Source: Candidatus Vecturithrix granuli
GTDB lineage: Bacteria > Moduliflexota > Moduliflexia > Moduliflexales > Moduliflexaceae
DNA length: 49,285 nt
NCBI GenBank assembly: GCA_000739535.1
Contig: DF820465.1
Span: 153,123 to 202,407, forward strand
Reading direction: 5' to 3'
Shown here: in pieces, positions 1 to 49,285 of the stretch
Numbering within the stretch: position 1 is the first letter of the stretch
Layout: the number at the start of each line of letters is the position of its first letter
The notes under the pieces: model-generated
What the model was told of the DNA's origin: nothing
What the model saw: the letters and a program-made list of their open reading frames with translations, nothing else
Databases searched by the model: none
Position numbers and translations under genes: made by a program

Positions 1-164
1 ATGGGGGCGCGAAAAGGAATTTCGCGCTACATGTCCTCTATCACAGGCCAACAGGAGTGAATAGTGCTGTATCTTCCTCATCTCGACTTCGCTCGATGAG
101 CGGAATATCGCCTGTCGAGTGAAGTCGAGACGCCATTTCTGACGAGAATTGAACAGCCCTGCTT
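1..164. repeat. Intergenic palindromic repeats at the left edge
   Basis: No gene is seen here. Positions 7-35 hold a GCGCGAAA...TTTCGCGC hairpin followed by TACATGT, like one arm of the palindrome at 16911-16976. Positions 85-132 carry the inverted pair CTCGACTTCGCTCGA / TCGAGTGAAGTCGAGA, which recurs in elements at 15.3, 19.3, 28.9 and 40.3 kb. The right edge (145-161) resembles the inner face of the CAGGGCTGTTAAG-ended family. The left end is too decayed to place, and no target duplication was found. Confidence 0.5.
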
Positions 165-1910
165 TTATACGGGCAATTGAATTCGAAAGGTACTCCCTGT
201 TCCTTCTGTACTTTCGACTGTAATTGTCCCGCCGTGTTGTTCGATAATGGTATGCGCAATTGCCAATCCCAGACCGGTGCCTTGCTTTTTCGTGCTGAAA
301 AATGGATCAAAAATTTGGGGCAGATCCTCAGGGCTGATGCCTTTGCCAGTATCGCTCACCGTCACATCAACATACGTATCAGCGTAAATTTCTGCTCGAA
401 GACTGACGGTTCCTCCCGATTCTGTCGCGTGAATGGCATTGAGTAAAATATTCAACACGACCTGCGTGATCTGATCCTGATCCACCTGAATTTGAGGCAG
501 CGCGGCCTGAATATCCACAGAGGTGTGAATCTGTTTGGCTTGTAAGTCGCCTTCGACTAAGGCGAGGACATGCTGGAGAAGTTTTGCCAGATCGCATGGC
601 TCAAACACAGGTTCTTTCGGACGCGCAAAATCAAGCAGATTAGAGATCACGGTATTCAGGCGATCAACTTCATGCGTCATGACCGTGAAATAGGTCTGCT
701 CCTGATCTTCCAGGGCCAATTTATGTTGAAAATATTGCAAAAACCCTTTTAACGCGCCCAGCGGGTTCCTGATTTCATGCGCTACTCCAGCCGCCAGTTT
801 GCCGACAGACGCCAGACGTTCCGAGCGTTTCACCTGATCTTCCAGAGCTTTGACCTCGCTGAGATCTCTGAAGAGCAGCACTGCGCCTAATTGCTCGCCT
901 TCATTATCAGTTAATTGCGAGGCTGACAAACTTAAAGGGAGGGCACGTCCCAGAGCATTGGTGCATGTCGCCTGGCGTTCAAGCACTGGAACCCCATCGC
1001 GCAGCGCTGCAAACAGATCAAAATCCTGAATGGTCATCGCTTCACATAATGTTTTGCCCTCCATACTTTCTGCTTGCGAAAGCCCGAGAATGTAATGCGC
1101 CTGACGATTCATGGTGACGATATTGCCCTGATTATCCAAAGAAATCAAGCCATTCACCATGCTCTCAACTACCTGCTGCGCATAACTCTGCATGGTGTGA
1201 AAGGCATAATTCATGGCCGAATAATTTTGGAGAACGACAATAAAATACAGCGCTGCCGATCCAACCACAGAAAGGATGAGCAGCATCAAAATGGCGTTGC
1301 GAACATCATGCTGCTGGATTTGTCTCAATTCGGCCATTGACATGCCGATTTGGATGACCGTTAACCCTTCAAACGCCCGATATTCTTCCGCAATTTCAGG
1401 CCGCATCATCCGCCCATGGCCGCTTCCTTGCGGAGACCCTGTTCCCGCCAGCGTGATCTTTGCTGCGATGTCAAAAACTTCGTGCTCTTCGTTTACCCTG
1501 ATTGTTCTGGTCAGAGTGACAGATGGATTTTCTTGAAACCTCTGCCACTCAATCGGTTGAATGTTCTGCACTTCGCTTTTCTGCGTATGCGCGAGCAGGT
1601 CGCCATTTTTGCCAACTATGTGAAGATAGACGACTTGAGGCGATGCGCCGATTTCCTCAACTAAAGTTTGCAGTTGGTTCGTGCGCCAGTGCATGCGCAT
1701 TCCGGTACGGCTGCCAGCTTCAATCGCGCGTATCAGGGTGAGTCCCCCTTGCAGCAACGAATCTTCCAGACGTTGACGCGCCAGGGAAAGATTGCGGGAG
1801 GTATAGACGATGAGCAGCAAAATCAGGGTTGCGACAGCAGCGATAATAGCGACGACCGGAAAATAGCGGCGTTGACCATAACGTGTCTCGTGAAATCGAA
1901 AAAATTTCAT
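165..1910 (-). CDS. Membrane sensor histidine kinase with PAS domain
   Basis: A 581-residue sensor kinase that would autophosphorylate and pass phosphate to a response regulator. It shows an N-terminal membrane segment (about 17-38), an extracytoplasmic sensing region (about 40-205), a second membrane segment (about 206-227), a PAS domain (about 245-350), a HisKA dimerisation domain with the phospho-acceptor H378 in AHEIRNP, and a C-terminal HATPase_c domain with N box (NILLNAIHAT), DTGKGI and GTGLGLAI. This is the architecture of NtrB/ZraS-like kinases, which usually pair with sigma-54 activators. No response regulator lies in the window. A partner could sit downstream, left of position 1. 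The signal sensed is unknown. The gene is complete. Confidence 0.93.
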   Translation of the reverse strand: MKFFRFHETRYGQRRYFPVVAIIAAVATLILLLIVYTSRNLSLARQRLEDSLLQGGLTLIRAIEAGSRTGMRMHWRTNQLQTLVEEIGASPQVVYLHIVGKNGDLLAHTQKSEVQNIQPIEWQRFQENPSVTLTRTIRVNEEHEVFDIAAKITLAGTGSPQGSGHGRMMRPEIAEEYRAFEGLTVIQIGMSMAELRQIQQHDVRNAILMLLILSVVGSAALYFIVVLQNYSAMNYAFHTMQSYAQQVVESMVNGLISLDNQGNIVTMNRQAHYILGLSQAESMEGKTLCEAMTIQDFDLFAALRDGVPVLERQATCTNALGRALPLSLSASQLTDNEGEQLGAVLLFRDLSEVKALEDQVKRSERLASVGKLAAGVAHEIRNPLGALKGFLQYFQHKLALEDQEQTYFTVMTHEVDRLNTVISNLLDFARPKEPVFEPCDLAKLLQHVLALVEGDLQAKQIHTSVDIQAALPQIQVDQDQITQVVLNILLNAIHATESGGTVSLRAEIYADTYVDVTVSDTGKGISPEDLPQIFDPFFSTKKQGTGLGLAIAHTIIEQHGGTITVESTEGTGSTFRIQLPV

Positions 1911-1912
1911 AC

Positions 1913-1998
1913 CATGGTTGTTTCAGGAATGAGGAACGAAATTCCTGAAACGTCTGGCTTTCGGGAAATCCGCTTCGCTTCATTCCCGAAACAACAGC
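1913..1998. repeat. Palindromic repeat (GTTTCGGGAATG type)
   Basis: Paired arms TTTCAGGAATGAGG...CATTCCCGAAA, with an inner hairpin, lie directly upstream of the histidine kinase start. Related palindromes are at 8494-8531 and 9995-10112. All three sit in short gaps beside minus-strand genes. Confidence 0.55.
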
Positions 1999-2090
1999 CT
2001 TACAGGCATTTCAGGAAAAATTTACACATCGAGCATATCAGATCATCATGTCAGGAACATAAAATTTTGTCAACGCTGTAAATAGAAAGA

Positions 2091-2110
2091 CCCCGTTTTT
2101 TCAGACGGGG
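2091..2110 (-). terminator. Terminator after the PepSY-like gene
   Basis: A 6-bp CCCCGT/ACGGGG stem with an 8-nt loop lies just past the stop codon of the minus-strand gene at 2139. On the minus strand it is followed by a pyrimidine run (TCTTTCT). Confidence 0.55.
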
Positions 2111-2138
2111 CCTTCGTTGTTATTTGTTTGCAGAATAC

Positions 2139-2675
2139 TTACTCAGCGGTTTTCGGAAAGACATGCATGACCTGGCCGCCAAATCCATGAATGAGCATCT
2201 GCTGTTCCACATCGTTTGCGCCTTTGATCGTCACCAGGTAGAGGGGACGCCAGGCATCTTTTTCAATCGTGGCAACCGTGTAACCAGACAAATATTTTTG
2301 GACATACTCTTCAGCCGCAGCCTTTGCCTGTTCTTCGGTCACCATCTGCGGAGCGGTTGTCGCCTGTTGATTTTTCCAGGTATTCCAGCCATATCCGCGG
2401 CCGCAGGGACAATTTTCAGGCGTCACATTCCCTTGATAACCAGGGCCGGCCATCATGCCGCCATGCGGGCCAGTCATCATGCTGCCGCGTTGACCGTGCA
2501 TCATCCCACCGCGCGGGCCATACATGCTGCCCTGCTGAGGCGTCATTTGAGGATTTTGCGCTCCATACCGCATCCAACCGCCGCGACGGCCAGAATTTTC
2601 ATAATGGGCATAGGCCCCGACGCTTACCGTCACGACTAACACTATAACAGCGATCATTACAAGAGTCTTTTTCAT
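2139..2675 (-). CDS. Exported Gly/Met-rich protein with PepSY-like C-terminus
   Basis: A 178-residue protein with a clear signal sequence (KK followed by a hydrophobic stretch to about residue 22). It then has a low-complexity Gly/Met/His/Gln-rich region (about 30-85, repeated GGMM and GSM blocks), a CPC motif, and a C-terminal domain (about 108-175). In that domain the pattern VTEEQAKAAAEEYV...W.PLYLVTI matches the helix-plus-strands layout of PepSY domains. It probably acts in the periplasm. The Met/His-rich stretch could bind metal, but that is inference only. It has its own terminator and no obvious operon partner. The exact family is not recognised. Confidence 0.7.
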   Translation of the reverse strand: MKKTLVMIAVIVLVVTVSVGAYAHYENSGRRGGWMRYGAQNPQMTPQQGSMYGPRGGMMHGQRGSMMTGPHGGMMAGPGYQGNVTPENCPCGRGYGWNTWKNQQATTAPQMVTEEQAKAAAEEYVQKYLSGYTVATIEKDAWRPLYLVTIKGANDVEQQMLIHGFGGQVMHVFPKTAE

Positions 2676-3030
2676 ATTTCATCTTTCCTGACTCAGCAGC
2701 AACAAAACGCTCATGCCTTTGTCGTTCCTGTCCAGGAATCTCCTTCATTTATTATGTATAATGCTAAGCTTGTTTTTGCTGTTCTTTCATGTTCACTGTA
2801 TGATATTTGCACACCTCATGCCAACTTATTTTTTTAGACCTGCCCCCATGTTTATGGAACGACAGGAATGGCCTATAAACAAGCATAAGGCGTTATCACG
2901 GAAAAAAATACATGTATGCTTATAGGTCATTCCTGTCATTTCAATTGCCAGAAAATGCGCAAAATTTGCGCAGTACGCAATGAAGGCTTCGGCAATTTTT
3001 TCGCAGGAATTCATAATGTTATTGTAATTT
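2676..3030. repeat. Intergenic gap with long palindrome
   Basis: A 355-bp gap. The only structure seen is a near-perfect palindrome at 2861-2937 with arms of about 22 nt (GACAGGAATGGCCTATAA and its complement) around a loop of about 30 nt. It is built like the other palindromic elements in the window but shares no obvious sequence with them. No target duplication was found. Confidence 0.55.
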
Positions 3031-3567
3031 TTATAAATTCTGGCGGGTGCGTAAACGCGTCAGGGCCGTGACCAACAGGGGATCCTCGATGCTCACGCCT
3101 TCTTCAGAGCTCACCCATTCGACGCTGGAACCTTGTTCAAAATAACTGCCATCTACCTGAGGTGCTACTTGTTTTTTGCCGGTCACATCAACAGCAAACA
3201 AGGATACCTGCGTATCCATGGCTTTTGAGGGTTTCACAATGCCTAAAGGGATCAGTTCATCCTGCATAGCCGTAAGCCCGCTTTCTTCGAGCAATTCACG
3301 ACAGGCGGTGGCTTCGAGGCTTAAATCCGCTTCTTTGCCGCCGGTAATGCTATATAATTCGGCTTCACGGCTGTGAGCCGGACAGACCTCGCGTCGAGCC
3401 AAAAATTCCACGCCTGACATATCCATTTTGTACCGAAACGGCAGCAGGACGACAATTTGTCCCTCACAGCGGATTTCATGCACAAAGGTATAACCATCCG
3501 GCGTTTGTCGGATTTGTAAAAACCGATTTTCAAACAAAATTTCGTACTCTTGTGCAAACTGATTCAC
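3031..3567 (-). CDS. Nudix hydrolase (ADP-ribose pyrophosphatase-like)
   Basis: A 178-residue Nudix-fold hydrolase, likely cleaving a nucleoside diphosphate linked to another group. The Nudix box runs from G76 to L98 and keeps the metal-binding core R90-E91-L-L-E94-E95-S-G97. The first conserved glutamate of the box (GX5E) is replaced by L82, with D81 next to it. The overall layout, with an N-terminal beta region before the box, resembles ADP-ribose pyrophosphatases, but the substrate cannot be fixed from sequence. Its start lies directly beside the palindrome at 3580. It is about 340 bp from the SLOG/TIR cassette and transcribed the same way, which matters because ADP-ribose derivatives are TIR products. 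The intervening repeats argue against a shared transcript. Confidence 0.85.
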   Translation of the reverse strand: MNQFAQEYEILFENRFLQIRQTPDGYTFVHEIRCEGQIVVLLPFRYKMDMSGVEFLARREVCPAHSREAELYSITGGKEADLSLEATACRELLEESGLTAMQDELIPLGIVKPSKAMDTQVSLFAVDVTGKKQVAPQVDGSYFEQGSSVEWVSSEEGVSIEDPLLVTALTRLRTRQNL

Positions 3568-3579
3568 GGCTCTTCTCAG

Positions 3580-3666
3580 AAACTACACGGATTGTATGTA
3601 CGAAGGATTGATGAAATCGTGATGTCTCGCATGACCTATCCTCCCTACATAAAATCCGTGTAGTTT
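3580..3666. repeat. Palindromic repeat (AAACTACA..GGATT type), copy 1
   Basis: Arms AACTACACGGATT...AAATCCGTGTAGTT enclose an inner GTACGAAGGAT/ATCCTCCCTAC pair. A second copy with the same layout lies at 13733-13837. Both sit just upstream of a start codon (the Nudix hydrolase here, the adenosyltransferase there). Confidence 0.65.
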
Positions 3667-3905
3667 TTTCAATATGCAAGGATTGTGACTATTTACCATA
3701 CCTTTTCGCCGTAGGCGATACAGTATTGTAGCAAAAATATATCTCTCCCCATCCTGCATTCGCCATAGGCGATATACAGCAACGCAACCGCTACGCGGTA
3801 GGAAGGGCGGCAGGAGCATTGTCCGGCAGCTACAATACTTGAAGCCCTACGGGCTAAGATTGCTAACTAGTTCTCAGATTATCATGAACTATGTCGTCAG
3901 TTGGG
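3667..3905. repeat. Intergenic cluster of short palindromes
   Basis: No gene is seen. An outer inverted pair (TACAGTATTGTAGC near 3719 and GCTACAATACT near 3827) encloses several short near-palindromes with a TAGG/TACG centre: CGCCGTAGGCG, CGCCATAGGCG, CCGCTACGCGG, followed by AGCCCTACGGGCT. Confidence 0.45.
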
Positions 3906-4811
3906 TTACATATTCTCTGAAAGTCTGGACAATCCTTTGAGAACCAGGGAGATCATTTCAGGAATATGCGGGGTTGCAAACAGTCGCTCGTTTTCTTCGA
4001 GATTCAAACCATTATGTAATCCTGCCACCCCTTCTTGCTGGAAAAAGGCGACCAGCGCATCGTAATCAATCGGTTCCTGACCTGTTTCAGGATGTTCTTT
4101 CACCTGGGCATTATAATAGGCCATAAACTCTTCATAGCCTGGATTTTGGGCGATTTGATATGCGGTGGTCAGGGGTTCCGGATGCGCTCCGTGCATGGCG
4201 TCGATCACCGCTTTGGCGCATCCGCCGAAGCCGCCGAGCAGAAACAGAGGTTTCTCATCGTGCAGACAAATGAAGGCTTCTTCGATCAGACCCGGATATT
4301 TGCCCTTATAGCCCGTGAGTCTGCCGCCTAATAATAACCGGGCATCGGTTTCCAAACTCATCTTTTCCCGCATCACCGTCAGGCAGCGCGCCCAGATGTA
4401 ACTATTTTCCGCTGAATTCGGATGAAGAAACTCTGTCGGATTGATTTGAAGGTCTGTAGGCGGATCTAAGGGTCTGAAATCGGCCACGCCTTTGAGTTCG
4501 GCTTTTTGCCGTATAGGCAGGTTTAAATGAATCGGCCAGGCTAAAAAGGTGATGACACGCTTATAAGGCGGCAGCCCCTGTTGATTATTGGCCTGCACCA
4601 GTTTAAATAAGGTTTCTGTAAACCCGCCGGCGCGAAGATCTCCGCCATACGCCAGCGACGAGCCGCTTGCCAGAAGATAGCGGGCAAATTCGACCATGGC
4701 ATCTTGTAAATGAATTTCGTTTAATCCTAAAGCCGGCAGATCCGGACTTTCAGAAATTGAGAGCCCGATACAATAATCATTGAAAAAAGAATGTTGGTGT
4801 GTTGTTTCCAT
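3906..4811 (-). CDS. Stand-alone SLOG (STALD-like) nucleotide-sensing protein
   Basis: A 301-residue soluble protein. Residues about 14-200 carry the Rossmann-like SLOG signature: a first strand with GLSISES, then the loop YGGDLRAGG (55-63), then LGGRLTGYKGKYPG (161-174) and EE (177-178), then LLGGFGG (191-197). In the SLOG superfamily these loops bind nucleotides or ADP-ribose-type ligands. STALD members are named for association with TIR and Sir2 proteins (ThsA of Thoeris is one). Unlike ThsA it has no fused effector, only a C-terminal helical tail of about 100 residues. It starts 4 bp after the ATPase-TIR stop codon, and its Shine-Dalgarno GGAGG overlaps that gene's last codons, so the two are translationally coupled. 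Family assignment is from motif recall and the precise subfamily is uncertain. Confidence 0.75.
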   Translation of the reverse strand: METTHQHSFFNDYCIGLSISESPDLPALGLNEIHLQDAMVEFARYLLASGSSLAYGGDLRAGGFTETLFKLVQANNQQGLPPYKRVITFLAWPIHLNLPIRQKAELKGVADFRPLDPPTDLQINPTEFLHPNSAENSYIWARCLTVMREKMSLETDARLLLGGRLTGYKGKYPGLIEEAFICLHDEKPLFLLGGFGGCAKAVIDAMHGAHPEPLTTAYQIAQNPGYEEFMAYYNAQVKEHPETGQEPIDYDALVAFFQQEGVAGLHNGLNLEENERLFATPHIPEMISLVLKGLSRLSENM

Positions 4812-4815
4812 GATC

Positions 4816-7017
4816 TTACCTCCGTAGAAACATGGGGGTTGTAAATTCCAGATCGGGTACCAGCGCTGACAGAATTTCCATTTCTTCCATGCCGATAGGG
4901 GGATCTGGATAAATAAGCATCTTGATGTTCTGTTGCTTGAGCGTTTTTTGAAGATGTAACAGCGTCAACAATTCCGGCGGGCGTGATGACCAATAGATTG
5001 TTTCAGGAAGATCGAAGAGTTGGCGAAGATCTTCGAAATACTGCCGTAAATAGACATCTTTCAAGACCTCATATAACAAGAGATCAAGGGCAGATTCAAT
5101 GGCCTGATCGTATAATTCCAGATTCTCTTGAATCTGATCCATCTTCCAACGCAGCGTCGCAACATTGCCAAGATACGGAAAACTGCGTTCTTCATTATTA
5201 CTAAGCGCATTGACGACCACCAGTGGACGTTCCATCTGTTTCGCCATCAAAATTTCGCGCCGGCACCACTCGCGCGAGGCATAAGCATCGGTTTGAATGG
5301 CTAACACGGCCGCATCCTGAATCTGCGCTTTGATTTCTTCGGCAAAGGAGTAACTCGGGGCAATATCATTGGCGTCAAAAAAGGACTTGAGTGCGGTTTT
5401 GCGGTACAGATAATCACGAAAATGTTCCGCAATATCCAATCCGTCGCGTTTGGCATGGCTCAAAAATAATTTGACCGGCGCAAAACTAACGTCTGTACCT
5501 GAAGGCACAACCGTTCGCTCTTGCGCCAACAGCAAGCGGCACAATTCATGGGTCAGGCTGCGAACCAGAGCCGCGGGCTGCCGTTCTTTGCCCAGATCGT
5601 GTACGCGAATAAAATTGACTTCCGGGACTCTGCTATATAGGTTAAAAGCATACAGACTCATGGAGACAGGAAACAGGCGATGCGGACTGTTCGGAGACTG
5701 AGTTTTTTCCCACAGGGTTCCTAAATAGGCGTCCCATCGATCGGAAGCGACCAGATGATCATCAACGAGGGCCACAACAACCGTATGGTGCGAGTCATCA
5801 AAGGGAATCGGTAACGGCGCACCGCTTTTCGCATCGCTCATATTCCGAAAAAAGAGGGGAATTCCAATTCTGCGCGAGACTGGATTCCTGACATCGCGCG
5901 TCAGCCAGGAATAGAGATAATTCGCAAACCTTTGGCCTTCTTCATAGTGCGGATGCCAAACGATATACACTGTCAATCGAGGCTGATAATGATCTGGTAT
6001 TCCTATAAATTCTTCTTTCTGAGGCTTTTTTTTCCGTTGTTCTTGTGGTAAAAATTTCTTTAGAGCGTTAAAGAGTCCATTATAAGATTTTTCTAACTCT
6101 AAAGATCGCTTTTTATATGAATCTTTTTGTGTTACTGCAATTATTTCTTCAAAAGCATAGTACGGTACATAAGGGATCTCTATTTCTTCTAAAAAACTCC
6201 TTCTATCTGTCTTATTATTTTTATCTTTTACTTCAAATAGTTCTTCAGGTAAAAAATCCAGAAATCTTTCTTTTACTTTTTGGCGAAATACATTAAGCTT
6301 TTCAGTTTCAGAAACTCGTTCAATTCTTGAAGGAACTATAACGGTCTTCAATTCTCTATTATGGCGTAATTCCGGAAGGCGATGATCTGAAAAGCTTTCT
6401 ACCATGTGAAGGGTTCCATCGATATTCTGTTCGTTTGCCGCACAAAACAGCACGACTACATCTGCTAGTTGATATGTACAAACTCCTCCCATTTCAGTTA
6501 CACCTGTCCGGCTATCTATCAGGACAACATCAAATCTTTCATTAAATTGCTCACGTAACCATTCAAAATAAACTTCTCCCTCCCAATTTTGATAAAAATC
6601 CTGCCAATCAAACCTTTTAACTTCATTTGAATATTCCAAAAATTGCTTACCTTTTCTTTGCCCCGCAGAAAGAAAGGACAGCTTTGCCTGATTATCTTTG
6701 TCTTCGTTTTTATTAGGAGTTATATCAACTATATATTCTTCAACGATATCATATACAGGAAAGAATGATGTTCCCTCTTCTGGCTGAAAATCCAATAGCT
6801 TCTCTTTGTAATCCTGTAACATATTCATGATTCCACGATATGCTAAAGCATTATCAATTTGTTTCGTAGAGAATAAAAACCGTTCAAGTCCCGGAGCCTC
6901 CAAATCCCAATCTACAATAAGTACTTTCCACCCATCATTATACATCAAATGAGCAATATTAACCAGAGCCATAGAACGGCCAACTCCGCCTTTATATGAA
7001 TAAAACGTATAAATCAT
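4816..7017 (-). CDS. KGGVGR-variant ParA/MinD-like ATPase fused to two TIR-type domains
   Basis: 733 residues. Domain 1 (1-about 325) is a MinD/ParA-type P-loop ATPase. Its deviant Walker A is KGGVGRS (9-15) where KGGVGKT is usual, followed by VLIVDWDLEAPG (32-43) and a Walker-B-like VLIDSRTG (165-172). A charged linker (KKKPQKEE) follows. Domain 2 (about 346-500) begins LTVYIVWHPHYEEGQRFA and looks TIR-like, but shows no clear catalytic glutamate. Domain 3 (514-about 630) is a canonical TIR domain: VKLFLSHAKRDG, FFDANDI, and WCRREIL carrying the likely NADase glutamate E588. A tail of about 100 residues (631-733) is unassigned. Base composition changes from about 30% GC over the ATPase half to about 50% over the TIR half near 5990-6000. 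The gene starts 6 bp after the trypsin-like gene and runs into the SLOG gene. Confidence 0.88.
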   Translation of the reverse strand: MIYTFYSYKGGVGRSMALVNIAHLMYNDGWKVLIVDWDLEAPGLERFLFSTKQIDNALAYRGIMNMLQDYKEKLLDFQPEEGTSFFPVYDIVEEYIVDITPNKNEDKDNQAKLSFLSAGQRKGKQFLEYSNEVKRFDWQDFYQNWEGEVYFEWLREQFNERFDVVLIDSRTGVTEMGGVCTYQLADVVVLFCAANEQNIDGTLHMVESFSDHRLPELRHNRELKTVIVPSRIERVSETEKLNVFRQKVKERFLDFLPEELFEVKDKNNKTDRRSFLEEIEIPYVPYYAFEEIIAVTQKDSYKKRSLELEKSYNGLFNALKKFLPQEQRKKKPQKEEFIGIPDHYQPRLTVYIVWHPHYEEGQRFANYLYSWLTRDVRNPVSRRIGIPLFFRNMSDAKSGAPLPIPFDDSHHTVVVALVDDHLVASDRWDAYLGTLWEKTQSPNSPHRLFPVSMSLYAFNLYSRVPEVNFIRVHDLGKERQPAALVRSLTHELCRLLLAQERTVVPSGTDVSFAPVKLFLSHAKRDGLDIAEHFRDYLYRKTALKSFFDANDIAPSYSFAEEIKAQIQDAAVLAIQTDAYASREWCRREILMAKQMERPLVVVNALSNNEERSFPYLGNVATLRWKMDQIQENLELYDQAIESALDLLLYEVLKDVYLRQYFEDLRQLFDLPETIYWSSRPPELLTLLHLQKTLKQQNIKMLIYPDPPIGMEEMEILSALVPDLEFTTPMFLRR

Positions 7018-7023
7018 AATTTG

Positions 7024-8442
7024 CTACTCCCCTGTAATTTTCTCTTGGATACCTGTTTTTTCTGGTCTTCCCTTTTGCATTTGATACCTTTGCTCTTTAG
7101 TCGGAACACTTCTTCTGATTCTAAAATTAGCTAAAGTTGATATCAGCCTTCGACGTAAGCAGCGATCTCCATTTACATCAAATTCATGAAGGGCCTCAGC
7201 ATTTTCTTCAAATGCCGCAAAGGGAATTTTCATGAAAGATTTATATATGTGACTTGAGAGTAATTCATCTATTTTAGAAGCTTTTTGCTTGTCGAGAGGT
7301 GAAATTACGATCAGCGCAATTTGATCAGGATGCCCCATAACCTGACTGTGAGTTAGTCCTTTTTCTAATGTAGGGTGATACATTGAAACAGTATCAATAA
7401 TTAAAATTCCCCCCTGGTTACGAAGTCTATTAGTAATTGTAGTGTTTTGTTCTTCTGAAAAGAAGTCATCAGACAAATAATCAATGTAAATTTCTTCATC
7501 TTCTTCTAATTTAAAATGTTTATTTAACCTATCTACAGCATCCTCTATAATTTCCTTTATTGATTGCCGATCTGTTCCTAAAGGGATCCATTCATCTCTG
7601 GATCTTCCATAATACGATTTAATTTCATCTTTCTTCAAACCGAGAACTTTTTTTAACTCCTTAAATTGTTTAAATTCATCACACCTGTTGTTATGAAAAA
7701 CTTTTCCCGAATCTAATTCCTCAACTTCGCTCTGATTCATAGCAATAACAGCAATTTGAATTTTAGTTCCATTTTTAGGTGTTTTGGGTTTTTCTCTAAT
7801 AAGATCGGAAGGTTTCTTTCCTATTTCTTCCCAAAATTTTTTAAGTTCGACTAGGTTCCATATAGAAATAGCCTGACCTGTTTTTCTTTGTCGCTCTCTT
7901 GTATTTACAATTCCAAGAATTTCGTTGGTTTTGGCGTCTATTACAGGTGAACCGCTGTACCCGGGCGCTAAATAATAATCTTCTTCTTCCATTTGATCAA
8001 TCTTCAAATCCCAGGCAGGATAGTGTTTTGTAGAATCTTTAGGTTTTAAATTAAAATTTACAATCAATGTACCTTCAAGAGGAAGACATTTGGAACTCTC
8101 ATGGACATATTCTTTATATCCTATAATACGTATTTTAAGTTTTCTGGTTCCTCCTTTTATTAGAGAATAAATATTTTCAATTTTTTTATATCCTGTAATT
8201 TTTAAAATAGCTAAATCTAAATCTTTTGCATTGCTATAATCGACTACTATTGCTATTTTTCCACTAATTTTCACATGATCATCTCCCCCTACACTATCTA
8301 CAACATGCCTACAAGTTACTACATACGTATCTTTTTCATGTTGGTGAATAATAAAACCGGTACCAAATGCTTTTTCTCCTTCTTTGTTACTTTCAATCAA
8401 AACAACTGGCTCCATCAGACGTTCATCGAATAGATCTTCCAT
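7024..8442 (-). CDS. Trypsin-like serine protease with long unknown C-terminal region
   Basis: A 472-residue protein without a signal peptide, so probably cytoplasmic. Residues 10-about 205 are a trypsin-fold protease with the likely triad H46 (TCRHVVDS), D76 (DLDLAIL) and S163 (GYSGSP). Residues about 225-472 form an unrecognised alpha/beta region with hydrophobic strands such as GGILIIDTVSMYHP and IALIVISP. Proteases of this kind act as activatable effectors or processors in NTP-dependent bacterial conflict systems. The gene is very AT-rich (some 60-bp stretches have only 15% GC), unlike its neighbours, which suggests recent transfer. The start has a GAGGAG ribosome site. It leads a tight operon with the ATPase-TIR and SLOG genes. 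Its substrate is unknown; the TIR protein is an obvious candidate. Confidence 0.82.
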   Translation of the reverse strand: MEDLFDERLMEPVVLIESNKEGEKAFGTGFIIHQHEKDTYVVTCRHVVDSVGGDDHVKISGKIAIVVDYSNAKDLDLAILKITGYKKIENIYSLIKGGTRKLKIRIIGYKEYVHESSKCLPLEGTLIVNFNLKPKDSTKHYPAWDLKIDQMEEEDYYLAPGYSGSPVIDAKTNEILGIVNTRERQRKTGQAISIWNLVELKKFWEEIGKKPSDLIREKPKTPKNGTKIQIAVIAMNQSEVEELDSGKVFHNNRCDEFKQFKELKKVLGLKKDEIKSYYGRSRDEWIPLGTDRQSIKEIIEDAVDRLNKHFKLEEDEEIYIDYLSDDFFSEEQNTTITNRLRNQGGILIIDTVSMYHPTLEKGLTHSQVMGHPDQIALIVISPLDKQKASKIDELLSSHIYKSFMKIPFAAFEENAEALHEFDVNGDRCLRRRLISTLANFRIRRSVPTKEQRYQMQKGRPEKTGIQEKITGE

Positions 8443-8493
8443 TTCATCTTCTCCTCTGAAAACCTATAGGAATCGAAGTTTATTGAGATTTTG

Positions 8494-8531
8494 GGTAGTT
8501 CCGGGAATTTCATACCTCATTCCCGAAACAA
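8494..8531. repeat. Palindromic repeat (TTCGGGAAT type)
   Basis: An inverted pair GGTAGTTCCGGGAATTTC / CATTCCCGAAACAAC lies between the protease and TRYPCO1-like genes. It is a short relative of the palindromes at 1913 and 9995. It could affect read-through between the two genes, but has no T-run. Confidence 0.5.
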
Positions 8532-8572
8532 CTTTTCTACAGACATTTTAGAAAAACCGTGAACATTAAGTC

Positions 8573-8899
8573 TTAGGAATTCTCGTTTTCTTTAGGTTTA
8601 AGGGTTAATTTCACATTTACATTCGCCCCTGCTTTGGCCTTTGTGACATAAAGATTTCCTTCTGCTTCAAAAGCCAGACCTAATTCTACCTCAGCCTGTT
8701 CAATCATCATTTCTTTATTTAATTCCTGCCAGACCGAAATGACTGGACGACAGACCTTGAGGAGAATCGGTTTAATCTTCTCAATGCTCTCTTGCACTTC
8801 TTTGGCATAATCGATGGAAGCTATTTGCTCAACTTCATTCGGCGAAGCTTCAACTTCCACTAAAGTTCCATCTTGTAATTTAATAAGCTTTGTTCCCAT
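8573..8899 (-). CDS. Small TRYPCO1-like protein (trypsin-co-occurring domain)
   Basis: A 108-residue soluble protein. It opens with a beta-hairpin-like KLIKLQDGTLVEVEA, continues with a predicted helical middle (about 25-70), and ends with two beta-like segments (EVELGLAFEAEGN and ANVNVKLTLKP). This matches my memory of TRYPCO1, a small domain encoded next to trypsin-like proteases in conflict systems (described by Aravind and co-workers). It lies 130 bp upstream of such a protease on the same strand. It has its own AAAGGAG ribosome site 6 nt before the ATG. It may hold the protease in check or act as its first substrate; that is inference. GC is near 40%, between the AT-rich protease and the 50% host-like genes. 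Confidence 0.72.
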   Translation of the reverse strand: MGTKLIKLQDGTLVEVEASPNEVEQIASIDYAKEVQESIEKIKPILLKVCRPVISVWQELNKEMMIEQAEVELGLAFEAEGNLYVTKAKAGANVNVKLTLKPKENENS

Positions 8900-9143
8900 A
8901 TCATGCTCCTTTCTTGGTGTTCACAAAAATCGTGTAAATTGTGGCTGATGAACAATAAGCGATACTTTTCCATTAAATAATAGAAGGTGTCAAGTATAAA
9001 CTACATGAATCGCCCCAATTTTTTGAAAAAAGAAGAGAATTTTTCAAAAAATCATTTGACTCCTTTTAGCGGTCAATTATCGTGTCTTTTTCTTGATGCA
9101 TATTTTACCATATTGATGTTTTTTTGAGGAAGCAAGACACATA

Positions 9144-9986
9144 ATGATACAAGTTGGAACATTTCAAACTTTACCCATTGCGAATTTGACGCCTATTGGA
9201 GTGTATTTAGACGCCGGTACCGGCTATACTGAGGATAATATTCTCCTCCCGAAAAAAGAAGTTCCCCCTGACGTCCAAAAAGGCGATGAACTGAAAGTAT
9301 TTATTTATCGTGATTCTGAGGATCGTCTGATTGCCACCTGCCGGACGCCGCTGGCGCAGGTGGGCGACATCGCCTTGCTACGGATCGTACAAAATACAGA
9401 TGTGGGCGCGTTTTTAGACTGGGGTCTGGAAAAAGATCTGTTTCTCCCGTTTAATGAGCAAAAATATCGCGTTGAAGAAGGCAAACGCTATTTAGTGGCG
9501 GTCTATCTGGATAAACAGGATCGGATTTGTGCGACTACGAATGTGAGCAAATATCTGCGCACCGATAGCCCGTATCAGAAAAATGATGTGGTATCGGGTA
9601 CCGTCTATCTGGTGAAGCCTGAATTCGGGGCTTTTGTGGCCGTGGAGAATCGCTATGCCGGCATGATTCCGAACCAGGAATTGTTTTCCCCGGTTAGACG
9701 AGGGATGCAGCTTGAAAATTTGCGGGTCACGCGCGTGCGCGAAGATGGACAGCTTGATCTTTCCCTGCGCAAAGTGGCGTATCAACAGATGCAGGATGAT
9801 GCAGCCTGGCTGTTAGAGGTTCTGCACGCCAATCAGGGCATGCTGCCGTTGCACGATAAGAGTCATCCGGGCGCAATTAAACATCATTTACATTTGAGTA
9901 AAAACGCATTCAAACGGGCGGTGGGGCAATTGTTAAAGGCCGGAAAGATCGAACTCATTGAAGGGGGCATTCGGCTCAAGCAATAA
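9144..9986 (+). CDS. cvfB: S1-domain RNA-binding protein, CvfB family
   Basis: 280 residues, the usual length of CvfB/YitL proteins. It has three successive S1-like OB-fold segments (about 1-65, 70-135 and 148-215) followed by a C-terminal winged-helix-like domain (about 220-280) ending in GGIRLKQ. CvfB binds RNA and affects virulence-factor expression in staphylococci; a general RNA-binding regulatory role is expected here. The start follows an AGGA site. It is a single-gene unit divergent from the TRYPCO1-like gene. Confidence 0.85.
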   Translation: MIQVGTFQTLPIANLTPIGVYLDAGTGYTEDNILLPKKEVPPDVQKGDELKVFIYRDSEDRLIATCRTPLAQVGDIALLRIVQNTDVGAFLDWGLEKDLFLPFNEQKYRVEEGKRYLVAVYLDKQDRICATTNVSKYLRTDSPYQKNDVVSGTVYLVKPEFGAFVAVENRYAGMIPNQELFSPVRRGMQLENLRVTRVREDGQLDLSLRKVAYQQMQDDAAWLLEVLHANQGMLPLHDKSHPGAIKHHLHLSKNAFKRAVGQLLKAGKIELIEGGIRLKQ

Positions 9987-9994
9987 ATTTACAC

Positions 9995-10112
9995 GAATTG
10001 TTTCGGGAATGCAGTGTCCTAAGCCTGTCGAAAAGAGACGTTGGCATTCCTGAAACTTCGTGTAAGAGAAACGTTTCGGGAATTCGTGTCTCATTCCCGA
10101 AACACCAGTGAT
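9995..10112. repeat. Double palindrome between cvfB and rpsT
   Basis: Two hairpins in tandem: GTTTCGGGAATGC...GCATTCCTGAAAC and GTTTCGGGAATTC...CATTCCCGAAAC. They fill the gap between two convergent genes and may end transcription from both sides. Same family as 1913-1998. Confidence 0.6.
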
Positions 10113-10121
10113 GATTGGGTA

Positions 10122-10394
10122 TTAGCTGCTGACGCTGAGGGCGTTAACCTTTTTCGCCAGGCGAGATTTTTTACGGGCGGCTTTATTTTTATGGATAACA
10201 CCCTTTGACGCAATCCGATCAATCATAGAAACCGCTGCTTGAAAGGCTTCTTTGGCGGCGTCAATATTCCTTTGTTGAATTGCCGTTTCCACAGCTTTTA
10301 CGATTGATTTATATCGCGTCCTGTAGGCTTTGTTTCGAAGTCGTCGTGCTTCATCCTGACGCATCTTTTTGATTGCTGATTTATGATTCGCCAT
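10122..10394 (-). CDS. rpsT: 30S ribosomal protein S20
   Basis: 90 residues, typical S20 length. It begins [22 protein letters not shown], is very rich in Lys/Arg and is predicted to be all-helical, with the family segment [23 protein letters not shown] near the C-terminus. It binds 16S rRNA early in small-subunit assembly. A GGAGGAG ribosome site lies about 12 nt upstream of the ATG. It is monocistronic. Confidence 0.97.
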
Positions 10395-10664
10395 ATCGTT
10401 TGTTCGTCTCCTCCATCAAAATCTGTAAAATTTTTAATGCATCCAATTCTGTGAATATTTCGCAGGATAATAAAGATATTAATTCATAACAGGGAGCAAT
10501 TATTCAACTGCCCTGATACTGTCAAGGATTTTTCAACGCGACAATCAGAAAACCTGAAAAATTTTCTTGCGAAACCCGAATTCATGCCATAATGTTGTCT
10601 TATATGGCGTTTCAATGTGCGAAAGAGAAACTTCGCTCTACATGTCCATGAGAGAGAATATCCT

Positions 10665-13600
10665 ATGATGAATTTTTTTGCCACAGATAGTCCTGAACGT
10701 AAAATCGAACGGCTGCTTGCCCAGGGGGAACGTTTGTTTCAGCATGGCAAAGAACGCGAAGCGTTTGAAAAATTTGAAGAAGCGGCTGCGATTCTGCCTG
10801 AAGCCTCGAAACCGAGTTTAGCGATGGGACGAGCGTATTTCAGGCGTCAGGAATACGATCTGGCTCTGAAACATTATTATAAAGGACTCTATTTTTGTGA
10901 AATAACTGATGAACCGGCGATTCTGTGTGAAATTGCGCAGGTGTATCTCAGCATGAAACGCTATGATGTCGCGGAAGAAAAATTACTAAAAGCGCTGCGG
11001 CTTGACCCTAATTTCACGCTGGCGATTCAAGGTCTGGCGCATATTTATTTCCAAACCGGCAGAATTTCTGAGTCGATCGCCCAACAAAAGATTTTACAGC
11101 AGCAATATCCTGGCGATCAGCAGATCATCCAGAAATTAGTGGACTCTTTTCGTTTACTCGGAGAATATCAGGAAGCTCGCAATGTGCTGCAAAACGTGCT
11201 CAAACTTCCACACGCTTCCGGGTGGTTTGCCGCTCAAGAACCCTTGACCCAGCAACTGCGCGAATTGAGTTTTCCAGATGGCACGGAATGTGGCTTGAAA
11301 GAACGCTTATACGCCAGATACGGCAATATTTGTCTGGGCACTCTCAGAGATAACGGATTGGATCTACACTTTACATCATCGCTGGCATTATCAATGTCTG
11401 CTTTACAAATCACACTCAGAAGATTTGCGTATTTTGTGCAGACCTTCTCCTGGGAAATTACTTGCGTTGTTGCCTGTGAAAAAAGCTCTTCTTTGTTGTC
11501 CGCTCTGATTGCGTCACTTCTGAACGTTTCCGTGAAAAACGTCTCGAAAGTGATGAAAACAGACAGCGTGCTTGTTGTGCAATTTTATTTGAAAGAATCG
11601 AGGCAGTTCCGTAAGCTGTTAAAAAAACTGAGCCGGCGGACGCAGAAGATCATTACATTTGCCTTTTTGGCGCAAATCCATGGAGAAGAAGAGGAATATC
11701 TGCCTGATATTCTCGGAATTCCTGTGACTCAAGAGACAAAAATTTCCTGGAAGAATCTGAACGATTTGTTCTCTCCTCCCTGGCGTGATATTCCGTTTTT
11801 AGGGACATCTGTAAACATTTCTGAGGCGGTGATTGAGCAATTTCTCGATGAATTGCACGCTCTGCCCGTAGAAAATGATCTACAACAACAAGTCACCTAT
11901 TATGCTGAGACAGGCTCGTTACTACGAAAACATCTGACTCTCCGTACTGAGCATTCCTCAGATGATGTTTTGCTTGAAGGCTCTTCCCTTGAAGAACTTC
12001 TTCACCTTCTGCGCACATCCCGGAAAAGTGAACTGTATATGATCTTGCCACGCCTTTCCTCTGAATCGCTGATTGTTGAGGAAATTCAGGTAATGTTGAA
12101 AACCCTCTATTTTGCTCGGCAAGAGTCGGGCATGAGGCGAACAATCGGAACGCTTCTGCTTTCGAGGCAACAAGAGATCGGATTCAATACACTTGTTGAA
12201 TGGTTTCACGAAAGCACTGAGATTGGAACAAAAATTGCCTTACTGAACACATTGGTTTTGTCATCTCATCGCAAGGTTTCCGACGTTGTGGCCGAGGCAT
12301 TGCGGCACCCTCGTGAGGAGGTCAGGAGTTGTGCATCCTGTTATCTTGAAAAACTTGATCATGCTGAGCCATTCACAGAATTGTGGAGTATGCTTTTGCA
12401 GGATACTCCGGAAATTATCGCTCGTACCATTCGGTATTTGTATGCTCGCCGCGCTGATATATTATTCACTTACCTCCGGAATTTATTCCGACATCTTGAT
12501 GCGCGGGTGATCCATGAAGTCCTCACAGTGGTGGAACAACTTGAGAACCCTGAGTATATTGCGGAAGTGCTTCAGTTACTCAGATACGATGATCAGCAGA
12601 TCATTGCGCACGCTATTCTGACAATCGGGGCAATTGGCGATATCGATTGTGGCTGCCAATTGCTGCCGTTCCTTGAACATGAGAATCCTGATTTACGCTA
12701 TGCCGCCGCGGCCAGCTTAACCAGACTGGAAAGACAGCGTTCAATTATCTTTTTGATGGAACGCTTACGCAAAGAATCGCTTGATGTGCAGGAACGCTTG
12801 CTCGGGTTATTGGGAGAAGTCGGATTACAGGAAACTGCGCCGTTTATCGTGCAATTTGGCGAACAACACATTGAGCATCCGCATATTGTTGCTGCAGCCC
12901 TGCAAACCTTAGCTGTGCTGAAGCATCGCCGCAGTTTACCCTTTGTCAGAAAAGTGGCCTCAAGGTTTCCGACAGAAGCCAACTTGCTGGCCTATATGAC
13001 GATTGTCGCGGAAATTGGCGAAGAAAAAGATTTTGAAAACCTGATCACGTTTCTGGATCATCCACCCCTTATACAATTCCGAGTCGCAGCCTTACTGTAC
13101 CGGAAAGGTTTCAAAAAATATTTTTGCGTGCTGCAAGATGGGCTTCGTTCTCGAAAATTACGCAGTAATCTATTGGCCGTTTCTATGTTGGCCGAAATTC
13201 GTGACGAAGCGAGCATTATGGAAATTTTTTCAGCCTTTCGTAAAAACATTCCGGTTCTTGATCAAAAAATTGTCTTGCTGCTTGCCCGACAAAATACACT
13301 TGTAGAATATGTCCAGGTGTTTCGATCATTACCGTCTTCTGAAACTGGGCCGATTTTACAAGGAATATTACGCGCAGTCAAAACAACGGAGTCTTTGCAA
13401 GATGTCAGACAAATGCTTGCTGTGTATTCTGCGTTTCTGGGAACCGACAAACTTTCTGCAATTTATGATCTGGTTTCTCCGGAATATTCGGATGTGCTGC
13501 AACGGGGCACGATGATCTGGTTAGCTCAGAATGACCCAGAGAAGAGTCGTGCTCTGATTCAGCAGCGGATGCAGGATGCTCATATTGACATTGCGAACAC

Positions 13601-13670
13601 GGCGTATGATCTGTGGCAAGAATTACAAGGCGTCATAACTGAAAGGCAAGCAGAGAAACCGGGTTTTTGA
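10665..13670 (+). CDS. Large TPR and HEAT-repeat scaffold protein
   Basis: 1001 residues from the ATG at 10665; an upstream in-frame start at 10617 lacks a ribosome site. Residues about 15-190 are TPR repeats (for example ALKHYYKGLYF, AEEKLLKALRLDPN). The middle (about 200-400) is less repetitive. The C-terminal 500 residues contain HEAT-like pairs, such as EVRSCASCYLEKL and DLRYAAAASLTRLERQRSI. No enzyme motif, signal peptide or membrane segment is seen, so a cytoplasmic protein-binding scaffold is the best guess. Its TGA stop lies inside the loop of the terminator that follows. It stands alone. Confidence 0.8.
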   Translation: MMNFFATDSPERKIERLLAQGERLFQHGKEREAFEKFEEAAAILPEASKPSLAMGRAYFRRQEYDLALKHYYKGLYFCEITDEPAILCEIAQVYLSMKRYDVAEEKLLKALRLDPNFTLAIQGLAHIYFQTGRISESIAQQKILQQQYPGDQQIIQKLVDSFRLLGEYQEARNVLQNVLKLPHASGWFAAQEPLTQQLRELSFPDGTECGLKERLYARYGNICLGTLRDNGLDLHFTSSLALSMSALQITLRRFAYFVQTFSWEITCVVACEKSSSLLSALIASLLNVSVKNVSKVMKTDSVLVVQFYLKESRQFRKLLKKLSRRTQKIITFAFLAQIHGEEEEYLPDILGIPVTQETKISWKNLNDLFSPPWRDIPFLGTSVNISEAVIEQFLDELHALPVENDLQQQVTYYAETGSLLRKHLTLRTEHSSDDVLLEGSSLEELLHLLRTSRKSELYMILPRLSSESLIVEEIQVMLKTLYFARQESGMRRTIGTLLLSRQQEIGFNTLVEWFHESTEIGTKIALLNTLVLSSHRKVSDVVAEALRHPREEVRSCASCYLEKLDHAEPFTELWSMLLQDTPEIIARTIRYLYARRADILFTYLRNLFRHLDARVIHEVLTVVEQLENPEYIAEVLQLLRYDDQQIIAHAILTIGAIGDIDCGCQLLPFLEHENPDLRYAAAASLTRLERQRSIIFLMERLRKESLDVQERLLGLLGEVGLQETAPFIVQFGEQHIEHPHIVAAALQTLAVLKHRRSLPFVRKVASRFPTEANLLAYMTIVAEIGEEKDFENLITFLDHPPLIQFRVAALLYRKGFKKYFCVLQDGLRSRKLRSNLLAVSMLAEIRDEASIMEIFSAFRKNIPVLDQKIVLLLARQNTLVEYVQVFRSLPSSETGPILQGILRAVKTTESLQDVRQMLAVYSAFLGTDKLSAIYDLVSPEYSDVLQRGTMIWLAQNDPEKSRALIQQRMQDAHIDIANTAYDLWQELQGVITERQAEKPGF

Positions 13671-13685
13671 CAAAACCCCGGTTTC
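13655..13685 (+). terminator. Terminator overlapping the stop of the TPR/HEAT gene
   Basis: The stem GAAACCGGGTTTT / AAAACCCCGGTTTC, with one bulged G, contains the stop codon of the gene in its loop. It belongs to the CCGGG-type hairpin family also seen at 21872 and 43143. Confidence 0.6.
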
Positions 13686-13732
13686 TTCTACATAACCGAA
13701 AGGCAGGGAGAGAAACGCTCACCCGGCATATT

Positions 13733-13837
13733 AAACTACAAGGATTTCGTGTAGGAAGGATTCTCACAGGCATGGTTCGGCATCACCCCGACCAATTCGC
13801 CGTGAGGAATCCTTCCTACACAAAATCCCTGTAGTTT
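13733..13837. repeat. Palindromic repeat (AAACTACA..GGATT type), copy 2
   Basis: Nearly perfect long arms: AAACTACAAGGATTTCGTG and its complement, then GTAGGAAGGATTC and its complement, around a loop of about 40 nt. It ends 14 bp before the ATG of the adenosyltransferase. Compare 3580-3666. Confidence 0.7.
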
Positions 13838-13851
13838 CACAGGAGACATAT

Positions 13852-14415
13852 ATGAAAATCTATACAGGAACGGGAGATCGCGGCAAAACCGCGCTTTTCA
13901 GCGGGGAAAAGGTCGCAAAGAACCATATTCGCGTTGAGACGTATGGAGATGTTGATGAATTGAATTCCGTGATCGGGGCGCTCATTACGGCTTTTTCAGG
14001 CCAACATCCCGAATTGATCCAGGAACTGCACGCCATCCAATCGCACTTGCTTCAGATCGGAGCCTGGTTGGCAACGACCTGTGAATCTCCCTTGCAGTCC
14101 CGCATTCAAAAGATCACCGAAGATCACTGGAAATTTCTTGAGCAGGCGATTGATCGGATGGATCAGCATTTGCCCGAACTCCATGAGTTTATTTTACCGG
14201 GCGGACATCCGGCCGCCGCCTGGGCCCATATTGCCCGAACCGTTTGCCGGCGCGCCGAACGCCACGTTGTCGGACTTTCTGAACACGAACACGCAGACCA
14301 GGATGATTGGTCGTTTCTGGGGGTGATTACATACCTTAATCGCCTGTCAGATTATCTCTTTATGTTAGCGCGTTACTGCAATCAACTTTTCGAACAGGCG
14401 GATGGGTCTCCCTGA
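13852..14415 (+). CDS. pduO: Cob(I)alamin adenosyltransferase, PduO type
   Basis: 187 residues. It transfers the adenosyl group of ATP to cob(I)alamin to make coenzyme B12. The N-terminal KIYTGTGDRGKTALFSG is the PduO-type nucleotide-binding signature, followed by R...YGDVDELNS. The C-terminal half has the family pattern LPGG..AAA..H.ART.CRRAER and YLNRLSDYLF. All are helical-bundle ATR features; no PduO C-terminal heme domain is present. A CAGGAGA ribosome site precedes the ATG. No other cobalamin gene is nearby, so it probably serves scattered B12 enzymes. Confidence 0.95.
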   Translation: MKIYTGTGDRGKTALFSGEKVAKNHIRVETYGDVDELNSVIGALITAFSGQHPELIQELHAIQSHLLQIGAWLATTCESPLQSRIQKITEDHWKFLEQAIDRMDQHLPELHEFILPGGHPAAAWAHIARTVCRRAERHVVGLSEHEHADQDDWSFLGVITYLNRLSDYLFMLARYCNQLFEQADGSP

Positions 14416-14532
14416 TATGGCAAAGATGCGTTCAAAAGAATTTGCCTGATGACTTCACTTGACAAAATTAGAACCGCACAGCATGTAATGTATAGTTTCA
14501 GTTGGAGTTTTCGGGACAAAAGAGTTGTAAAT

Positions 14533-14634
14533 AACCACAAATCTCCCAGATTATACAGATTGGCTTTGTGTGGATATATGAACATCATCCTGGAAAGTCC
14601 TTATAATCTGGGAAATTTGGGAAATCTGTGGTTT
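14533..14634. repeat. Imperfect palindrome upstream of the thioredoxin-fold gene
   Basis: Arms AACCACAAATCTCCCAGATTATA and TATAATCTGGGAAATTTG...CTGTGGTTT face each other across about 40 nt. The intervening DNA between 14416 and 14661 has no other recognised feature. Confidence 0.45.
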
Positions 14635-14661
14635 AATGTATAAAAGAGAGAGGTATGTTGC

Positions 14662-15180
14662 ATGAAGAGAGAAACATGTTTTCAACATCCACGAACAGAC
14701 TGGTTGGTTCTCCTGCTCGTGGTCGTCATATTAAGCGGACTTTTGCCGCGAGCTGAAGCGGCAGACACAGTAGTGCTGTATTTCTTCTGGGGCGACGGGT
14801 GTCCGCACTGTGAAAAAGAAAAAGAATTTTTACACGAGTTGAAGCAGCGCTATCCGCAACTGGAAATGCGTTGGTTTGAAACCTGGGATCATCAGGAATT
14901 GAGGAACCTTGCCGATGCGATCCGCAAAGCGTATGCTCTTGAGAAGTCTAGTGTGCCGTTGACGATTCTGGGGAATTGGACGATGATTGGTTTTCTTTCG
15001 CCCGAAGAATCGGGCGTACAAATCGAAGACCAGGTGATTCGCTGTCTTGAAAACGGATGCGAAGATGCTCTTGAAAAACTTGGGCCCCATCGCCTAGCGG
15101 CTAAAGTGAAAGCGGATATTGCCAGTGGAAACCCACAAGAATGGGAATGGTTTCCGGCATCTCAGGCACAAACTGAATAA
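14662..15180 (+). CDS. Exported thioredoxin-fold protein with CPHC motif
   Basis: 172 residues. A basic start and hydrophobic stretch (about 13-30, ending AEA) form a signal peptide. Residues about 38-120 are thioredoxin-like: VVLYFFWGDGCPHC with a CPHC redox pair, then a helix rich in Lys/Glu, then the cis-proline-type SSVPLTILG. The CPHC pair is typical of DsbA-like oxidants. Proteins of this size and layout are often periplasmic thiol oxidoreductases. The start ATG lies behind GAGAGAGG. It is a single gene, followed by a strong hairpin. Confidence 0.82.
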   Translation: MKRETCFQHPRTDWLVLLLVVVILSGLLPRAEAADTVVLYFFWGDGCPHCEKEKEFLHELKQRYPQLEMRWFETWDHQELRNLADAIRKAYALEKSSVPLTILGNWTMIGFLSPEESGVQIEDQVIRCLENGCEDALEKLGPHRLAAKVKADIASGNPQEWEWFPASQAQTE

Positions 15181-15185
15181 TTCCC

Positions 15186-15214
15186 GGAGTGCAAAAGCCA
15201 TGCTTTTGCACTCC
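15186..15214 (+). terminator. Hairpin after the thioredoxin-fold gene
   Basis: A perfect 13-bp stem GGAGTGCAAAAGC/GCTTTTGCACTCC with a 3-nt loop, 5 bp past the stop codon. No long T-run follows, so termination is likely but not certain. Confidence 0.5.
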
Positions 15215-15234
15215 AGATTTACAGACAGGACTGT

Positions 15235-15291
15235 GGTAGTGGTTAAATGTATTGACCATAACCTTGCTGGTCAATACATTTAACCACTACC
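15235..15291. mobile_element. GGTAGTGG-ended element, 57 bp, nested
   Basis: An almost perfect palindrome, GGTAGTGGTTAAATGTATTG and its complement, with a 9-nt loop. It is flanked by an exact 8-bp duplication AGGACTGT (15227-15234 and 15292-15299). It interrupts the left terminal repeat of the larger element, so it arrived later. Confidence 0.8.
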
Positions 15292-15343
15292 AGGACTGTT
15301 AAGTTCTCGTAAAACATGCCCGTCTCGACTTCGCTCGACGAAC

Positions 15344-15430
15344 GATTTCCCGGTCATCGAGCAAAGATTTCCCGGTCATCGAGCAAAGATTTCCCGGTCA
15401 TCGAGCAAAGATTTCCCGGTCATCGAGCGA
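15344..15430. repeat. 22-bp tandem repeat, four copies
   Basis: The unit GATTTCCCGGTCATCGAGC plus AAA repeats four times head to tail, with only the last copy changed (GCGAAG). It lies inside the palindromic element and probably expanded by slippage from one arm of its inner hairpin. Confidence 0.85.
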
Positions 15431-15576
15431 AGTCGAGATGACAATAATCCGTAGAACTTAATAGCCCTGAGATTTACAGGAAAGTTAGTATGAGCGGGCT
15501 ATCGCCCGACCAGATGAAATGAGATAGAGCCATTCTTGCTTATTCTTCATTCTTGTAGTTTCAAAGGAGCAAACGC

Positions 15577-15837
15577 ATGTCATTGCTGGATGATGTTCAC
15601 AAAGAGATGTCAAAGCGCCATAGCGTCGAGGAAAAACGGCGGCAGATCGAAGCGCTGCGTAAAAAAGCGAAAGACGCGTTCAACGCCCAATTTCTTATGG
15701 ATGCCGCGAAGAGCGACCAGATTGCGTTTCTGAAAGGCCGCATTGCCGCCTTTGAAGAGTGTCTGGCATTATTCGATTCGGAGACGGACAAACGTCCGCG
15801 CCATGAGAAAAAGAAGTGGGATGACGACGATTTTTAA
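15577..15837 (+). CDS. Small charged helical protein, unknown
   Basis: 86 residues, highly charged, predicted to be mostly helix (MSLLDDVHKEMSKRHSVEEKRR..) with an acidic DDDDF end. No family recognised. The ATG has an AAAGGAG site 9 nt upstream and a strong terminator follows at once, so it is probably a real single-gene unit. No membrane segment or cysteines. No function can be assigned. Confidence 0.65.
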   Translation: MSLLDDVHKEMSKRHSVEEKRRQIEALRKKAKDAFNAQFLMDAAKSDQIAFLKGRIAAFEECLALFDSETDKRPRHEKKKWDDDDF

Positions 15838-15843
15838 GGAGTA

Positions 15844-15877
15844 AAAACCGAGTTTTTTCAAAAAACTCGGTTTTTTC
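15844..15877 (+). terminator. Terminator (CCGAG type)
   Basis: The stem AAAACCGAGTTTTTT/AAAAAACTCGGTTTT, followed by T6, lies between two convergent genes and works on paper in both directions. It is the same hairpin as at 32536-32569. Confidence 0.85.
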
Positions 15878-15900
15878 CCTGCCAATAACCTCAGCCGGTT

Positions 15901-16890
15901 TTATACGGTTTCCCACGTTCCGCTTTTTTCCGAGCGAAACAGTGCATCAATGACTTTCATGTTCGCAATCGCGTCCTCCGGCGGAGTTGGTAATGGAGAA
16001 CCTTCCAAAATCGCTTTGGAAAACAAGTCGCATTCAATCTGATATTGGTGGCAGGTATCAATGGTGATCGTCTCAATTCCGTCCGCGGTTTCGTAAAACA
16101 TACGGGTTGGTTTGTTTTCAGGAGCGTTGTTTGGAATCTCTATTTCCAACCGGCCTTTAGTTCCTAACATATTGACGCGCTGATACGGAAACAATTGGGT
16201 CGAGCAAGTAAAGGTGACATGCCCTGTTCCAAAGTCCAGAATGGCTGAACTTAGTGTATCAATTTTCCAGGCGGGATCGCGGTTGATGAGCGCCAGTCCT
16301 CGTTTTGGTTCTTTCCCAAAGATAAAACGAGATTGGGAAATCGGGTAGCAGCCGATATCCATTAACCCGCCGCCGCCCGCTATATCGGAGCGATTGCGAA
16401 TATTCTGCGGATCGAGGTTGGTATAGGAAAAAAAGACTTGAATCGCTTTGAGTTCGCCGATTTTTCCCTCCTCGACGTATTTTTTGGCTTGCACCCACTG
16501 CGGATGCGTGCGATACATAAAGGCTTCCATCAGCAACACACTCTTTTCCCGGCAAACCTTCACCAACTTTTCGGCGTCAGCCGCATCGAGGCCCAGCGGT
16601 TTTTCGCATAATACGTGTTTTCCGGCTTCTGCTGCTTTGCTCGACCAGGCGACGTGCAGATGATTAGGAAGCGGATTATAAATTGCTTGAACCTCGGGAT
16701 CAGCCAATAATTCTTCATAAGAACCGTAGGCTTTTGGAATCGAAAAGGCCTTGGCAATTTCCTGAGCTTTTGCGAGATCCCGCGATGCAATCGCATAGAT
16801 GTCACAATATTTTCCGGCCTGCATTCCCGGCATAACATGTTCTCTGGCAATTTTAGCTGTACTGAGAATCCCCCATTTGACTTTTTGCAT
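15901..16890 (-). CDS. Gfo/Idh/MocA family NAD(P)-dependent oxidoreductase
   Basis: 329 residues from the ATG at 16890, chosen because the GAGGAGG ribosome site lies 8 nt upstream; longer in-frame starts lack one. The N-terminal Rossmann fold begins KWGILSTAKIA. The active-site motif CEKPLGLDAADAEKLV carries the conserved lysine. The C-terminal beta sheet holds GGGLMDIGCYPI, the usual substrate-domain segment with D and H/Y positions. Such enzymes oxidise sugars, inositols or trans-dihydrodiols. The YNPLPNHLHV segment is typical of the sugar and dihydrodiol dehydrogenase branch. The substrate is not resolved. It is a single gene. Confidence 0.92.
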   Translation of the reverse strand: MQKVKWGILSTAKIAREHVMPGMQAGKYCDIYAIASRDLAKAQEIAKAFSIPKAYGSYEELLADPEVQAIYNPLPNHLHVAWSSKAAEAGKHVLCEKPLGLDAADAEKLVKVCREKSVLLMEAFMYRTHPQWVQAKKYVEEGKIGELKAIQVFFSYTNLDPQNIRNRSDIAGGGGLMDIGCYPISQSRFIFGKEPKRGLALINRDPAWKIDTLSSAILDFGTGHVTFTCSTQLFPYQRVNMLGTKGRLEIEIPNNAPENKPTRMFYETADGIETITIDTCHQYQIECDLFSKAILEGSPLPTPPEDAIANMKVIDALFRSEKSGTWETV

Positions 16891-16910
16891 TATCATTTCC
16901 TCCTCTGAAA

Positions 16911-16976
16911 ATGTACCGCGAAACTCCAATTTCGCGGCCGTATCACGGTGCGCGAAACTGGAGTTTCGCGGTACAT
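16911..16976. repeat. Palindrome with CCGCGAAACTCC arms
   Basis: Arms ATGTACCGCGAAACTCCA and its complement surround an inner TTTCGCG/CGCGAAA pair, so it can fold in two ways. It sits just upstream of the oxidoreductase ribosome site. A partial relative lies at positions 7-35. Confidence 0.65.
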
Positions 16977-17185
16977 CTAATTTTCATTGCATCGGGCGAG
17001 CTTTCCGCTCATGAGAATTCCTTTAAACTTGTTTGATACATAAGAAAAGACATTTTTTCAATAACAATTTCCTTGATTCTTTATACTTAGGTCTTAACAT
17101 AAAGAAGTACAAGTATTTTTCTCTATTTTTTTTACTCCTCCTCTTATGAGGCAGGGGTTTTTCCATGAATGAAGGAGAGATTATC

Positions 17186-19090
17186 ATGCAGCGTTTTCGA
17201 AGACAACGGATTTGGGGCAGAATTTGGAGCAAGATCGTAAAAATCTTCCGTATCATCAAAAACATTTTTTTGATTCTTCTTTTGATTGGATTTATCGTGT
17301 ATGCTGGCGTTGCTGGCTGGTTATACTGGGAATTCTCACGCCTCCCGAAAATCAAACAGAAGAGCGTCCTGGTCATGGATATTGATGGCTTTTTTAGGGA
17401 TCGACCGTCAATGGATGCGGTATCAGAGCGAATAGCCGGGGAATTCGGGAAAACCCGGCATGTCATGGTCAGCAACATTCGCAAGGCGGCAAAAGATCCG
17501 AGAATTTTGGGCATCTTATTGGATTTCAAATCCTATTACATGGATTCAATGACCCGGGATGAAGTCCGAGCAGAATTGCTCAAATTTAAAGAAACCGGCA
17601 AAAAGGTGTTTGCGTTTACAGAAAGCACGGGTTTATGGTCATATCTGTTCATGAGCGTCGCCGACAAAATTTACATGCCGCCTTCAGGCGAAGCCTATTT
17701 CCCCGGATTTCGGGTTGAAGTGCCATTTTTCAAAAATATGTTCGACTTAATTGGAGTTAAGCCGGAATTTGTGTATATTGGCAAATATAAAACCGCGCCG
17801 CAGGTGTTTACCCTGGATCGTCTCTCTGACGCCTATCGTGAAGTACTGACTGACATGCTTGACAATTACTATCAGTATTATGTTGCAGAGATTGCCGCCG
17901 CTCGCCATGTTTCTGAAGATGTCGTCAAACAATGGGTTGATGACGGAATTCATTCAGGGGAAGATGCGCTGAAGGCTGGCATTGTTGACGGCCTGATCTA
18001 TAAAAGCCAATTGGAACGCACAATTCAGGTCGAGTTGGGGTTACTTAAAGAAGAAACTGAAGGGCAGTCCGCTGAAACCGCTGATACAAAGCAAGCGGAT
18101 TCTGAGACCAAAGAAGCCGAAAAATCTGACGATCAGGAAAATGAAAAAGAGGAACCGGAACTCAACAAAGTGTCGAACGGCCAGTATGCCCGGATTGACA
18201 TCACCGTACCGAATCTCTATAAAAACGGCGACAAAATCGCGGTGATTTACGCGCAAGGTTCGATCACTTCCGGGAAAAGCGATTTGGAGAATGAGATCAT
18301 CGGCTCTGATTCCATGGTAGAACTGCTTGCAACGCTGGCGGATGATGAAGATATCAAGGGGATTCTTCTGCGGATTGACAGCGGCGGCGGTGGTGCACGA
18401 GCTTCTGACCTGATCCGGAATGCGGTCTATGAAGCCAACCAGAAAAAACCGGTTGTGATTTCGATGTCCGGCGCGGCCGCTTCAGGGGGCTATATGATTT
18501 CGGCTCCGGCCGCAAGCATTGTAGCGTATCCGATGACCATTACCGGCTCTATCGGAATTTTTGGCGGAAAATTCAGTATGCAGGGCTTGCTTGACCTGAT
18601 CCGCATCAATATCGAAACTTTGCAGCGCGGGCAACATGCCGGAATTTTTAGCGGGGTGAGCGCCTGGACTGAAGATGAAGCCGCACTCTTTCGAAAATAT
18701 ATTCAACAAGGCTACGATAAATTTTTGCAATGTGTGGCTGACGGGCGCGGCATGAGCGTTGAAGCGGTTGATGCGGTCGCTCAGGGGCGAATCTGGTTCG
18801 GGAAACAAGCCATAGATCTGGGTTTGGTTGATAAACTGGGAGGATTTGATACGGCAATCGCTGTGTTGAAAGAGAAACTTGAAATCCCGGCAGACAAGGA
18901 TGTCAAAATCGTCGAATATCCTAAAATGGAGAATCCTTTTGAGCAACTGCTCAAACGTATTCGGCAGGCTCCGGTTAGCACTAGCATCCCGGAGGAATTG
19001 CAGCGTATTCAGCAAGTGCTTGAAGAACTTGCACGGTTACAGAATGAAACCTTGTTTGCCTGGTTTCCCTATCAGATTGTCGAACAATAA
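17186..19090 (+). CDS. sppA: Signal peptide peptidase SppA (long type)
   Basis: 634 residues from the ATG at 17186, which follows AAGGAGAG. It is an inner-membrane protease that degrades cleaved signal peptides. One N-terminal membrane anchor (about 25-50) is followed by two tandem SppA/ClpP-like domains, as in E. coli SppA. The N-domain has GKYKTAPQVF, corresponding to the general-base lysine. The C-domain has SMSGAAASGGYMIS with the nucleophile serine, and GSIGIFGGKF. A Glu/Lys/Asp/Ser-rich linker of about 60 residues (near 285-345) separates the domains and is longer than in E. coli. It is a single-gene unit flanked by repeats. Confidence 0.93.
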   Translation: MQRFRRQRIWGRIWSKIVKIFRIIKNIFLILLLIGFIVYAGVAGWLYWEFSRLPKIKQKSVLVMDIDGFFRDRPSMDAVSERIAGEFGKTRHVMVSNIRKAAKDPRILGILLDFKSYYMDSMTRDEVRAELLKFKETGKKVFAFTESTGLWSYLFMSVADKIYMPPSGEAYFPGFRVEVPFFKNMFDLIGVKPEFVYIGKYKTAPQVFTLDRLSDAYREVLTDMLDNYYQYYVAEIAAARHVSEDVVKQWVDDGIHSGEDALKAGIVDGLIYKSQLERTIQVELGLLKEETEGQSAETADTKQADSETKEAEKSDDQENEKEEPELNKVSNGQYARIDITVPNLYKNGDKIAVIYAQGSITSGKSDLENEIIGSDSMVELLATLADDEDIKGILLRIDSGGGGARASDLIRNAVYEANQKKPVVISMSGAAASGGYMISAPAASIVAYPMTITGSIGIFGGKFSMQGLLDLIRINIETLQRGQHAGIFSGVSAWTEDEAALFRKYIQQGYDKFLQCVADGRGMSVEAVDAVAQGRIWFGKQAIDLGLVDKLGGFDTAIAVLKEKLEIPADKDVKIVEYPKMENPFEQLLKRIRQAPVSTSIPEELQRIQQVLEELARLQNETLFAWFPYQIVEQ

Positions 19091-19136
19091 CTTGAGGCAG
19101 TTACATTGCCCCCCTCTCTTTTGACAAGTTATTGAG

Positions 19137-19250
19137 GGTAGTGGTTAAATGGTAAGTGATGCGTTCCCTGAGCGAAGTCGAAGGGAACAGTGAGCGGCTC
19201 GTTTCGACTTCGCTCAACGAGCAGGCATCACTTACCATTTAACCACTACC
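19137..19250. mobile_element. GGTAGTGG-ended element, 114 bp
   Basis: Terminal inverted repeats of about 25 nt (GGTAGTGGTTAAATGGTAAG and complement) flank inner GTTCCCTGAGCGAAGTCGAA / TTTCGACTTCGCTCAACGAG arms. There is an exact 8-bp target duplication TTATTGAG at 19129-19136 and 19251-19258. The target appears to be the left end of a degraded CAGGG-type element. Confidence 0.82.
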
Positions 19251-19258
19251 TTATTGAG

Positions 19259-19356
19259 TTCTGCCTTATATGTTCGCCTTGACTTCGCTCGATAAACGGA
19301 AAATCGGACGTCGAGCGAAGTCGAGACGGCGATACGCGCTGAGAACTTCCCAGCCT
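19259..19356. mobile_element. Degraded CAGGG-type palindromic element
   Basis: It has AGTTCT...CTTGACTTCGCTCGA...GTCGAGCGAAGTCGAG...GAGAACTTCCCAGCC, the internal order of the 15226 and 28893 elements. Its left tip lies on the other side of the 19137 insertion. No target duplication remains. Confidence 0.5.
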
Positions 19357-19393
19357 TACTACGCTCTCTATGAGAGAAAGCGAGAGGTCAAGC

Positions 19394-20167
19394 TTAGCCC
19401 ACAATATCGCCCACGCCATTGAGAATATAACGCGGACGGTAGGCAAAGCGCGAGAGATCCTCGCGCTTTGTCACGCCGCTCAGTACCAGAACGGTTGTAA
19501 TTTCAGCCTCGATGCCCGCGATGACATCGGTATCCATGCGGTCGCCGATAATCACCGTATCTTCACGGCGGCAGCCTAAGCGTTTCAACGCATGGCGCAT
19601 CATCAACGGATTCGGTTTGCCGATAAAATAGGCTTTTGATCCGGTCGCCAGTTCAATCGGCGCAATCAACGCGCCGGTTGCCGGAGTAATCCCTTTTTCA
19701 ATCGGACCGGTTAAATCAGGATTGGTACCGATCAGCTTTGCGCCATTCAAGACCAGATTGACGGCGTGTTCCAACTTTTCGTAATTATACATGCTGGATT
19801 CACTGACGACCACATAGTCCGGATTGGTGTCATTCATTGAAAATCCGGCATTATACAATGCGTTGGTAATCCCGGCTTCCCCAATGACAAAAGCGCTGCC
19901 ACCCGGGCATTGCTGCGAAAGAAACGCCGCTGTGGCTAATGCGCTCGTGTAAAAATGGTCTTCTTCAAGATTTAATCCCAGCCGAAGCATTTTCTCGCGG
20001 AGTTCACGGGGAGTTTTGGCGCTGCTGTTCGTCAAAAACAGAAAGGCTTTCTCTTCTTTTTTCAGCCATGCAACAAAACCAAAAACTCCGGGTAATAAAC
20101 GATTGCCATGATAAATGACGCCATCCATGTCGCAGATAAACGCTTTGCGCGCTCGCAGTTCTTCCAT
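19394..20167 (-). CDS. HAD-family phosphatase, NagD-like
   Basis: 257 residues, the usual length for NagD/AraL-type HAD hydrolases (class IIA cap). Motif I is CDMDGVIYHG with the nucleophile and acid aspartates. Motif II is FLTNSS (the TNS threonine/serine). The lysine is in IGKPNPLMM, and motif IV is IIGDRMDTDV. These enzymes remove phosphate from small sugar phosphates, nucleotides or pyridoxal phosphate; the substrate is unknown here. A GGGGAA ribosome site precedes the start. Single gene. Confidence 0.92.
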   Translation of the reverse strand: MEELRARKAFICDMDGVIYHGNRLLPGVFGFVAWLKKEEKAFLFLTNSSAKTPRELREKMLRLGLNLEEDHFYTSALATAAFLSQQCPGGSAFVIGEAGITNALYNAGFSMNDTNPDYVVVSESSMYNYEKLEHAVNLVLNGAKLIGTNPDLTGPIEKGITPATGALIAPIELATGSKAYFIGKPNPLMMRHALKRLGCRREDTVIIGDRMDTDVIAGIEAEITTVLVLSGVTKREDLSRFAYRPRYILNGVGDIVG

Positions 20168-20472
20168 AAGTTATTCCCCATGTATCAATGTTCAGAAAAA
20201 CTGAGTACTCTGTCAAGTTATAATTGATAGCTTTGTAGTTCTCGCTGTTGGACATTGTCGGATAAGTCTGAGTTGTCCGACAAGGCCACCCCAGCCAGGT
20301 ATTTCCAAAGTACTAAAAACTCCTGTCTCAAAACAGTAGTTGCTTATATGAATTCTGACAACAGGTTCTTTGATTTTTTGTCTCTTTTTTCCAAATGTGT
20401 TTCTCTGATATTTTTTTCTTGACAAAAAGACACATGACTTACAAAGGTATTCTACAGTGAAATAAAGATTTT
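20168..20472. other. Gap upstream of tRNA-Ala
   Basis: No gene is seen. A small hairpin TTGTCGGA/TCCGACAA lies at 20255-20283. A TTGACA at 20419 and a TATTCT at 20448 are spaced 23 nt, too far apart for a standard promoter, so the tRNA promoter is not resolved. Confidence 0.35.
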
Positions 20473-20548
20473 GGGGATGTAGCGCAGCTGGGAGCGCACA
20501 TGACTGGCAGTCATGTGGTCGCGGGTTCGAGCCCCGCCATCTCCACCA
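20473..20548 (+). tRNA. tRNA-Ala (anticodon GGC)
   Basis: 76 nt including an encoded CCA. It folds as a full cloverleaf: acceptor GGGGATG/CATCTCC, D stem GCGC/GCGC, anticodon stem CATGA/TCATG with loop CTGGCAG, T arm GCGGG-TTCGAGC-CCCGC. The anticodon GGC reads GCC/GCU alanine codons. The acceptor stem has the G3-U70 wobble pair that is the known identity element for alanyl-tRNA synthetase. Confidence 0.97.
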
Positions 20549-20565
20549 TTTTGAGCGGCAGCATG

Positions 20566-20600
20566 AAAAACCAGGTTTTTTCCGAAAACCTGGTTTTTTT
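20566..20600 (+). terminator. Terminator after tRNA-Ala
   Basis: The stem AAAACCAGGTTTTTT/GAAAACCTGGTTTTTTT with a T7 tail starts 17 nt after the tRNA. It is a CCAGG variant of the recurrent hairpin. Confidence 0.85.
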
Positions 20601-20856
20601 GTTGGAGTTATCGAAGCGTGAAGTCGTATTCGATTCCGATTCCTGTTGCTCCTGCCCCGAATACTCCGCATCCTGCAATCCATCGGATTTAAAAACCGAC
20701 GTATCGAACATTGTTTAGAAAGTTTTCGATCTGTTGACACTCAGAGAAAATGGTTGACAAAAAATCATTTTAGATCAAGGTTCCCCAATGTTGCTTGAAG
20801 GTCGAGCAATTCATGAAAAAGTCTTAACAATCCTATCCTACAAGGAGGAAAACATT
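20601..20856. other. Gap between tRNA-Ala and the TRAP gene
   Basis: Nothing certain is encoded here. Two TTGACA boxes near 20735 and 20754 could be -35 elements, but no matching -10 was found. The ribosome site AAGGAGG for the next gene is at 20842-20848. Confidence 0.35.
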
Positions 20857-21849
20857 ATGAAAAGATATCGTGTTTGTGCATGGCTGCTTGGCGTGTTATG
20901 CGTTTCTTATTGCATATTGAGCGGTTTTCAGATCGCCGCCGCCCCAATAATTATGAAATTCAGCGATCAGGTCAGCGAAGACAATCCTCACTATGCTGCG
21001 AATGTGTATTTTGCTGAACGTGTAGCCGAAAAAACGAACGGAGCGATTGAAGTCAAAGTTTTTCCAAGCAGCCAACTTGGCGATGTGCGCGAAACGCTTG
21101 AAGGCGCATTGATCGGCACGGTCGAAATGACCAAAGCGGCCGCCGGTTCTCTGAGTTCTTTTGTGCCAGAATTCAGCGTGTTTAGCCTGCCATACATCTT
21201 TACCGACCGCGAACAGGTTTTTGCTGCATTGGACGGTAAAGTCGGCGAAATCTTAGCAGAAAAACTTGAACAAAGCGGATTTAAACTCATCGCGTATTAT
21301 GATACCGGATTTCGGAGCATCTTTAATCAAAAAAGACCGATTAACAGTATCGAAGATATGAAAGGCTTAAAAATACGAGTGATGAATGATCCGATCATGA
21401 TTGATACGATCAATACGCTGAGCGCGTTGGCAACGCCTCTGGCCTATGGCGAACTATATACGGCGTTACAGCAGGGCGTGGTTGACGGAGCTGAACAACC
21501 TCCGGTCGCACTGTATTCGATGAAATTTTATGAAGTGGCAAAATATTTTTCGTTCACCAATCATTTTTATGATTTGAACGTGGTGGTTATGGGGAAAATG
21601 TTCTTTGATAAATTAACTCCGGAACAACAACAAGCTGTGTTGGAAGCCGGCCAGGAGACTCAGGCGTATGAAAGAAAACTTTGGAAAGAATATGAAGATG
21701 GGATTATTGATAAGTTGAAAGCCGAGGGAATGGAAGTCAATACGCTCGATCTGGCGCCTTTCCAAAAAGCCGTGGAAGCCATTCTCGACCAAAACAAAGA
21801 CAAGGTCGGAGGATCGGATTTTATTGAAACCGTTCTTTCGTATCGTTAA
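20857..21849 (+). CDS. dctP: TRAP transporter solute-binding protein, DctP family
   Basis: 330 residues from the ATG at 20857, which follows AAGGAGG; an upstream in-frame ATG would spoil the signal peptide. A signal peptide of about 29 residues ends near IAAA. The mature protein is a DctP-type periplasmic receptor for organic or sugar acids. It has the family opening KFSDQVSEDNPHY, FPSSQLGD, and MKGLKIRVM with the arginine that binds the substrate carboxylate. It is the first gene of a TRAP cluster with DctQ and DctM, with an aldolase in between. A strong terminator follows it, which would raise receptor levels over the membrane subunits. Confidence 0.94.
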   Translation: MKRYRVCAWLLGVLCVSYCILSGFQIAAAPIIMKFSDQVSEDNPHYAANVYFAERVAEKTNGAIEVKVFPSSQLGDVRETLEGALIGTVEMTKAAAGSLSSFVPEFSVFSLPYIFTDREQVFAALDGKVGEILAEKLEQSGFKLIAYYDTGFRSIFNQKRPINSIEDMKGLKIRVMNDPIMIDTINTLSALATPLAYGELYTALQQGVVDGAEQPPVALYSMKFYEVAKYFSFTNHFYDLNVVVMGKMFFDKLTPEQQQAVLEAGQETQAYERKLWKEYEDGIIDKLKAEGMEVNTLDLAPFQKAVEAILDQNKDKVGGSDFIETVLSYR

Positions 21850-21871
21850 CGCATAAGGCTCCATTTTTTCT

Positions 21872-21905
21872 AAAAACCGGGTTTCTTCAAGAAACCCGGT
21901 TTTTT
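21872..21905 (+). terminator. Terminator between dctP and the aldolase gene
   Basis: The stem AAAAACCGGGTTTCTT/AAGAAACCCGGTTTTTT with a very short loop and T-run. Partial read-through would give high receptor and low permease expression. Nearly the same hairpin occurs at 43143-43175. Confidence 0.85.
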
Positions 21906-21976
21906 CTCCCTGAGTATTTATAAACATTGACTGACGTTTTCGGAAACATGAATAATCCTGAAAAAAGGAACGTGCG

Positions 21977-22648
21977 ATGAAATTATTTTTAAATTCTTGC
22001 AATATTGAAGAGATCCGGGAAATTGCGACATGGGGGATTTTGGATGGGATCACGATGAATCCGACGATGGTGGCTGCGCTGAAAACCGATTTTATCAAGA
22101 ACTTACGCGAGATTTGCCAAATTGTCGGTGATATCCCTGTACTTGCTCAGGTCGTTTCGTCAACCGCCGCAGATATCGTGAAAGAAGGGAAAGCTCTGGC
22201 AAGTATTGATGATAAAATTGTGGTGAAGGTCCACACAAACGTTGCAGGGCTTCAGGGGATGCGCGCATTAAAAGCTGAGGGCGTGAAAATCTGTGCAACG
22301 GCGGTTCATTCAGTCATCGAAGGTATTGCTGTCGAACGAACAGGAGTTGATCATGTGGCGATTTTTATCGGTCTGCTTGGAGAAGTTGACGAACATTCGA
22401 CAAGCGATCTGATTGCCACACTTCGCACAATTTATGACAAGAGCGGGAGTTCGACCAAAATCATGGCTGCTGTCAGGAGCTTGAATCAATTAGTTGAGGC
22501 CGCTCTTGCCGGAGCAGATGAGATGACCTGTTCTTACAAGCTTTGGACGCTTTTTTTGGATCATGCGCACACAAAGAACCGCTGGAATGCGTTCATTGCT
22601 GACTGGAAAAACGCCTATGGGGACAAAAATTGGGAAACCGGAATATGA
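21977..22648 (+). CDS. Transaldolase / fructose-6-phosphate aldolase-like
   Basis: 223 residues, the short TalC/FSA size class. It opens KLFLNSCNIEEI and has GITMNPTM, the family's TNPT-like loop. K84 in IVVKVHTNVAG is the likely Schiff-base lysine, at the same place as K85 of E. coli FSA. Such enzymes cleave or form six-carbon sugar phosphates using dihydroxyacetone, glycolaldehyde or related donors. It sits between dctP and dctQ, so it probably processes what the TRAP system brings in. The usual KVP motif is KVH here, which may mark a different specificity. Confidence 0.88.
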   Translation: MKLFLNSCNIEEIREIATWGILDGITMNPTMVAALKTDFIKNLREICQIVGDIPVLAQVVSSTAADIVKEGKALASIDDKIVVKVHTNVAGLQGMRALKAEGVKICATAVHSVIEGIAVERTGVDHVAIFIGLLGEVDEHSTSDLIATLRTIYDKSGSSTKIMAAVRSLNQLVEAALAGADEMTCSYKLWTLFLDHAHTKNRWNAFIADWKNAYGDKNWETGI

Positions 22649-22772
22649 AAAGGCGCTGTAATCCTTACACTAGAGTGTTCAATTTGCTGCATTGATTGAG
22701 AATTTTGCAACTGAAGTTTATATTCCAACAAACTGAAGTTTGTACTCGATATGTCTAAGCGGAGTAAAGAGT

Positions 22773-23258
22773 ATGAAATTTTTCAAAATTCTTTACGATA
22801 ATTTTCTTGAAGTTTTTGCGGTTCTTGCGTTTATTATGCTCATTTTTTTGACGTTTTTTCAGGTATGCTCGCGCTATATTTTCCAGGCTCCTATTACGTT
22901 TAGCGAAGAAATCGGACGGTTTTTATTTATTTGGATCTCTTTGCTAGGCGCAGCGATTGCAATGAAGCATGATAAGCATATCCGTCTTGACTTGTTTCAG
23001 GGAAGAATGCGCCCCCATCTTCGACACTCTCTCGATGCCATTGTTTTCCTGTTGATTTTTGGTTTCAGTATGTTAGTATTGGTTCAAAGCGTCAAATTGA
23101 GCGGAGCTACAACGCGACAAATCGCGCCAGTTTCTCGGATTCCGATGGCATACATGTATTTGATTCTGCCGATTTCAGCATTGTTTATGGGCTGCTATGC
23201 CATGCGACATCTTATTTCCAGATTTCAGCAATTCTTGCAAGCAAGGAGGGAACAATGA
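22773..23258 (+). CDS. dctQ: TRAP transporter small membrane subunit, DctQ family
   Basis: 161 residues from the ATG at 22773, which follows GGAG. Four membrane segments (about 12-34, 48-66, 85-108 and 126-150) match the DctQ fold, with the family pattern RYIF..PITFSEEIGRFLFIW between the first two. It couples to DctM. The upstream gap (22700-22752) holds two ACTGAAGTTT-type short repeats also seen near 40231. Its stop overlaps the dctM start (ATGA). Confidence 0.93.
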   Translation: MKFFKILYDNFLEVFAVLAFIMLIFLTFFQVCSRYIFQAPITFSEEIGRFLFIWISLLGAAIAMKHDKHIRLDLFQGRMRPHLRHSLDAIVFLLIFGFSMLVLVQSVKLSGATTRQIAPVSRIPMAYMYLILPISALFMGCYAMRHLISRFQQFLQARREQ

Positions 23259-24529
23259 TTACTGCCCTCTTGCTTTTCTTTCTCACGTTGATTGTTCTCA
23301 CCGTTCCCGTGGCTTATGCGCTCGGCCTTGCTTCAACTTTCTGGATTTGGCTGACAGAGGCTGTCCCGTTTATTCTTATCCCGCAACGGATGTATACGGG
23401 ATTGGATAGTTTTCCGTTGATCGCGATTCCGTTTTTTATTTTGGCCGGAAAATTTATGGCCGTCGGAGGAACATCTGATCGCTTAATTAAGGTGGCGCTA
23501 GTCCTGGTTGGAAGATTTAGAGGAGGACTGGCGTATGTAAACATTGTGGCGAGTATGTTTTTTGCCGGGATCACGGGATCGGCAACGGCTGATTCCTCCT
23601 CGATTGGCGGCGTGCTTATCCCATCAATGATTAAACGGGGCTACGATAAAGATGTGACTGTAGCCGTGACGGCCACATCATCCACCATCGGGATTCTTAT
23701 TCCTCCCAGTATCCCGATGGTGATCTACGGAATTCTGATGGATCAATCGATCGGCCGTCTTTTTGTTGCAGGAGCGCTCCCCGGCGTTCTGGTGGGGTTG
23801 ATCCTGATGGCGGTAACTTTCTTGCTTGCGAGAAAAAGAGGTTATCCCAAAGAACCACCGTATAATTTCCAGGAGAGTATCAAGATTTTTATCGAGGGTA
23901 TCCTGCCAATGTTGACAATTGTCATTGTGCTCGGAGGCATTATCTGGGGCATCGTCACACCTACAGAAGCGGCAGTGCTCGCCGTATTTTATGCGTTTTT
24001 TCTTGGTTTTTTTGTCTATCGCTCATTAACCTTGGCCATGCTTCCTCGTCTTTTATTGGAAACGATTCTCTTAAACGGCATCGTGATGTTAATGGTCTCT
24101 GCGGCAACAATCTTTAGCTGGATTATTACGAGCCAGCAAGTTCCCCGGCTCATTGGTGATTTTCTCATGGGTATGACGCAGAATCGTTTCATTTTATTAT
24201 TTATTTTTAATCTTGTCTTACTTGTAGCAGGGGCTCTTCTCGACTTAACGCCGGCCATGATCATTTTTATTCCGGTGCTTGCGCCCCTTGCTAGATACGT
24301 GGGAGTTGATCTAATCCATTTTGGAGTCATTGTCGTGACCAATCTGGGTATCGGATTGTTTACCCCTCCGGTAGGAGCGTGTCTTTTTGTGAGTTGTTCG
24401 ATCGCAGAAGTGAATATGAGTGATATTCTGAAAGGGTTTATTCCGTATTTTGTCGGCATGTTTATCGCCTTAATGCTTATCACTTACTTTCCGGAGCTAT
24501 CGCTCTGGCTGCCGTCGCTTATGCGCTAA
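23255..24529 (+). CDS. dctM: TRAP transporter large membrane subunit, DctM family
   Basis: 424 residues, usual length, with about 11-12 membrane segments. It shows family motifs such as FPLIAIPFFILAG, ITGSATADSSSIG and GVIVVTNLGIGLFTPPVG. It drives sodium- or proton-linked import of the solute handed over by DctP. Translational coupling to dctQ by a 4-bp overlap, with its ribosome site (AAGGAGGG) inside dctQ. Confidence 0.96.
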   Translation: MITALLLFFLTLIVLTVPVAYALGLASTFWIWLTEAVPFILIPQRMYTGLDSFPLIAIPFFILAGKFMAVGGTSDRLIKVALVLVGRFRGGLAYVNIVASMFFAGITGSATADSSSIGGVLIPSMIKRGYDKDVTVAVTATSSTIGILIPPSIPMVIYGILMDQSIGRLFVAGALPGVLVGLILMAVTFLLARKRGYPKEPPYNFQESIKIFIEGILPMLTIVIVLGGIIWGIVTPTEAAVLAVFYAFFLGFFVYRSLTLAMLPRLLLETILLNGIVMLMVSAATIFSWIITSQQVPRLIGDFLMGMTQNRFILLFIFNLVLLVAGALLDLTPAMIIFIPVLAPLARYVGVDLIHFGVIVVTNLGIGLFTPPVGACLFVSCSIAEVNMSDILKGFIPYFVGMFIALMLITYFPELSLWLPSLMR

Positions 24530-24764
24530 AACATGATCCGGCTGTGTTGTAAACATTTTTGAAAATGAGAACAAAGGAACTATTCAAGCATAACCAGTTT
24601 ATGCAAAACGTTGAGCCTTGACAAGTTTTTGAAAATCTGTCAGGGCTTGTGTAAAGGATTGCGGATGTTCAAAAGTTTTCTGGTATTGATCCTTATCTTG
24701 TGCATAACTCTCGTCTGTTTTCCTCCTGGAATGCCAAAAACTGATGAACATATCCTGATAACGC

Positions 24765-26213
24765 ATGAAATCGAGTTTACGAACAAAATTCATGGTTCCG
24801 GTGGGGATCATCATTTTCATTATGCTTGGGACAAGCACTTTTATTTATATTCAAGACTTGACCCGGAATTATCTTGACTCTATCGAGAAGAGTTCTGAAG
24901 CCCTGGCCCAACCGCTGATAGAAAAAATTCAGGGGTTTGACCGTTCAAATCTCGACATCATGTTAGGCACACTCTCTTTACAGTGCATCAAGCTCTATGA
25001 GTTCAATCAAGAAAAAAATTTTTCCCACTTTGCTGTCATAAATTCTTCAAGGGTAATTTCAGCCCACAACAATAAAGAATTGTGGGGACAGCCGATTGAA
25101 CAGCCAGCATTAGTTGCAGCGCTTCAGCAGCAGAAACTGATCACTCTCCGCGATAACGGGGTTTATCATACGCTTATTCCGGTATTTAACGCCCAGCAGG
25201 AATATCAGGCGACCATAGATATTGGCGTATTTAAGTACGTTCGTGATGAAGCTGTTTACACGCTCCTCCTTAAAGCCATCGGGTTGTTATGCCTCTTTTG
25301 GGGCGTCACGTTTTTGGCAATCTCTCTCGTCACTACCAGACTTGTGATCAGGCCAATCAGGACGATAAAGCTGATATTTGAGCATATTGCCGCAGGAAAT
25401 TTAGTTCAGAAAATTGAAACTTCTCGGACTGACGAAATTGGACATCTGTTCACTGCGATGCAGCTTATGGTGGATAAGCTGGCAGAGATTATCGTACACG
25501 TTCAGGACGCCGCAGAACATGTCGCATCGGGCAGCCAGAGCATGAGAGTCAACGCCGTCGTTATGTCGCAGGGAGCCATGCAGCAAGCGGAAGCCACCGC
25601 GGAGACCTCCGCCTCTATGGAACAAATGGCGGCAAATATCCGGCAAAACACGGAGAATACGCTCCAAACCGAACGGATCGCGAATAAGGTGGTCGCAGAC
25701 GCCCTGGAGAGCGGGCGGATTGTGATAGAAACAGTGGCAGCCATGCACAATATTGGGAAAAAAATTGCAGTGATCGAGGATATTAGCAGCCAGACGCGGA
25801 TGTTATCCCTCAATGCGACCATTGAAGCTGCACGCGCTCAGGAATCCGGACGAGGGTTTGCCGTTGTAGCCGCTGAAGTTCGCAACCTGTCAGAAAAAAG
25901 CCAGGCAGCGGCGACAGAGATCCGCCGTTTGATCCACTCCTCCATGTCAATTGCAGAAAAAGCCGGAGCCATGTTGACGACCCTCGTGCCTGATATTCAG
26001 AAAACAGCACAGCTCATCCAGGAAATTAGCGCCGCGAGCAGAGAACAAAATAGCGGAGTGGAACAAATCAGCCGAGCTATGCAGCAACTAGATCAGGTGA
26101 CTCAACAAAATTCGGCCACTTCTGCTGAACTTTCTGCAACAGCAGAAGACCTGACAAAAGAGGCCAATCTCCTCCAAAGTGCTATAACGTTTTTTACAAC
26201 AAAATCCGAGTAA
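24765..26213 (+). CDS. Methyl-accepting chemotaxis protein
   Basis: 482 residues. A first membrane segment (about 10-28), a short periplasmic sensing region of about 130 residues, a second membrane segment (about 166-190), a HAMP domain and a C-terminal signalling domain with the hairpin tip [20 protein letters not shown]. It signals to CheA/CheW to bias motility. The small sensing domain is not recognised. It lies after the TRAP operon on the same strand and may respond to the same nutrients, which is inference. No cheA-type gene is in the window. The start has no clear ribosome site and could be a few codons off. Confidence 0.93.
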
Positions 26214-26221
26214 AAACTTAT

Positions 26222-26263
26222 AACAATCAGGTCTCTTAATCTTCATCAAGAAACCTGATTGTT
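26222..26263. terminator. Hairpin between convergent genes
   Basis: The stem AACAATCAGGT(C)TCTT / AAGAAACCTGATTGTT has one bulge. It sits between the ends of the chemoreceptor and YggS-like genes and can serve both. Confidence 0.6.
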
Positions 26264-26277
26264 GATGCTGAACCATA

Positions 26278-26955
26278 TCAAGCGTAATACCGTTCGCCAA
26301 ATACAATCGTTCCCAATCGCACCATTGTAGCACCCTCTTCAATCGCCACCTGATATGAAGCAGACATCCCCATTGAAAGCACGTGCATATTGACATTAGG
26401 GATGTCCACGGCGCGAAGCTGATCGAACATCGTTTTAGCTGCACGAAAGTAGGGACGGCTCACTTCAGGATCCTCAGATAGGGGACCCATGGTCATCAGG
26501 CCTTCAATCTTCAGATTTTCTAATTGCGCCATTTCGTGCACCAGGTGCTCAAGCTTTCCGTATTCCGGCGGTATTCCGGCTTTTGACGATTCCGCGCCGA
26601 TATTGACTTCAATATACACGGGCAGCACTTTCTCAATACGGGCTGCGCGGGTGTTCAGCGCTCTGGCATGTTTGAGAGAATCCACCGTTTGAAACACGTC
26701 AAAAATCTCCAGGGCCTTGTTGATTTTATTCGTCTGAATCGCGCCGATGCTGTGCCAGCGCACGCGCTTTGCCTGTGCTCCCAGAGCATGATAGATTTCT
26801 TCGGCTTCCTGCACGTAATTTTCACCAATGTCTGTTGCGCCGGCCGCAATCGCTTCAGCCACTTCTTCCGCTGTCCGGGTTTTCGCAGCCAGAACGATGG
26901 TGACATGCTCAGGAATCTCTGCTCGCAGTTGCTGGTATTTTTCTGTAATACTCAT
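26278..26955 (-). CDS. PLP homeostasis protein, YggS/PLPBP family
   Basis: 225 residues from the ATG at 26955 (an in-frame start at 27000 would add 15 unlike residues). The N-terminal part has VLAAKTRTAEEV, where the lysine binds pyridoxal phosphate, then IGENYVQEA, WHSIGAIQTNK and the C-terminal LSMGMSASYQVAIEEGATMVRLG. All are strong family marks. The protein is a cytosolic single-domain TIM-barrel carrier of PLP, without known catalysis. Usually YggS sits with proC or septation genes; here it is alone. Confidence 0.95.
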   Translation of the reverse strand: MSITEKYQQLRAEIPEHVTIVLAAKTRTAEEVAEAIAAGATDIGENYVQEAEEIYHALGAQAKRVRWHSIGAIQTNKINKALEIFDVFQTVDSLKHARALNTRAARIEKVLPVYIEVNIGAESSKAGIPPEYGKLEHLVHEMAQLENLKIEGLMTMGPLSEDPEVSRPYFRAAKTMFDQLRAVDIPNVNMHVLSMGMSASYQVAIEEGATMVRLGTIVFGERYYA

Positions 26956-27060
26956 AACGACAAATTTTACCGGCGTGGGAAGGCAGGTGTAACCGGTCAC
27001 GGCTGAATTGTTCCATCTGCCTTCACAACATCCGATATAAACTCTTCTGTGATGTATATG

Positions 27061-28248
27061 TCAACAGGATGTTTCTATTTTTATGGCCTCTTTCACCTTT
27101 TTTCTCTGCATATATGCCAATATGAGGGCTTCGACAAAAAACAGGCTGCTTAATATCCAAAAACCTTCAACACTCTTTCCTTTTGCATTGATATAGCCCA
27201 AAACCAAAGGGAAGAGAAAAAATCCGATTCCCCAGAACACATAAAAGGCGCCTGAAATTGTGCCTTTTAACGCATTTGAAACGCGTTCGTTCAAAAACGA
27301 CATGGAAGCAACACAAAAGACTCCAAGTCCAAAACTTGCTGCTGTCAGTAATCCATAGCACCAGGGTTGTGGAAACCAGGCAAATGCTGCTATTCCCATA
27401 GCGGCTATCAGCATTCCGGAAATCATCGGAAATTTTGATCCCATTCGATCTGTGAAGGGGCCTGCAATCAGTTGTGATAAGCTGATAGCCACATAAAAGA
27501 GCGTGAAAAATAGCCCTATGCCTGTTTGCCCAACCTGTTTCACGTGGATGAGAAAAGCAGGGATCATGGTCAAAAAAATCCCATACCCGGCCCCATAGAG
27601 CAGAATTCCGACAAAGACAATAAGAGGTTCGCGTGTCGTGATGAGCGCAGATAGCTGTGAATAGTCAACTTTCAGGGTTTTTGCGCCCACTGATGCCTGA
27701 CAGGGATTCTCCAGAAAATACAGAACCCCAATCCCTCCTAAAAAGCTCCCTCCGGCAAACACGAGAAACGCCTCATTCCCTTGCCATATCTGGCTAAGCT
27801 GGATTCCTAACAAGCTGCCTGCTGTCAGACCAAGATGAATTGACGCATTATAAAGGCCGATCATTTTCCCTTTATCCGCAGGGTAATGGAGTGATAACAA
27901 CGCTGGAGCAAGCGCCCAGATCGGAGCTTCCCCGAGACCCTGCAATATTCGCCCGATAAAGATGGTCAGGGCTGTATCAGCAAAATAATACAGCACTCCC
28001 GTACACGCACACAGCAAGTATCCCCCGATGAGAAAACGTGTGAATCCCAGAAGATCCGCAAGACGTCCTATCGGTAATTGAAAGAGCACATACGACACAG
28101 CAAAAGCCGAAGCTAAATATCCTACCTGGGATATTGAACCGGAGAGTGTGATGATGCGTTGCGGCAATAAGGCTACGATCATTCCAACTCCGCCCATAAA
28201 GATGAACACAGAACAATTTAACACAATCACAGCAATATATCGTCTCAT
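27061..28248 (-). CDS. MFS transporter
   Basis: 395 residues with 12 predicted membrane segments. The loop between segments 2 and 3 has GRLADLLGFTR, matching the MFS motif GxLaDrxGrrr, and a related PFTDRMGSK lies between segments 8 and 9. It is a proton-linked exporter or importer of unknown substrate, resembling drug-efflux or sugar-type carriers in length. A GGTGGAGAAG ribosome site precedes the ATG. Single gene. Confidence 0.9.
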   Translation of the reverse strand: MRRYIAVIVLNCSVFIFMGGVGMIVALLPQRIITLSGSISQVGYLASAFAVSYVLFQLPIGRLADLLGFTRFLIGGYLLCACTGVLYYFADTALTIFIGRILQGLGEAPIWALAPALLSLHYPADKGKMIGLYNASIHLGLTAGSLLGIQLSQIWQGNEAFLVFAGGSFLGGIGVLYFLENPCQASVGAKTLKVDYSQLSALITTREPLIVFVGILLYGAGYGIFLTMIPAFLIHVKQVGQTGIGLFFTLFYVAISLSQLIAGPFTDRMGSKFPMISGMLIAAMGIAAFAWFPQPWCYGLLTAASFGLGVFCVASMSFLNERVSNALKGTISGAFYVFWGIGFFLFPLVLGYINAKGKSVEGFWILSSLFFVEALILAYMQRKKVKEAIKIETSC

Positions 28249-28829
28249 ACTTCTCCACCTGTTATATTATGCCTCCTCAAAAGCTTACACAAGAAAGAAG
28301 CAGGATTTGAGGAAATAGTGTCATAGACACACCTCCCCCTTTCCTCTTTCAAAGTAACGATGAAGAGGGTCATGAACCGTTTGTTTTCCTCATCAAAACA
28401 TCAGAATATGGTCATACACGAGGAGGTGGCGGAAGTAGGATATGTATTGCGTATAAGGATATCATGGTTGTGTTATCGTCTCATCATACTCTCTTTTTTT
28501 ACTGATTAGAACAGAAATTCTTCATGACATGATTCGTAGTGCATTGTTCTGTAAATTCTTAGGAGTGCGACGCGGTCGTCGCCCCCATCAACGCATTGCG
28601 CCGACGGCAGGCACTCCTAAGAATTTAGCGAACAGTGCAGGAGTTCTCGCTTTAGCGAGTTCTTTCGCTCGTATCTTTCTGATGAGTTAAAAAGATTTGA
28701 GAAAAAGTCAAGAACTCTTTCGCAAAAGAGAGAGAAGAATGATAAATTTTCGAATCTTCTGACATAAATTTTTCTGTATCTATATATGAGGCTGCACCAT
28801 GTATTTGCTATTTTACGAAAGGAGTTCTG
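28249..28829. repeat. Long gap with palindrome
   Basis: About 580 bp without a supported gene. A palindrome at 28541-28638 has arms GTAAATTCTTAGGAGTGC and GCACTCCTAAGAATTT with outer GCATTGTTC/GAACAGTGC and an inner GACG-rich loop. The rest, including 28262-28500, shows nothing I recognise. Confidence 0.5.
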
Positions 28830-29272
28830 ATGAACAGAAGCCAAAAAAACCATGTTTGTATTTATGTATGGGCTCGGCGTGCCATCAAATGGCAGGGCTG
28901 TTAAGTTCTAGAGATTATTGTCATCTCGACTTCGCTCGATGACCGGAACACCGCACGTCGAGCGAAGTCGAGACGGGATGTTTTGCGAGAACTTAACAGC
29001 CCTGCCATCAAATGGGGGCTATCAAGGTATTACCCCAAATCCAGGAATTACTGCAACGCTATAATTTAGAGGTCAGCGTCGAGTTAAAAGGCACGTTTTG
29101 CCTGGGTCCCTGCGCGGATGGAATTATCATGAAATACGGCGAGACGCTGTTTAAACATATCCGCCCGCACAATGTCGAAGAAAAGTTCCAACAAGAGATT
29201 TTACCTCTATATCTTTATTTCCTAAAAGGAGGTTGTTTGATGGATAATCAATCACAATCACAAACCTTATAG
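28830..29272 (+). pseudogene. [2Fe-2S] thioredoxin-like ferredoxin gene, split and frameshifted
   Basis: The start ATG 28830 follows AAAGGAG. With one extra A in the A7 run at 28843-28849, the reading frame gives PCLYLCMGSACHQMG, the front of a NuoE-type thioredoxin-like ferredoxin. At CHQMG a 112-bp palindromic element with an 11-bp duplication interrupts it. Removing the element and one duplication restores GSACHQMGAIKVLPQI and continues to GTFCLGPCADG. Together these give the CxxxxC...CxxxC cluster ligands. The 3' end reads through into the next gene's first codons without its own stop. It carried electrons for a hydrogenase-type complex; it is now broken twice. Confidence 0.8.
28893..29004. 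mobile_element. CAGGGCTGTTAAG-ended palindromic element, 112 bp
   Basis: Perfect 17-nt terminal inverted repeats CAGGGCTGTTAAGTTCT. Inner arms CATCTCGACTTCGCTCGATG and GTCGAGCGAAGTCGAGAC. An exact 11-bp target duplication CCATCAAATGG lies at 28882-28892 and 29005-29015. The insertion is within a coding sequence, so the family has been mobile. No protein is encoded. Confidence 0.88.
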
Positions 29273-29749
29273 AAACTGCTCTGGAATTACGACCCGATGG
29301 TAGTGGTCAATGAAGATATGATCATCACACTCGTCAATCCAGCTTTCTGCGCCATGTTTAAAACGACGAAAGACCAGTTGCTCTACAAACACGCCAGAGA
29401 TCTGTTGGGCAACGTGAAAAATTTCCAGATGGCCTGGGAGCAGAATCGTGTGTTTAAAAGTCGCGAAAAGCAATACCCGAAATACGATTTGTATGTACGC
29501 AAGGTCATCTTTCCGATCAAAGATGAGGGGCTGCTGGTCGCCTGCATTATGGTTGATCTCTCGCACGAATGGCATCAGCGCAATGAAATGCCGCGTATCA
29601 AACGCGAAATAATCGAGCAGGTCAACGAGGTCGTCAATAAAAAAATGCACGTGGCTCAGCAAATCGCCGGACTGTTAGGAGAAACTACTGCAGAAACAAA
29701 GGTGAGTTTGCTCAAACTACGCGAAATGCTTGAGCAGGAGACTATGTAG
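29240..29749 (+). pseudogene. PAS-domain protein with in-frame amber codon
   Basis: The ATG at 29240 has a strong AAAGGAGG site but meets TAG at 29270 (codon 11). The same frame continues without a stop to 29749 as a PAS domain (VVVNEDMIITLVNPAFCAMF) with a helical tail of about 60 residues. A restart at ATG 29297 would give 150 residues. It probably is a CAG-to-TAG nonsense change. In sensory [FeFe]-hydrogenase operons a PAS domain ends the hydrogenase-like sensor, between a 2Fe-2S protein and a SpoIIE-type phosphatase. Here that order is kept, but the hydrogenase part is missing. Confidence 0.65.
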
Positions 29750-29750
29750 C

Positions 29751-29908
29751 ATGAACAATTTTTTGGATATTGCCCAATTGAGCGTCAATAAATTGGCGAG
29801 GAATTGTGTGGCGACCGGGTGAAAGTGCTGCGGACTGAACAGAAAACCTGGGTGGTGCTCTCAGATGGTCTGGGAAGCGGCGTTAAAGATAGTATTCTGG
29901 CCACAAGG
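29751..29908 (+). pseudogene. SpoIIE/PP2C-type phosphatase gene, 5' fragment
   Basis: The ATG lies 1 bp after the PAS gene stop. The reading opens [14 protein letters not shown]. One base is missing near 29793; restoring it gives [11 protein letters not shown] and [14 protein letters not shown], the metal-binding SDGLGSG motif of SpoIIE-like phosphatases. About 30 bases later the sequence ends abruptly against antisense transposase sequence. Only the first fifth or so of the gene remains, so it is dead. Confidence 0.7.
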
Positions 29909-30027
29909 TTGCCATACCGGCGTTCCCCATCCATCACGAGGTTGACATCTTTAGTCTGCTCACTCACCTCACAGAGGGTCTCGATCGCCTGCTGAAACAG
30001 GCTCTGGTCGCGTTTCCCACAGTCCAA
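29908..30027 (-). pseudogene. Transposase fragment
   Basis: The minus strand encodes about 40 residues with [17 protein letters not shown] and [10 protein letters not shown]. The DGERRYGN block recalls the DDE catalytic core of IS1-like transposases. Both ends are cut: the 3' side joins the phosphatase remnant, and upstream codons carry stops. It is a relic only; the family is uncertain. Confidence 0.55.
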
Positions 30028-30136
30028 TCCCGTGGTTCCTGGTCATATACGTCTTATACATCTTGACATTCGTTGACCGGCAGCCCGGCCACCTTTTCTG
30101 GAATCATTCCATTTGTTCTCCCCTCCATCCTTCGTC

Positions 30137-30173
30137 TTGACACGTTTAGGGAGACACTAAATGGTGTCAAGAA
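30137..30173. repeat. Short inverted repeat TCTTGACAC
   Basis: TCTTGACACGTTTAG and CTAAATGGTGTCAAGA face each other around a 6-nt loop. It may be the end of the lost insertion sequence or an operator; nothing else supports either. Confidence 0.4.
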
Positions 30174-30220
30174 TAAGAGAGGTCTCGTTATTGTCCAGAA
30201 ATTTTTTCTTTTCAATGTAA

Positions 30221-30574
30221 TTTAATATTGTTGATACGTTAGAGGAGTATCTGGAGTACCTGTCAGGGTCGTTTACGCTGAATAGCCGGGGGGACTGGGA
30301 ATTCATCGTTCTTCTGGAGGCTGGTGATGTCTTCTCCTTCGATTTCGACATGAAAGCCCGGGATATCGCACCAGTGGGAGCAATTATCGAGAATATTGCC
30401 ATCATCACGGCCTATCTCGATCCGGACAACATCGTCGGAACAACCCTGGCTATTGTGGAAGCGGTAGCTGTGAATATCCACGTGGTGTCTGAACCCTCGA
30501 TGCTCATCCTGCTCGGCTCCGGGCTGGTTGGAATCTTTGCGCTGTTGCGCAGAAGAAAAGGACAGAGGAAGTAA
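30221..30574 (+). pseudogene. PEP-CTERM protein, C-terminal remnant
   Basis: An open frame of about 117 codons from just after a stop at 30218 has no good start. Residues near the end read VSEPSMLILLGSGLVGIFALLRRRKG: a PEP-like motif, one membrane helix, then a basic cluster. That is the PEP-CTERM sorting tag recognised by exosortase in Gram-negative bacteria with exopolysaccharide. The acidic preceding part is unrecognised. No signal peptide is found upstream, so the N-terminus seems lost to the rearrangement at 29.9-30.2 kb. A downstream ATG at 30350 would give 74 residues without a secretion signal. Confidence 0.65.
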
Positions 30575-30593
30575 GGTTTCCTTCTCCGACACA

Positions 30594-30622
30594 CACAAGG
30601 CCGCCGGTTGGCGGCCTTGTGA
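30594..30622 (+). terminator. Hairpin after the PEP-CTERM remnant
   Basis: A 12-bp stem CACAAGGCCGCC/GGCGGCCTTGTG with a 4-nt loop. No T-run follows, so function as an intrinsic terminator is doubtful. Confidence 0.45.
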
Positions 30623-30741
30623 TGCAATATTCCCATCTCTGCTATTCTTGACGGCCTGCACTTTCATCAAAAAATCGATCTTGAGTTTTTCTTCTTGACT
30701 AAAACCGATTTCTTTTTTTTACATAAAATTTATACTTTATT

Positions 30742-30807
30742 AAGGAGGTGATGCCCTCACGTTTTCGTGCTATTAAGGTTGTGCATTCTATGGTTTTTAC
30801 ATCGTAA
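30742..30807 (+). promoter_or_regulatory. Extended Shine-Dalgarno with possible 18-codon leader peptide
   Basis: AAGGAGGTGAT at 30742-30752 is an 11-nt perfect match to the expected anti-Shine-Dalgarno end of 16S rRNA. An ATG at 30751 opens an 18-codon frame (MPSRFRAIKVVHSMVFTS) ending 26 bp before the substrate-binding protein start. The spacing is only 2 nt from GGAGG, so efficient translation is uncertain. It could be a leader or a ribosome-holding site. Confidence 0.35.
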
Positions 30808-30833
30808 CTTTACTCATGCAAGGAGGTTATAAC

Positions 30834-32492
30834 ATGAAGAAAATTTTGCTGTCTCTATGCTTTATTGCAGCATTTATCCCGTGTTTGGCTCTTTCCGTAG
30901 TTGCAGAAGACGTGGTTACTATTGGGATTTATCAGGAACCCGAAACGTTGAACTCCCATATTGGGGTACAAACCGTCGTCACTTACGTTCACAAGCCTTT
31001 TGCCGAATACCTGATTGATGTGAACGAAAAAGGGGAATATTATCCGGTGCTTGCTAAAGAAGTGCCAAGCGTAGAAAATGGCGGTGTGTCGGCTGACGGA
31101 TTGACCATCACGTATAAACTGAAAGAAGGGGTGAAATGGAGCGATGGCGAGCCGTTTACGTCGGCGGATGTCAAATTTACCTGGGAAGCGATTATGAATG
31201 AGAAGAACCTGGTGAAAAGTCGTTCCGGGTATGATCTGATGGAATCGGTCGAAACGCCGGATGACTACACCGTGGTCGTCAAATATAAAGAATTTTACGC
31301 GCCCTACTTGACGAGATTTTCTCCGGTCCTGCCTAAACATATCCTGGGCGATTTGCCGGATATGAACGATGCGCCCTACAACAGAATCCCGGTTGGCACA
31401 GGACCTTTTAGAGTAACAAACTGGGTGTCCGGCGATCACATTGAGATGGAAAAAAATCCCTATTATCGAGAGGCTGACAAAGTGAAGCTCGATAAAGTTT
31501 TCTTTAAGATTATTCCAAGCCGCGAAGTCGGAATCGCCCAGATTAACGCCGGAGATATTGACTGTGTGTGGGATTTGATCGAAGCCCAGATTCCTGAAAT
31601 GGAAAAAAATCCTGAAATTACGCTCTGTCTTGCCAGCGCTCTGACCTCAGAACGTCTGATTTTGAATTTCAGTACGCCGGTACCTCCGAATAATGGCAAC
31701 CCAGACTATCCTCACCCAATTCTGGCCGATCTGAAAGTCCGGCAGGCCATTCAATATGCGATTGACCGACAATTGATTGTTGATAAATTGCTCTATGGCA
31801 AGGCCAAAGTGACAGCGGTAGAAATCCCTGATGGATGGGCGGCTAATCACGATATCATTCCGACAGAATATGACCCGGAAAAGGCCGTACAACTGTTGGA
31901 GGAAGCCGGTTGGAAAGTCGGCGCTGACGGCATTCGTGAAAAAGATGGTATCAAAATGCGCTTAAAGATTGCGACCACGAGCGGTAATCAATTGCGTGAA
32001 CAGGTCGAACAGGTGCTTGTGGCGATGATGAAAAAAGTCGGAATTGATATGTATATCGAAAATGTGCCGTCTTCAGTGTTTTTTGGCTCCTGGGCTAACG
32101 ATGCGGACCGCAAAAAAGGACGGTATGACATTATGATGTACACCACTGGCCCTGGCATTGATCCGCAAGAGCAATTTTCCGGATACTTTCATTCCAAGAG
32201 CATCCCGACCGAAGCCAACGGCGGCGCCGGGTTCAATTATACGCGCCATCGTGACGCAGAATTGGATCAATATATTGATCTCGCCGGAAGCTCGCCCAGC
32301 ATGGAAGTGCGGGCTGAGGCCTATCGCAAAGCCCAGGCGCGTATCGCCGAAATCCTGCCGCACATTTATCTGTATCGCCGGTTAAATGTGGATGCCTTCA
32401 GAAGCCATGTCAAGGGCTGGACCGTGAGCGGCTATGGCATTATTGATGCGGTGTCAACCTGGGATATTGCCAATTGGTATCTGGAAAAATAA
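30834..32492 (+). CDS. ABC transporter substrate-binding protein, family 5 (oligopeptide/dipeptide type)
   Basis: 552 residues from the ATG at 30834, which follows AAGGAGG. A signal peptide runs to about residue 25 (VVAED). The mature protein has the family-5 pattern: YQEPETLN near the N-terminus, LKEGVKWSDGEPFTSADVKFTWEA, then IPVGTGPF and the central VRQAIQYAIDRQLIV. It binds peptides, opines or glycosides in the periplasm and feeds the two permeases downstream. A terminator between it and the permease gene should favour surplus receptor. Confidence 0.93.
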   Translation: MKKILLSLCFIAAFIPCLALSVVAEDVVTIGIYQEPETLNSHIGVQTVVTYVHKPFAEYLIDVNEKGEYYPVLAKEVPSVENGGVSADGLTITYKLKEGVKWSDGEPFTSADVKFTWEAIMNEKNLVKSRSGYDLMESVETPDDYTVVVKYKEFYAPYLTRFSPVLPKHILGDLPDMNDAPYNRIPVGTGPFRVTNWVSGDHIEMEKNPYYREADKVKLDKVFFKIIPSREVGIAQINAGDIDCVWDLIEAQIPEMEKNPEITLCLASALTSERLILNFSTPVPPNNGNPDYPHPILADLKVRQAIQYAIDRQLIVDKLLYGKAKVTAVEIPDGWAANHDIIPTEYDPEKAVQLLEEAGWKVGADGIREKDGIKMRLKIATTSGNQLREQVEQVLVAMMKKVGIDMYIENVPSSVFFGSWANDADRKKGRYDIMMYTTGPGIDPQEQFSGYFHSKSIPTEANGGAGFNYTRHRDAELDQYIDLAGSSPSMEVRAEAYRKAQARIAEILPHIYLYRRLNVDAFRSHVKGWTVSGYGIIDAVSTWDIANWYLEK

Positions 32493-32535
32493 CCTTCCTG
32501 TTCCTTGACGTAGAGTTTCAGCGATGAATTTGCAG

Positions 32536-32569
32536 AAAAACCGAGTTTTTTCAAAAAACTCGGTTTTTT
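32536..32569 (+). terminator. Terminator (CCGAG type) between receptor and permeases
   Basis: AAAAACCGAGTTTTTT/AAAAAACTCGGTTTTTT, identical over the hairpin to the one at 15844. Partial read-through is expected, since the permease genes have no other clear promoter. Confidence 0.85.
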
Positions 32570-32604
32570 GAAATTCCTAAGTATTTTTCTAACGAGTTAC
32601 AGGC

Positions 32605-33561
32605 ATGAAATATACCTATTTTATTCGCCGTTTCCTTTCTGCGATTCCGGTGTTGCTGATTATTACCTTTGCGACCTTCGCGCTCATGCAGGCTTTGCCA
32701 GGGGGGCCCTTATCCGCCTACGAAAACAATCCGGAAATCAAAGCCGAAGACATTGCACGCCTGCGCCATGAGTTAGGTTTAGATCGACCGGTACACATTC
32801 AATATATCCGTTGGCTGCAAAATTTTCTGAAAGGCGACTGGGGCTACTCTTATGCGACAAAACGTCCGGTATTGAGGGAAATTTGGGAGCGGTTGCCTAA
32901 TACTATTTATCTGACTGCTCTTGCGCTCATTGTCGCGCTCCTGATCGCGGTTCCGGTCGGGATTGTGTCTGCGACCAGACAGTATTCCGTGTTCGATCAT
33001 ATTGTCACGACGCTGACCTATATCGGGCGTTCCATGCCCATTTACTATTCCGGCCTCCTGCTCATTATTTTTTTTAGTATCTGGCTGCGCTGGCTTCCAA
33101 GCGGCGGGATGTACACGTTAGGCAAGGAATTCTCAATACTCGACCGGGTGAAACATCTGCTTTTGCCGCTGTTGAGTCTTTCAACCCTGATTGCAGCCCA
33201 ATATGCCCGGTATTTACGCACCAGCATGTTAGAAGTGCTCCATCAGGACTATATCCGAACCGCCGCGGCCAAAGGTCTGCACCAGCAAATCATCATCTAT
33301 AAACATGCGTTCAGAAATGCGGCCATTCCCCTGGTGACCATCGTTGCCATTGATCTCCCGATTCTGTTTGCCGGCGCGCTTTTTACCGAAACGATTTACT
33401 CCTGGCCCGGCATGGGACGCTTGTTTGTTGACTCGTCGCTGCGTTTCGATTATCCGATTGTGATGGGAATCGTCACGACAATTGCCTTTCTGGTGGTAAT
33501 CTGTAACCTTCTGGCTGATATGGTCTATGCGATCCTTGACCCAAGAATTACGTATTCATAA
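32605..33561 (+). CDS. ABC transporter permease, DppB/OppB family
   Basis: 318 residues with six membrane segments. The N-terminus YFIRRFLSAIPVLLIITFATF and the following GGPL/LRHELGLDRP are family marks. The EAA loop that contacts the ATPase is AAAKGLHQQIIIYKHAFRNA. It pairs with the next gene as a heterodimeric channel. Confidence 0.95.
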   Translation: MKYTYFIRRFLSAIPVLLIITFATFALMQALPGGPLSAYENNPEIKAEDIARLRHELGLDRPVHIQYIRWLQNFLKGDWGYSYATKRPVLREIWERLPNTIYLTALALIVALLIAVPVGIVSATRQYSVFDHIVTTLTYIGRSMPIYYSGLLLIIFFSIWLRWLPSGGMYTLGKEFSILDRVKHLLLPLLSLSTLIAAQYARYLRTSMLEVLHQDYIRTAAAKGLHQQIIIYKHAFRNAAIPLVTIVAIDLPILFAGALFTETIYSWPGMGRLFVDSSLRFDYPIVMGIVTTIAFLVVICNLLADMVYAILDPRITYS

Positions 33562-33581
33562 AAATTTTTAAGGGAGTTACT

Positions 33582-34469
33582 ATGGCGATGTTTTCATTCC
33601 TCGATCCCTATCGAGATCGACTCTGGTTTCTGACCATACGGCAGTTTTTGCGCCATAAAATGGCAGTGTTCGGCATTCTTGTGATGACTCTCATGGTATT
33701 TTTTGTAGCCTTTGCTGATGTGATTATGCCGTTTGATGCAGAAGAACCGGATTTGTTCAATATGATGGCCCGCCCTGGTTGGCCTCATCTCCTGGGGACA
33801 GATGAATTAGGGCGCGATTTGCTGACGCGCACTCTGTACGGCGGACGAGTCTCTCTGGTGGTAGGGACGTTTGCCATGTTGATCGCTGTGAGCCTCGGAA
33901 CGTTGATCGGCGCGCTTTCCGGCTACTTTGGCGGAATTGTGGACAATCTTCTGATGCGTTTCACGGATTTTGCTCTGGCGTTTCCGCGGATATTTGTGTT
34001 AATTCTCCTGGCAATTCTGCTGCGCCCGAAGATTGCGACGGTGGTACTGGTGATTGGCCTGTTGGCCTGGATGCCGGTGGCGCGGCTGGTACGCGGGTCG
34101 TTTCTGGAAATTAAAAACCGGCAATTTGTTGAAGCGGCCCAGGCTCTGGGTGCGGGCAATGCCAGAATCATAGTGTGCCATATCCTGCCCAATGCCTTAG
34201 GCCCGATCATCGTGGCTGCCAGCCTGGGGGTCGCAGATGCCATCATTTCCGAATCTGGCCTAAGCTTTTTAGGACTGGGTATCCAACCGCCGACCGCGAC
34301 CTGGGGCAATATGCTTAAAAACGCTCTCACCCAGATTTTCGATGCCCCCTGGACCGCGATTGTGCCAGGGTTTATGATTTTTCTGACCGTATTGAGTATT
34401 AACTACATCGGCGATGGTTTACGCGACGCCTTTGATCCCCATCGTATCACTCAGAAAATAAACGAGTAA
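33582..34469 (+). CDS. ABC transporter permease, DppC/OppC family
   Basis: 295 residues. An N-terminal helix region RQFLRHKMAVFGILVMTLMVF is followed by HLLGTDELGRDLLTRTLYGGRVSL, the family hallmark, then the EAA loop EAAQALGAGNARIIVCH. It starts 20 bp after the previous gene behind AAGGGAG. No DppD/DppF ATPase follows, so the importer must borrow ATPases encoded elsewhere or have lost them. Confidence 0.95.
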   Translation: MAMFSFLDPYRDRLWFLTIRQFLRHKMAVFGILVMTLMVFFVAFADVIMPFDAEEPDLFNMMARPGWPHLLGTDELGRDLLTRTLYGGRVSLVVGTFAMLIAVSLGTLIGALSGYFGGIVDNLLMRFTDFALAFPRIFVLILLAILLRPKIATVVLVIGLLAWMPVARLVRGSFLEIKNRQFVEAAQALGAGNARIIVCHILPNALGPIIVAASLGVADAIISESGLSFLGLGIQPPTATWGNMLKNALTQIFDAPWTAIVPGFMIFLTVLSINYIGDGLRDAFDPHRITQKINE

Positions 34470-34755
34470 TCAATGTCACCCATCACGATTCAGAAGGCGT
34501 TTGAAAAAGTTCAGGATTCCTCTTCATCGCTGTCAGAGCGGCAAGGGCGACCGACTCATCAGGAGACTAACTCATTCTGTTATGCGTTTGTCTCGCCGAA
34601 ACAAGTCAATCGTTCATTTTTCTCCGATATTGTGAAAATTCACGAACTCAACTTGATGGGTTCGTAGTCCTCGCTTGAGCAAGTTTTTCCGCCTGAAGGC
34701 GAAACCACGAATCCATTAACAACATTGATGAGGGAATAGGTTTCAGAAGTCGTGC
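34470..34755. other. Gap after the ABC permeases
   Basis: No supported gene. Short hairpins TCGCTTGAGCAAG and CCGCCTGAAGGCG lie near 34675-34700. An open frame of 64 codons starting at 34473 has no family features. ATPase genes would be expected here. Confidence 0.35.
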
Positions 34756-35067
34756 TCACCCTTCCGCCTCAATTTGCTGGATAGCCGCTTCAGGGGTCAA
34801 GCCCTGTTGGTAATAATAAATTGGCCAATCTTCAGAATAGCGTCCGCTGCGCGGCACTTCTGCCTGGCCGCGCTGTTGATACAACCGTTCAAGCTGGAGA
34901 TACCAGGCAAAAAAGCTAATCGGTTGGGTTTGATACGTTCGGCAACCTGAACAAATGTGGATTTGTGGCGTAATTTCGACATGATCATGATCTTCTTCAG
35001 GCAAAAATTGTGCGTGACAAATATTGCACTCAATCTCTGTCTGGCCGTTTGCGAGTAATACGATCAT
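34756..35067 (-). CDS. Small zinc-ribbon-like protein, unknown
   Basis: 103 residues. Two cysteine pairs, CNIC and CSGC, about 23 residues apart with an acidic/His stretch (EEDHDHVE) between, look like a zinc ribbon. The rest is Tyr/Gln-rich (YQTQPISFFAWYLQLERLYQQRG) and ends in EAAIQQIEAEG. No family recognised. It is probably cytosolic. The ORF lies in a fragment-rich region but looks intact. Confidence 0.6.
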   Translation of the reverse strand: MIVLLANGQTEIECNICHAQFLPEEDHDHVEITPQIHICSGCRTYQTQPISFFAWYLQLERLYQQRGQAEVPRSGRYSEDWPIYYYQQGLTPEAAIQQIEAEG

Positions 35068-35162
35068 TAAAATATTTCCCCCATGTAAATCATCGTGACG
35101 CGCGCAAAGACGAGCTTTGCAACTCCTGTTTTTTTCTTCCTTCCCTTTTTTGATTTTCTTTC

Positions 35163-35232
35163 GTGTCTGCCTGTGGCAGGCAGGCGAGTGTCACATTCGT
35201 TGTATTTGTGCCTGCCTGTGCAAGACAGGTCA
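35163..35232. repeat. TGCCTGCCTGTG-type short repeats
   Basis: GTCTGCCTGTGGCAGGCAGGC and TGCCTGCCTGTGCAAGACAGG form overlapping hairpins in the gap between two minus-strand genes. Confidence 0.5.
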
Positions 35233-35245
35233 TTCGATGACTCTT

Positions 35246-35720
35246 TTACTCATTGCTGTATAGAGGAAAATTGATGATAAACTGACAGCCTGACTGATCA
35301 ATATTCTCGACCGAGATTGTCCCGTGATATTTTCTGATAATGCCATAACTCACTGATAACCCCAGTCCAAGATTATCTTCGTGTCCTTTTTTGGTAGAAT
35401 AAAAAGGAAGAAAAATATCGCTCAGGTTCTCAGCTTGAATGCCAGGCCCTGTATCTGTAAAGGTCATTTGCACAAAGCTGTTCCCATTCAGAGGAATTTG
35501 GGTTGTTCCGATAAAAATTTCTCCGCCTGAGGGCATGGCCTCAAAACTGTTTTTTAACAAATTTAACATCACTTGTTTGATTTCATTTTTGTTGGCATGA
35601 ATGGCAATCTCGTTGTCAGACGGTGTAAAGTGAATCGTAATGTTTTTGTGTTTTGCGCTATGTTTTATCAGAGTAAGAATATTCCGAATCAAGGCATTCA
35701 GAGCGATTTCCTCAATTCCG
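35246..35720 (-). pseudogene. Histidine kinase, C-terminal ATPase-domain fragment
   Basis: The frame from about 35720 encodes GGIEEIALNALIRNILTLIKHSAKHKN, then NLLKNSFEAMPSGG (N box), DTGPGI and GLGLSVSYGI: a HATPase_c domain of the NtrB/ZraS type. The H-box domain and sensor are missing. The frame runs into the unrelated gene at 35698 with a different reading frame, so the 5' part was lost by rearrangement. Without a phospho-acceptor histidine it cannot act as a kinase on its own. Confidence 0.75.
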
Positions 35721-36231
35721 CCTGTTCTTGGGCTTTTATCAGATCAACATAGTTATCAAACGCATGTTTATAGGCCGTGACCGCCGCCAACGTCTCCGCG
35801 ACGCGCTTGAGATCACCTTCCGACTTGAAACGCGCCTTCAGATATTCTCCCAGGGTGAGGGTGAGAATCTTTGTAATGCGATCTTCAACCAATTCCCTGT
35901 AATCAACGTTTTTGGAGATAATGACCTCTTTTTCGTTCATACGGGCATCGAGCAGCCATTTATTCATCAGATTGGCATAATCAGCCACTTTCAGTTTGTC
36001 ATCAAGCTCAATCTTAAAGGCTGTCTGAATCTTGTCAAACTGCACCATTTGATTCGTTCTAATTGCTTCCATCGCCTCTTTTGCGGTGCGCTTCAATTTT
36101 TTCAGGTCAAGTTTCATCTGCGTGAGTTGATAACGAGAAAACGCGGCCAAAAATTCTTTATATTTTTGCAACACTTCATCAGCCAGACGTTTATTGGAAA
36201 CGCCGATTATTTTTTCAATGGGAGGCGACAT
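35698..36231 (-). CDS. Unknown helical protein, possibly a gene fragment
   Basis: 177 residues, predicted to be almost all helix and highly charged (KKLKRTAKEAMEAIRTNQ, ARFKSEGDLKRVAETLAAV). No family recognised, no membrane segment. The first codons (MSPP) come from antisense of the solute-binding protein fragment next door. The last codons overlap the kinase fragment in another frame. The true protein may therefore be cut at both ends. Coding-like composition argues that it is or was a gene. Confidence 0.45.
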   Translation of the reverse strand: MSPPIEKIIGVSNKRLADEVLQKYKEFLAAFSRYQLTQMKLDLKKLKRTAKEAMEAIRTNQMVQFDKIQTAFKIELDDKLKVADYANLMNKWLLDARMNEKEVIISKNVDYRELVEDRITKILTLTLGEYLKARFKSEGDLKRVAETLAAVTAYKHAFDNYVDLIKAQEQAELRKSL

Positions 36232-36955
36232 CTGGTACCCCCGGGGAGGAAAAATTTATGGCATTCTGAATAGTGAGATCAATGCAAAAGCCATGGTATG
36301 GAATAAACGTATGCTGCAATACCAGCCGCCGGATGCCATAAACTATGGAATTAGTGAGAATATGGAGGTGTTTGCTGAAGGAAAAGTGGCGACTGCGCTA
36401 CAATGGGCGGCCGTGGGGCTTGCGATGATCACCCCGGAAAATGAGCATAATGTCATTGTTGTACCTCCGCCCGGATTCACCCAGAAGGATGGATCGTTGA
36501 AACGAATTTATCCTATGGGGGGACAGCCCTGGGTGATTAATGCATTTAATGATGAGGCGCATAAGCGGGTAGCGATTGACTTCCTGAAATGGTGGTATCT
36601 ACCTGAAATCCAGATTGAATTCGCCAAAGGCGGCGGCAACCCTGCGGTCAAGGCGACGCTGGAGATGCCGGGCTTTGACGATATTCAACCCTGGTTCCGG
36701 GCCATGAAGTATATGCTGAATCAGCACCGGGCGCGTGATTTCTGGCATGATCCCAAGTATGCTGAATTATTGGCCGTTCAGCAGGATGCATTTAGAGCTT
36801 ATGTGACCGGGCAGATCGATGACCCCGAGCAATCGCTTGAATATGCGGCCTGTCACCAGCAAAAAATCTTGTTTGAATCAGGAAAAAGCCAGTTGGCTCC
36901 TCCTGAATCATGTATCAACACGAGCCTGAACTTGTTAACAACACAAGAGAAATGA
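36205..36955 (+). pseudogene. ABC solute-binding protein (family 1), C-terminal fragment
   Basis: From about 36215 the frame reads SMGGDIWYPRGGKIYGILNS, then EGKVATALQWAAVG and YPMGGQPWVINAF, then FLKWWYLPEIQIEFAKGGG. This is the C-terminal half of a sugar-type (family 1) solute-binding protein. No signal peptide or N-terminal lobe is present; upstream sequence belongs to the minus-strand unknown gene. About 240 residues of an expected 420-550 remain. It is convergent with dhaK. Confidence 0.8.
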
Positions 36956-36969
36956 ATGACGTTGAAAAA

Positions 36970-37971
36970 TTAAGGATGAAGGATCGTAAGATACGGAGAA
37001 TCGCATGGAGCGTCCCACAGGCGGAGCAGTTCTTGATCCATGCGTGCGATAAACATCTGAAAACCGGCCTGTTCCTGGGTTGTGATGATCTCGCCAATCA
37101 GACTACGGGCGATAGTGATCTGCTTTTCAGTCAGAATCTGGCTCATTCGTCTGAAAATAATAAACAGTTCCATCAAAGTTGTTGCACCGGCCCCATTTAA
37201 AATGACAAGCAGCGTTTCCCCAGATGTGACCTGAAGATCGTCGAGTAATTGTCCCAGAAGGATTTCTGCTGTTTTATCAGCAGTTGTCAGGTTCATCTGC
37301 TGCGCCCCGGCTTCTCCGTGAGATCCCATTCCGATCAGCATTTCATGTTCGCCGATCTCGAAAAAGGGAGTGCCCAGAACAGGATGGGTTCCTGGCGATA
37401 ATGCCACTGCGAGCGTACACATATTCTGGCTAAAACGCTCAGTCATCTGATAAATCTCCTCAAGGTTCTTTCCCTCTTCGGCAGCAGCTCCAGCCACTTT
37501 ATATAACGGGAGAAAACCAACAAGGCCGCGTCGCTCCTCTGGTTTATTGCGGGGTCCTGAGGCAATATCTTCATGATTCAAAATCATTTTGACATTCAAT
37601 CCTTCTTTTTTCACCAGTTCCATCGTCAGCTTTGCCGTTAACACATCACTGGCATGATTACCGACCACGAATAACACACCGGCGCCTCTTTCTGCTATTT
37701 TAATGGCATCCAGACAGCGTTGCGGATGGGGAGCAATAAAAATATCCCCAGGGACGCAGACATCAAGTAATCCCATTCCGACATAGCCTATGTGTCCGGG
37801 TTCATGACCAGTGCCTCCGAGGGAAACGATTCCCACCTTTCCCTCGGATTTCGGAATAGCTCGCATCACTAAATAGTCGCCTTCCAACGCAATTTTATTC
37901 GGAAAAGCCAGGGCATACCCCTCTAACAATTCTTTGACAATATTTTCAGGGTCATTGATAAACTTTTTCAT
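36970..37971 (-). CDS. dhaK: Dihydroxyacetone kinase subunit DhaK-like
   Basis: 333 residues, full DhaK length. SLGGTGHEPGHIGYVG and IGMGSHGEAG carry the substrate-site histidines, the latter the one that forms the hemiaminal with the ketose carbonyl. No DhaL ATP-binding subunit or PTS-linked DhaM is encoded nearby, so the partner must lie elsewhere. With the SIS isomerase and SorC regulator upstream on the same strand it forms a likely operon for a three- or four-carbon ketose such as dihydroxyacetone or erythrulose. The exact substrate is not resolved. Confidence 0.92.
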   Translation of the reverse strand: MKKFINDPENIVKELLEGYALAFPNKIALEGDYLVMRAIPKSEGKVGIVSLGGTGHEPGHIGYVGMGLLDVCVPGDIFIAPHPQRCLDAIKIAERGAGVLFVVGNHASDVLTAKLTMELVKKEGLNVKMILNHEDIASGPRNKPEERRGLVGFLPLYKVAGAAAEEGKNLEEIYQMTERFSQNMCTLAVALSPGTHPVLGTPFFEIGEHEMLIGMGSHGEAGAQQMNLTTADKTAEILLGQLLDDLQVTSGETLLVILNGAGATTLMELFIIFRRMSQILTEKQITIARSLIGEIITTQEQAGFQMFIARMDQELLRLWDAPCDSPYLTILHP

Positions 37972-38091
37972 CGGCTTTTATTGTCAAAACCGAGCTTTGA
38001 CACTCCTGCATGTGATCTGGTACTAAAGATGTTGACGGCAAAATCGGACAGATTGCACAATGTTCTCGTGAACCTACTCAGTAGAACAGGA

Positions 38092-38658
38092 TTATTCCAG
38101 ATTGGTATGGCGCTGACGCATCTCTTCCGCTGTCTGTTGCATCTTATCTCTCAACATGAGAGAAATCAGATCGAAAAATATCAATTGTGCCGCTTCATAG
38201 AGACTGCCCATTGGTAAAATGCTCACATTGCCACCCTGATCATTTGCCATTGTTTGCGCGGGGATATAAATTACTACATCAGCTTGCCTGGGAGCATTTC
38301 CCTCGGGTTGAGCAGTCACGACCATTGTACGCGCGCCAGCCTTTTTGGCAACACCCATTAACGCCAAAACCGTGGAAAATTGTCCCGGACCGGCGCTGGT
38401 AAACAGTAAGTCTCCAGTTCCTACCGGAGGAGTGGTCATGTCTCCTACCATAGACGCATCTAATCCCAGATGCATTAAACGCATACAGAGGGCTTTCATC
38501 ATCAAACCTTCTCGCCCTACTCCGTAACAAGCAATTCGTTTTGCTGCTAAAATTTCAGCGCACATCGTTTCAGCCGTCGCGGCTGAAATGTGAGAACACA
38601 CAACTCCAACATCTTTTAATGCCATTTCTGCCATCTGATGAAAGCCTATTTGATTCAT
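38092..38658 (-). CDS. SIS-domain sugar isomerase, HxlB-like
   Basis: 188 residues with a single SIS fold: ACYGVGREG (phosphosugar loop), LLFTSAGPG and VVTAQPEG match the SIS pattern of 6-phospho-3-hexuloisomerase (HxlB) and similar proteins, which are this length. It would isomerise a phosphosugar in the cytosol. It lies 120 bp upstream of dhaK and 74 bp downstream of the SorC gene, same strand. A clear AAGGAGG ribosome site precedes the ATG. Confidence 0.87.
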
Positions 38659-38732
38659 AGAAACCTCCTTGTTATAGGTGTTTTGTATAGTGAATATAGA
38701 GACATTTCATTGTCAAGACAAAAATGATTGCT

Positions 38733-39680
38733 TCAACCTCTCTCTTCTACTCCATACTGAATTAATTCACTGGCGGTCGCATCGTCAATCACCAGATGCG
38801 TGATGATACCAGTTTTCAAGACTCCTCGCATGGATCTGAGTTTTTCTTCACTGCCCCCGGCAACTAAAATAACCCTGGTACGGCGTAAATCTTCAAGGGG
38901 AATTCGAATTACAATATCGTTTGGGCTTGCGATAAATTCACCATGTTCATCATAATAATAAGTTGCAATCATCCCCACAGCTTTTCGTTCCTTCAGTAAA
39001 TTCCCAAAACGCGCGGCCGTAGCTTGATCGGGGACTGACGGGTACACTCCTAAACCGAGGATCACAGCGTCTAGAGTTGACCATGATTGCAATATTTCGC
39101 GATATTCTTGTGTGTTTTCGAACAATTCTTTATTTTCTAAGGTTGTTGGAAAAGCTGGCGCATGCAAATAATGAGGGGTGTAGCCAGTTTTTTCTGCAAA
39201 AATTCTTGTGAGTTCATTGGATTGATACCATTTGAGTTCACTAGGCGCTGTTCCAATAACCGGACAGACGATTCCTTTGGGATATTTCCCCATTTTTAAC
39301 GGCTTGAGTTCATCTACCAGGCAGCCTATGGTATAGCCCCACCCAATTCCAACTCGTTGAAGCGAGGGGAGAATTCTATCAATATAAAGGGCAGCCTGGG
39401 AAATGAGCACTTGCTGATCAAATTTCTTACCTGTAAAACCTGAAGGAACGATCACCCCTCCCTGTAAATTAAACATCATTGAGAGTTGATCAAGCAGCAG
39501 AGCATTCGTGCCGATAGGGGACTTAATCTCGATTTTGACAATTCCCAACATCCTGGCTTCAGCAAGCAGTTTACTGACAGCGGGTCGAGAGATTTTCATT
39601 TTCTTCGCAATTTCGAGCTGAGTGAGATTTTGTTCGTAATACAGTTTGCTCACTTCAACTAATTTTAATATTTCCTTCAT
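38733..39680 (-). CDS. SorC-family sugar-responsive transcriptional regulator
   Basis: 315 residues, usual SorC/DeoR-effector length. The N-terminal helix-turn-helix (about 9-45) reads NLTQLEIAKKMKISRPAVSKLLAEA. The C-terminal sugar-binding domain has GIGWGYTIG, LGVYPSVPD and VILVAGGSEEKL, the phosphosugar-binding fold of this family. It probably controls the SIS-dhaK genes downstream and itself. No clear operator was identified. Confidence 0.92.
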   Translation of the reverse strand: MKEILKLVEVSKLYYEQNLTQLEIAKKMKISRPAVSKLLAEARMLGIVKIEIKSPIGTNALLLDQLSMMFNLQGGVIVPSGFTGKKFDQQVLISQAALYIDRILPSLQRVGIGWGYTIGCLVDELKPLKMGKYPKGIVCPVIGTAPSELKWYQSNELTRIFAEKTGYTPHYLHAPAFPTTLENKELFENTQEYREILQSWSTLDAVILGLGVYPSVPDQATAARFGNLLKERKAVGMIATYYYDEHGEFIASPNDIVIRIPLEDLRRTRVILVAGGSEEKLRSMRGVLKTGIITHLVIDDATASELIQYGVEERG

Positions 39681-39824
39681 ATTAAACCCTTTATTATTGG
39701 CGACTCGAAATCACACCATGTTCGTGAAATCATTCAGACCCCCTCTGTAAATTTCTCTGAAACCAGTCTTGCACGAAGGCGATCATTACTTTACATTTCC
39801 GGCATCAAGATAGCATGTATATGA

Positions 39825-40199
39825 TTACAAATAATCATGATGTGCAAATTTATTATGCAATACTGTTAATTTTTCAAGATCGACAATTTCAAGACTACTG
39901 ATATCCTTCCCCAAAAATCGGGTCACAGCTTCAAAAAAATGCGTTTCTCGGAAAACATGCGCCAGTTGTCCCATCGTCAATCTATCAACGTCTCCGCTCT
40001 GCCTGCTTCGCTTCTGTACGGCATTTTGAACCTGATGTCTTGTGTTGTCATCAATCCGTTCTCCATACACCTGGGCGATGTGTCTCAAAGCTTGTTCAAT
40101 AATCAGTATGCATCTTGTGGCGCTGTCAGTATATTCATGCTTATGAAGTAAACGCTCAACATACTGGATTTTTTCATGAAAGTTTATAGAGGCGTCCAT
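39825..40199 (-). CDS. Small helical protein, possibly HEPN-like
   Basis: 124 residues from ATG 40199, preceded by GGGAGAGAG. All-helical in appearance: RCILIIEQALRHIAQVYG near the start and LTVLHNKFAHHDYL at the end. A C-terminal N-x-F-A-H next to an early basic helix recalls HEPN domains (R/N-x4-H). The arginine is a lysine here, so RNase activity is doubtful. No partner nucleotidyltransferase (MNT) or toxin-antitoxin mate is adjacent. Function unknown. Confidence 0.5.
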   Translation of the reverse strand: MDASINFHEKIQYVERLLHKHEYTDSATRCILIIEQALRHIAQVYGERIDDNTRHQVQNAVQKRSRQSGDVDRLTMGQLAHVFRETHFFEAVTRFLGKDISSLEIVDLEKLTVLHNKFAHHDYL

Positions 40200-40250
40200 A
40201 AGTCTCTCTCCCATGAACAATTAAGAGTACAAACTTCAGTTTGTCGTCTT

Positions 40251-40365
40251 AGTAGTGGCTACCTTGTACATGATGACCGGTCGTCGAGCGGAGTCGAGAC
40301 GAGCACGCAGGCGTTCCCTTCGACTTCGCTCAGGGAACGTGCATCATGTACAGGATACCACTACC
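40251..40365. mobile_element. GGTAGTGG-ended element, 115 bp
   Basis: Ends AGTAGTGGCTACCTTGTAC and GTACAGGATACCACTACC, with inner GTCGAGCGGAGTCGAGAC and GTTCCCTTCGACTTCGCTC arms. An exact 8-bp target duplication GTCGTCTT lies at 40243-40250 and 40366-40373. The gap 40200-40604 holds no gene; short ACAAACTTCAGTTTGT repeats lie at 40229-40244. Confidence 0.82.
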
Positions 40366-40604
40366 GTCGTCTTATATCCAGATCTTGCAAGCTAAAGTTT
40401 ACACTCGGGTATGTCTGATGTTCATTCCGTGCGCGTGTCACCTTCGCGTTACTCGTGTCATTTGATGACTCCTTGCTAAAAACCGTACATTCACGTTTAC
40501 CCCTGTGATAACACATTGCAAGTTTTTTTCTGAATAAAAGATAAAATGCGAGAATGAGGATCAAGATTTTCTTGTTTTCTGCTTGACAAAAGGACCCAAC
40601 ATCA

Positions 40605-41180
40605 ATGAAGATCAAGATCGGTGAGTGTAGAGCAGATCAATGTCTCCGGCATCAGGAGAATCCGCTGTGGATAGAAATCCAATTTTCTGGAGTGCCAATC
40701 TGCATGAGGCCATTTACTCACCATCATTTCGAAGATATTATGGAAAAGCGACGAAAACATCCGCGCATCACCTGGAAAAAGTTTGATAAGCTCAAAACGA
40801 TTGAGGCCTTGAAAAAGATGGGGCCTCTTGATCCGGCTGAAATGCTGCCGGATTTAGGGACCTTTCTGGTTCAGAACGGCTATACCGGATTCTGTGAAAT
40901 GCCGTTTAACGAGGTGATGCTGCTTTCGCCCGCTGGAGAGGATACAGATGTCGTTTTCAGATCCCTGATCGAGCGCAAGATCTATTTGGGAACGCTCATC
41001 ATGTCTCAGGAGTTTGATGAAGTCAAAGCACAACTGATGCCAAACCGCTATATCAAAGTTATTGCGCGTGTCAGTCTGAAAGAACGCTTCATTTCCTCGG
41101 CCGGCGAAGATGTCATCCCGTTACGCGGCGAGTACGAAATCATTCCCCACGAAGAGATTTTTTATATGCCGACAGGATAA
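40605..41180 (+). CDS. Unknown 191-residue protein
   Basis: A mixed alpha/beta soluble protein. N-terminal KIKIGECRADQCLRHQ has two cysteines six residues apart (C8 and C14), followed by a His-rich THHHFED and a charged stretch (MEKRRKHPRITWKKFDK). The C-terminal half reads like a beta barrel (VVFRSLIERKIYLGTLIMS, IPLRGEYEIIP). No family recognised. It has a weak AAAGGAC ribosome site and no operon partner. Confidence 0.6.
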   Translation: MKIKIGECRADQCLRHQENPLWIEIQFSGVPICMRPFTHHHFEDIMEKRRKHPRITWKKFDKLKTIEALKKMGPLDPAEMLPDLGTFLVQNGYTGFCEMPFNEVMLLSPAGEDTDVVFRSLIERKIYLGTLIMSQEFDEVKAQLMPNRYIKVIARVSLKERFISSAGEDVIPLRGEYEIIPHEEIFYMPTG

Positions 41181-41253
41181 TAAATCCGCCAAACACGCGA
41201 AAAAAGAGCACATCGCTAAATTTTTTAGTTCACTTATAGCCTGAAAGCTATTT

Positions 41254-41336
41254 TTTGCCACAGAGCCACAGAGGACACAGAGATTCACCAGGGTGCTCTT
41301 CACATCTTCTCTGTGTGCTCTGTGGCTCTGTGGCAA
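41254..41336. repeat. Palindrome TTGCCACAGAGCCACAGAG
   Basis: Arms TTGCCACAGAGCCACAGAG and complement, with an inner ACACAGAGA/TCTCTGTGT pair, around a loop of about 25 nt. It lies between convergent genes, so it could also affect transcript ends. Confidence 0.7.
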
Positions 41337-41397
41337 ATTATCAGAACGCCAGAAATTTTTCGCGTATTTCGTGTATTTTGTTGGCTATTTCCATGCC

Positions 41398-43119
41398 TTA
41401 TAAGAGCGTAGTGGAATACAGAGTATAGTAGTATCCCCGCTGTTTGACGAGGCTGTCGTGGTTGCCGATTTCGATGATTTCGCCTTTGCGCAAAACAAGA
41501 ATCGTATCGGCTTTTTTCACGGTGGATAAGCGGTGCGCAATGATGATCGTGGTGCGGTCTTTGCTCAACGCTTCCATCGCCTTTTGAATTGACGCTTCCG
41601 ATTCCGAATCTAACGAGGACGTGGCTTCGTCGAAAATCAGAATCGGCGGATTTTTCAGAAAGACCCGGGCAATCGAAATCCGCTGCTTTTGCCCGCCTGA
41701 AAGTTTCACCCCGCGTTCACCGACATACGCGTCGAAGCCCTCGGGCAATTCCCGGATAAAGTCGTAAATATAGGCGCGCTGCGCGGCTTCGATGAGTTCC
41801 GCTTCAGTTGCATCAGGTTTGCCGTACAGAATGTTTTCGCGAATTGTCGCATCAAATAAAAACACATTTTGCTGCACAATGCCGATATGTTCCCGCAAAA
41901 ATCGTTGTTTCAAGTCCATGACATCATGACCGTCAATACAGATTTTCCCCTGCTGCGGTTCATAGAAACGCGGAATCAACGACACCACTGTTGATTTACC
42001 GGCTCCGGATTCGCCCACCATCGCAATCGTTTTGCCGGCCGGGACATTGAAGGAGACATTGCGTAAGACCCAATCCGGCGAAGACTGATATTTGAAGGTC
42101 ACGTCCATGAAGCTAATCTCACCTTTCACCGGTTCAAAGGTAGAGGCATGTTTGCGGTCCGTAATATCCGGTTCCACATCCATTAATTCAACAAAACGCC
42201 CAAAGGCTGCAAAGCCCTGCTGGAAATATTCGGCAAACATGTTCAGGCGTTTGATCGGATCCAGAATAAAGGTGACATAGAGCAGAAACGCCACCAGATC
42301 CGGCATGTCCAATTTCCCGTCATACATGAGAAACACGCCGACAGAAATCACCAGCAGATAATAGCCGTCAGCCAAAAAATTCATGCCCGTATAAAACACG
42401 GCCAACACGGCGTAGATGTGTTCTTTCGCAAATTTAAAGTGATGGTTGACGTCTTCGAATTTTTTCAGTTCCAGGGCTTCATTGGCGTAAGATTTGACTT
42501 CGCGGATGCCCTGCACGGAATTCTCGACCGAACTGTTAATATCCGCGATTTTTTTCAGCACGTTGTGAAATCCTGAGTGCATTTTCGTGCCATAAGAGAA
42601 CATCCACCAGATCATGATTGCCACGGGAATCAGGGTAATCAGGGCAAGCTGGACATTGATCGCAAACATAAAGCCAAAGGTCCCGACAATCATCAACGTG
42701 GAAATCAGAATATCTTCCGGGGCGTGATGGGCAATTTCAACAATCTGATTTAAATCCGTTGAAATGCGCGACATAATATGTCCGGTTTTGACGTTATCAA
42801 AATAGGAAAACGAGAGCTTTTGGATATGGCTGAACAATTCGGTGCGCATGTCGTATTCCATGCGCACGCCCAGAATATGCCCCCATTTGATGCGGATATA
42901 GGTGCTGACCGCTTTCACGACCATTAAACCAGCGCAGATTGAGAGGATCACGGTAATCATGCGCGTGTTCTGCGCCGGAAGATAGTCTTTTAACAAAATG
43001 CGCGTCAAGGCCGGAAATACGATAGACGCCACGGCAGCAATCACTGCCACGCCCATATCTAAAAGAAAGAGCGCGAGATGCGGGCGGTAATAGATGATAA
43101 AACGTTTCAGAGTTTTCAT
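41398..43119 (-). CDS. MsbA-like ABC exporter (fused permease-ATPase)
   Basis: 573 residues. An N-terminal six-helix membrane domain (about 10-300) precedes an ATPase with Walker A GESGAGKST, Q loop VQQNVFLFD, signature LSGGQKQR, Walker B ILIFDEAT and the switch histidine in IIAHRLST. It works as a homodimer or as half of a heterodimer and flips lipids, peptides or drugs. Substrate unknown. It lies downstream of the DUF523 gene but behind its terminator. Confidence 0.94.
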   Translation of the reverse strand: MKTLKRFIIYYRPHLALFLLDMGVAVIAAVASIVFPALTRILLKDYLPAQNTRMITVILSICAGLMVVKAVSTYIRIKWGHILGVRMEYDMRTELFSHIQKLSFSYFDNVKTGHIMSRISTDLNQIVEIAHHAPEDILISTLMIVGTFGFMFAINVQLALITLIPVAIMIWWMFSYGTKMHSGFHNVLKKIADINSSVENSVQGIREVKSYANEALELKKFEDVNHHFKFAKEHIYAVLAVFYTGMNFLADGYYLLVISVGVFLMYDGKLDMPDLVAFLLYVTFILDPIKRLNMFAEYFQQGFAAFGRFVELMDVEPDITDRKHASTFEPVKGEISFMDVTFKYQSSPDWVLRNVSFNVPAGKTIAMVGESGAGKSTVVSLIPRFYEPQQGKICIDGHDVMDLKQRFLREHIGIVQQNVFLFDATIRENILYGKPDATEAELIEAAQRAYIYDFIRELPEGFDAYVGERGVKLSGGQKQRISIARVFLKNPPILIFDEATSSLDSESEASIQKAMEALSKDRTTIIIAHRLSTVKKADTILVLRKGEIIEIGNHDSLVKQRGYYYTLYSTTLL

Positions 43120-43142
43120 ACTGTTGTTTTGAGTTTTAGCGT

Positions 43143-43175
43143 AAAAACCGGGTTTCTCGAAGAAACCCGGTTTTT
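43143..43175 (-). terminator. Terminator (CCGGG type)
   Basis: AAAAACCGGGTTTCT/AGAAACCCGGTTTTT between the stop of the DUF523 gene and the start of the ABC exporter. Near-copy of the hairpin at 21872. Confidence 0.8.
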
Positions 43176-43184
43176 GTTAGGATT

Positions 43185-44153
43185 TCATAATTTTCGCCCT
43201 TTGCCGGAGTCGGTAATCTCCACCAGTTCGTGCGGATATGGCTCCATAAAGGTCTGGGTGAGCAAATAAGTGTTGTCATACTTAATGGCCCAGGCGCGCA
43301 GCACGTGCAGCACCGCGCTCAGCGGAATACGTTCATCCCGGTATTCTTCCAGGCTTTCCAGGAAAAATTGTTTTTCCTCTTTTGACAGCACTTCTTTAAA
43401 ACCTCCGAAGGCGTGCATTAACACGTTAATCATGGCGGTAAATTTCGGTATGCTGGCGAGCGCGAGTTTCAGGTGATGTTCATACGCGCTGACCACGGCA
43501 TCAAACCCGCTCTGCTCCTGATTGGCGACGATCTTGCCCAGGGCGCGCATCTGCGTTTGATTGTAGCCCATCAGCATCAATTTATGGGTGGTATGAAAAT
43601 CAATCAGCGCTTTCATGCTTCCGCTTTTTTTGACCTCACGTAAGCGGGCAAAGGTGAAGAGTCTGGTCAAAAAATTTTCACGAATTGTGAAATTGCGCAG
43701 CCGCCCTTCATCTTCGACCGGCAGACCGTTAAAGCGTTTGAGCACTTCGCCGCCGAAAAAGCCGCTGCCTTTGAACGTGCGCGACACATTGTCAAAGCCC
43801 GGATAGATTTTCACGTCTTGCGTGCCACACGAAGGCGACCGGCTTTTCAAGAAAAACCCGTCAACCTCAGTCAGCGAATTCAGGAAACTCTCCACAAAGG
43901 TTTCCATTTCTTGTGTGACATCCCGTCCGGTCGCTGGCTGATAGAGGCGATTTTTGCCTTCAACCGTCACAATCCGGATCGGTTTACGCGGAATGCCCAG
44001 GCCGATTTCGACTTCAGGACATACCGGGCGAAATTCCACAAATTCTTGAAAGCGCGGCACAAAGGGATTCTCAATGGTTTGTCCATCGTAGCGGCAATGG
44101 GCAAAGCCCAGACATTTACTGACAACGACGATAGGTTTCGGAAATTTTTCCAT
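43185..44153 (-). CDS. DUF523-DUF1722 protein (YbgA-type)
   Basis: 322 residues. The N-terminal half is DUF523: VVVSKCLGFAHCRYDG, VCPEVEIGLGIPR and SRSPSCGTQDVKIY, with conserved cysteines. The C-terminal half is DUF1722: KLMLMGYNQTQMRALGKIV. The fusion matches E. coli YbgA-like proteins, often near DNA repair photolyase genes, though none is seen here. Its biochemical role is not established, although the cysteines suggest metal or thiol chemistry. The gene looks intact. Confidence 0.93.
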   Translation of the reverse strand: MEKFPKPIVVVSKCLGFAHCRYDGQTIENPFVPRFQEFVEFRPVCPEVEIGLGIPRKPIRIVTVEGKNRLYQPATGRDVTQEMETFVESFLNSLTEVDGFFLKSRSPSCGTQDVKIYPGFDNVSRTFKGSGFFGGEVLKRFNGLPVEDEGRLRNFTIRENFLTRLFTFARLREVKKSGSMKALIDFHTTHKLMLMGYNQTQMRALGKIVANQEQSGFDAVVSAYEHHLKLALASIPKFTAMINVLMHAFGGFKEVLSKEEKQFFLESLEEYRDERIPLSAVLHVLRAWAIKYDNTYLLTQTFMEPYPHELVEITDSGKGRKL

Positions 44154-44212
44154 AATCTTATTATTCGAAGTTTTAAGTCAGGGGTAAACCATTATTCGGC
44201 AATTTATGAAGG

Positions 44213-44563
44213 TTATTTGAATTCATTGAGCCAACGAATTTGATTTTTGAGGTTATCTCCAGAAAGCGTATTCAATAATCGTAATAACCGACGACGCAAA
44301 GTAGCTGTTGATTCTTCCGTTGACAGTATAATCCCCCAATGCCCTTGACCATCAGCGAGATATCCTTGATGTAGCGCAACAAAATCTGAAAAATTGATCG
44401 TCACAATCGCTCGTTGTTCCGAAACAGCAAATGCGAATTGTTCATCATCAGCGACAGCAATCATGTTCATTTCGACTGTGGAAGTGACATCAAATCCATA
44501 TTGGCGCAATTGACCAGCTAATCTCGGCGACAAATGTTCATTCAAATGGAGTTTAGGCGGCAT
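44213..44563 (-). CDS. DUF5615 PIN-like toxin
   Basis: 116 residues from the ATG at 44563, with AGGA 8 nt upstream; ATG 44569 is the alternative. It starts PPKLHLNEHLSPRLAGQLRQYG (a PIN-like first aspartate position appears as N/E here) and continues IAVADDEQFAFAVSEQRAIVTINFSDF. That is the DUF5615 (Mut7-C-like PIN) layout: acidic residues after each strand. It is the likely toxin nuclease paired with the overlapping DUF433 gene. The usual first Asp of the family (LDENL) is Asn in LNEHL, which may weaken catalysis. Confidence 0.82.
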   Translation of the reverse strand: MPPKLHLNEHLSPRLAGQLRQYGFDVTSTVEMNMIAVADDEQFAFAVSEQRAIVTINFSDFVALHQGYLADGQGHWGIILSTEESTATLRRRLLRLLNTLSGDNLKNQIRWLNEFK

Positions 44564-44849
44564 GGGCATATTCCTGCTGCCAGTGTTCATAACTGTTTTG
44601 TTCACGGACGGCATCAATCTCGGCCTTATGATCATGATAATATGCGAGGGCGCTAAATACCTGGGCAGGGGTCAGATAACCCCATTCTGCCACAATATCT
44701 TCGACGGACATACCCACGCGATAATAATACCCCACAAGATGCCAGACCGCAATACGTGTTCCCTTGATAATGGCCTGTCCTCCACAGACGCCATCAACTT
44801 TTATAATATGTGGATACGATGTTCGATAGGTTTGCCGTGCTGTTCTCAT
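44553..44849 (-). CDS. DUF433 antitoxin
   Basis: 98 residues from the ATG at 44849, with GAGG 8 nt upstream; a GTG at 44861 is the alternative. The DUF433 pattern is clear: GVCGGQAIIKGTRIAVWHLVGYY, then YLTPAQVFSALAYYHDHKAEID. It forms a small winged-helix-like DNA-binding fold. It overlaps the DUF5615 gene by about 11 bp, the usual order of this toxin-antitoxin type. The short palindrome CCCTGATAGGG just upstream (44873-44883) could be part of an autoregulatory operator. Confidence 0.87.
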   Translation of the reverse strand: MRTARQTYRTSYPHIIKVDGVCGGQAIIKGTRIAVWHLVGYYYRVGMSVEDIVAEWGYLTPAQVFSALAYYHDHKAEIDAVREQNSYEHWQQEYAHAA

Positions 44850-44931
44850 ATTTATCCTCACGCCTTTGCCTCCCTGATAGGGAATATCCTCTTATTTTCT
44901 ACTGTCAACATATATCACAAACCCCCATTCG

Positions 44932-45306
44932 TCAAGATGAGATAGGGAAGAAAAGACTCTTTTCTTCCCTGTCAATAATCAAGGAGAGTGATTCATGCAG
45001 AGTTGACATGTACTTTACATATTGTGCAATATTCTCTTGTTTGTACATTTTGTGAGTGATCCAGAAGTGCCTGGATATGGTTTGCGTATCTTGCGGTACG
45101 TTGAAATTGGTGAATCCCCAGGCACCCCCGGAAAAGGTGAGCGCCGTTCCAAAACCTCGCTCCAATGCGTTACGCATAAACTCTATTGCGGACAACAATA
45201 CGGTTTTCCCAACTCCATTTGGCCCAACGATGAGACAGACGCCGTTCGGCGAAAAATCAATAGAACGAATTGCGGGATAATTGGTGATTTGGATTCTATA
45301 AGACAT
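44932..45306 (-). pseudogene. AAA ATPase, N-terminal fragment
   Basis: 124 residues. RIQITNYPAIRSIDFSPNG leads into the Walker A loop VGPNGVGKT, then LLSAIEFMRNALERGFG and FSGGAWGF. This is the opening of an AAA_21/OLD-type ATP-binding protein, expected to run 350-450 residues. After residue about 80 the sequence becomes unlike the family and the frame soon stops. No Walker B, signature or effector is present, so it is a relic of a possible defence or RecF-like gene. Confidence 0.72.
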
Positions 45307-45503
45307 AAATTATTCCTTCAGGCGTTTGCATATTTATTTCTTGACGTATTAGGCCGACTTCACCAGCGTGATGAAGAGGTTTGAACAAGAAAAAAATGCT
45401 GTCAAGCATATTTGTGGTTTTCTGATAAAATTGTCTTGTACCAACACATCATTCATCAGTATATCAAAAAGTTCCTGAAAAACTTCAAAGGAGATTAAAA
45501 ATC

Positions 45504-47663
45504 TTACTTTTTGGTTGTTGCCTTCTGAGCCTTGTTTTTTGCTGGAGATGCCGGTTGTTGTTTTGGTTCTTTGGCCGAAGAATTTTTACGGAACTTCTTG
45601 GCCCACGCATAGCGATTCGGGTCTTTTTTAAGCAAATGGGTAATGATACTTTCCCGCTCTTCGTCGTTGGTGATTCGTTTAATGACACTGCGCAGCTCCG
45701 CATCAACATCTCTCGGTGTTGCGCCCCGTTTGATTGCCTCTTCGAACCAATAATCGCCGTCAATAAACTTTTTCAAATCATAGCAAATCGCACCTTTAAG
45801 CGTATAGGGTTGATAGGATTCAGGGTTGAATTCCCTGGCCTGATCGGCGCATTCTTCCGCCTCTTTCAAACTGCCTATATCACGAAACGCCCCGCCGCGC
45901 GTCGTCAATAAGGCGGATTTTAATTTATTCTCCTTGATTTCTTCGAATGGAAGATTGGCCGTAAGTTCCAGAGCTTTTTCAGGCTCTTCCGCCCCTCTCC
46001 AATGACTGCTGGCGTTGACCGCATTCCAATAGTTCTTCTTTTTCTGCTGTCGAAATTGCGTTTCATACCACGTGGCCTCGATTTCATGATATGTTTTTAA
46101 AATACTCGGGGATAACAATCTTTTTTCATGCAGCCAGGTATAATTTTGAGCCGTTAAGCGTGTTCGTTGTTCCAATTTTTGTATGATCAGATAGAACTCT
46201 TTTTCAGCTCCTTTCGGACAGGCTACTCCCCACTTTTTACTCAATGGCACACACCGAAGGGAGATCAAAAACATTTTGAGTTTATCGTCAGGCAGTGCGT
46301 CAATATCGACCTGTTCGGTTAATTGAAAGGCTTTGAGGGCATCTCCTCTCTCCTGATAGTGCATTGCGGCTTGAACAAGGTTGGCAGGATCATGATCGTG
46401 CTGATATTGGCTCTCATAATATGCGGCTTCGATGTCGTGATAGGCGTTTTGAATCAATGAAGTCCGGCTATTATGTTGTAGCAACCACTGCATATCTGCA
46501 TCCGCCAAGCGTATCCGCTGTTCCAATTTTTGCATGATCAGGCAGAACGTTTTCTCAGCCCCTTTCGGACAGAATACATTCCACTTTCTACTCAACCGCT
46601 CATAGCGAATGCCGATCAAGAACATTTTGAGTTTTTCATCAGGCAGTGCGTCAATATCAACCTGTTTGGTTAATTGGAAGGCTTTACGGGCATTTCCTTT
46701 CTCCTGATAGTGCATCGCGGCTTGAACAAGGTTGGCAGGATCATGGTCGTGCTGATATTGGCTCTCATAATATGCGGCTTCGATGTCGTGATAGGCGTTT
46801 TGAATCAATAAAGACCAGGCATTGTGCTGTTTTAACCACTGAACATCCCTATCTGCCAGGCGCGTCCGCTGTTCCAATTTTCGCAATATCGGAAAGATTT
46901 GTTTTTCTCGCTCCTTCAGGTAAGAAATAGCATATTCTCCACTCAATTGCTGACAGCGAATGCTCAACACCCTTGATTTGATGCCATCTTCAGAAAAACG
47001 ATCAGGATCGAGATGTTTGGCGCATTTCCATGCAGCTTGGAAATCTCCGGAATCATGCCAGTAGATTGCAGCTTTAGCAAGATCGATCTCCTCGCCGGAC
47101 TGCTGGTATTGTAGTTCATAATGCCTGGCTTCGATGAGATAATAGTCTTTTTGCATACGAGGAGTCCAACTATTGTGCTGTTTCAAATACTCAATTTCTG
47201 GAGTCGTCAAGCGCGCCTCCTCGTCCAATTTCGCTAACAGCGTATCAATCTCATGCTGAGAGGCTGCGGCTTCAGAGATTCCATATTTTTGGCATCGCTG
47301 CTTTCGTTTTGTCTCCTGGATTTCTATGATTTCCCAGTATTGCTTGATTTTTTGTCGTAATCTATTGACTATCGTAAAATGCAATTTTTCAAGAGCTTCC
47401 AGGTGATCTATTTCTTGCAAGAGATGATAGAGATTGTTCTCCTTTTGATATTCGCTCCTATAAAAATTGGCCTCAATTTCATGATATTTGATCCAAAGAA
47501 CTTCAGATAATACCTTGTGCTTTTGTAAAAAATGAACGTCTTGCTCTGTCAATCGTTCATGCTGTTCCAACGCCGTTAAAATTGCATCCACCTCACACTG
47601 AGAAGAGGGCAATTCGTCTATGCCATATTTCTTTCGTAACTGATTCTTATGATCATGTTGCAT
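45504..47663 (-). CDS. Large protein of five 117-residue-type repeats
   Basis: 719 residues without membrane segments. Five modules begin LEQ/LDE..RLT..D..WL/YL..H and pass through YHEIEA.YYE.QYQ (near 31, 147, 266, 383 and 500). Modules 3 and 4 match so closely at DNA level (offset 351 bp, 117 codons) that the duplication is recent. Between them lie TPR-like helices (AAMHYQEKGNARKAFQLT). Residues about 590-660 resemble TPR (SLKEAEECADQAREFNPES). A Lys/Ala/Pro-rich tail ends AQKATTKK. Probably a protein-protein scaffold; no family recognised. The start lacks a clear ribosome site. Confidence 0.78.
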   Translation of the reverse strand: MQHDHKNQLRKKYGIDELPSSQCEVDAILTALEQHERLTEQDVHFLQKHKVLSEVLWIKYHEIEANFYRSEYQKENNLYHLLQEIDHLEALEKLHFTIVNRLRQKIKQYWEIIEIQETKRKQRCQKYGISEAAASQHEIDTLLAKLDEEARLTTPEIEYLKQHNSWTPRMQKDYYLIEARHYELQYQQSGEEIDLAKAAIYWHDSGDFQAAWKCAKHLDPDRFSEDGIKSRVLSIRCQQLSGEYAISYLKEREKQIFPILRKLEQRTRLADRDVQWLKQHNAWSLLIQNAYHDIEAAYYESQYQHDHDPANLVQAAMHYQEKGNARKAFQLTKQVDIDALPDEKLKMFLIGIRYERLSRKWNVFCPKGAEKTFCLIMQKLEQRIRLADADMQWLLQHNSRTSLIQNAYHDIEAAYYESQYQHDHDPANLVQAAMHYQERGDALKAFQLTEQVDIDALPDDKLKMFLISLRCVPLSKKWGVACPKGAEKEFYLIIQKLEQRTRLTAQNYTWLHEKRLLSPSILKTYHEIEATWYETQFRQQKKKNYWNAVNASSHWRGAEEPEKALELTANLPFEEIKENKLKSALLTTRGGAFRDIGSLKEAEECADQAREFNPESYQPYTLKGAICYDLKKFIDGDYWFEEAIKRGATPRDVDAELRSVIKRITNDEERESIITHLLKKDPNRYAWAKKFRKNSSAKEPKQQPASPAKNKAQKATTKK

Positions 47664-47789
47664 AACGTAATTTTATCAACAATGGAGTGAGATATTGGCT
47701 CTGATTGGCACCGTTCCCATTCCGGTTCATTTCCGATTCATACACTCGACAAGTTCCTTGAACGTTCCGCAGTCCTCTATGATAAACTG

Positions 47790-47845
47790 AAAGTCTTACT
47801 TTATACTTTTTGCCTTCCGTATCTTGTTTTTTTGCTGGAAATCCA
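47790..47845 (-). pseudogene. Tail of a second, lost copy of the repeat protein
   Basis: On the minus strand this stretch matches the 3' end of the 719-residue gene (CCAGCAAAAAAC..AAGGCA..AAAAAGTAA) nearly base for base. With one A fewer in an A7 run it would encode a similar SPAKNK..K tail ending at the equivalent TAA. It lies upstream of the intact gene, so a tandem paralogue seems to have been deleted, leaving its tail. The overlapping 66-codon open frame is probably not a gene. Confidence 0.6.
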
Positions 47846-47852
47846 TTACGCA

Positions 47853-48776
47853 TTATGAACGACCTGTCATCGCCGGCAAGATTGGCAGCAAGTTCATCTG
47901 CGACAAGGTATAAATCGCCAGCGCGAACCAGATGCAGCCGAAACTGAGTAAGTGCGCTGAGGTAAAAGGTTCATGATACAAAAAAACGCCTAACAGCAGA
48001 GAGATTGTCGGCGACAGATATTGAAGAAACCCTAATTGCGACAGCGGAATCCGTTTTGCGGATTGCGCAAACCAGAGTAAGGGTAAGGCTGTTACCACGC
48101 CCCCGAAGATCAGCAGCAAAGACACTGAAAGCGCGCCATTGCCAAATACGCCGCTGCCTTGAACATGTTTGAACCCCATTATCCCCAGGCAAAACGGCGA
48201 AACCAATAAGGTTTCGATGCTCAACCCGGTCAGCGAATCTACGCGCACCAGCTTTTTTAATAAGCCATAGGTGCTGAAACTGACCGCCAGCGACAAACCA
48301 ATCCAGGGGATTTGTCCATAGCGGAAGGTCAGCAACAGGACGCCGATGAAGGCCAGAAACACCGCGACATACTGCCAGAAGGTCATGCGTTCACGTAAGA
48401 CGACAAACCCCAATAACACGTTAAAGAGCGGCGTGATATAGTAACCCAGACTGGCCTCGATAATGTGCGCCGACATAATCGCCCAGATATAGATAAACCA
48501 GTTGGCGCTGATAATCGCTGCGCTTAACAGCAGATACCTTCTGGTGGATGCAGATGACATGGATTGCCTGACCTGACTCCACTGGCCTTTCAGCAGTAAA
48601 AGCAGACTTAAAAACACAAAAGACCAGAAAATTCGGTGTGCCAGCACTTCCAGAGCCGACACCTGTTGAAACAGCTTCCAATACACCGGAAGTAAGCCCC
48701 ACAGTCCAAAAGCGGCAATTCCATAGAATACGCCGATGAGATTTTCATTTGTTGTAATGTGATTTCGGACTATCAT
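47853..48776 (-). CDS. rarD: RarD/EamA-family drug-metabolite transporter
   Basis: 307 residues with ten membrane segments in two EamA halves. GVFYGIAAFGLWGLLPVYWKLF and the following VSALEVLAHRIFWS are strong RarD marks. RarD-type proteins are inner-membrane carriers; the name comes from a chloramphenicol-sensitivity phenotype, but the substrate is unknown. Its start overlaps the end of the 82-residue gene by 32 bp. Confidence 0.93.
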   Translation of the reverse strand: MIVRNHITTNENLIGVFYGIAAFGLWGLLPVYWKLFQQVSALEVLAHRIFWSFVFLSLLLLLKGQWSQVRQSMSSASTRRYLLLSAAIISANWFIYIWAIMSAHIIEASLGYYITPLFNVLLGFVVLRERMTFWQYVAVFLAFIGVLLLTFRYGQIPWIGLSLAVSFSTYGLLKKLVRVDSLTGLSIETLLVSPFCLGIMGFKHVQGSGVFGNGALSVSLLLIFGGVVTALPLLWFAQSAKRIPLSQLGFLQYLSPTISLLLGVFLYHEPFTSAHLLSFGCIWFALAIYTLSQMNLLPILPAMTGRS

Positions 48777-48993
48777 ATCGTTCGTTCCCTCGTTTAAAGT
48801 CGCCTGTGACTTTAGCCATCAGGAGTTGCGCTTCCTGTTCTTGCGCACATTCAACCTTTACCAAAAATTTTTCCGCACTGCGCCCTCTCAAAATCGCGGA
48901 TTGCAAAGCATTCCAATAAATTACGACGTTTCCGTTTTTATGCGTGCGATATGAAAATATAGTGCGCTGTAATTGATTTGATCCGTCTTTCAT
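48745..48993 (-). CDS. Small unknown protein
   Basis: 82 residues. RTIFSYRTHKNGNVVIYWN looks like two beta strands, followed by an Ala/Glu-rich helix (EKFLVKVECAQEQEAQLLMAKV) and FKRGNERYDS. It recalls short hypothetical proteins seen in cyanobacteria and candidate phyla, without a named family. A GAGG lies about 10 nt upstream of the ATG. It overlaps rarD, suggesting co-transcription. Confidence 0.55.
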   Translation of the reverse strand: MKDGSNQLQRTIFSYRTHKNGNVVIYWNALQSAILRGRSAEKFLVKVECAQEQEAQLLMAKVTGDFKRGNERYDSPKSHYNK

Positions 48994-49285
48994 ACCATGA
49001 TAACCTCATTGGGATGTCGCCTGTTTGATTTCAGCCAATGTTTTCATAAAACTTACGGTTGTTTCTAAAATTTTGAGGACTCTCCTGTCTGGGGGCAAAC
49101 ACATACAGGCAAATTCCCGAAATCTGTTCTTGTTGGATTGACAAATCCAACAAGAAGATGGGGCGGATTGGCAAATCCATACCGAGCAGAAAGTGAAAAA
49201 TTTGATTGATAATTACTTACTCATGTTACGTATGAGAAAAAAGTCCCATACCACGGTGTTGTAAATTTACACACGAAATGGTTGA
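48994..49285. other. Right-edge intergenic sequence
   Basis: No gene is seen. A hairpin CTTGTTGGATT/AATCCAACAAG lies at 49128-49154, with a GGATTGGCAAATCC variant just after. The promoter of the minus-strand 82-residue gene and rarD should lie here but is not identifiable. Confidence 0.35.

What the first reader, a model, noticed from the sequence alone, without database searches (positions are those of the whole stretch)
3906..8899. Four-gene SLOG / ATPase-TIR-TIR / trypsin / TRYPCO1 cassette
Seen: a compact minus-strand cluster with 4- and 6-bp gaps between its last three genes. It joins a TRYPCO1-like protein, a cytoplasmic trypsin-like protease with H46/D76/S163, a KGGVGR ATPase fused to two TIR-type domains (E588 in the second), and a SLOG protein without effector. 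Known: TIR enzymes make ADP-ribose signals, STALD SLOG domains sense them in Thoeris, and TRYPCO proteins mark protease-based conflict systems. Inference: the ATPase senses invasion, the TIR domain cuts NAD or makes a signal, the SLOG protein binds it, and the protease activates or ends the response. I know of no characterised system with all four parts.
Basis: partly seen in the sequence, partly recalled or inferred. Interest (0 to 1): 0.88.

Follow-up and report, generated by a model that had tools for sequence, protein, structure and literature searches.

The report
Chimeric protease–ATPase–TIR–SLOG defence-like operon
A bacterium seems to have spliced a widespread but unstudied two-part NAD-cutting alarm unit (TIR plus SLOG, usually found beside Thoeris-type sensor genes) onto a protease/ATPase unit of another kind of conflict system, giving a four-gene operon of a make-up seen nowhere else in our survey.

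Summary
The four genes are real and their domains check out: Trypco1, Trypsin_2 (H46/D76/S163) plus a C-terminal domain (CTD), KGGVGR P-loop protein fused to TIR domains (E588), and SLOG cluster 2. The four-part cassette itself recurs nowhere in our survey. It is two modules joined. (1) TIR1-TIR2 + SLOG2 is a conserved unit: fused or side by side in 38 of 40 fetched loci from many phyla, with E588 invariant in 36 homologues. In 32 of 40, Thoeris ThsB-like TIR genes lie within 5 kb; the window has none. (2) The trypsin's CTD and a KGGVGR protein sit side by side in two cyanobacteria; in one, trypsin and CTD are separate proteins, each carrying an EAD1 adaptor. In the window, codon G+C switches sharply (GC3 0.25 to 0.51) at codon 347 of the fused gene, two codons into TIR1: a chimera. 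Best reading: a Thoeris-like NADase effector (TIR2, gated by SLOG2) now wired to a protease/P-loop conflict module in place of, or beside, ThsB input. Function is inferred, not shown. The 'ATPase' has Arg for the P-loop Lys and may be inactive. New variant of known kinds.

The parts
8573..8899 (-). Gene A: Trypco1 (trypsin-co-occurring domain 1), 108 aa
   Evidence: PF19493 1.9e-10, over cut-off; NF041216 3.3e-12; only copy in the genome
8488..8566 (.). Host-type repeat with a palindrome (8502-8525) in the 130-bp gap between A and B
   Evidence: query 334-412 matches 11 other places in the genome; palindrome located
7829..8442 (-). Gene B, N-terminal: trypsin-like protease domain (res 1-205), H46/D76/S163, no signal peptide or TM segment apparent
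   Evidence: Trypsin_2 2.2e-9; residues; hydropathy
7024..7828 (-). Gene B, C-terminal domain (CTD) that pairs with KGGVGR proteins
   Evidence: 30% identity, E=3e-14 to Pseudanabaena L063 protein beside a KGGVGR gene; E=6e-15 to EAD1-CTD protein in L086; weak FxsC_Cterm match
5995..7017 (-). Gene C, N-terminal: KGGVGR ParA/MinD-like P-loop domain (res 1-341), low G+C
   Evidence: NF047398 1.2e-43; GC 0.343, GC3 0.249
5970..6060 (.). Chimera junction: Lys/Arg-rich linker and GC3 change-point at codon 347 (coordinate 5976)
   Evidence: LLR 27.1 against at most 9.2 in 500 shuffles; linker ALKKFLPQEQRKKKPQKEEFIGIPDHYQ
5482..5994 (-). Gene C: TIR1, conserved TIR-like domain without catalytic Glu motif
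   Evidence: invariant H355 and P450 in 36 homologues; confident model; fold not independently proven
4816..5481 (-). Gene C: TIR2, catalytic-type TIR (E588 in REWCRRE) with C-terminal PEL...YPDPP motif
   Evidence: TIR_2 3.5e-12; E588 invariant in 36 homologues; SARM1 TIR Z 15.0, rmsd 2.6 over 124 aa
3906..4811 (-). Gene D: SLOG cluster 2 protein, partner of TIR1-TIR2
   Evidence: PF18163 1.4e-107; conserved GGD, R148, PGxxEE, FGG motifs

Best explanation
The operon is a chimera of two conflict modules. Module 1 is TIR1-TIR2 + SLOG2, a widespread Thoeris-like effector: SLOG2 binds a TIR-made nucleotide (cADPR-type) and unleashes the NADase of TIR2, starving or killing the infected cell. In most loci the signal would come from neighbouring ThsB-like TIR proteins. 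Module 2 is Trypco1 / trypsin-CTD / KGGVGR P-loop protein, a signalling-protease module of the effector-associated-domain (EAD) kind. In this genome TIR1-TIR2 was joined in frame to the C-terminus of the KGGVGR protein, the place where relatives carry other effector or adaptor parts (TIR, EAD10-STAND, FGE). So activation of TIR2 is now controlled by module 2, in place of or on top of a ThsB signal. The P-loop part acts as a regulatory or assembly platform that docks the protease through its CTD; the protease then frees or activates the TIR part, perhaps by cutting the Lys/Arg-rich linker or by removing Trypco1. Shown: domains, active-site residues, conserved pairings, absence of ThsB in the window, composition break at the fusion point. 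Inferred: defence role, NADase activity, nucleotide gating, docking and cleavage.
For: TIR-TIR and SLOG2 on one ORF or side by side in 38 of 40 loci, and again in most of the further cyanobacterial and planctomycete hits. ThsB-like TIR genes within 5 kb in 32 of 40, with Pfam ThsB_TIR confirmed for several and PADLOC ThsB models matching them. E588 invariant; TIR2 fold SARM1-like. CTD next to KGGVGR in Pseudanabaena and L086, where EAD1-trypsin and EAD1-CTD are separate genes, so the window's trypsin-CTD fusion replaces an adaptor link. KGGVGR proteins with other C-termini: TIR (L064, L087), EAD10-STAND (L063), FGE (L067), weak TPR match (L066). GC3 break at the domain border. Independent TIR-SLOG2-CHAT protease fusion in a planctomycete (L092). 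Precedent for a trypsin-like protease activating a defence pro-enzyme (PMC12799240) and for SLOG sensing of cADPR by ThsA (PMC11204291).
Against: No second example of the whole cassette. Trypco1 is 130 bp away behind a repeat, so co-transcription is unproven. Trypsin and the P-loop part are compositionally foreign (GC3 0.2-0.3 against about 0.5), so the fusion may be young and not yet selected. A ThsB-like TIR gene exists elsewhere in the genome. The S1 region of the protease looks HtrA-like and not clearly Lys/Arg-specific (own reading of the sequence). The flanks are mostly housekeeping genes rather than a defence island. No function was tested.
Confidence: 0.5

Rival explanations
1. One reading: TIR2 makes a second messenger, SLOG2 senses it and switches on the trypsin-like protease, which is the killing effector (as TIR signals activate a caspase-like protease in one Thoeris type).
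For: A trypsin-like protease is present and catalytic residues are intact; a natural TIR2-SLOG2-CHAT protease chain exists in L092; TIR-to-caspase signalling is a published precedent (Rousset et al. 2025, cited in PMC12799240).
Against: In 38 of 40 loci TIR-TIR/SLOG2 occurs without trypsin, so SLOG2's usual partner is TIR2; ThsB-like genes supply a separate signal source in 32 of 40. In the window the protease is linked to the P-loop part, not to SLOG2.
Confidence: 0.2
2. Juxtaposition without joint function: recombination joined an incoming Trypco1/trypsin/P-loop island to a resident TIR-TIR/SLOG2 gene; the fusion is neutral or decaying and TIR-TIR/SLOG2 still answers a ThsB elsewhere in the genome.
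For: Sharp composition break exactly at the junction; no second cassette in the survey; one ThsB-like TIR gene elsewhere in the genome; both kinds of module also lie near each other in defence islands without fusion (L067, L046).
Against: Reading frame is open through 733 codons, all catalytic and conserved residues are intact in both halves, gene spacing of 6 and 4 bp suggests translational coupling, and the join lies at a domain border where KGGVGR proteins commonly carry effectors.
Confidence: 0.22
3. Not immunity but regulation: SLOG2 is a nucleosidase/phosphoribohydrolase and the TIR-TIR chain a scaffold in housekeeping signalling.
For: SLOG domains include base-releasing enzymes (PMC9503650); SLOG2 keeps an EE pair in its PGxxEE loop.
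Against: Patchy distribution (4 of 386 cyanobacterial and 7 of 392 planctomycete genomes), plasmid carriage, 16 of 5426 E. coli genomes, ThsB neighbours.
Confidence: 0.05

Closest known systems
Thoeris (ThsA SIR2-SLOG or TM-macro effector + ThsB TIR sensors)
   Same: SLOG next to an NADase-type domain; ThsB-like TIR genes next to the TIR-TIR/SLOG2 unit in most loci
   Different: Effector domain is TIR (TIR1-TIR2), not SIR2 or TM-macro; SLOG is cluster 2, not STALD; no ThsB in the window; a P-loop/protease module is attached
NCBIfam Thoeris type III (ThcA, ThcB4)
   Same: TIR2 matches the TIR stretch of ThcB4 (37 bits); the SLOG of a Priestia homologue matches ThcA (23 bits)
   Different: Far below the curated cut-offs of 220 and 110 bits; no paper on type III held in the library
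Trypco1/trypsin and EAD conflict systems (Kaur et al. 2020, PMC7159879)
   Same: Trypco1 beside trypsin; EAD1-linked trypsin and EAD1-CTD with KGGVGR protein in a cyanobacterium
   Different: No VMAP, MoxR, vWA or EAD in the window operon; effector is TIR-TIR/SLOG2
Hachiman/AVAST/Lamassu/DRT nuclease-protease pairs (PMC12799240)
   Same: A trypsin-like protease acquired by a defence operon, possibly to activate a partner effector
   Different: No MBL nuclease; protease fused to a CTD; candidate substrate would be the TIR fusion or Trypco1
KGGVGR ATPase-TIR proteins (Sinorhizobium L064; own genome L087)
   Same: P-loop domain followed by a catalytic-type TIR
   Different: Single TIR, no SLOG2 partner, no trypsin

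Membership tests
Thoeris | ThsB-like TIR signal-generating protein in the operon | tested here: not met
   No ThsB-like TIR in the 49-kb window other than TIR2 itself; one weak ThsB_TIR gene on another contig
Thoeris | ThsA effector of SIR2-SLOG or TM-macro type | tested here: not met
   Effector part is TIR1-TIR2 and SLOG cluster2; no SIR2 or Macro match
Thoeris | TIR-derived cADPR-type signal sensed by SLOG | not testable with these tools
   Biochemistry needed
Thoeris type III (NCBIfam ThcA/ThcB4) | Match above curated cut-offs | tested here: not met
   ThcB4 37.4 bits against 220; no ThcA match for the window SLOG
TIR-TIR/SLOG2 unit (defined here) | TIR1-TIR2 of about 390 aa with invariant WCRxE glutamate, fused or adjacent to SLOG cluster2 | tested here: met
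   E588 invariant in 36 homologues, SLOG 4 bp downstream
TIR NADase | TIR fold with catalytic glutamate | tested here: met
   SARM1 TIR Z 15.0; E588; activity itself untested
Trypco1-trypsin pair | Trypco1 gene next to trypsin-like peptidase with intact triad | tested here: met
   pairing seen in 23 of 30 cyanobacterial loci
VMAP/iSTAND ternary conflict system | MoxR ATPase and vWA components linked | tested here: not met
   None among the operon or the nearest flanking genes
ParA/MinD ATPase | Walker A KGGxGK[ST] | tested here: not met
   KGGVGRS, Arg14 in place of Lys; variant family NF047398
FxsC-type protein | FxsC_Cterm match above cut-off | tested here: inconclusive
   13.7 bits against 55 in the window CTD, 12.2 in Pseudanabaena, same region

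The most novel reading that the evidence does not exclude
A Thoeris-family effector has changed its trigger: the diffusible TIR signal input (ThsB) is replaced by a protease/P-loop conflict module covalently joined to the TIR effector, so that proteolysis rather than, or together with, a cyclic nucleotide switches on NAD destruction; the parent TIR-TIR/SLOG2 unit is itself an unstudied, widespread Thoeris-like system.
Probability: 0.3. Interest if true: 0.82.

Novelty: new variant of a known kind. Interest (0 to 1): 0.62.

Why it matters
Two points. First, TIR-TIR/SLOG2 with ThsB-like partners looks like a widespread unstudied Thoeris-type system (Bacillota, Bacteroidota, Cyanobacteria, Pseudomonadota, Planctomycetota, plasmids, and 16 of 5426 E. 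coli genomes) that can be tested directly in laboratory E. coli. Second, the window catches a defence effector being re-wired to a different sensor/protease module at a visible DNA join, a concrete case of how bacterial immune systems swap inputs and outputs.

Tried and rejected
Structure of the protease CTD: modelled with two sequences, mean pLDDT 36.6, not interpretable. The PDB 'CAP repeat' match of the CTD is a chance match to a short helical repeat. TIR1 against ThsB profiles: no match; against TIR2: marginal; so TIR1 is left as TIR-like, unproven. Phage records: no SLOG2 relative. CTD in 386 cyanobacterial and 392 planctomycete genomes: one clear hit and one marginal partial hit, too rare for a neighbourhood statistic. 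Phylum of the window: only four genomes held, no second SLOG2. Literature on Thoeris type III: not held. The 2015 SLOG classification paper was not held.
Full report
OBSERVATION. The four minus-strand ORFs exist at the stated places, with gaps of 6 bp (B-C), 4 bp (C-D) and 130 bp (A-B). Pfam and NCBIfam support every domain named: Trypco1, Trypsin_2, KGGVGR P-loop, TIR_2 and SLOG cluster2. H46/D76/S163, E588 and the KGGVGR motif are at the claimed positions. The window is part of an 8.4-Mb genome whose phylum has only four held genomes. The nearest flanking genes annotated are housekeeping or of no defence type: a NUDIX-like gene, a histidine kinase, CvfB, a TPR/HEAT protein and a cobalamin adenosyltransferase.

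MODULE 1, TIR-TIR/SLOG2. I searched plasmids and 84,980 species genomes with the SLOG protein and annotated 40 loci. In 38 of 40 a TIR2 relative and SLOG2 are on one ORF or side by side; one chain of about 690 aa in Gloeothece, Priestia, Aureispira, Prochloron, Nostoc, Lysinibacillus and others (12 loci with TIR2 and SLOG2 on one ORF), overlapping or abutting genes in Pseudomonadota and several Bacteroidota. The set is not fully independent (L029/L030 and L033/L034 are near-duplicates). Further hits in 4 of 386 cyanobacterial and 7 of 392 planctomycete genomes repeat the pattern in most cases. In 32 of the 40 loci one or more separate ThsB-like TIR genes lie within 5 kb, often abutting the unit (the two hits of L036 are weak); Pfam ThsB_TIR and PADLOC ThsB models agree. 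Two of the other eight have another TIR gene (L020, L021). This is the layout of Thoeris (PMC11204291), with TIR-TIR/SLOG2 in the place of ThsA. None of the 40 loci has the trypsin or Trypco1 beside the unit, or a P-loop fusion; one (L046) has a KGGVGR gene some kilobases away. A related unit is in 16 of 5426 complete E. coli genomes. In PADLOC neither SLOG2 nor TIR-TIR gets a strong match, and NCBIfam's type III Thoeris models match only weakly.

Across 36 homologues the TIR2 glutamate E588 (REWCRRE) is invariant, as are S520, F546, D548, D551 and C585. TIR1 has its own conserved residues (H355, P450 invariant; W354, R391, W428) but no catalytic glutamate motif; the chain ends in a conserved PEL...YPDPP motif. 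An AlphaFold2 model of TIR1-TIR2 is confident (pLDDT 85.5, pTM 0.88); TIR2 matches SARM1 TIR (Z 15.0, rmsd 2.6, 124 residues), SPARTA TIR (14.5) and EcThsB (13.2). TIR1 was barely tested by that search and its profile match to TIR2 is marginal, so 'two TIR domains' is half proven.

MODULE 2, Trypco1/trypsin-CTD/KGGVGR. Trypco1 next to trypsin is a known pairing (PMC7159879) and holds in 23 of the 30 best cyanobacterial Trypco1 loci. A Pseudanabaena plasmid gene carries this CTD (30% identity, E=3e-14) directly before a KGGVGR gene that is 40% identical to the window's and is fused to EAD10 and a STAND-type ATPase. In a cyanobacterial contig (L086) the order is EAD1-trypsin, a small membrane protein, EAD1-CTD, KGGVGR. 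There the protease and the CTD are separate proteins joined, presumably, by like-with-like EAD1 contacts; in the window they are one chain. Thus the CTD appears to be the link to the KGGVGR protein. KGGVGR proteins elsewhere end in TIR (L064; and a second copy in the same genome, L087), FGE (L067) or a stretch with a weak TPR match (L066). The KGGVGR motif has Arg in place of the P-loop Lys; Kaur et al. judged MinD/ParA-like domains in such systems inactive. I therefore call it a P-loop platform, not an ATPase sensor.

THE JOIN. Gene B and the first 347 codons of gene C have GC3 of 0.23-0.25; the rest of C and D have about 0.50, the host's value. The change-point is at codon 347, two codons into TIR1 (log-likelihood gain 27.1 against at most 9.2 in 500 shuffles). 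So a foreign, A+T-rich trypsin/P-loop block was joined in frame to a host-like TIR-TIR/SLOG2 unit at a domain border. On the tree of TIR-TIR+SLOG2 the window lies with the cyanobacterial/Bacillota/Bacteroidota group (support 0.915), as a branch of its own.

MECHANISM. Because SLOG2 and TIR-TIR occur on one chain and beside ThsB-like genes, the most economical reading is ThsA-like: ThsB makes a signal, SLOG2 binds it, TIR2 destroys NAD. In the window there is no ThsB; module 2 is fused instead. I infer that the P-loop/CTD/protease part controls TIR2, perhaps by cleavage in the linker ALKKFLPQEQRKKKPQKEEFIG or by removing Trypco1. Activation of a defence pro-enzyme by a trypsin-like protease is a demonstrated principle (PMC12799240), and a planctomycete TIR2-SLOG2-CHAT chain (L092) shows that this TIR/SLOG pair has joined a protease at least once more. 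The protease's primary specificity is unknown. A neutral, recent fusion without joint function remains a serious rival.

VERDICT. Observation confirmed; interpretation partly supported; the four-part linkage is unique in the survey, its halves are each conserved. New variant of known kinds, with the parent TIR-TIR/SLOG2 unit a good candidate for an unstudied Thoeris-like system.

Noticed in passing
L024, L025, L031, L033, L034, L037, L042, L043, L045: Nmad2 genes in 9 of 40 TIR-TIR/SLOG2 loci and 5-hmdU DNA kinase helical-domain (HMUDK_hel) genes in 5, interleaved with TIR genes; uracil-DNA glycosylase-like genes in 4 loci (one annotated in L015). Looks like a DNA base-hypermodification plus TIR island.
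   Followed up: no
L092:3874-7548: Planctomycete protein of 1225 aa: TIR2, SLOG cluster2 and a CHAT (caspase-like) protease in one chain.
   Followed up: partly
L096:778-2592: AAA-type ATPase domain fused in front of SLOG cluster2, beside a ThsB-like TIR gene.
   Followed up: no
L087:4652-6765 (own genome, contig C20): Second KGG(T)GR P-loop protein of the genome, fused to a TIR domain and preceded 14 bp upstream by a TIR gene.
   Followed up: partly
L086:2146-6424: Cyanobacterial operon EAD1-trypsin, small membrane protein, EAD1-CTD, KGGVGR P-loop protein: an uncharacterised EAD system.
   Followed up: partly
L067:5965-10345 (Rhizobium beringeri plasmid): KGGVGR P-loop protein with C-terminal FGE domain next to a SLOG2/TIR pair and several TIR genes.
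   Followed up: no
window 8488-8566: Genome-wide repeat with a palindrome between Trypco1 and trypsin; 11 other places in the genome.
   Followed up: partly
window 3031-3567: NUDIX-like gene on the same strand 338 bp downstream of SLOG; weak Pfam match (2.3e-4, just over cut-off), its Nudix box looks imperfect.
   Followed up: no
L015:5494-7986: Rhizobium plasmid TIR-TIR gene broken up, with an IS3 transposase gene inside it, upstream of intact SLOG2.
   Followed up: no

Follow-up and report, generated by a model that had tools for sequence, protein, structure and literature searches.

A sharp composition seam in an ATPase-TIR gene of Candidatus Vecturithrix granuli suggests the fusion of a foreign protease-ATPase front end to a host-like TIR-TIR and SLOG module

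The window analyzed here, a 49,285-nucleotide stretch of contig DF820465.1 (assembly GCA_000739535.1, Candidatus Vecturithrix granuli), contains on its minus strand a gene of 733 codons (4816-7017) in which an ATPase is followed by TIR-type domains and the base composition changes abruptly. Is this change a recombination junction, as the initial annotation had proposed, and, if so, which modules were joined? The gene belongs to an operon transcribed from the minus strand in the order Trypco1, trypsin-type gene, fused gene and SLOG LD_cluster2, and the fused gene is separated from its neighbors by 4 nt (to the SLOG gene) and 6 nt. The features referred to below are the following:

8573..8899, minus strand: Trypco1 (CU044_2847 family) gene; PF19493, 41.6 bits (cut-off 24.6), and NF041216, 46.9 bits
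8495..8532, no strand assigned: host-wide REP-like palindrome between the Trypco1 and protease genes, from repeat matches in the host
7024..8442, minus strand: trypsin-type partner gene with a Trypsin_2 domain at residues 27-178; PF13365, 38.6 bits (cut-off 27.6)
within 7024..8442, minus strand: second domain of the partner gene, residues ~225-400, common to the genes adjoining the nearest ATPases
6052..7017, minus strand: ATPase module, codons 1-322, a KGGVGR-motif P-loop ATPase (NF047398)
5998..6051, minus strand: linker, codons 323-340, PQEQRKKKPQKEEFIGIP, Lys-rich and on the AT-rich side
5910..5997, minus strand: composition seam (GC3 support interval), with the change point best at codon 347
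4816..5997, minus strand: TIR-TIR module, codons 341-733 plus stop, from relatives and a structure model
5062..5475, minus strand: second TIR domain, codons ~515-652; PF13676, 47.3 bits (cut-off 28), SARM1-like fold
3906..4811, minus strand: SLOG LD_cluster2 gene; PF18163, 359.7 bits (gathering cut-off 25.3)

The composition break was confirmed and is unusually sharp. Counted per 60 nt, GC was 0.48 (5821-5880), 0.50 (5881-5940), 0.42 (5941-6000) and 0.30 (6001-6060), followed by 0.28 (6061-6120), 0.33 (6121-6180) and 0.22 (6181-6240), in agreement with the figures previously counted by eye; in a coarser profile, it fell from 0.487 (5761-6000) to 0.283 (6001-6240). The low values continue through the protease gene to about 8440, as had been noted, with a GC of 0.338 over 5998-8440. 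The Trypco1 gene is intermediate (0.391), and 8900-9143 is AT-rich intergenic DNA. In a change-point test on the fused gene, GC3 rose from 0.248 to 0.510 at codon 347 (position ~5979), the best change point, with an LLR of 27.1 and a 2-log-likelihood-unit support interval covering codons 340-369 (5910-5997). The initial annotation had located the break at 5940-6060, inside the Lys-rich linker: the step is real, but its statistical interval lies at the low-coordinate edge of that range, and the linker sits on the AT-rich side of it.

When synonymous codons were permuted with the protein kept (n = 1000), the maximum LLR was 11.8, against 27.1 in the real gene. The first and second codon positions alone gave no significant step (5.3 versus a shuffle maximum of 9.15), so a Lys-rich protein cannot account for the step. 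As a host control, 800 kb of the same genome were used, and none of its approximately 197 gap-free genes of at least 400 codons had an LLR above 10.2; the five values in the sample that exceeded 10.2 all came from loci with runs of N. The GC of this sample is 0.4695 and its GC3 is 0.50 ± 0.09, and the segment 6001-9120 (GC 0.343) is more AT-rich than any of its 3-kb windows (minimum 0.36). Over the whole four-gene operon a single step was found, which falls in the fused gene (codon 348; LLR 55.7), and a second change point added 4.8. With respect to codon usage, the protease and ATPase lie at about the 2nd percentile of the host genes, TIR-TIR and SLOG at the 87th-90th, and Trypco1 at the 16th; the front is codon-foreign and the back is host-like. 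The proposal of an AT-rich protease-ATPase front and a host-like TIR-TIR-SLOG back holds in composition and codon usage, with only the upstream Trypco1 gene being intermediate.

The relatives of the TIR-TIR part were collected by tblastn and a genome-wide scan, and 88 were obtained, 8 from plasmids and 80 chromosomal or from MAGs. An N-terminal ATPase extension was present in none of the 88 (80 genome, 8 plasmid), the open frame stops no more than a few tens of codons upstream of the match, and no homologue of the window ATPase, protease or Trypco1 was found in the 80 loci. The native starts of 87 of these genes correspond to window codons 338 (median farthest possible start) to 340 (median nearest). 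In nearly all of the 80 loci a SLOG match adjoins TIR-TIR or shares its protein, and TIR-TIR plus LD_cluster2 SLOG is a widespread module, encoded by two genes or as one protein (L010-L013, L017, L019, L020, L023-L102). PADLOC and NCBIfam models scanned against this module gave only weak partial TIR matches, and no relative was found in the viral contigs searched. Residues 341-733 cluster with the TIR-TIR proteins of deltaproteobacterial, Olavius-symbiont and Bryobacterales MAGs (SH-aLRT 92), the nearest relatives being deltaproteobacterial or acidobacterial, and no ATPase homologue was found in the deltaproteobacterial and Olavius-symbiont MAGs. In both the TIR-TIR and the SLOG trees the closest relative is L023 (identity 45% and 50%, respectively), and L026 and L037 lie near; the back end has therefore been inherited as one unit.

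A ThsB-like TIR gene lies near TIR-TIR in 48 of the 67 loci with enough flank (~70%), and the ThsB-like profile gave no match in the host-genome control. A clean loss of this partner in the window lineage was considered and is weakened by L023, L026 and L037, which also have no ThsB-like neighbor, L023 and L037 being incomplete loci in this comparison. Upstream of the closest relatives there are genes of 177 aa (L026 6453-6986) and 609 aa (L023 178-2007) with no Pfam match, which are possible other partners of the module. The structure model of TIR-TIR (pLDDT 89.4, pTM 0.90) was also compared with known folds, and the second TIR aligned with the SARM1 TIR over 124 residues (Z 16.4, rmsd 2.3; VIA-align). 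Glu588 of the WCxxE motif, which would be the catalytic Glu as in other TIR enzymes, is invariant in 36 of 36 rows. In the model, the second domain has a TIR fold with an intact Glu motif, and it is predicted to be of the NADase type. The fold search bore mainly on this domain and barely covered the first one, which is called TIR-like from an earlier reader's suggestion and the Rossmann-like order of elements in the model.

At the front end, the ATPase was identified by NF047398 (149.6 bits over residues 2-208, curated cut-off 90) and has the motifs KGGVGRS, DWDLEAPG and VLIDSRTG. This half is rare, with few matches among about 1,490 genomes. The closest ATPases belong to a cyanobacterial genome (L158, 46% identity) and a Pseudanabaena plasmid (L014, 40%), and residues 1-325 form a clade with both (support 89/93). 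Their C-termini are EAD10 plus NTPase in L014 and a helical tail in L158, and further homologues are fused to repeats, to an FGE-sulfatase, or to an unrelated TIR with extra domains. Moreover, the gene directly upstream of the ATPase in L158 and L014 matches residues 225-384 of the window protease (29-30%), while its N-terminus differs from that of the window protein, being EAD1 in L158. Since the partner domain and the ATPase are kept and the N- and C-terminal ends differ, both constitute the core, and the outer ends are exchangeable. The partner domain, of ~160-175 residues and without a Pfam family, was located at 7024-7770 (minus strand) in the window, L014 3661-4989 and L158 3615-4829. 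A resemblance of this domain to FxsC was rejected (13.7 bits, under the cut-off), and a structure of the protease/partner protein from a two-row alignment was set aside (pLDDT 32).

No GC3 step was detected in 13 homologues of the ATPase half (largest LLR 5.6 versus 27.1), one of which lies in this same genome and has a GC3 of 0.48/0.47. The host also has a second KGGVGR ATPase-TIR gene (490 aa) adjoining a 210-aa TIR-like-looking gene (L002 1000-3116, C20). The ATPase-TIR gene resembles the fused gene in carrying a TIR_2 domain behind a KGGVGR ATPase, and differs in that its ATPase is 31-33% identical, its single TIR is a different one, and its composition is host-like without a step.

The two halves have different nearest relatives (cyanobacterial for the front; deltaproteobacterial, Olavius-symbiont and Bryobacterales for the back), no GC step is shared by their homologues (it is missing from the 13 ATPase homologues, and in the TIR-TIR relatives the ATPase half itself is lacking), and the front is foreign while the back is host-like in codon usage. 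These results therefore support recombination, as had been suggested. Moreover, the silent-site step (347) coincides with the module boundary and the native TIR-TIR start (338-340); as an AT-rich ATPase front is fused near the normal start of a TIR gene that stands alone in all 88 relatives examined, the change in composition reflects a real module swap. The gene is probably a natural chimera, in which a host-like TIR-TIR plus SLOG module was joined in frame to an AT-rich, horizontally acquired protease-ATPase front end.

As the simplest history, we infer that the AT-rich front end would have been acquired beside a host-like TIR-TIR-SLOG operon and fused to it in frame, with the TIR-TIR and SLOG module losing its own start. 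The fusion point would be the native TIR-TIR N-terminus or lie within a few codons of it, and the front end would comprise the trypsin-type partner gene and the KGGVGR ATPase, plus Trypco1 with its intermediate composition. The linker (residues 323-340) aligns with neither the ATPase nor the TIR-TIR family and is possibly former leader or intergenic DNA that is now read through. A former start codon at ATA339 is suggestive by position only and is not claimed.

No target duplication or repeat was found at the joint, and a search for mobile-element ends gave no convincing direct or inverted repeats pairing it with the upstream edge. Around the operon, a dispersed repeat of ~190 nt lies just downstream of the SLOG gene (3684-3873; ~40 further host matches, 69-96% identity), beside 29-nt inverted-repeat arms at 3580-3666. 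The palindrome at 8495-8532, GTTGTTTCGGGAAT...ATTCCCGAAACAAC, has at least nine copies in 800 kb of the host, and it may either delimit the foreign DNA upstream or have been inserted later. In genome G001, from the same family, the flanking S1 gene is present with other neighbors on both sides and no synteny there, so it offers no empty site for comparison. The back end was not found in sister genomes, so only its composition marks it as resident.

An alternative is an older fusion, formed in another lineage, the whole five-module operon having been received with the step already in place from a donor whose back end matched the host GC. The packing of the four genes into one tight operon, as well as the absence of either half from the three nearest genomes, would fit such a transfer. 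We consider it unlikely, as the codon usage of the back end fits the host closely and neither the 88 TIR-TIR loci nor an ATPase-half search of approximately 1,490 genomes yielded another carrier of the fusion. That lack of a second genome also means that the joint is known from one metagenome-type assembly (contamination estimate 10.75%), and an assembler joining two unrelated sequences would likewise produce a fusion unique in the sample, the more so in a metagenome-like bin with scaffold gaps. An error of this kind is nevertheless very improbable, because the window contains no N, one open frame is kept across a joint that falls at a domain boundary, and host-wide dispersed repeats flank it on both sides (3684-3873 and 8495-8532); furthermore, host composition resumes on either side, and the joint is carried on a 930 kb contig. 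Finally, the step could have arisen without any recombination, from selection or amino-acid content, given the Lys-rich linker and an ATPase family that might always be AT-rich. This can practically be discarded, since the GC3 signal outlasts the amino-acid-preserving permutation, GC1+2 gave no significant step, and the ATPase homologues, even the one in the same genome, lack it. The in-frame fusion of a foreign front end to a host-like back end is the reading preferred here.

The operon was also compared with known systems. As in the Trypco1-trypsin and NTPase-based conflict systems that Kaur et al. (2020; PMC7159879) described, the Trypco1 gene adjoins a trypsin-type peptidase gene and EAD domains occur in relatives; that work also describes MinD/ParA-like SIMIBI domains and exchangeable effectors, which the window operon resembles. 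Unlike those systems, the window ATPase is fused to a TIR-TIR from another module, and no VMAP, MoxR or vWA domain of the VMAP ternary system was found when the operon and neighboring genes were scanned with Pfam. Its back end shares with the TIR-TIR plus LD_cluster2 SLOG modules the sequence of both genes, their order and the nearest relative, whereas those modules start at the TIR-TIR N-terminus and frequently have a ThsB-like gene nearby, which this locus and its closest relatives lack. The combination of TIR and SLOG recalls the logic of Thoeris (ThsB TIR plus a ThsA SIR2-SLOG or macro effector), but the window SLOG belongs to another cluster, and neither a SIR2 nor a macro domain was found in the operon and the neighboring genes scanned. 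A ThsB-type TIR (PF08937) was absent from the 16 kb examined, with one match elsewhere in the host genome, and the type III model ThcB4 (NF058526) gave 37.4 bits, covering the TIR part only, against a cut-off of 220. Tuck et al. (2025; PMC12799240) described defence systems in which a trypsin-like protease unit was gained through fusion or linkage, as may be the case here, but the protease partner there is an MBL nuclease, and here a KGGVGR ATPase is fused to TIR-TIR.

NTPase- or protease-gated release of effectors has been predicted, including cases of Trypco1 adjoining trypsin-like peptidases (Kaur et al., 2020; PMC7159879), and proteolytic activation of the effector has been shown in systems with acquired trypsin-like protease units (Tuck et al., 2025; PMC12799240). 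By analogy with these systems, the protease/partner protein and the ATPase would form a sensing and switching unit. Infection or proteolysis would alter the nucleotide state or oligomerization of the ATPase, and this change would cluster and activate the second TIR, because TIR-TIR is now covalently attached to it. The activated second TIR would consume NAD+ or make an ADP-ribose signal, and the SLOG protein might bind the nucleotide product and tune or relay the response. As the initial annotation had proposed, a swapped switch ahead of a kept effector is plausible, and such a swap might serve to diversify a defence system. We tentatively suggest, at somewhat less than even confidence, that a front-end swap has brought a TIR-TIR/SLOG effector, usually accompanied by a separate upstream partner (ThsB-like or other), under the covalent control of a recent, foreign protease/KGGVGR-ATPase switch.

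Conflict systems are known to shuffle modules; the fusion and its preserved seam are new in this sample, and the seam, which maps to within ~30 codons, may point to a recent swap. Modular exchange in bacterial immunity has mostly been inferred from old, divergent architectures, and here one seam is visible in silent sites. The unit of exchange would be a sensor/switch with its partner gene, placed ahead of an intact effector operon, and the finding raises the question of whether, once covalently coupled to the ATPase, the TIR-TIR effector responds to a new trigger.
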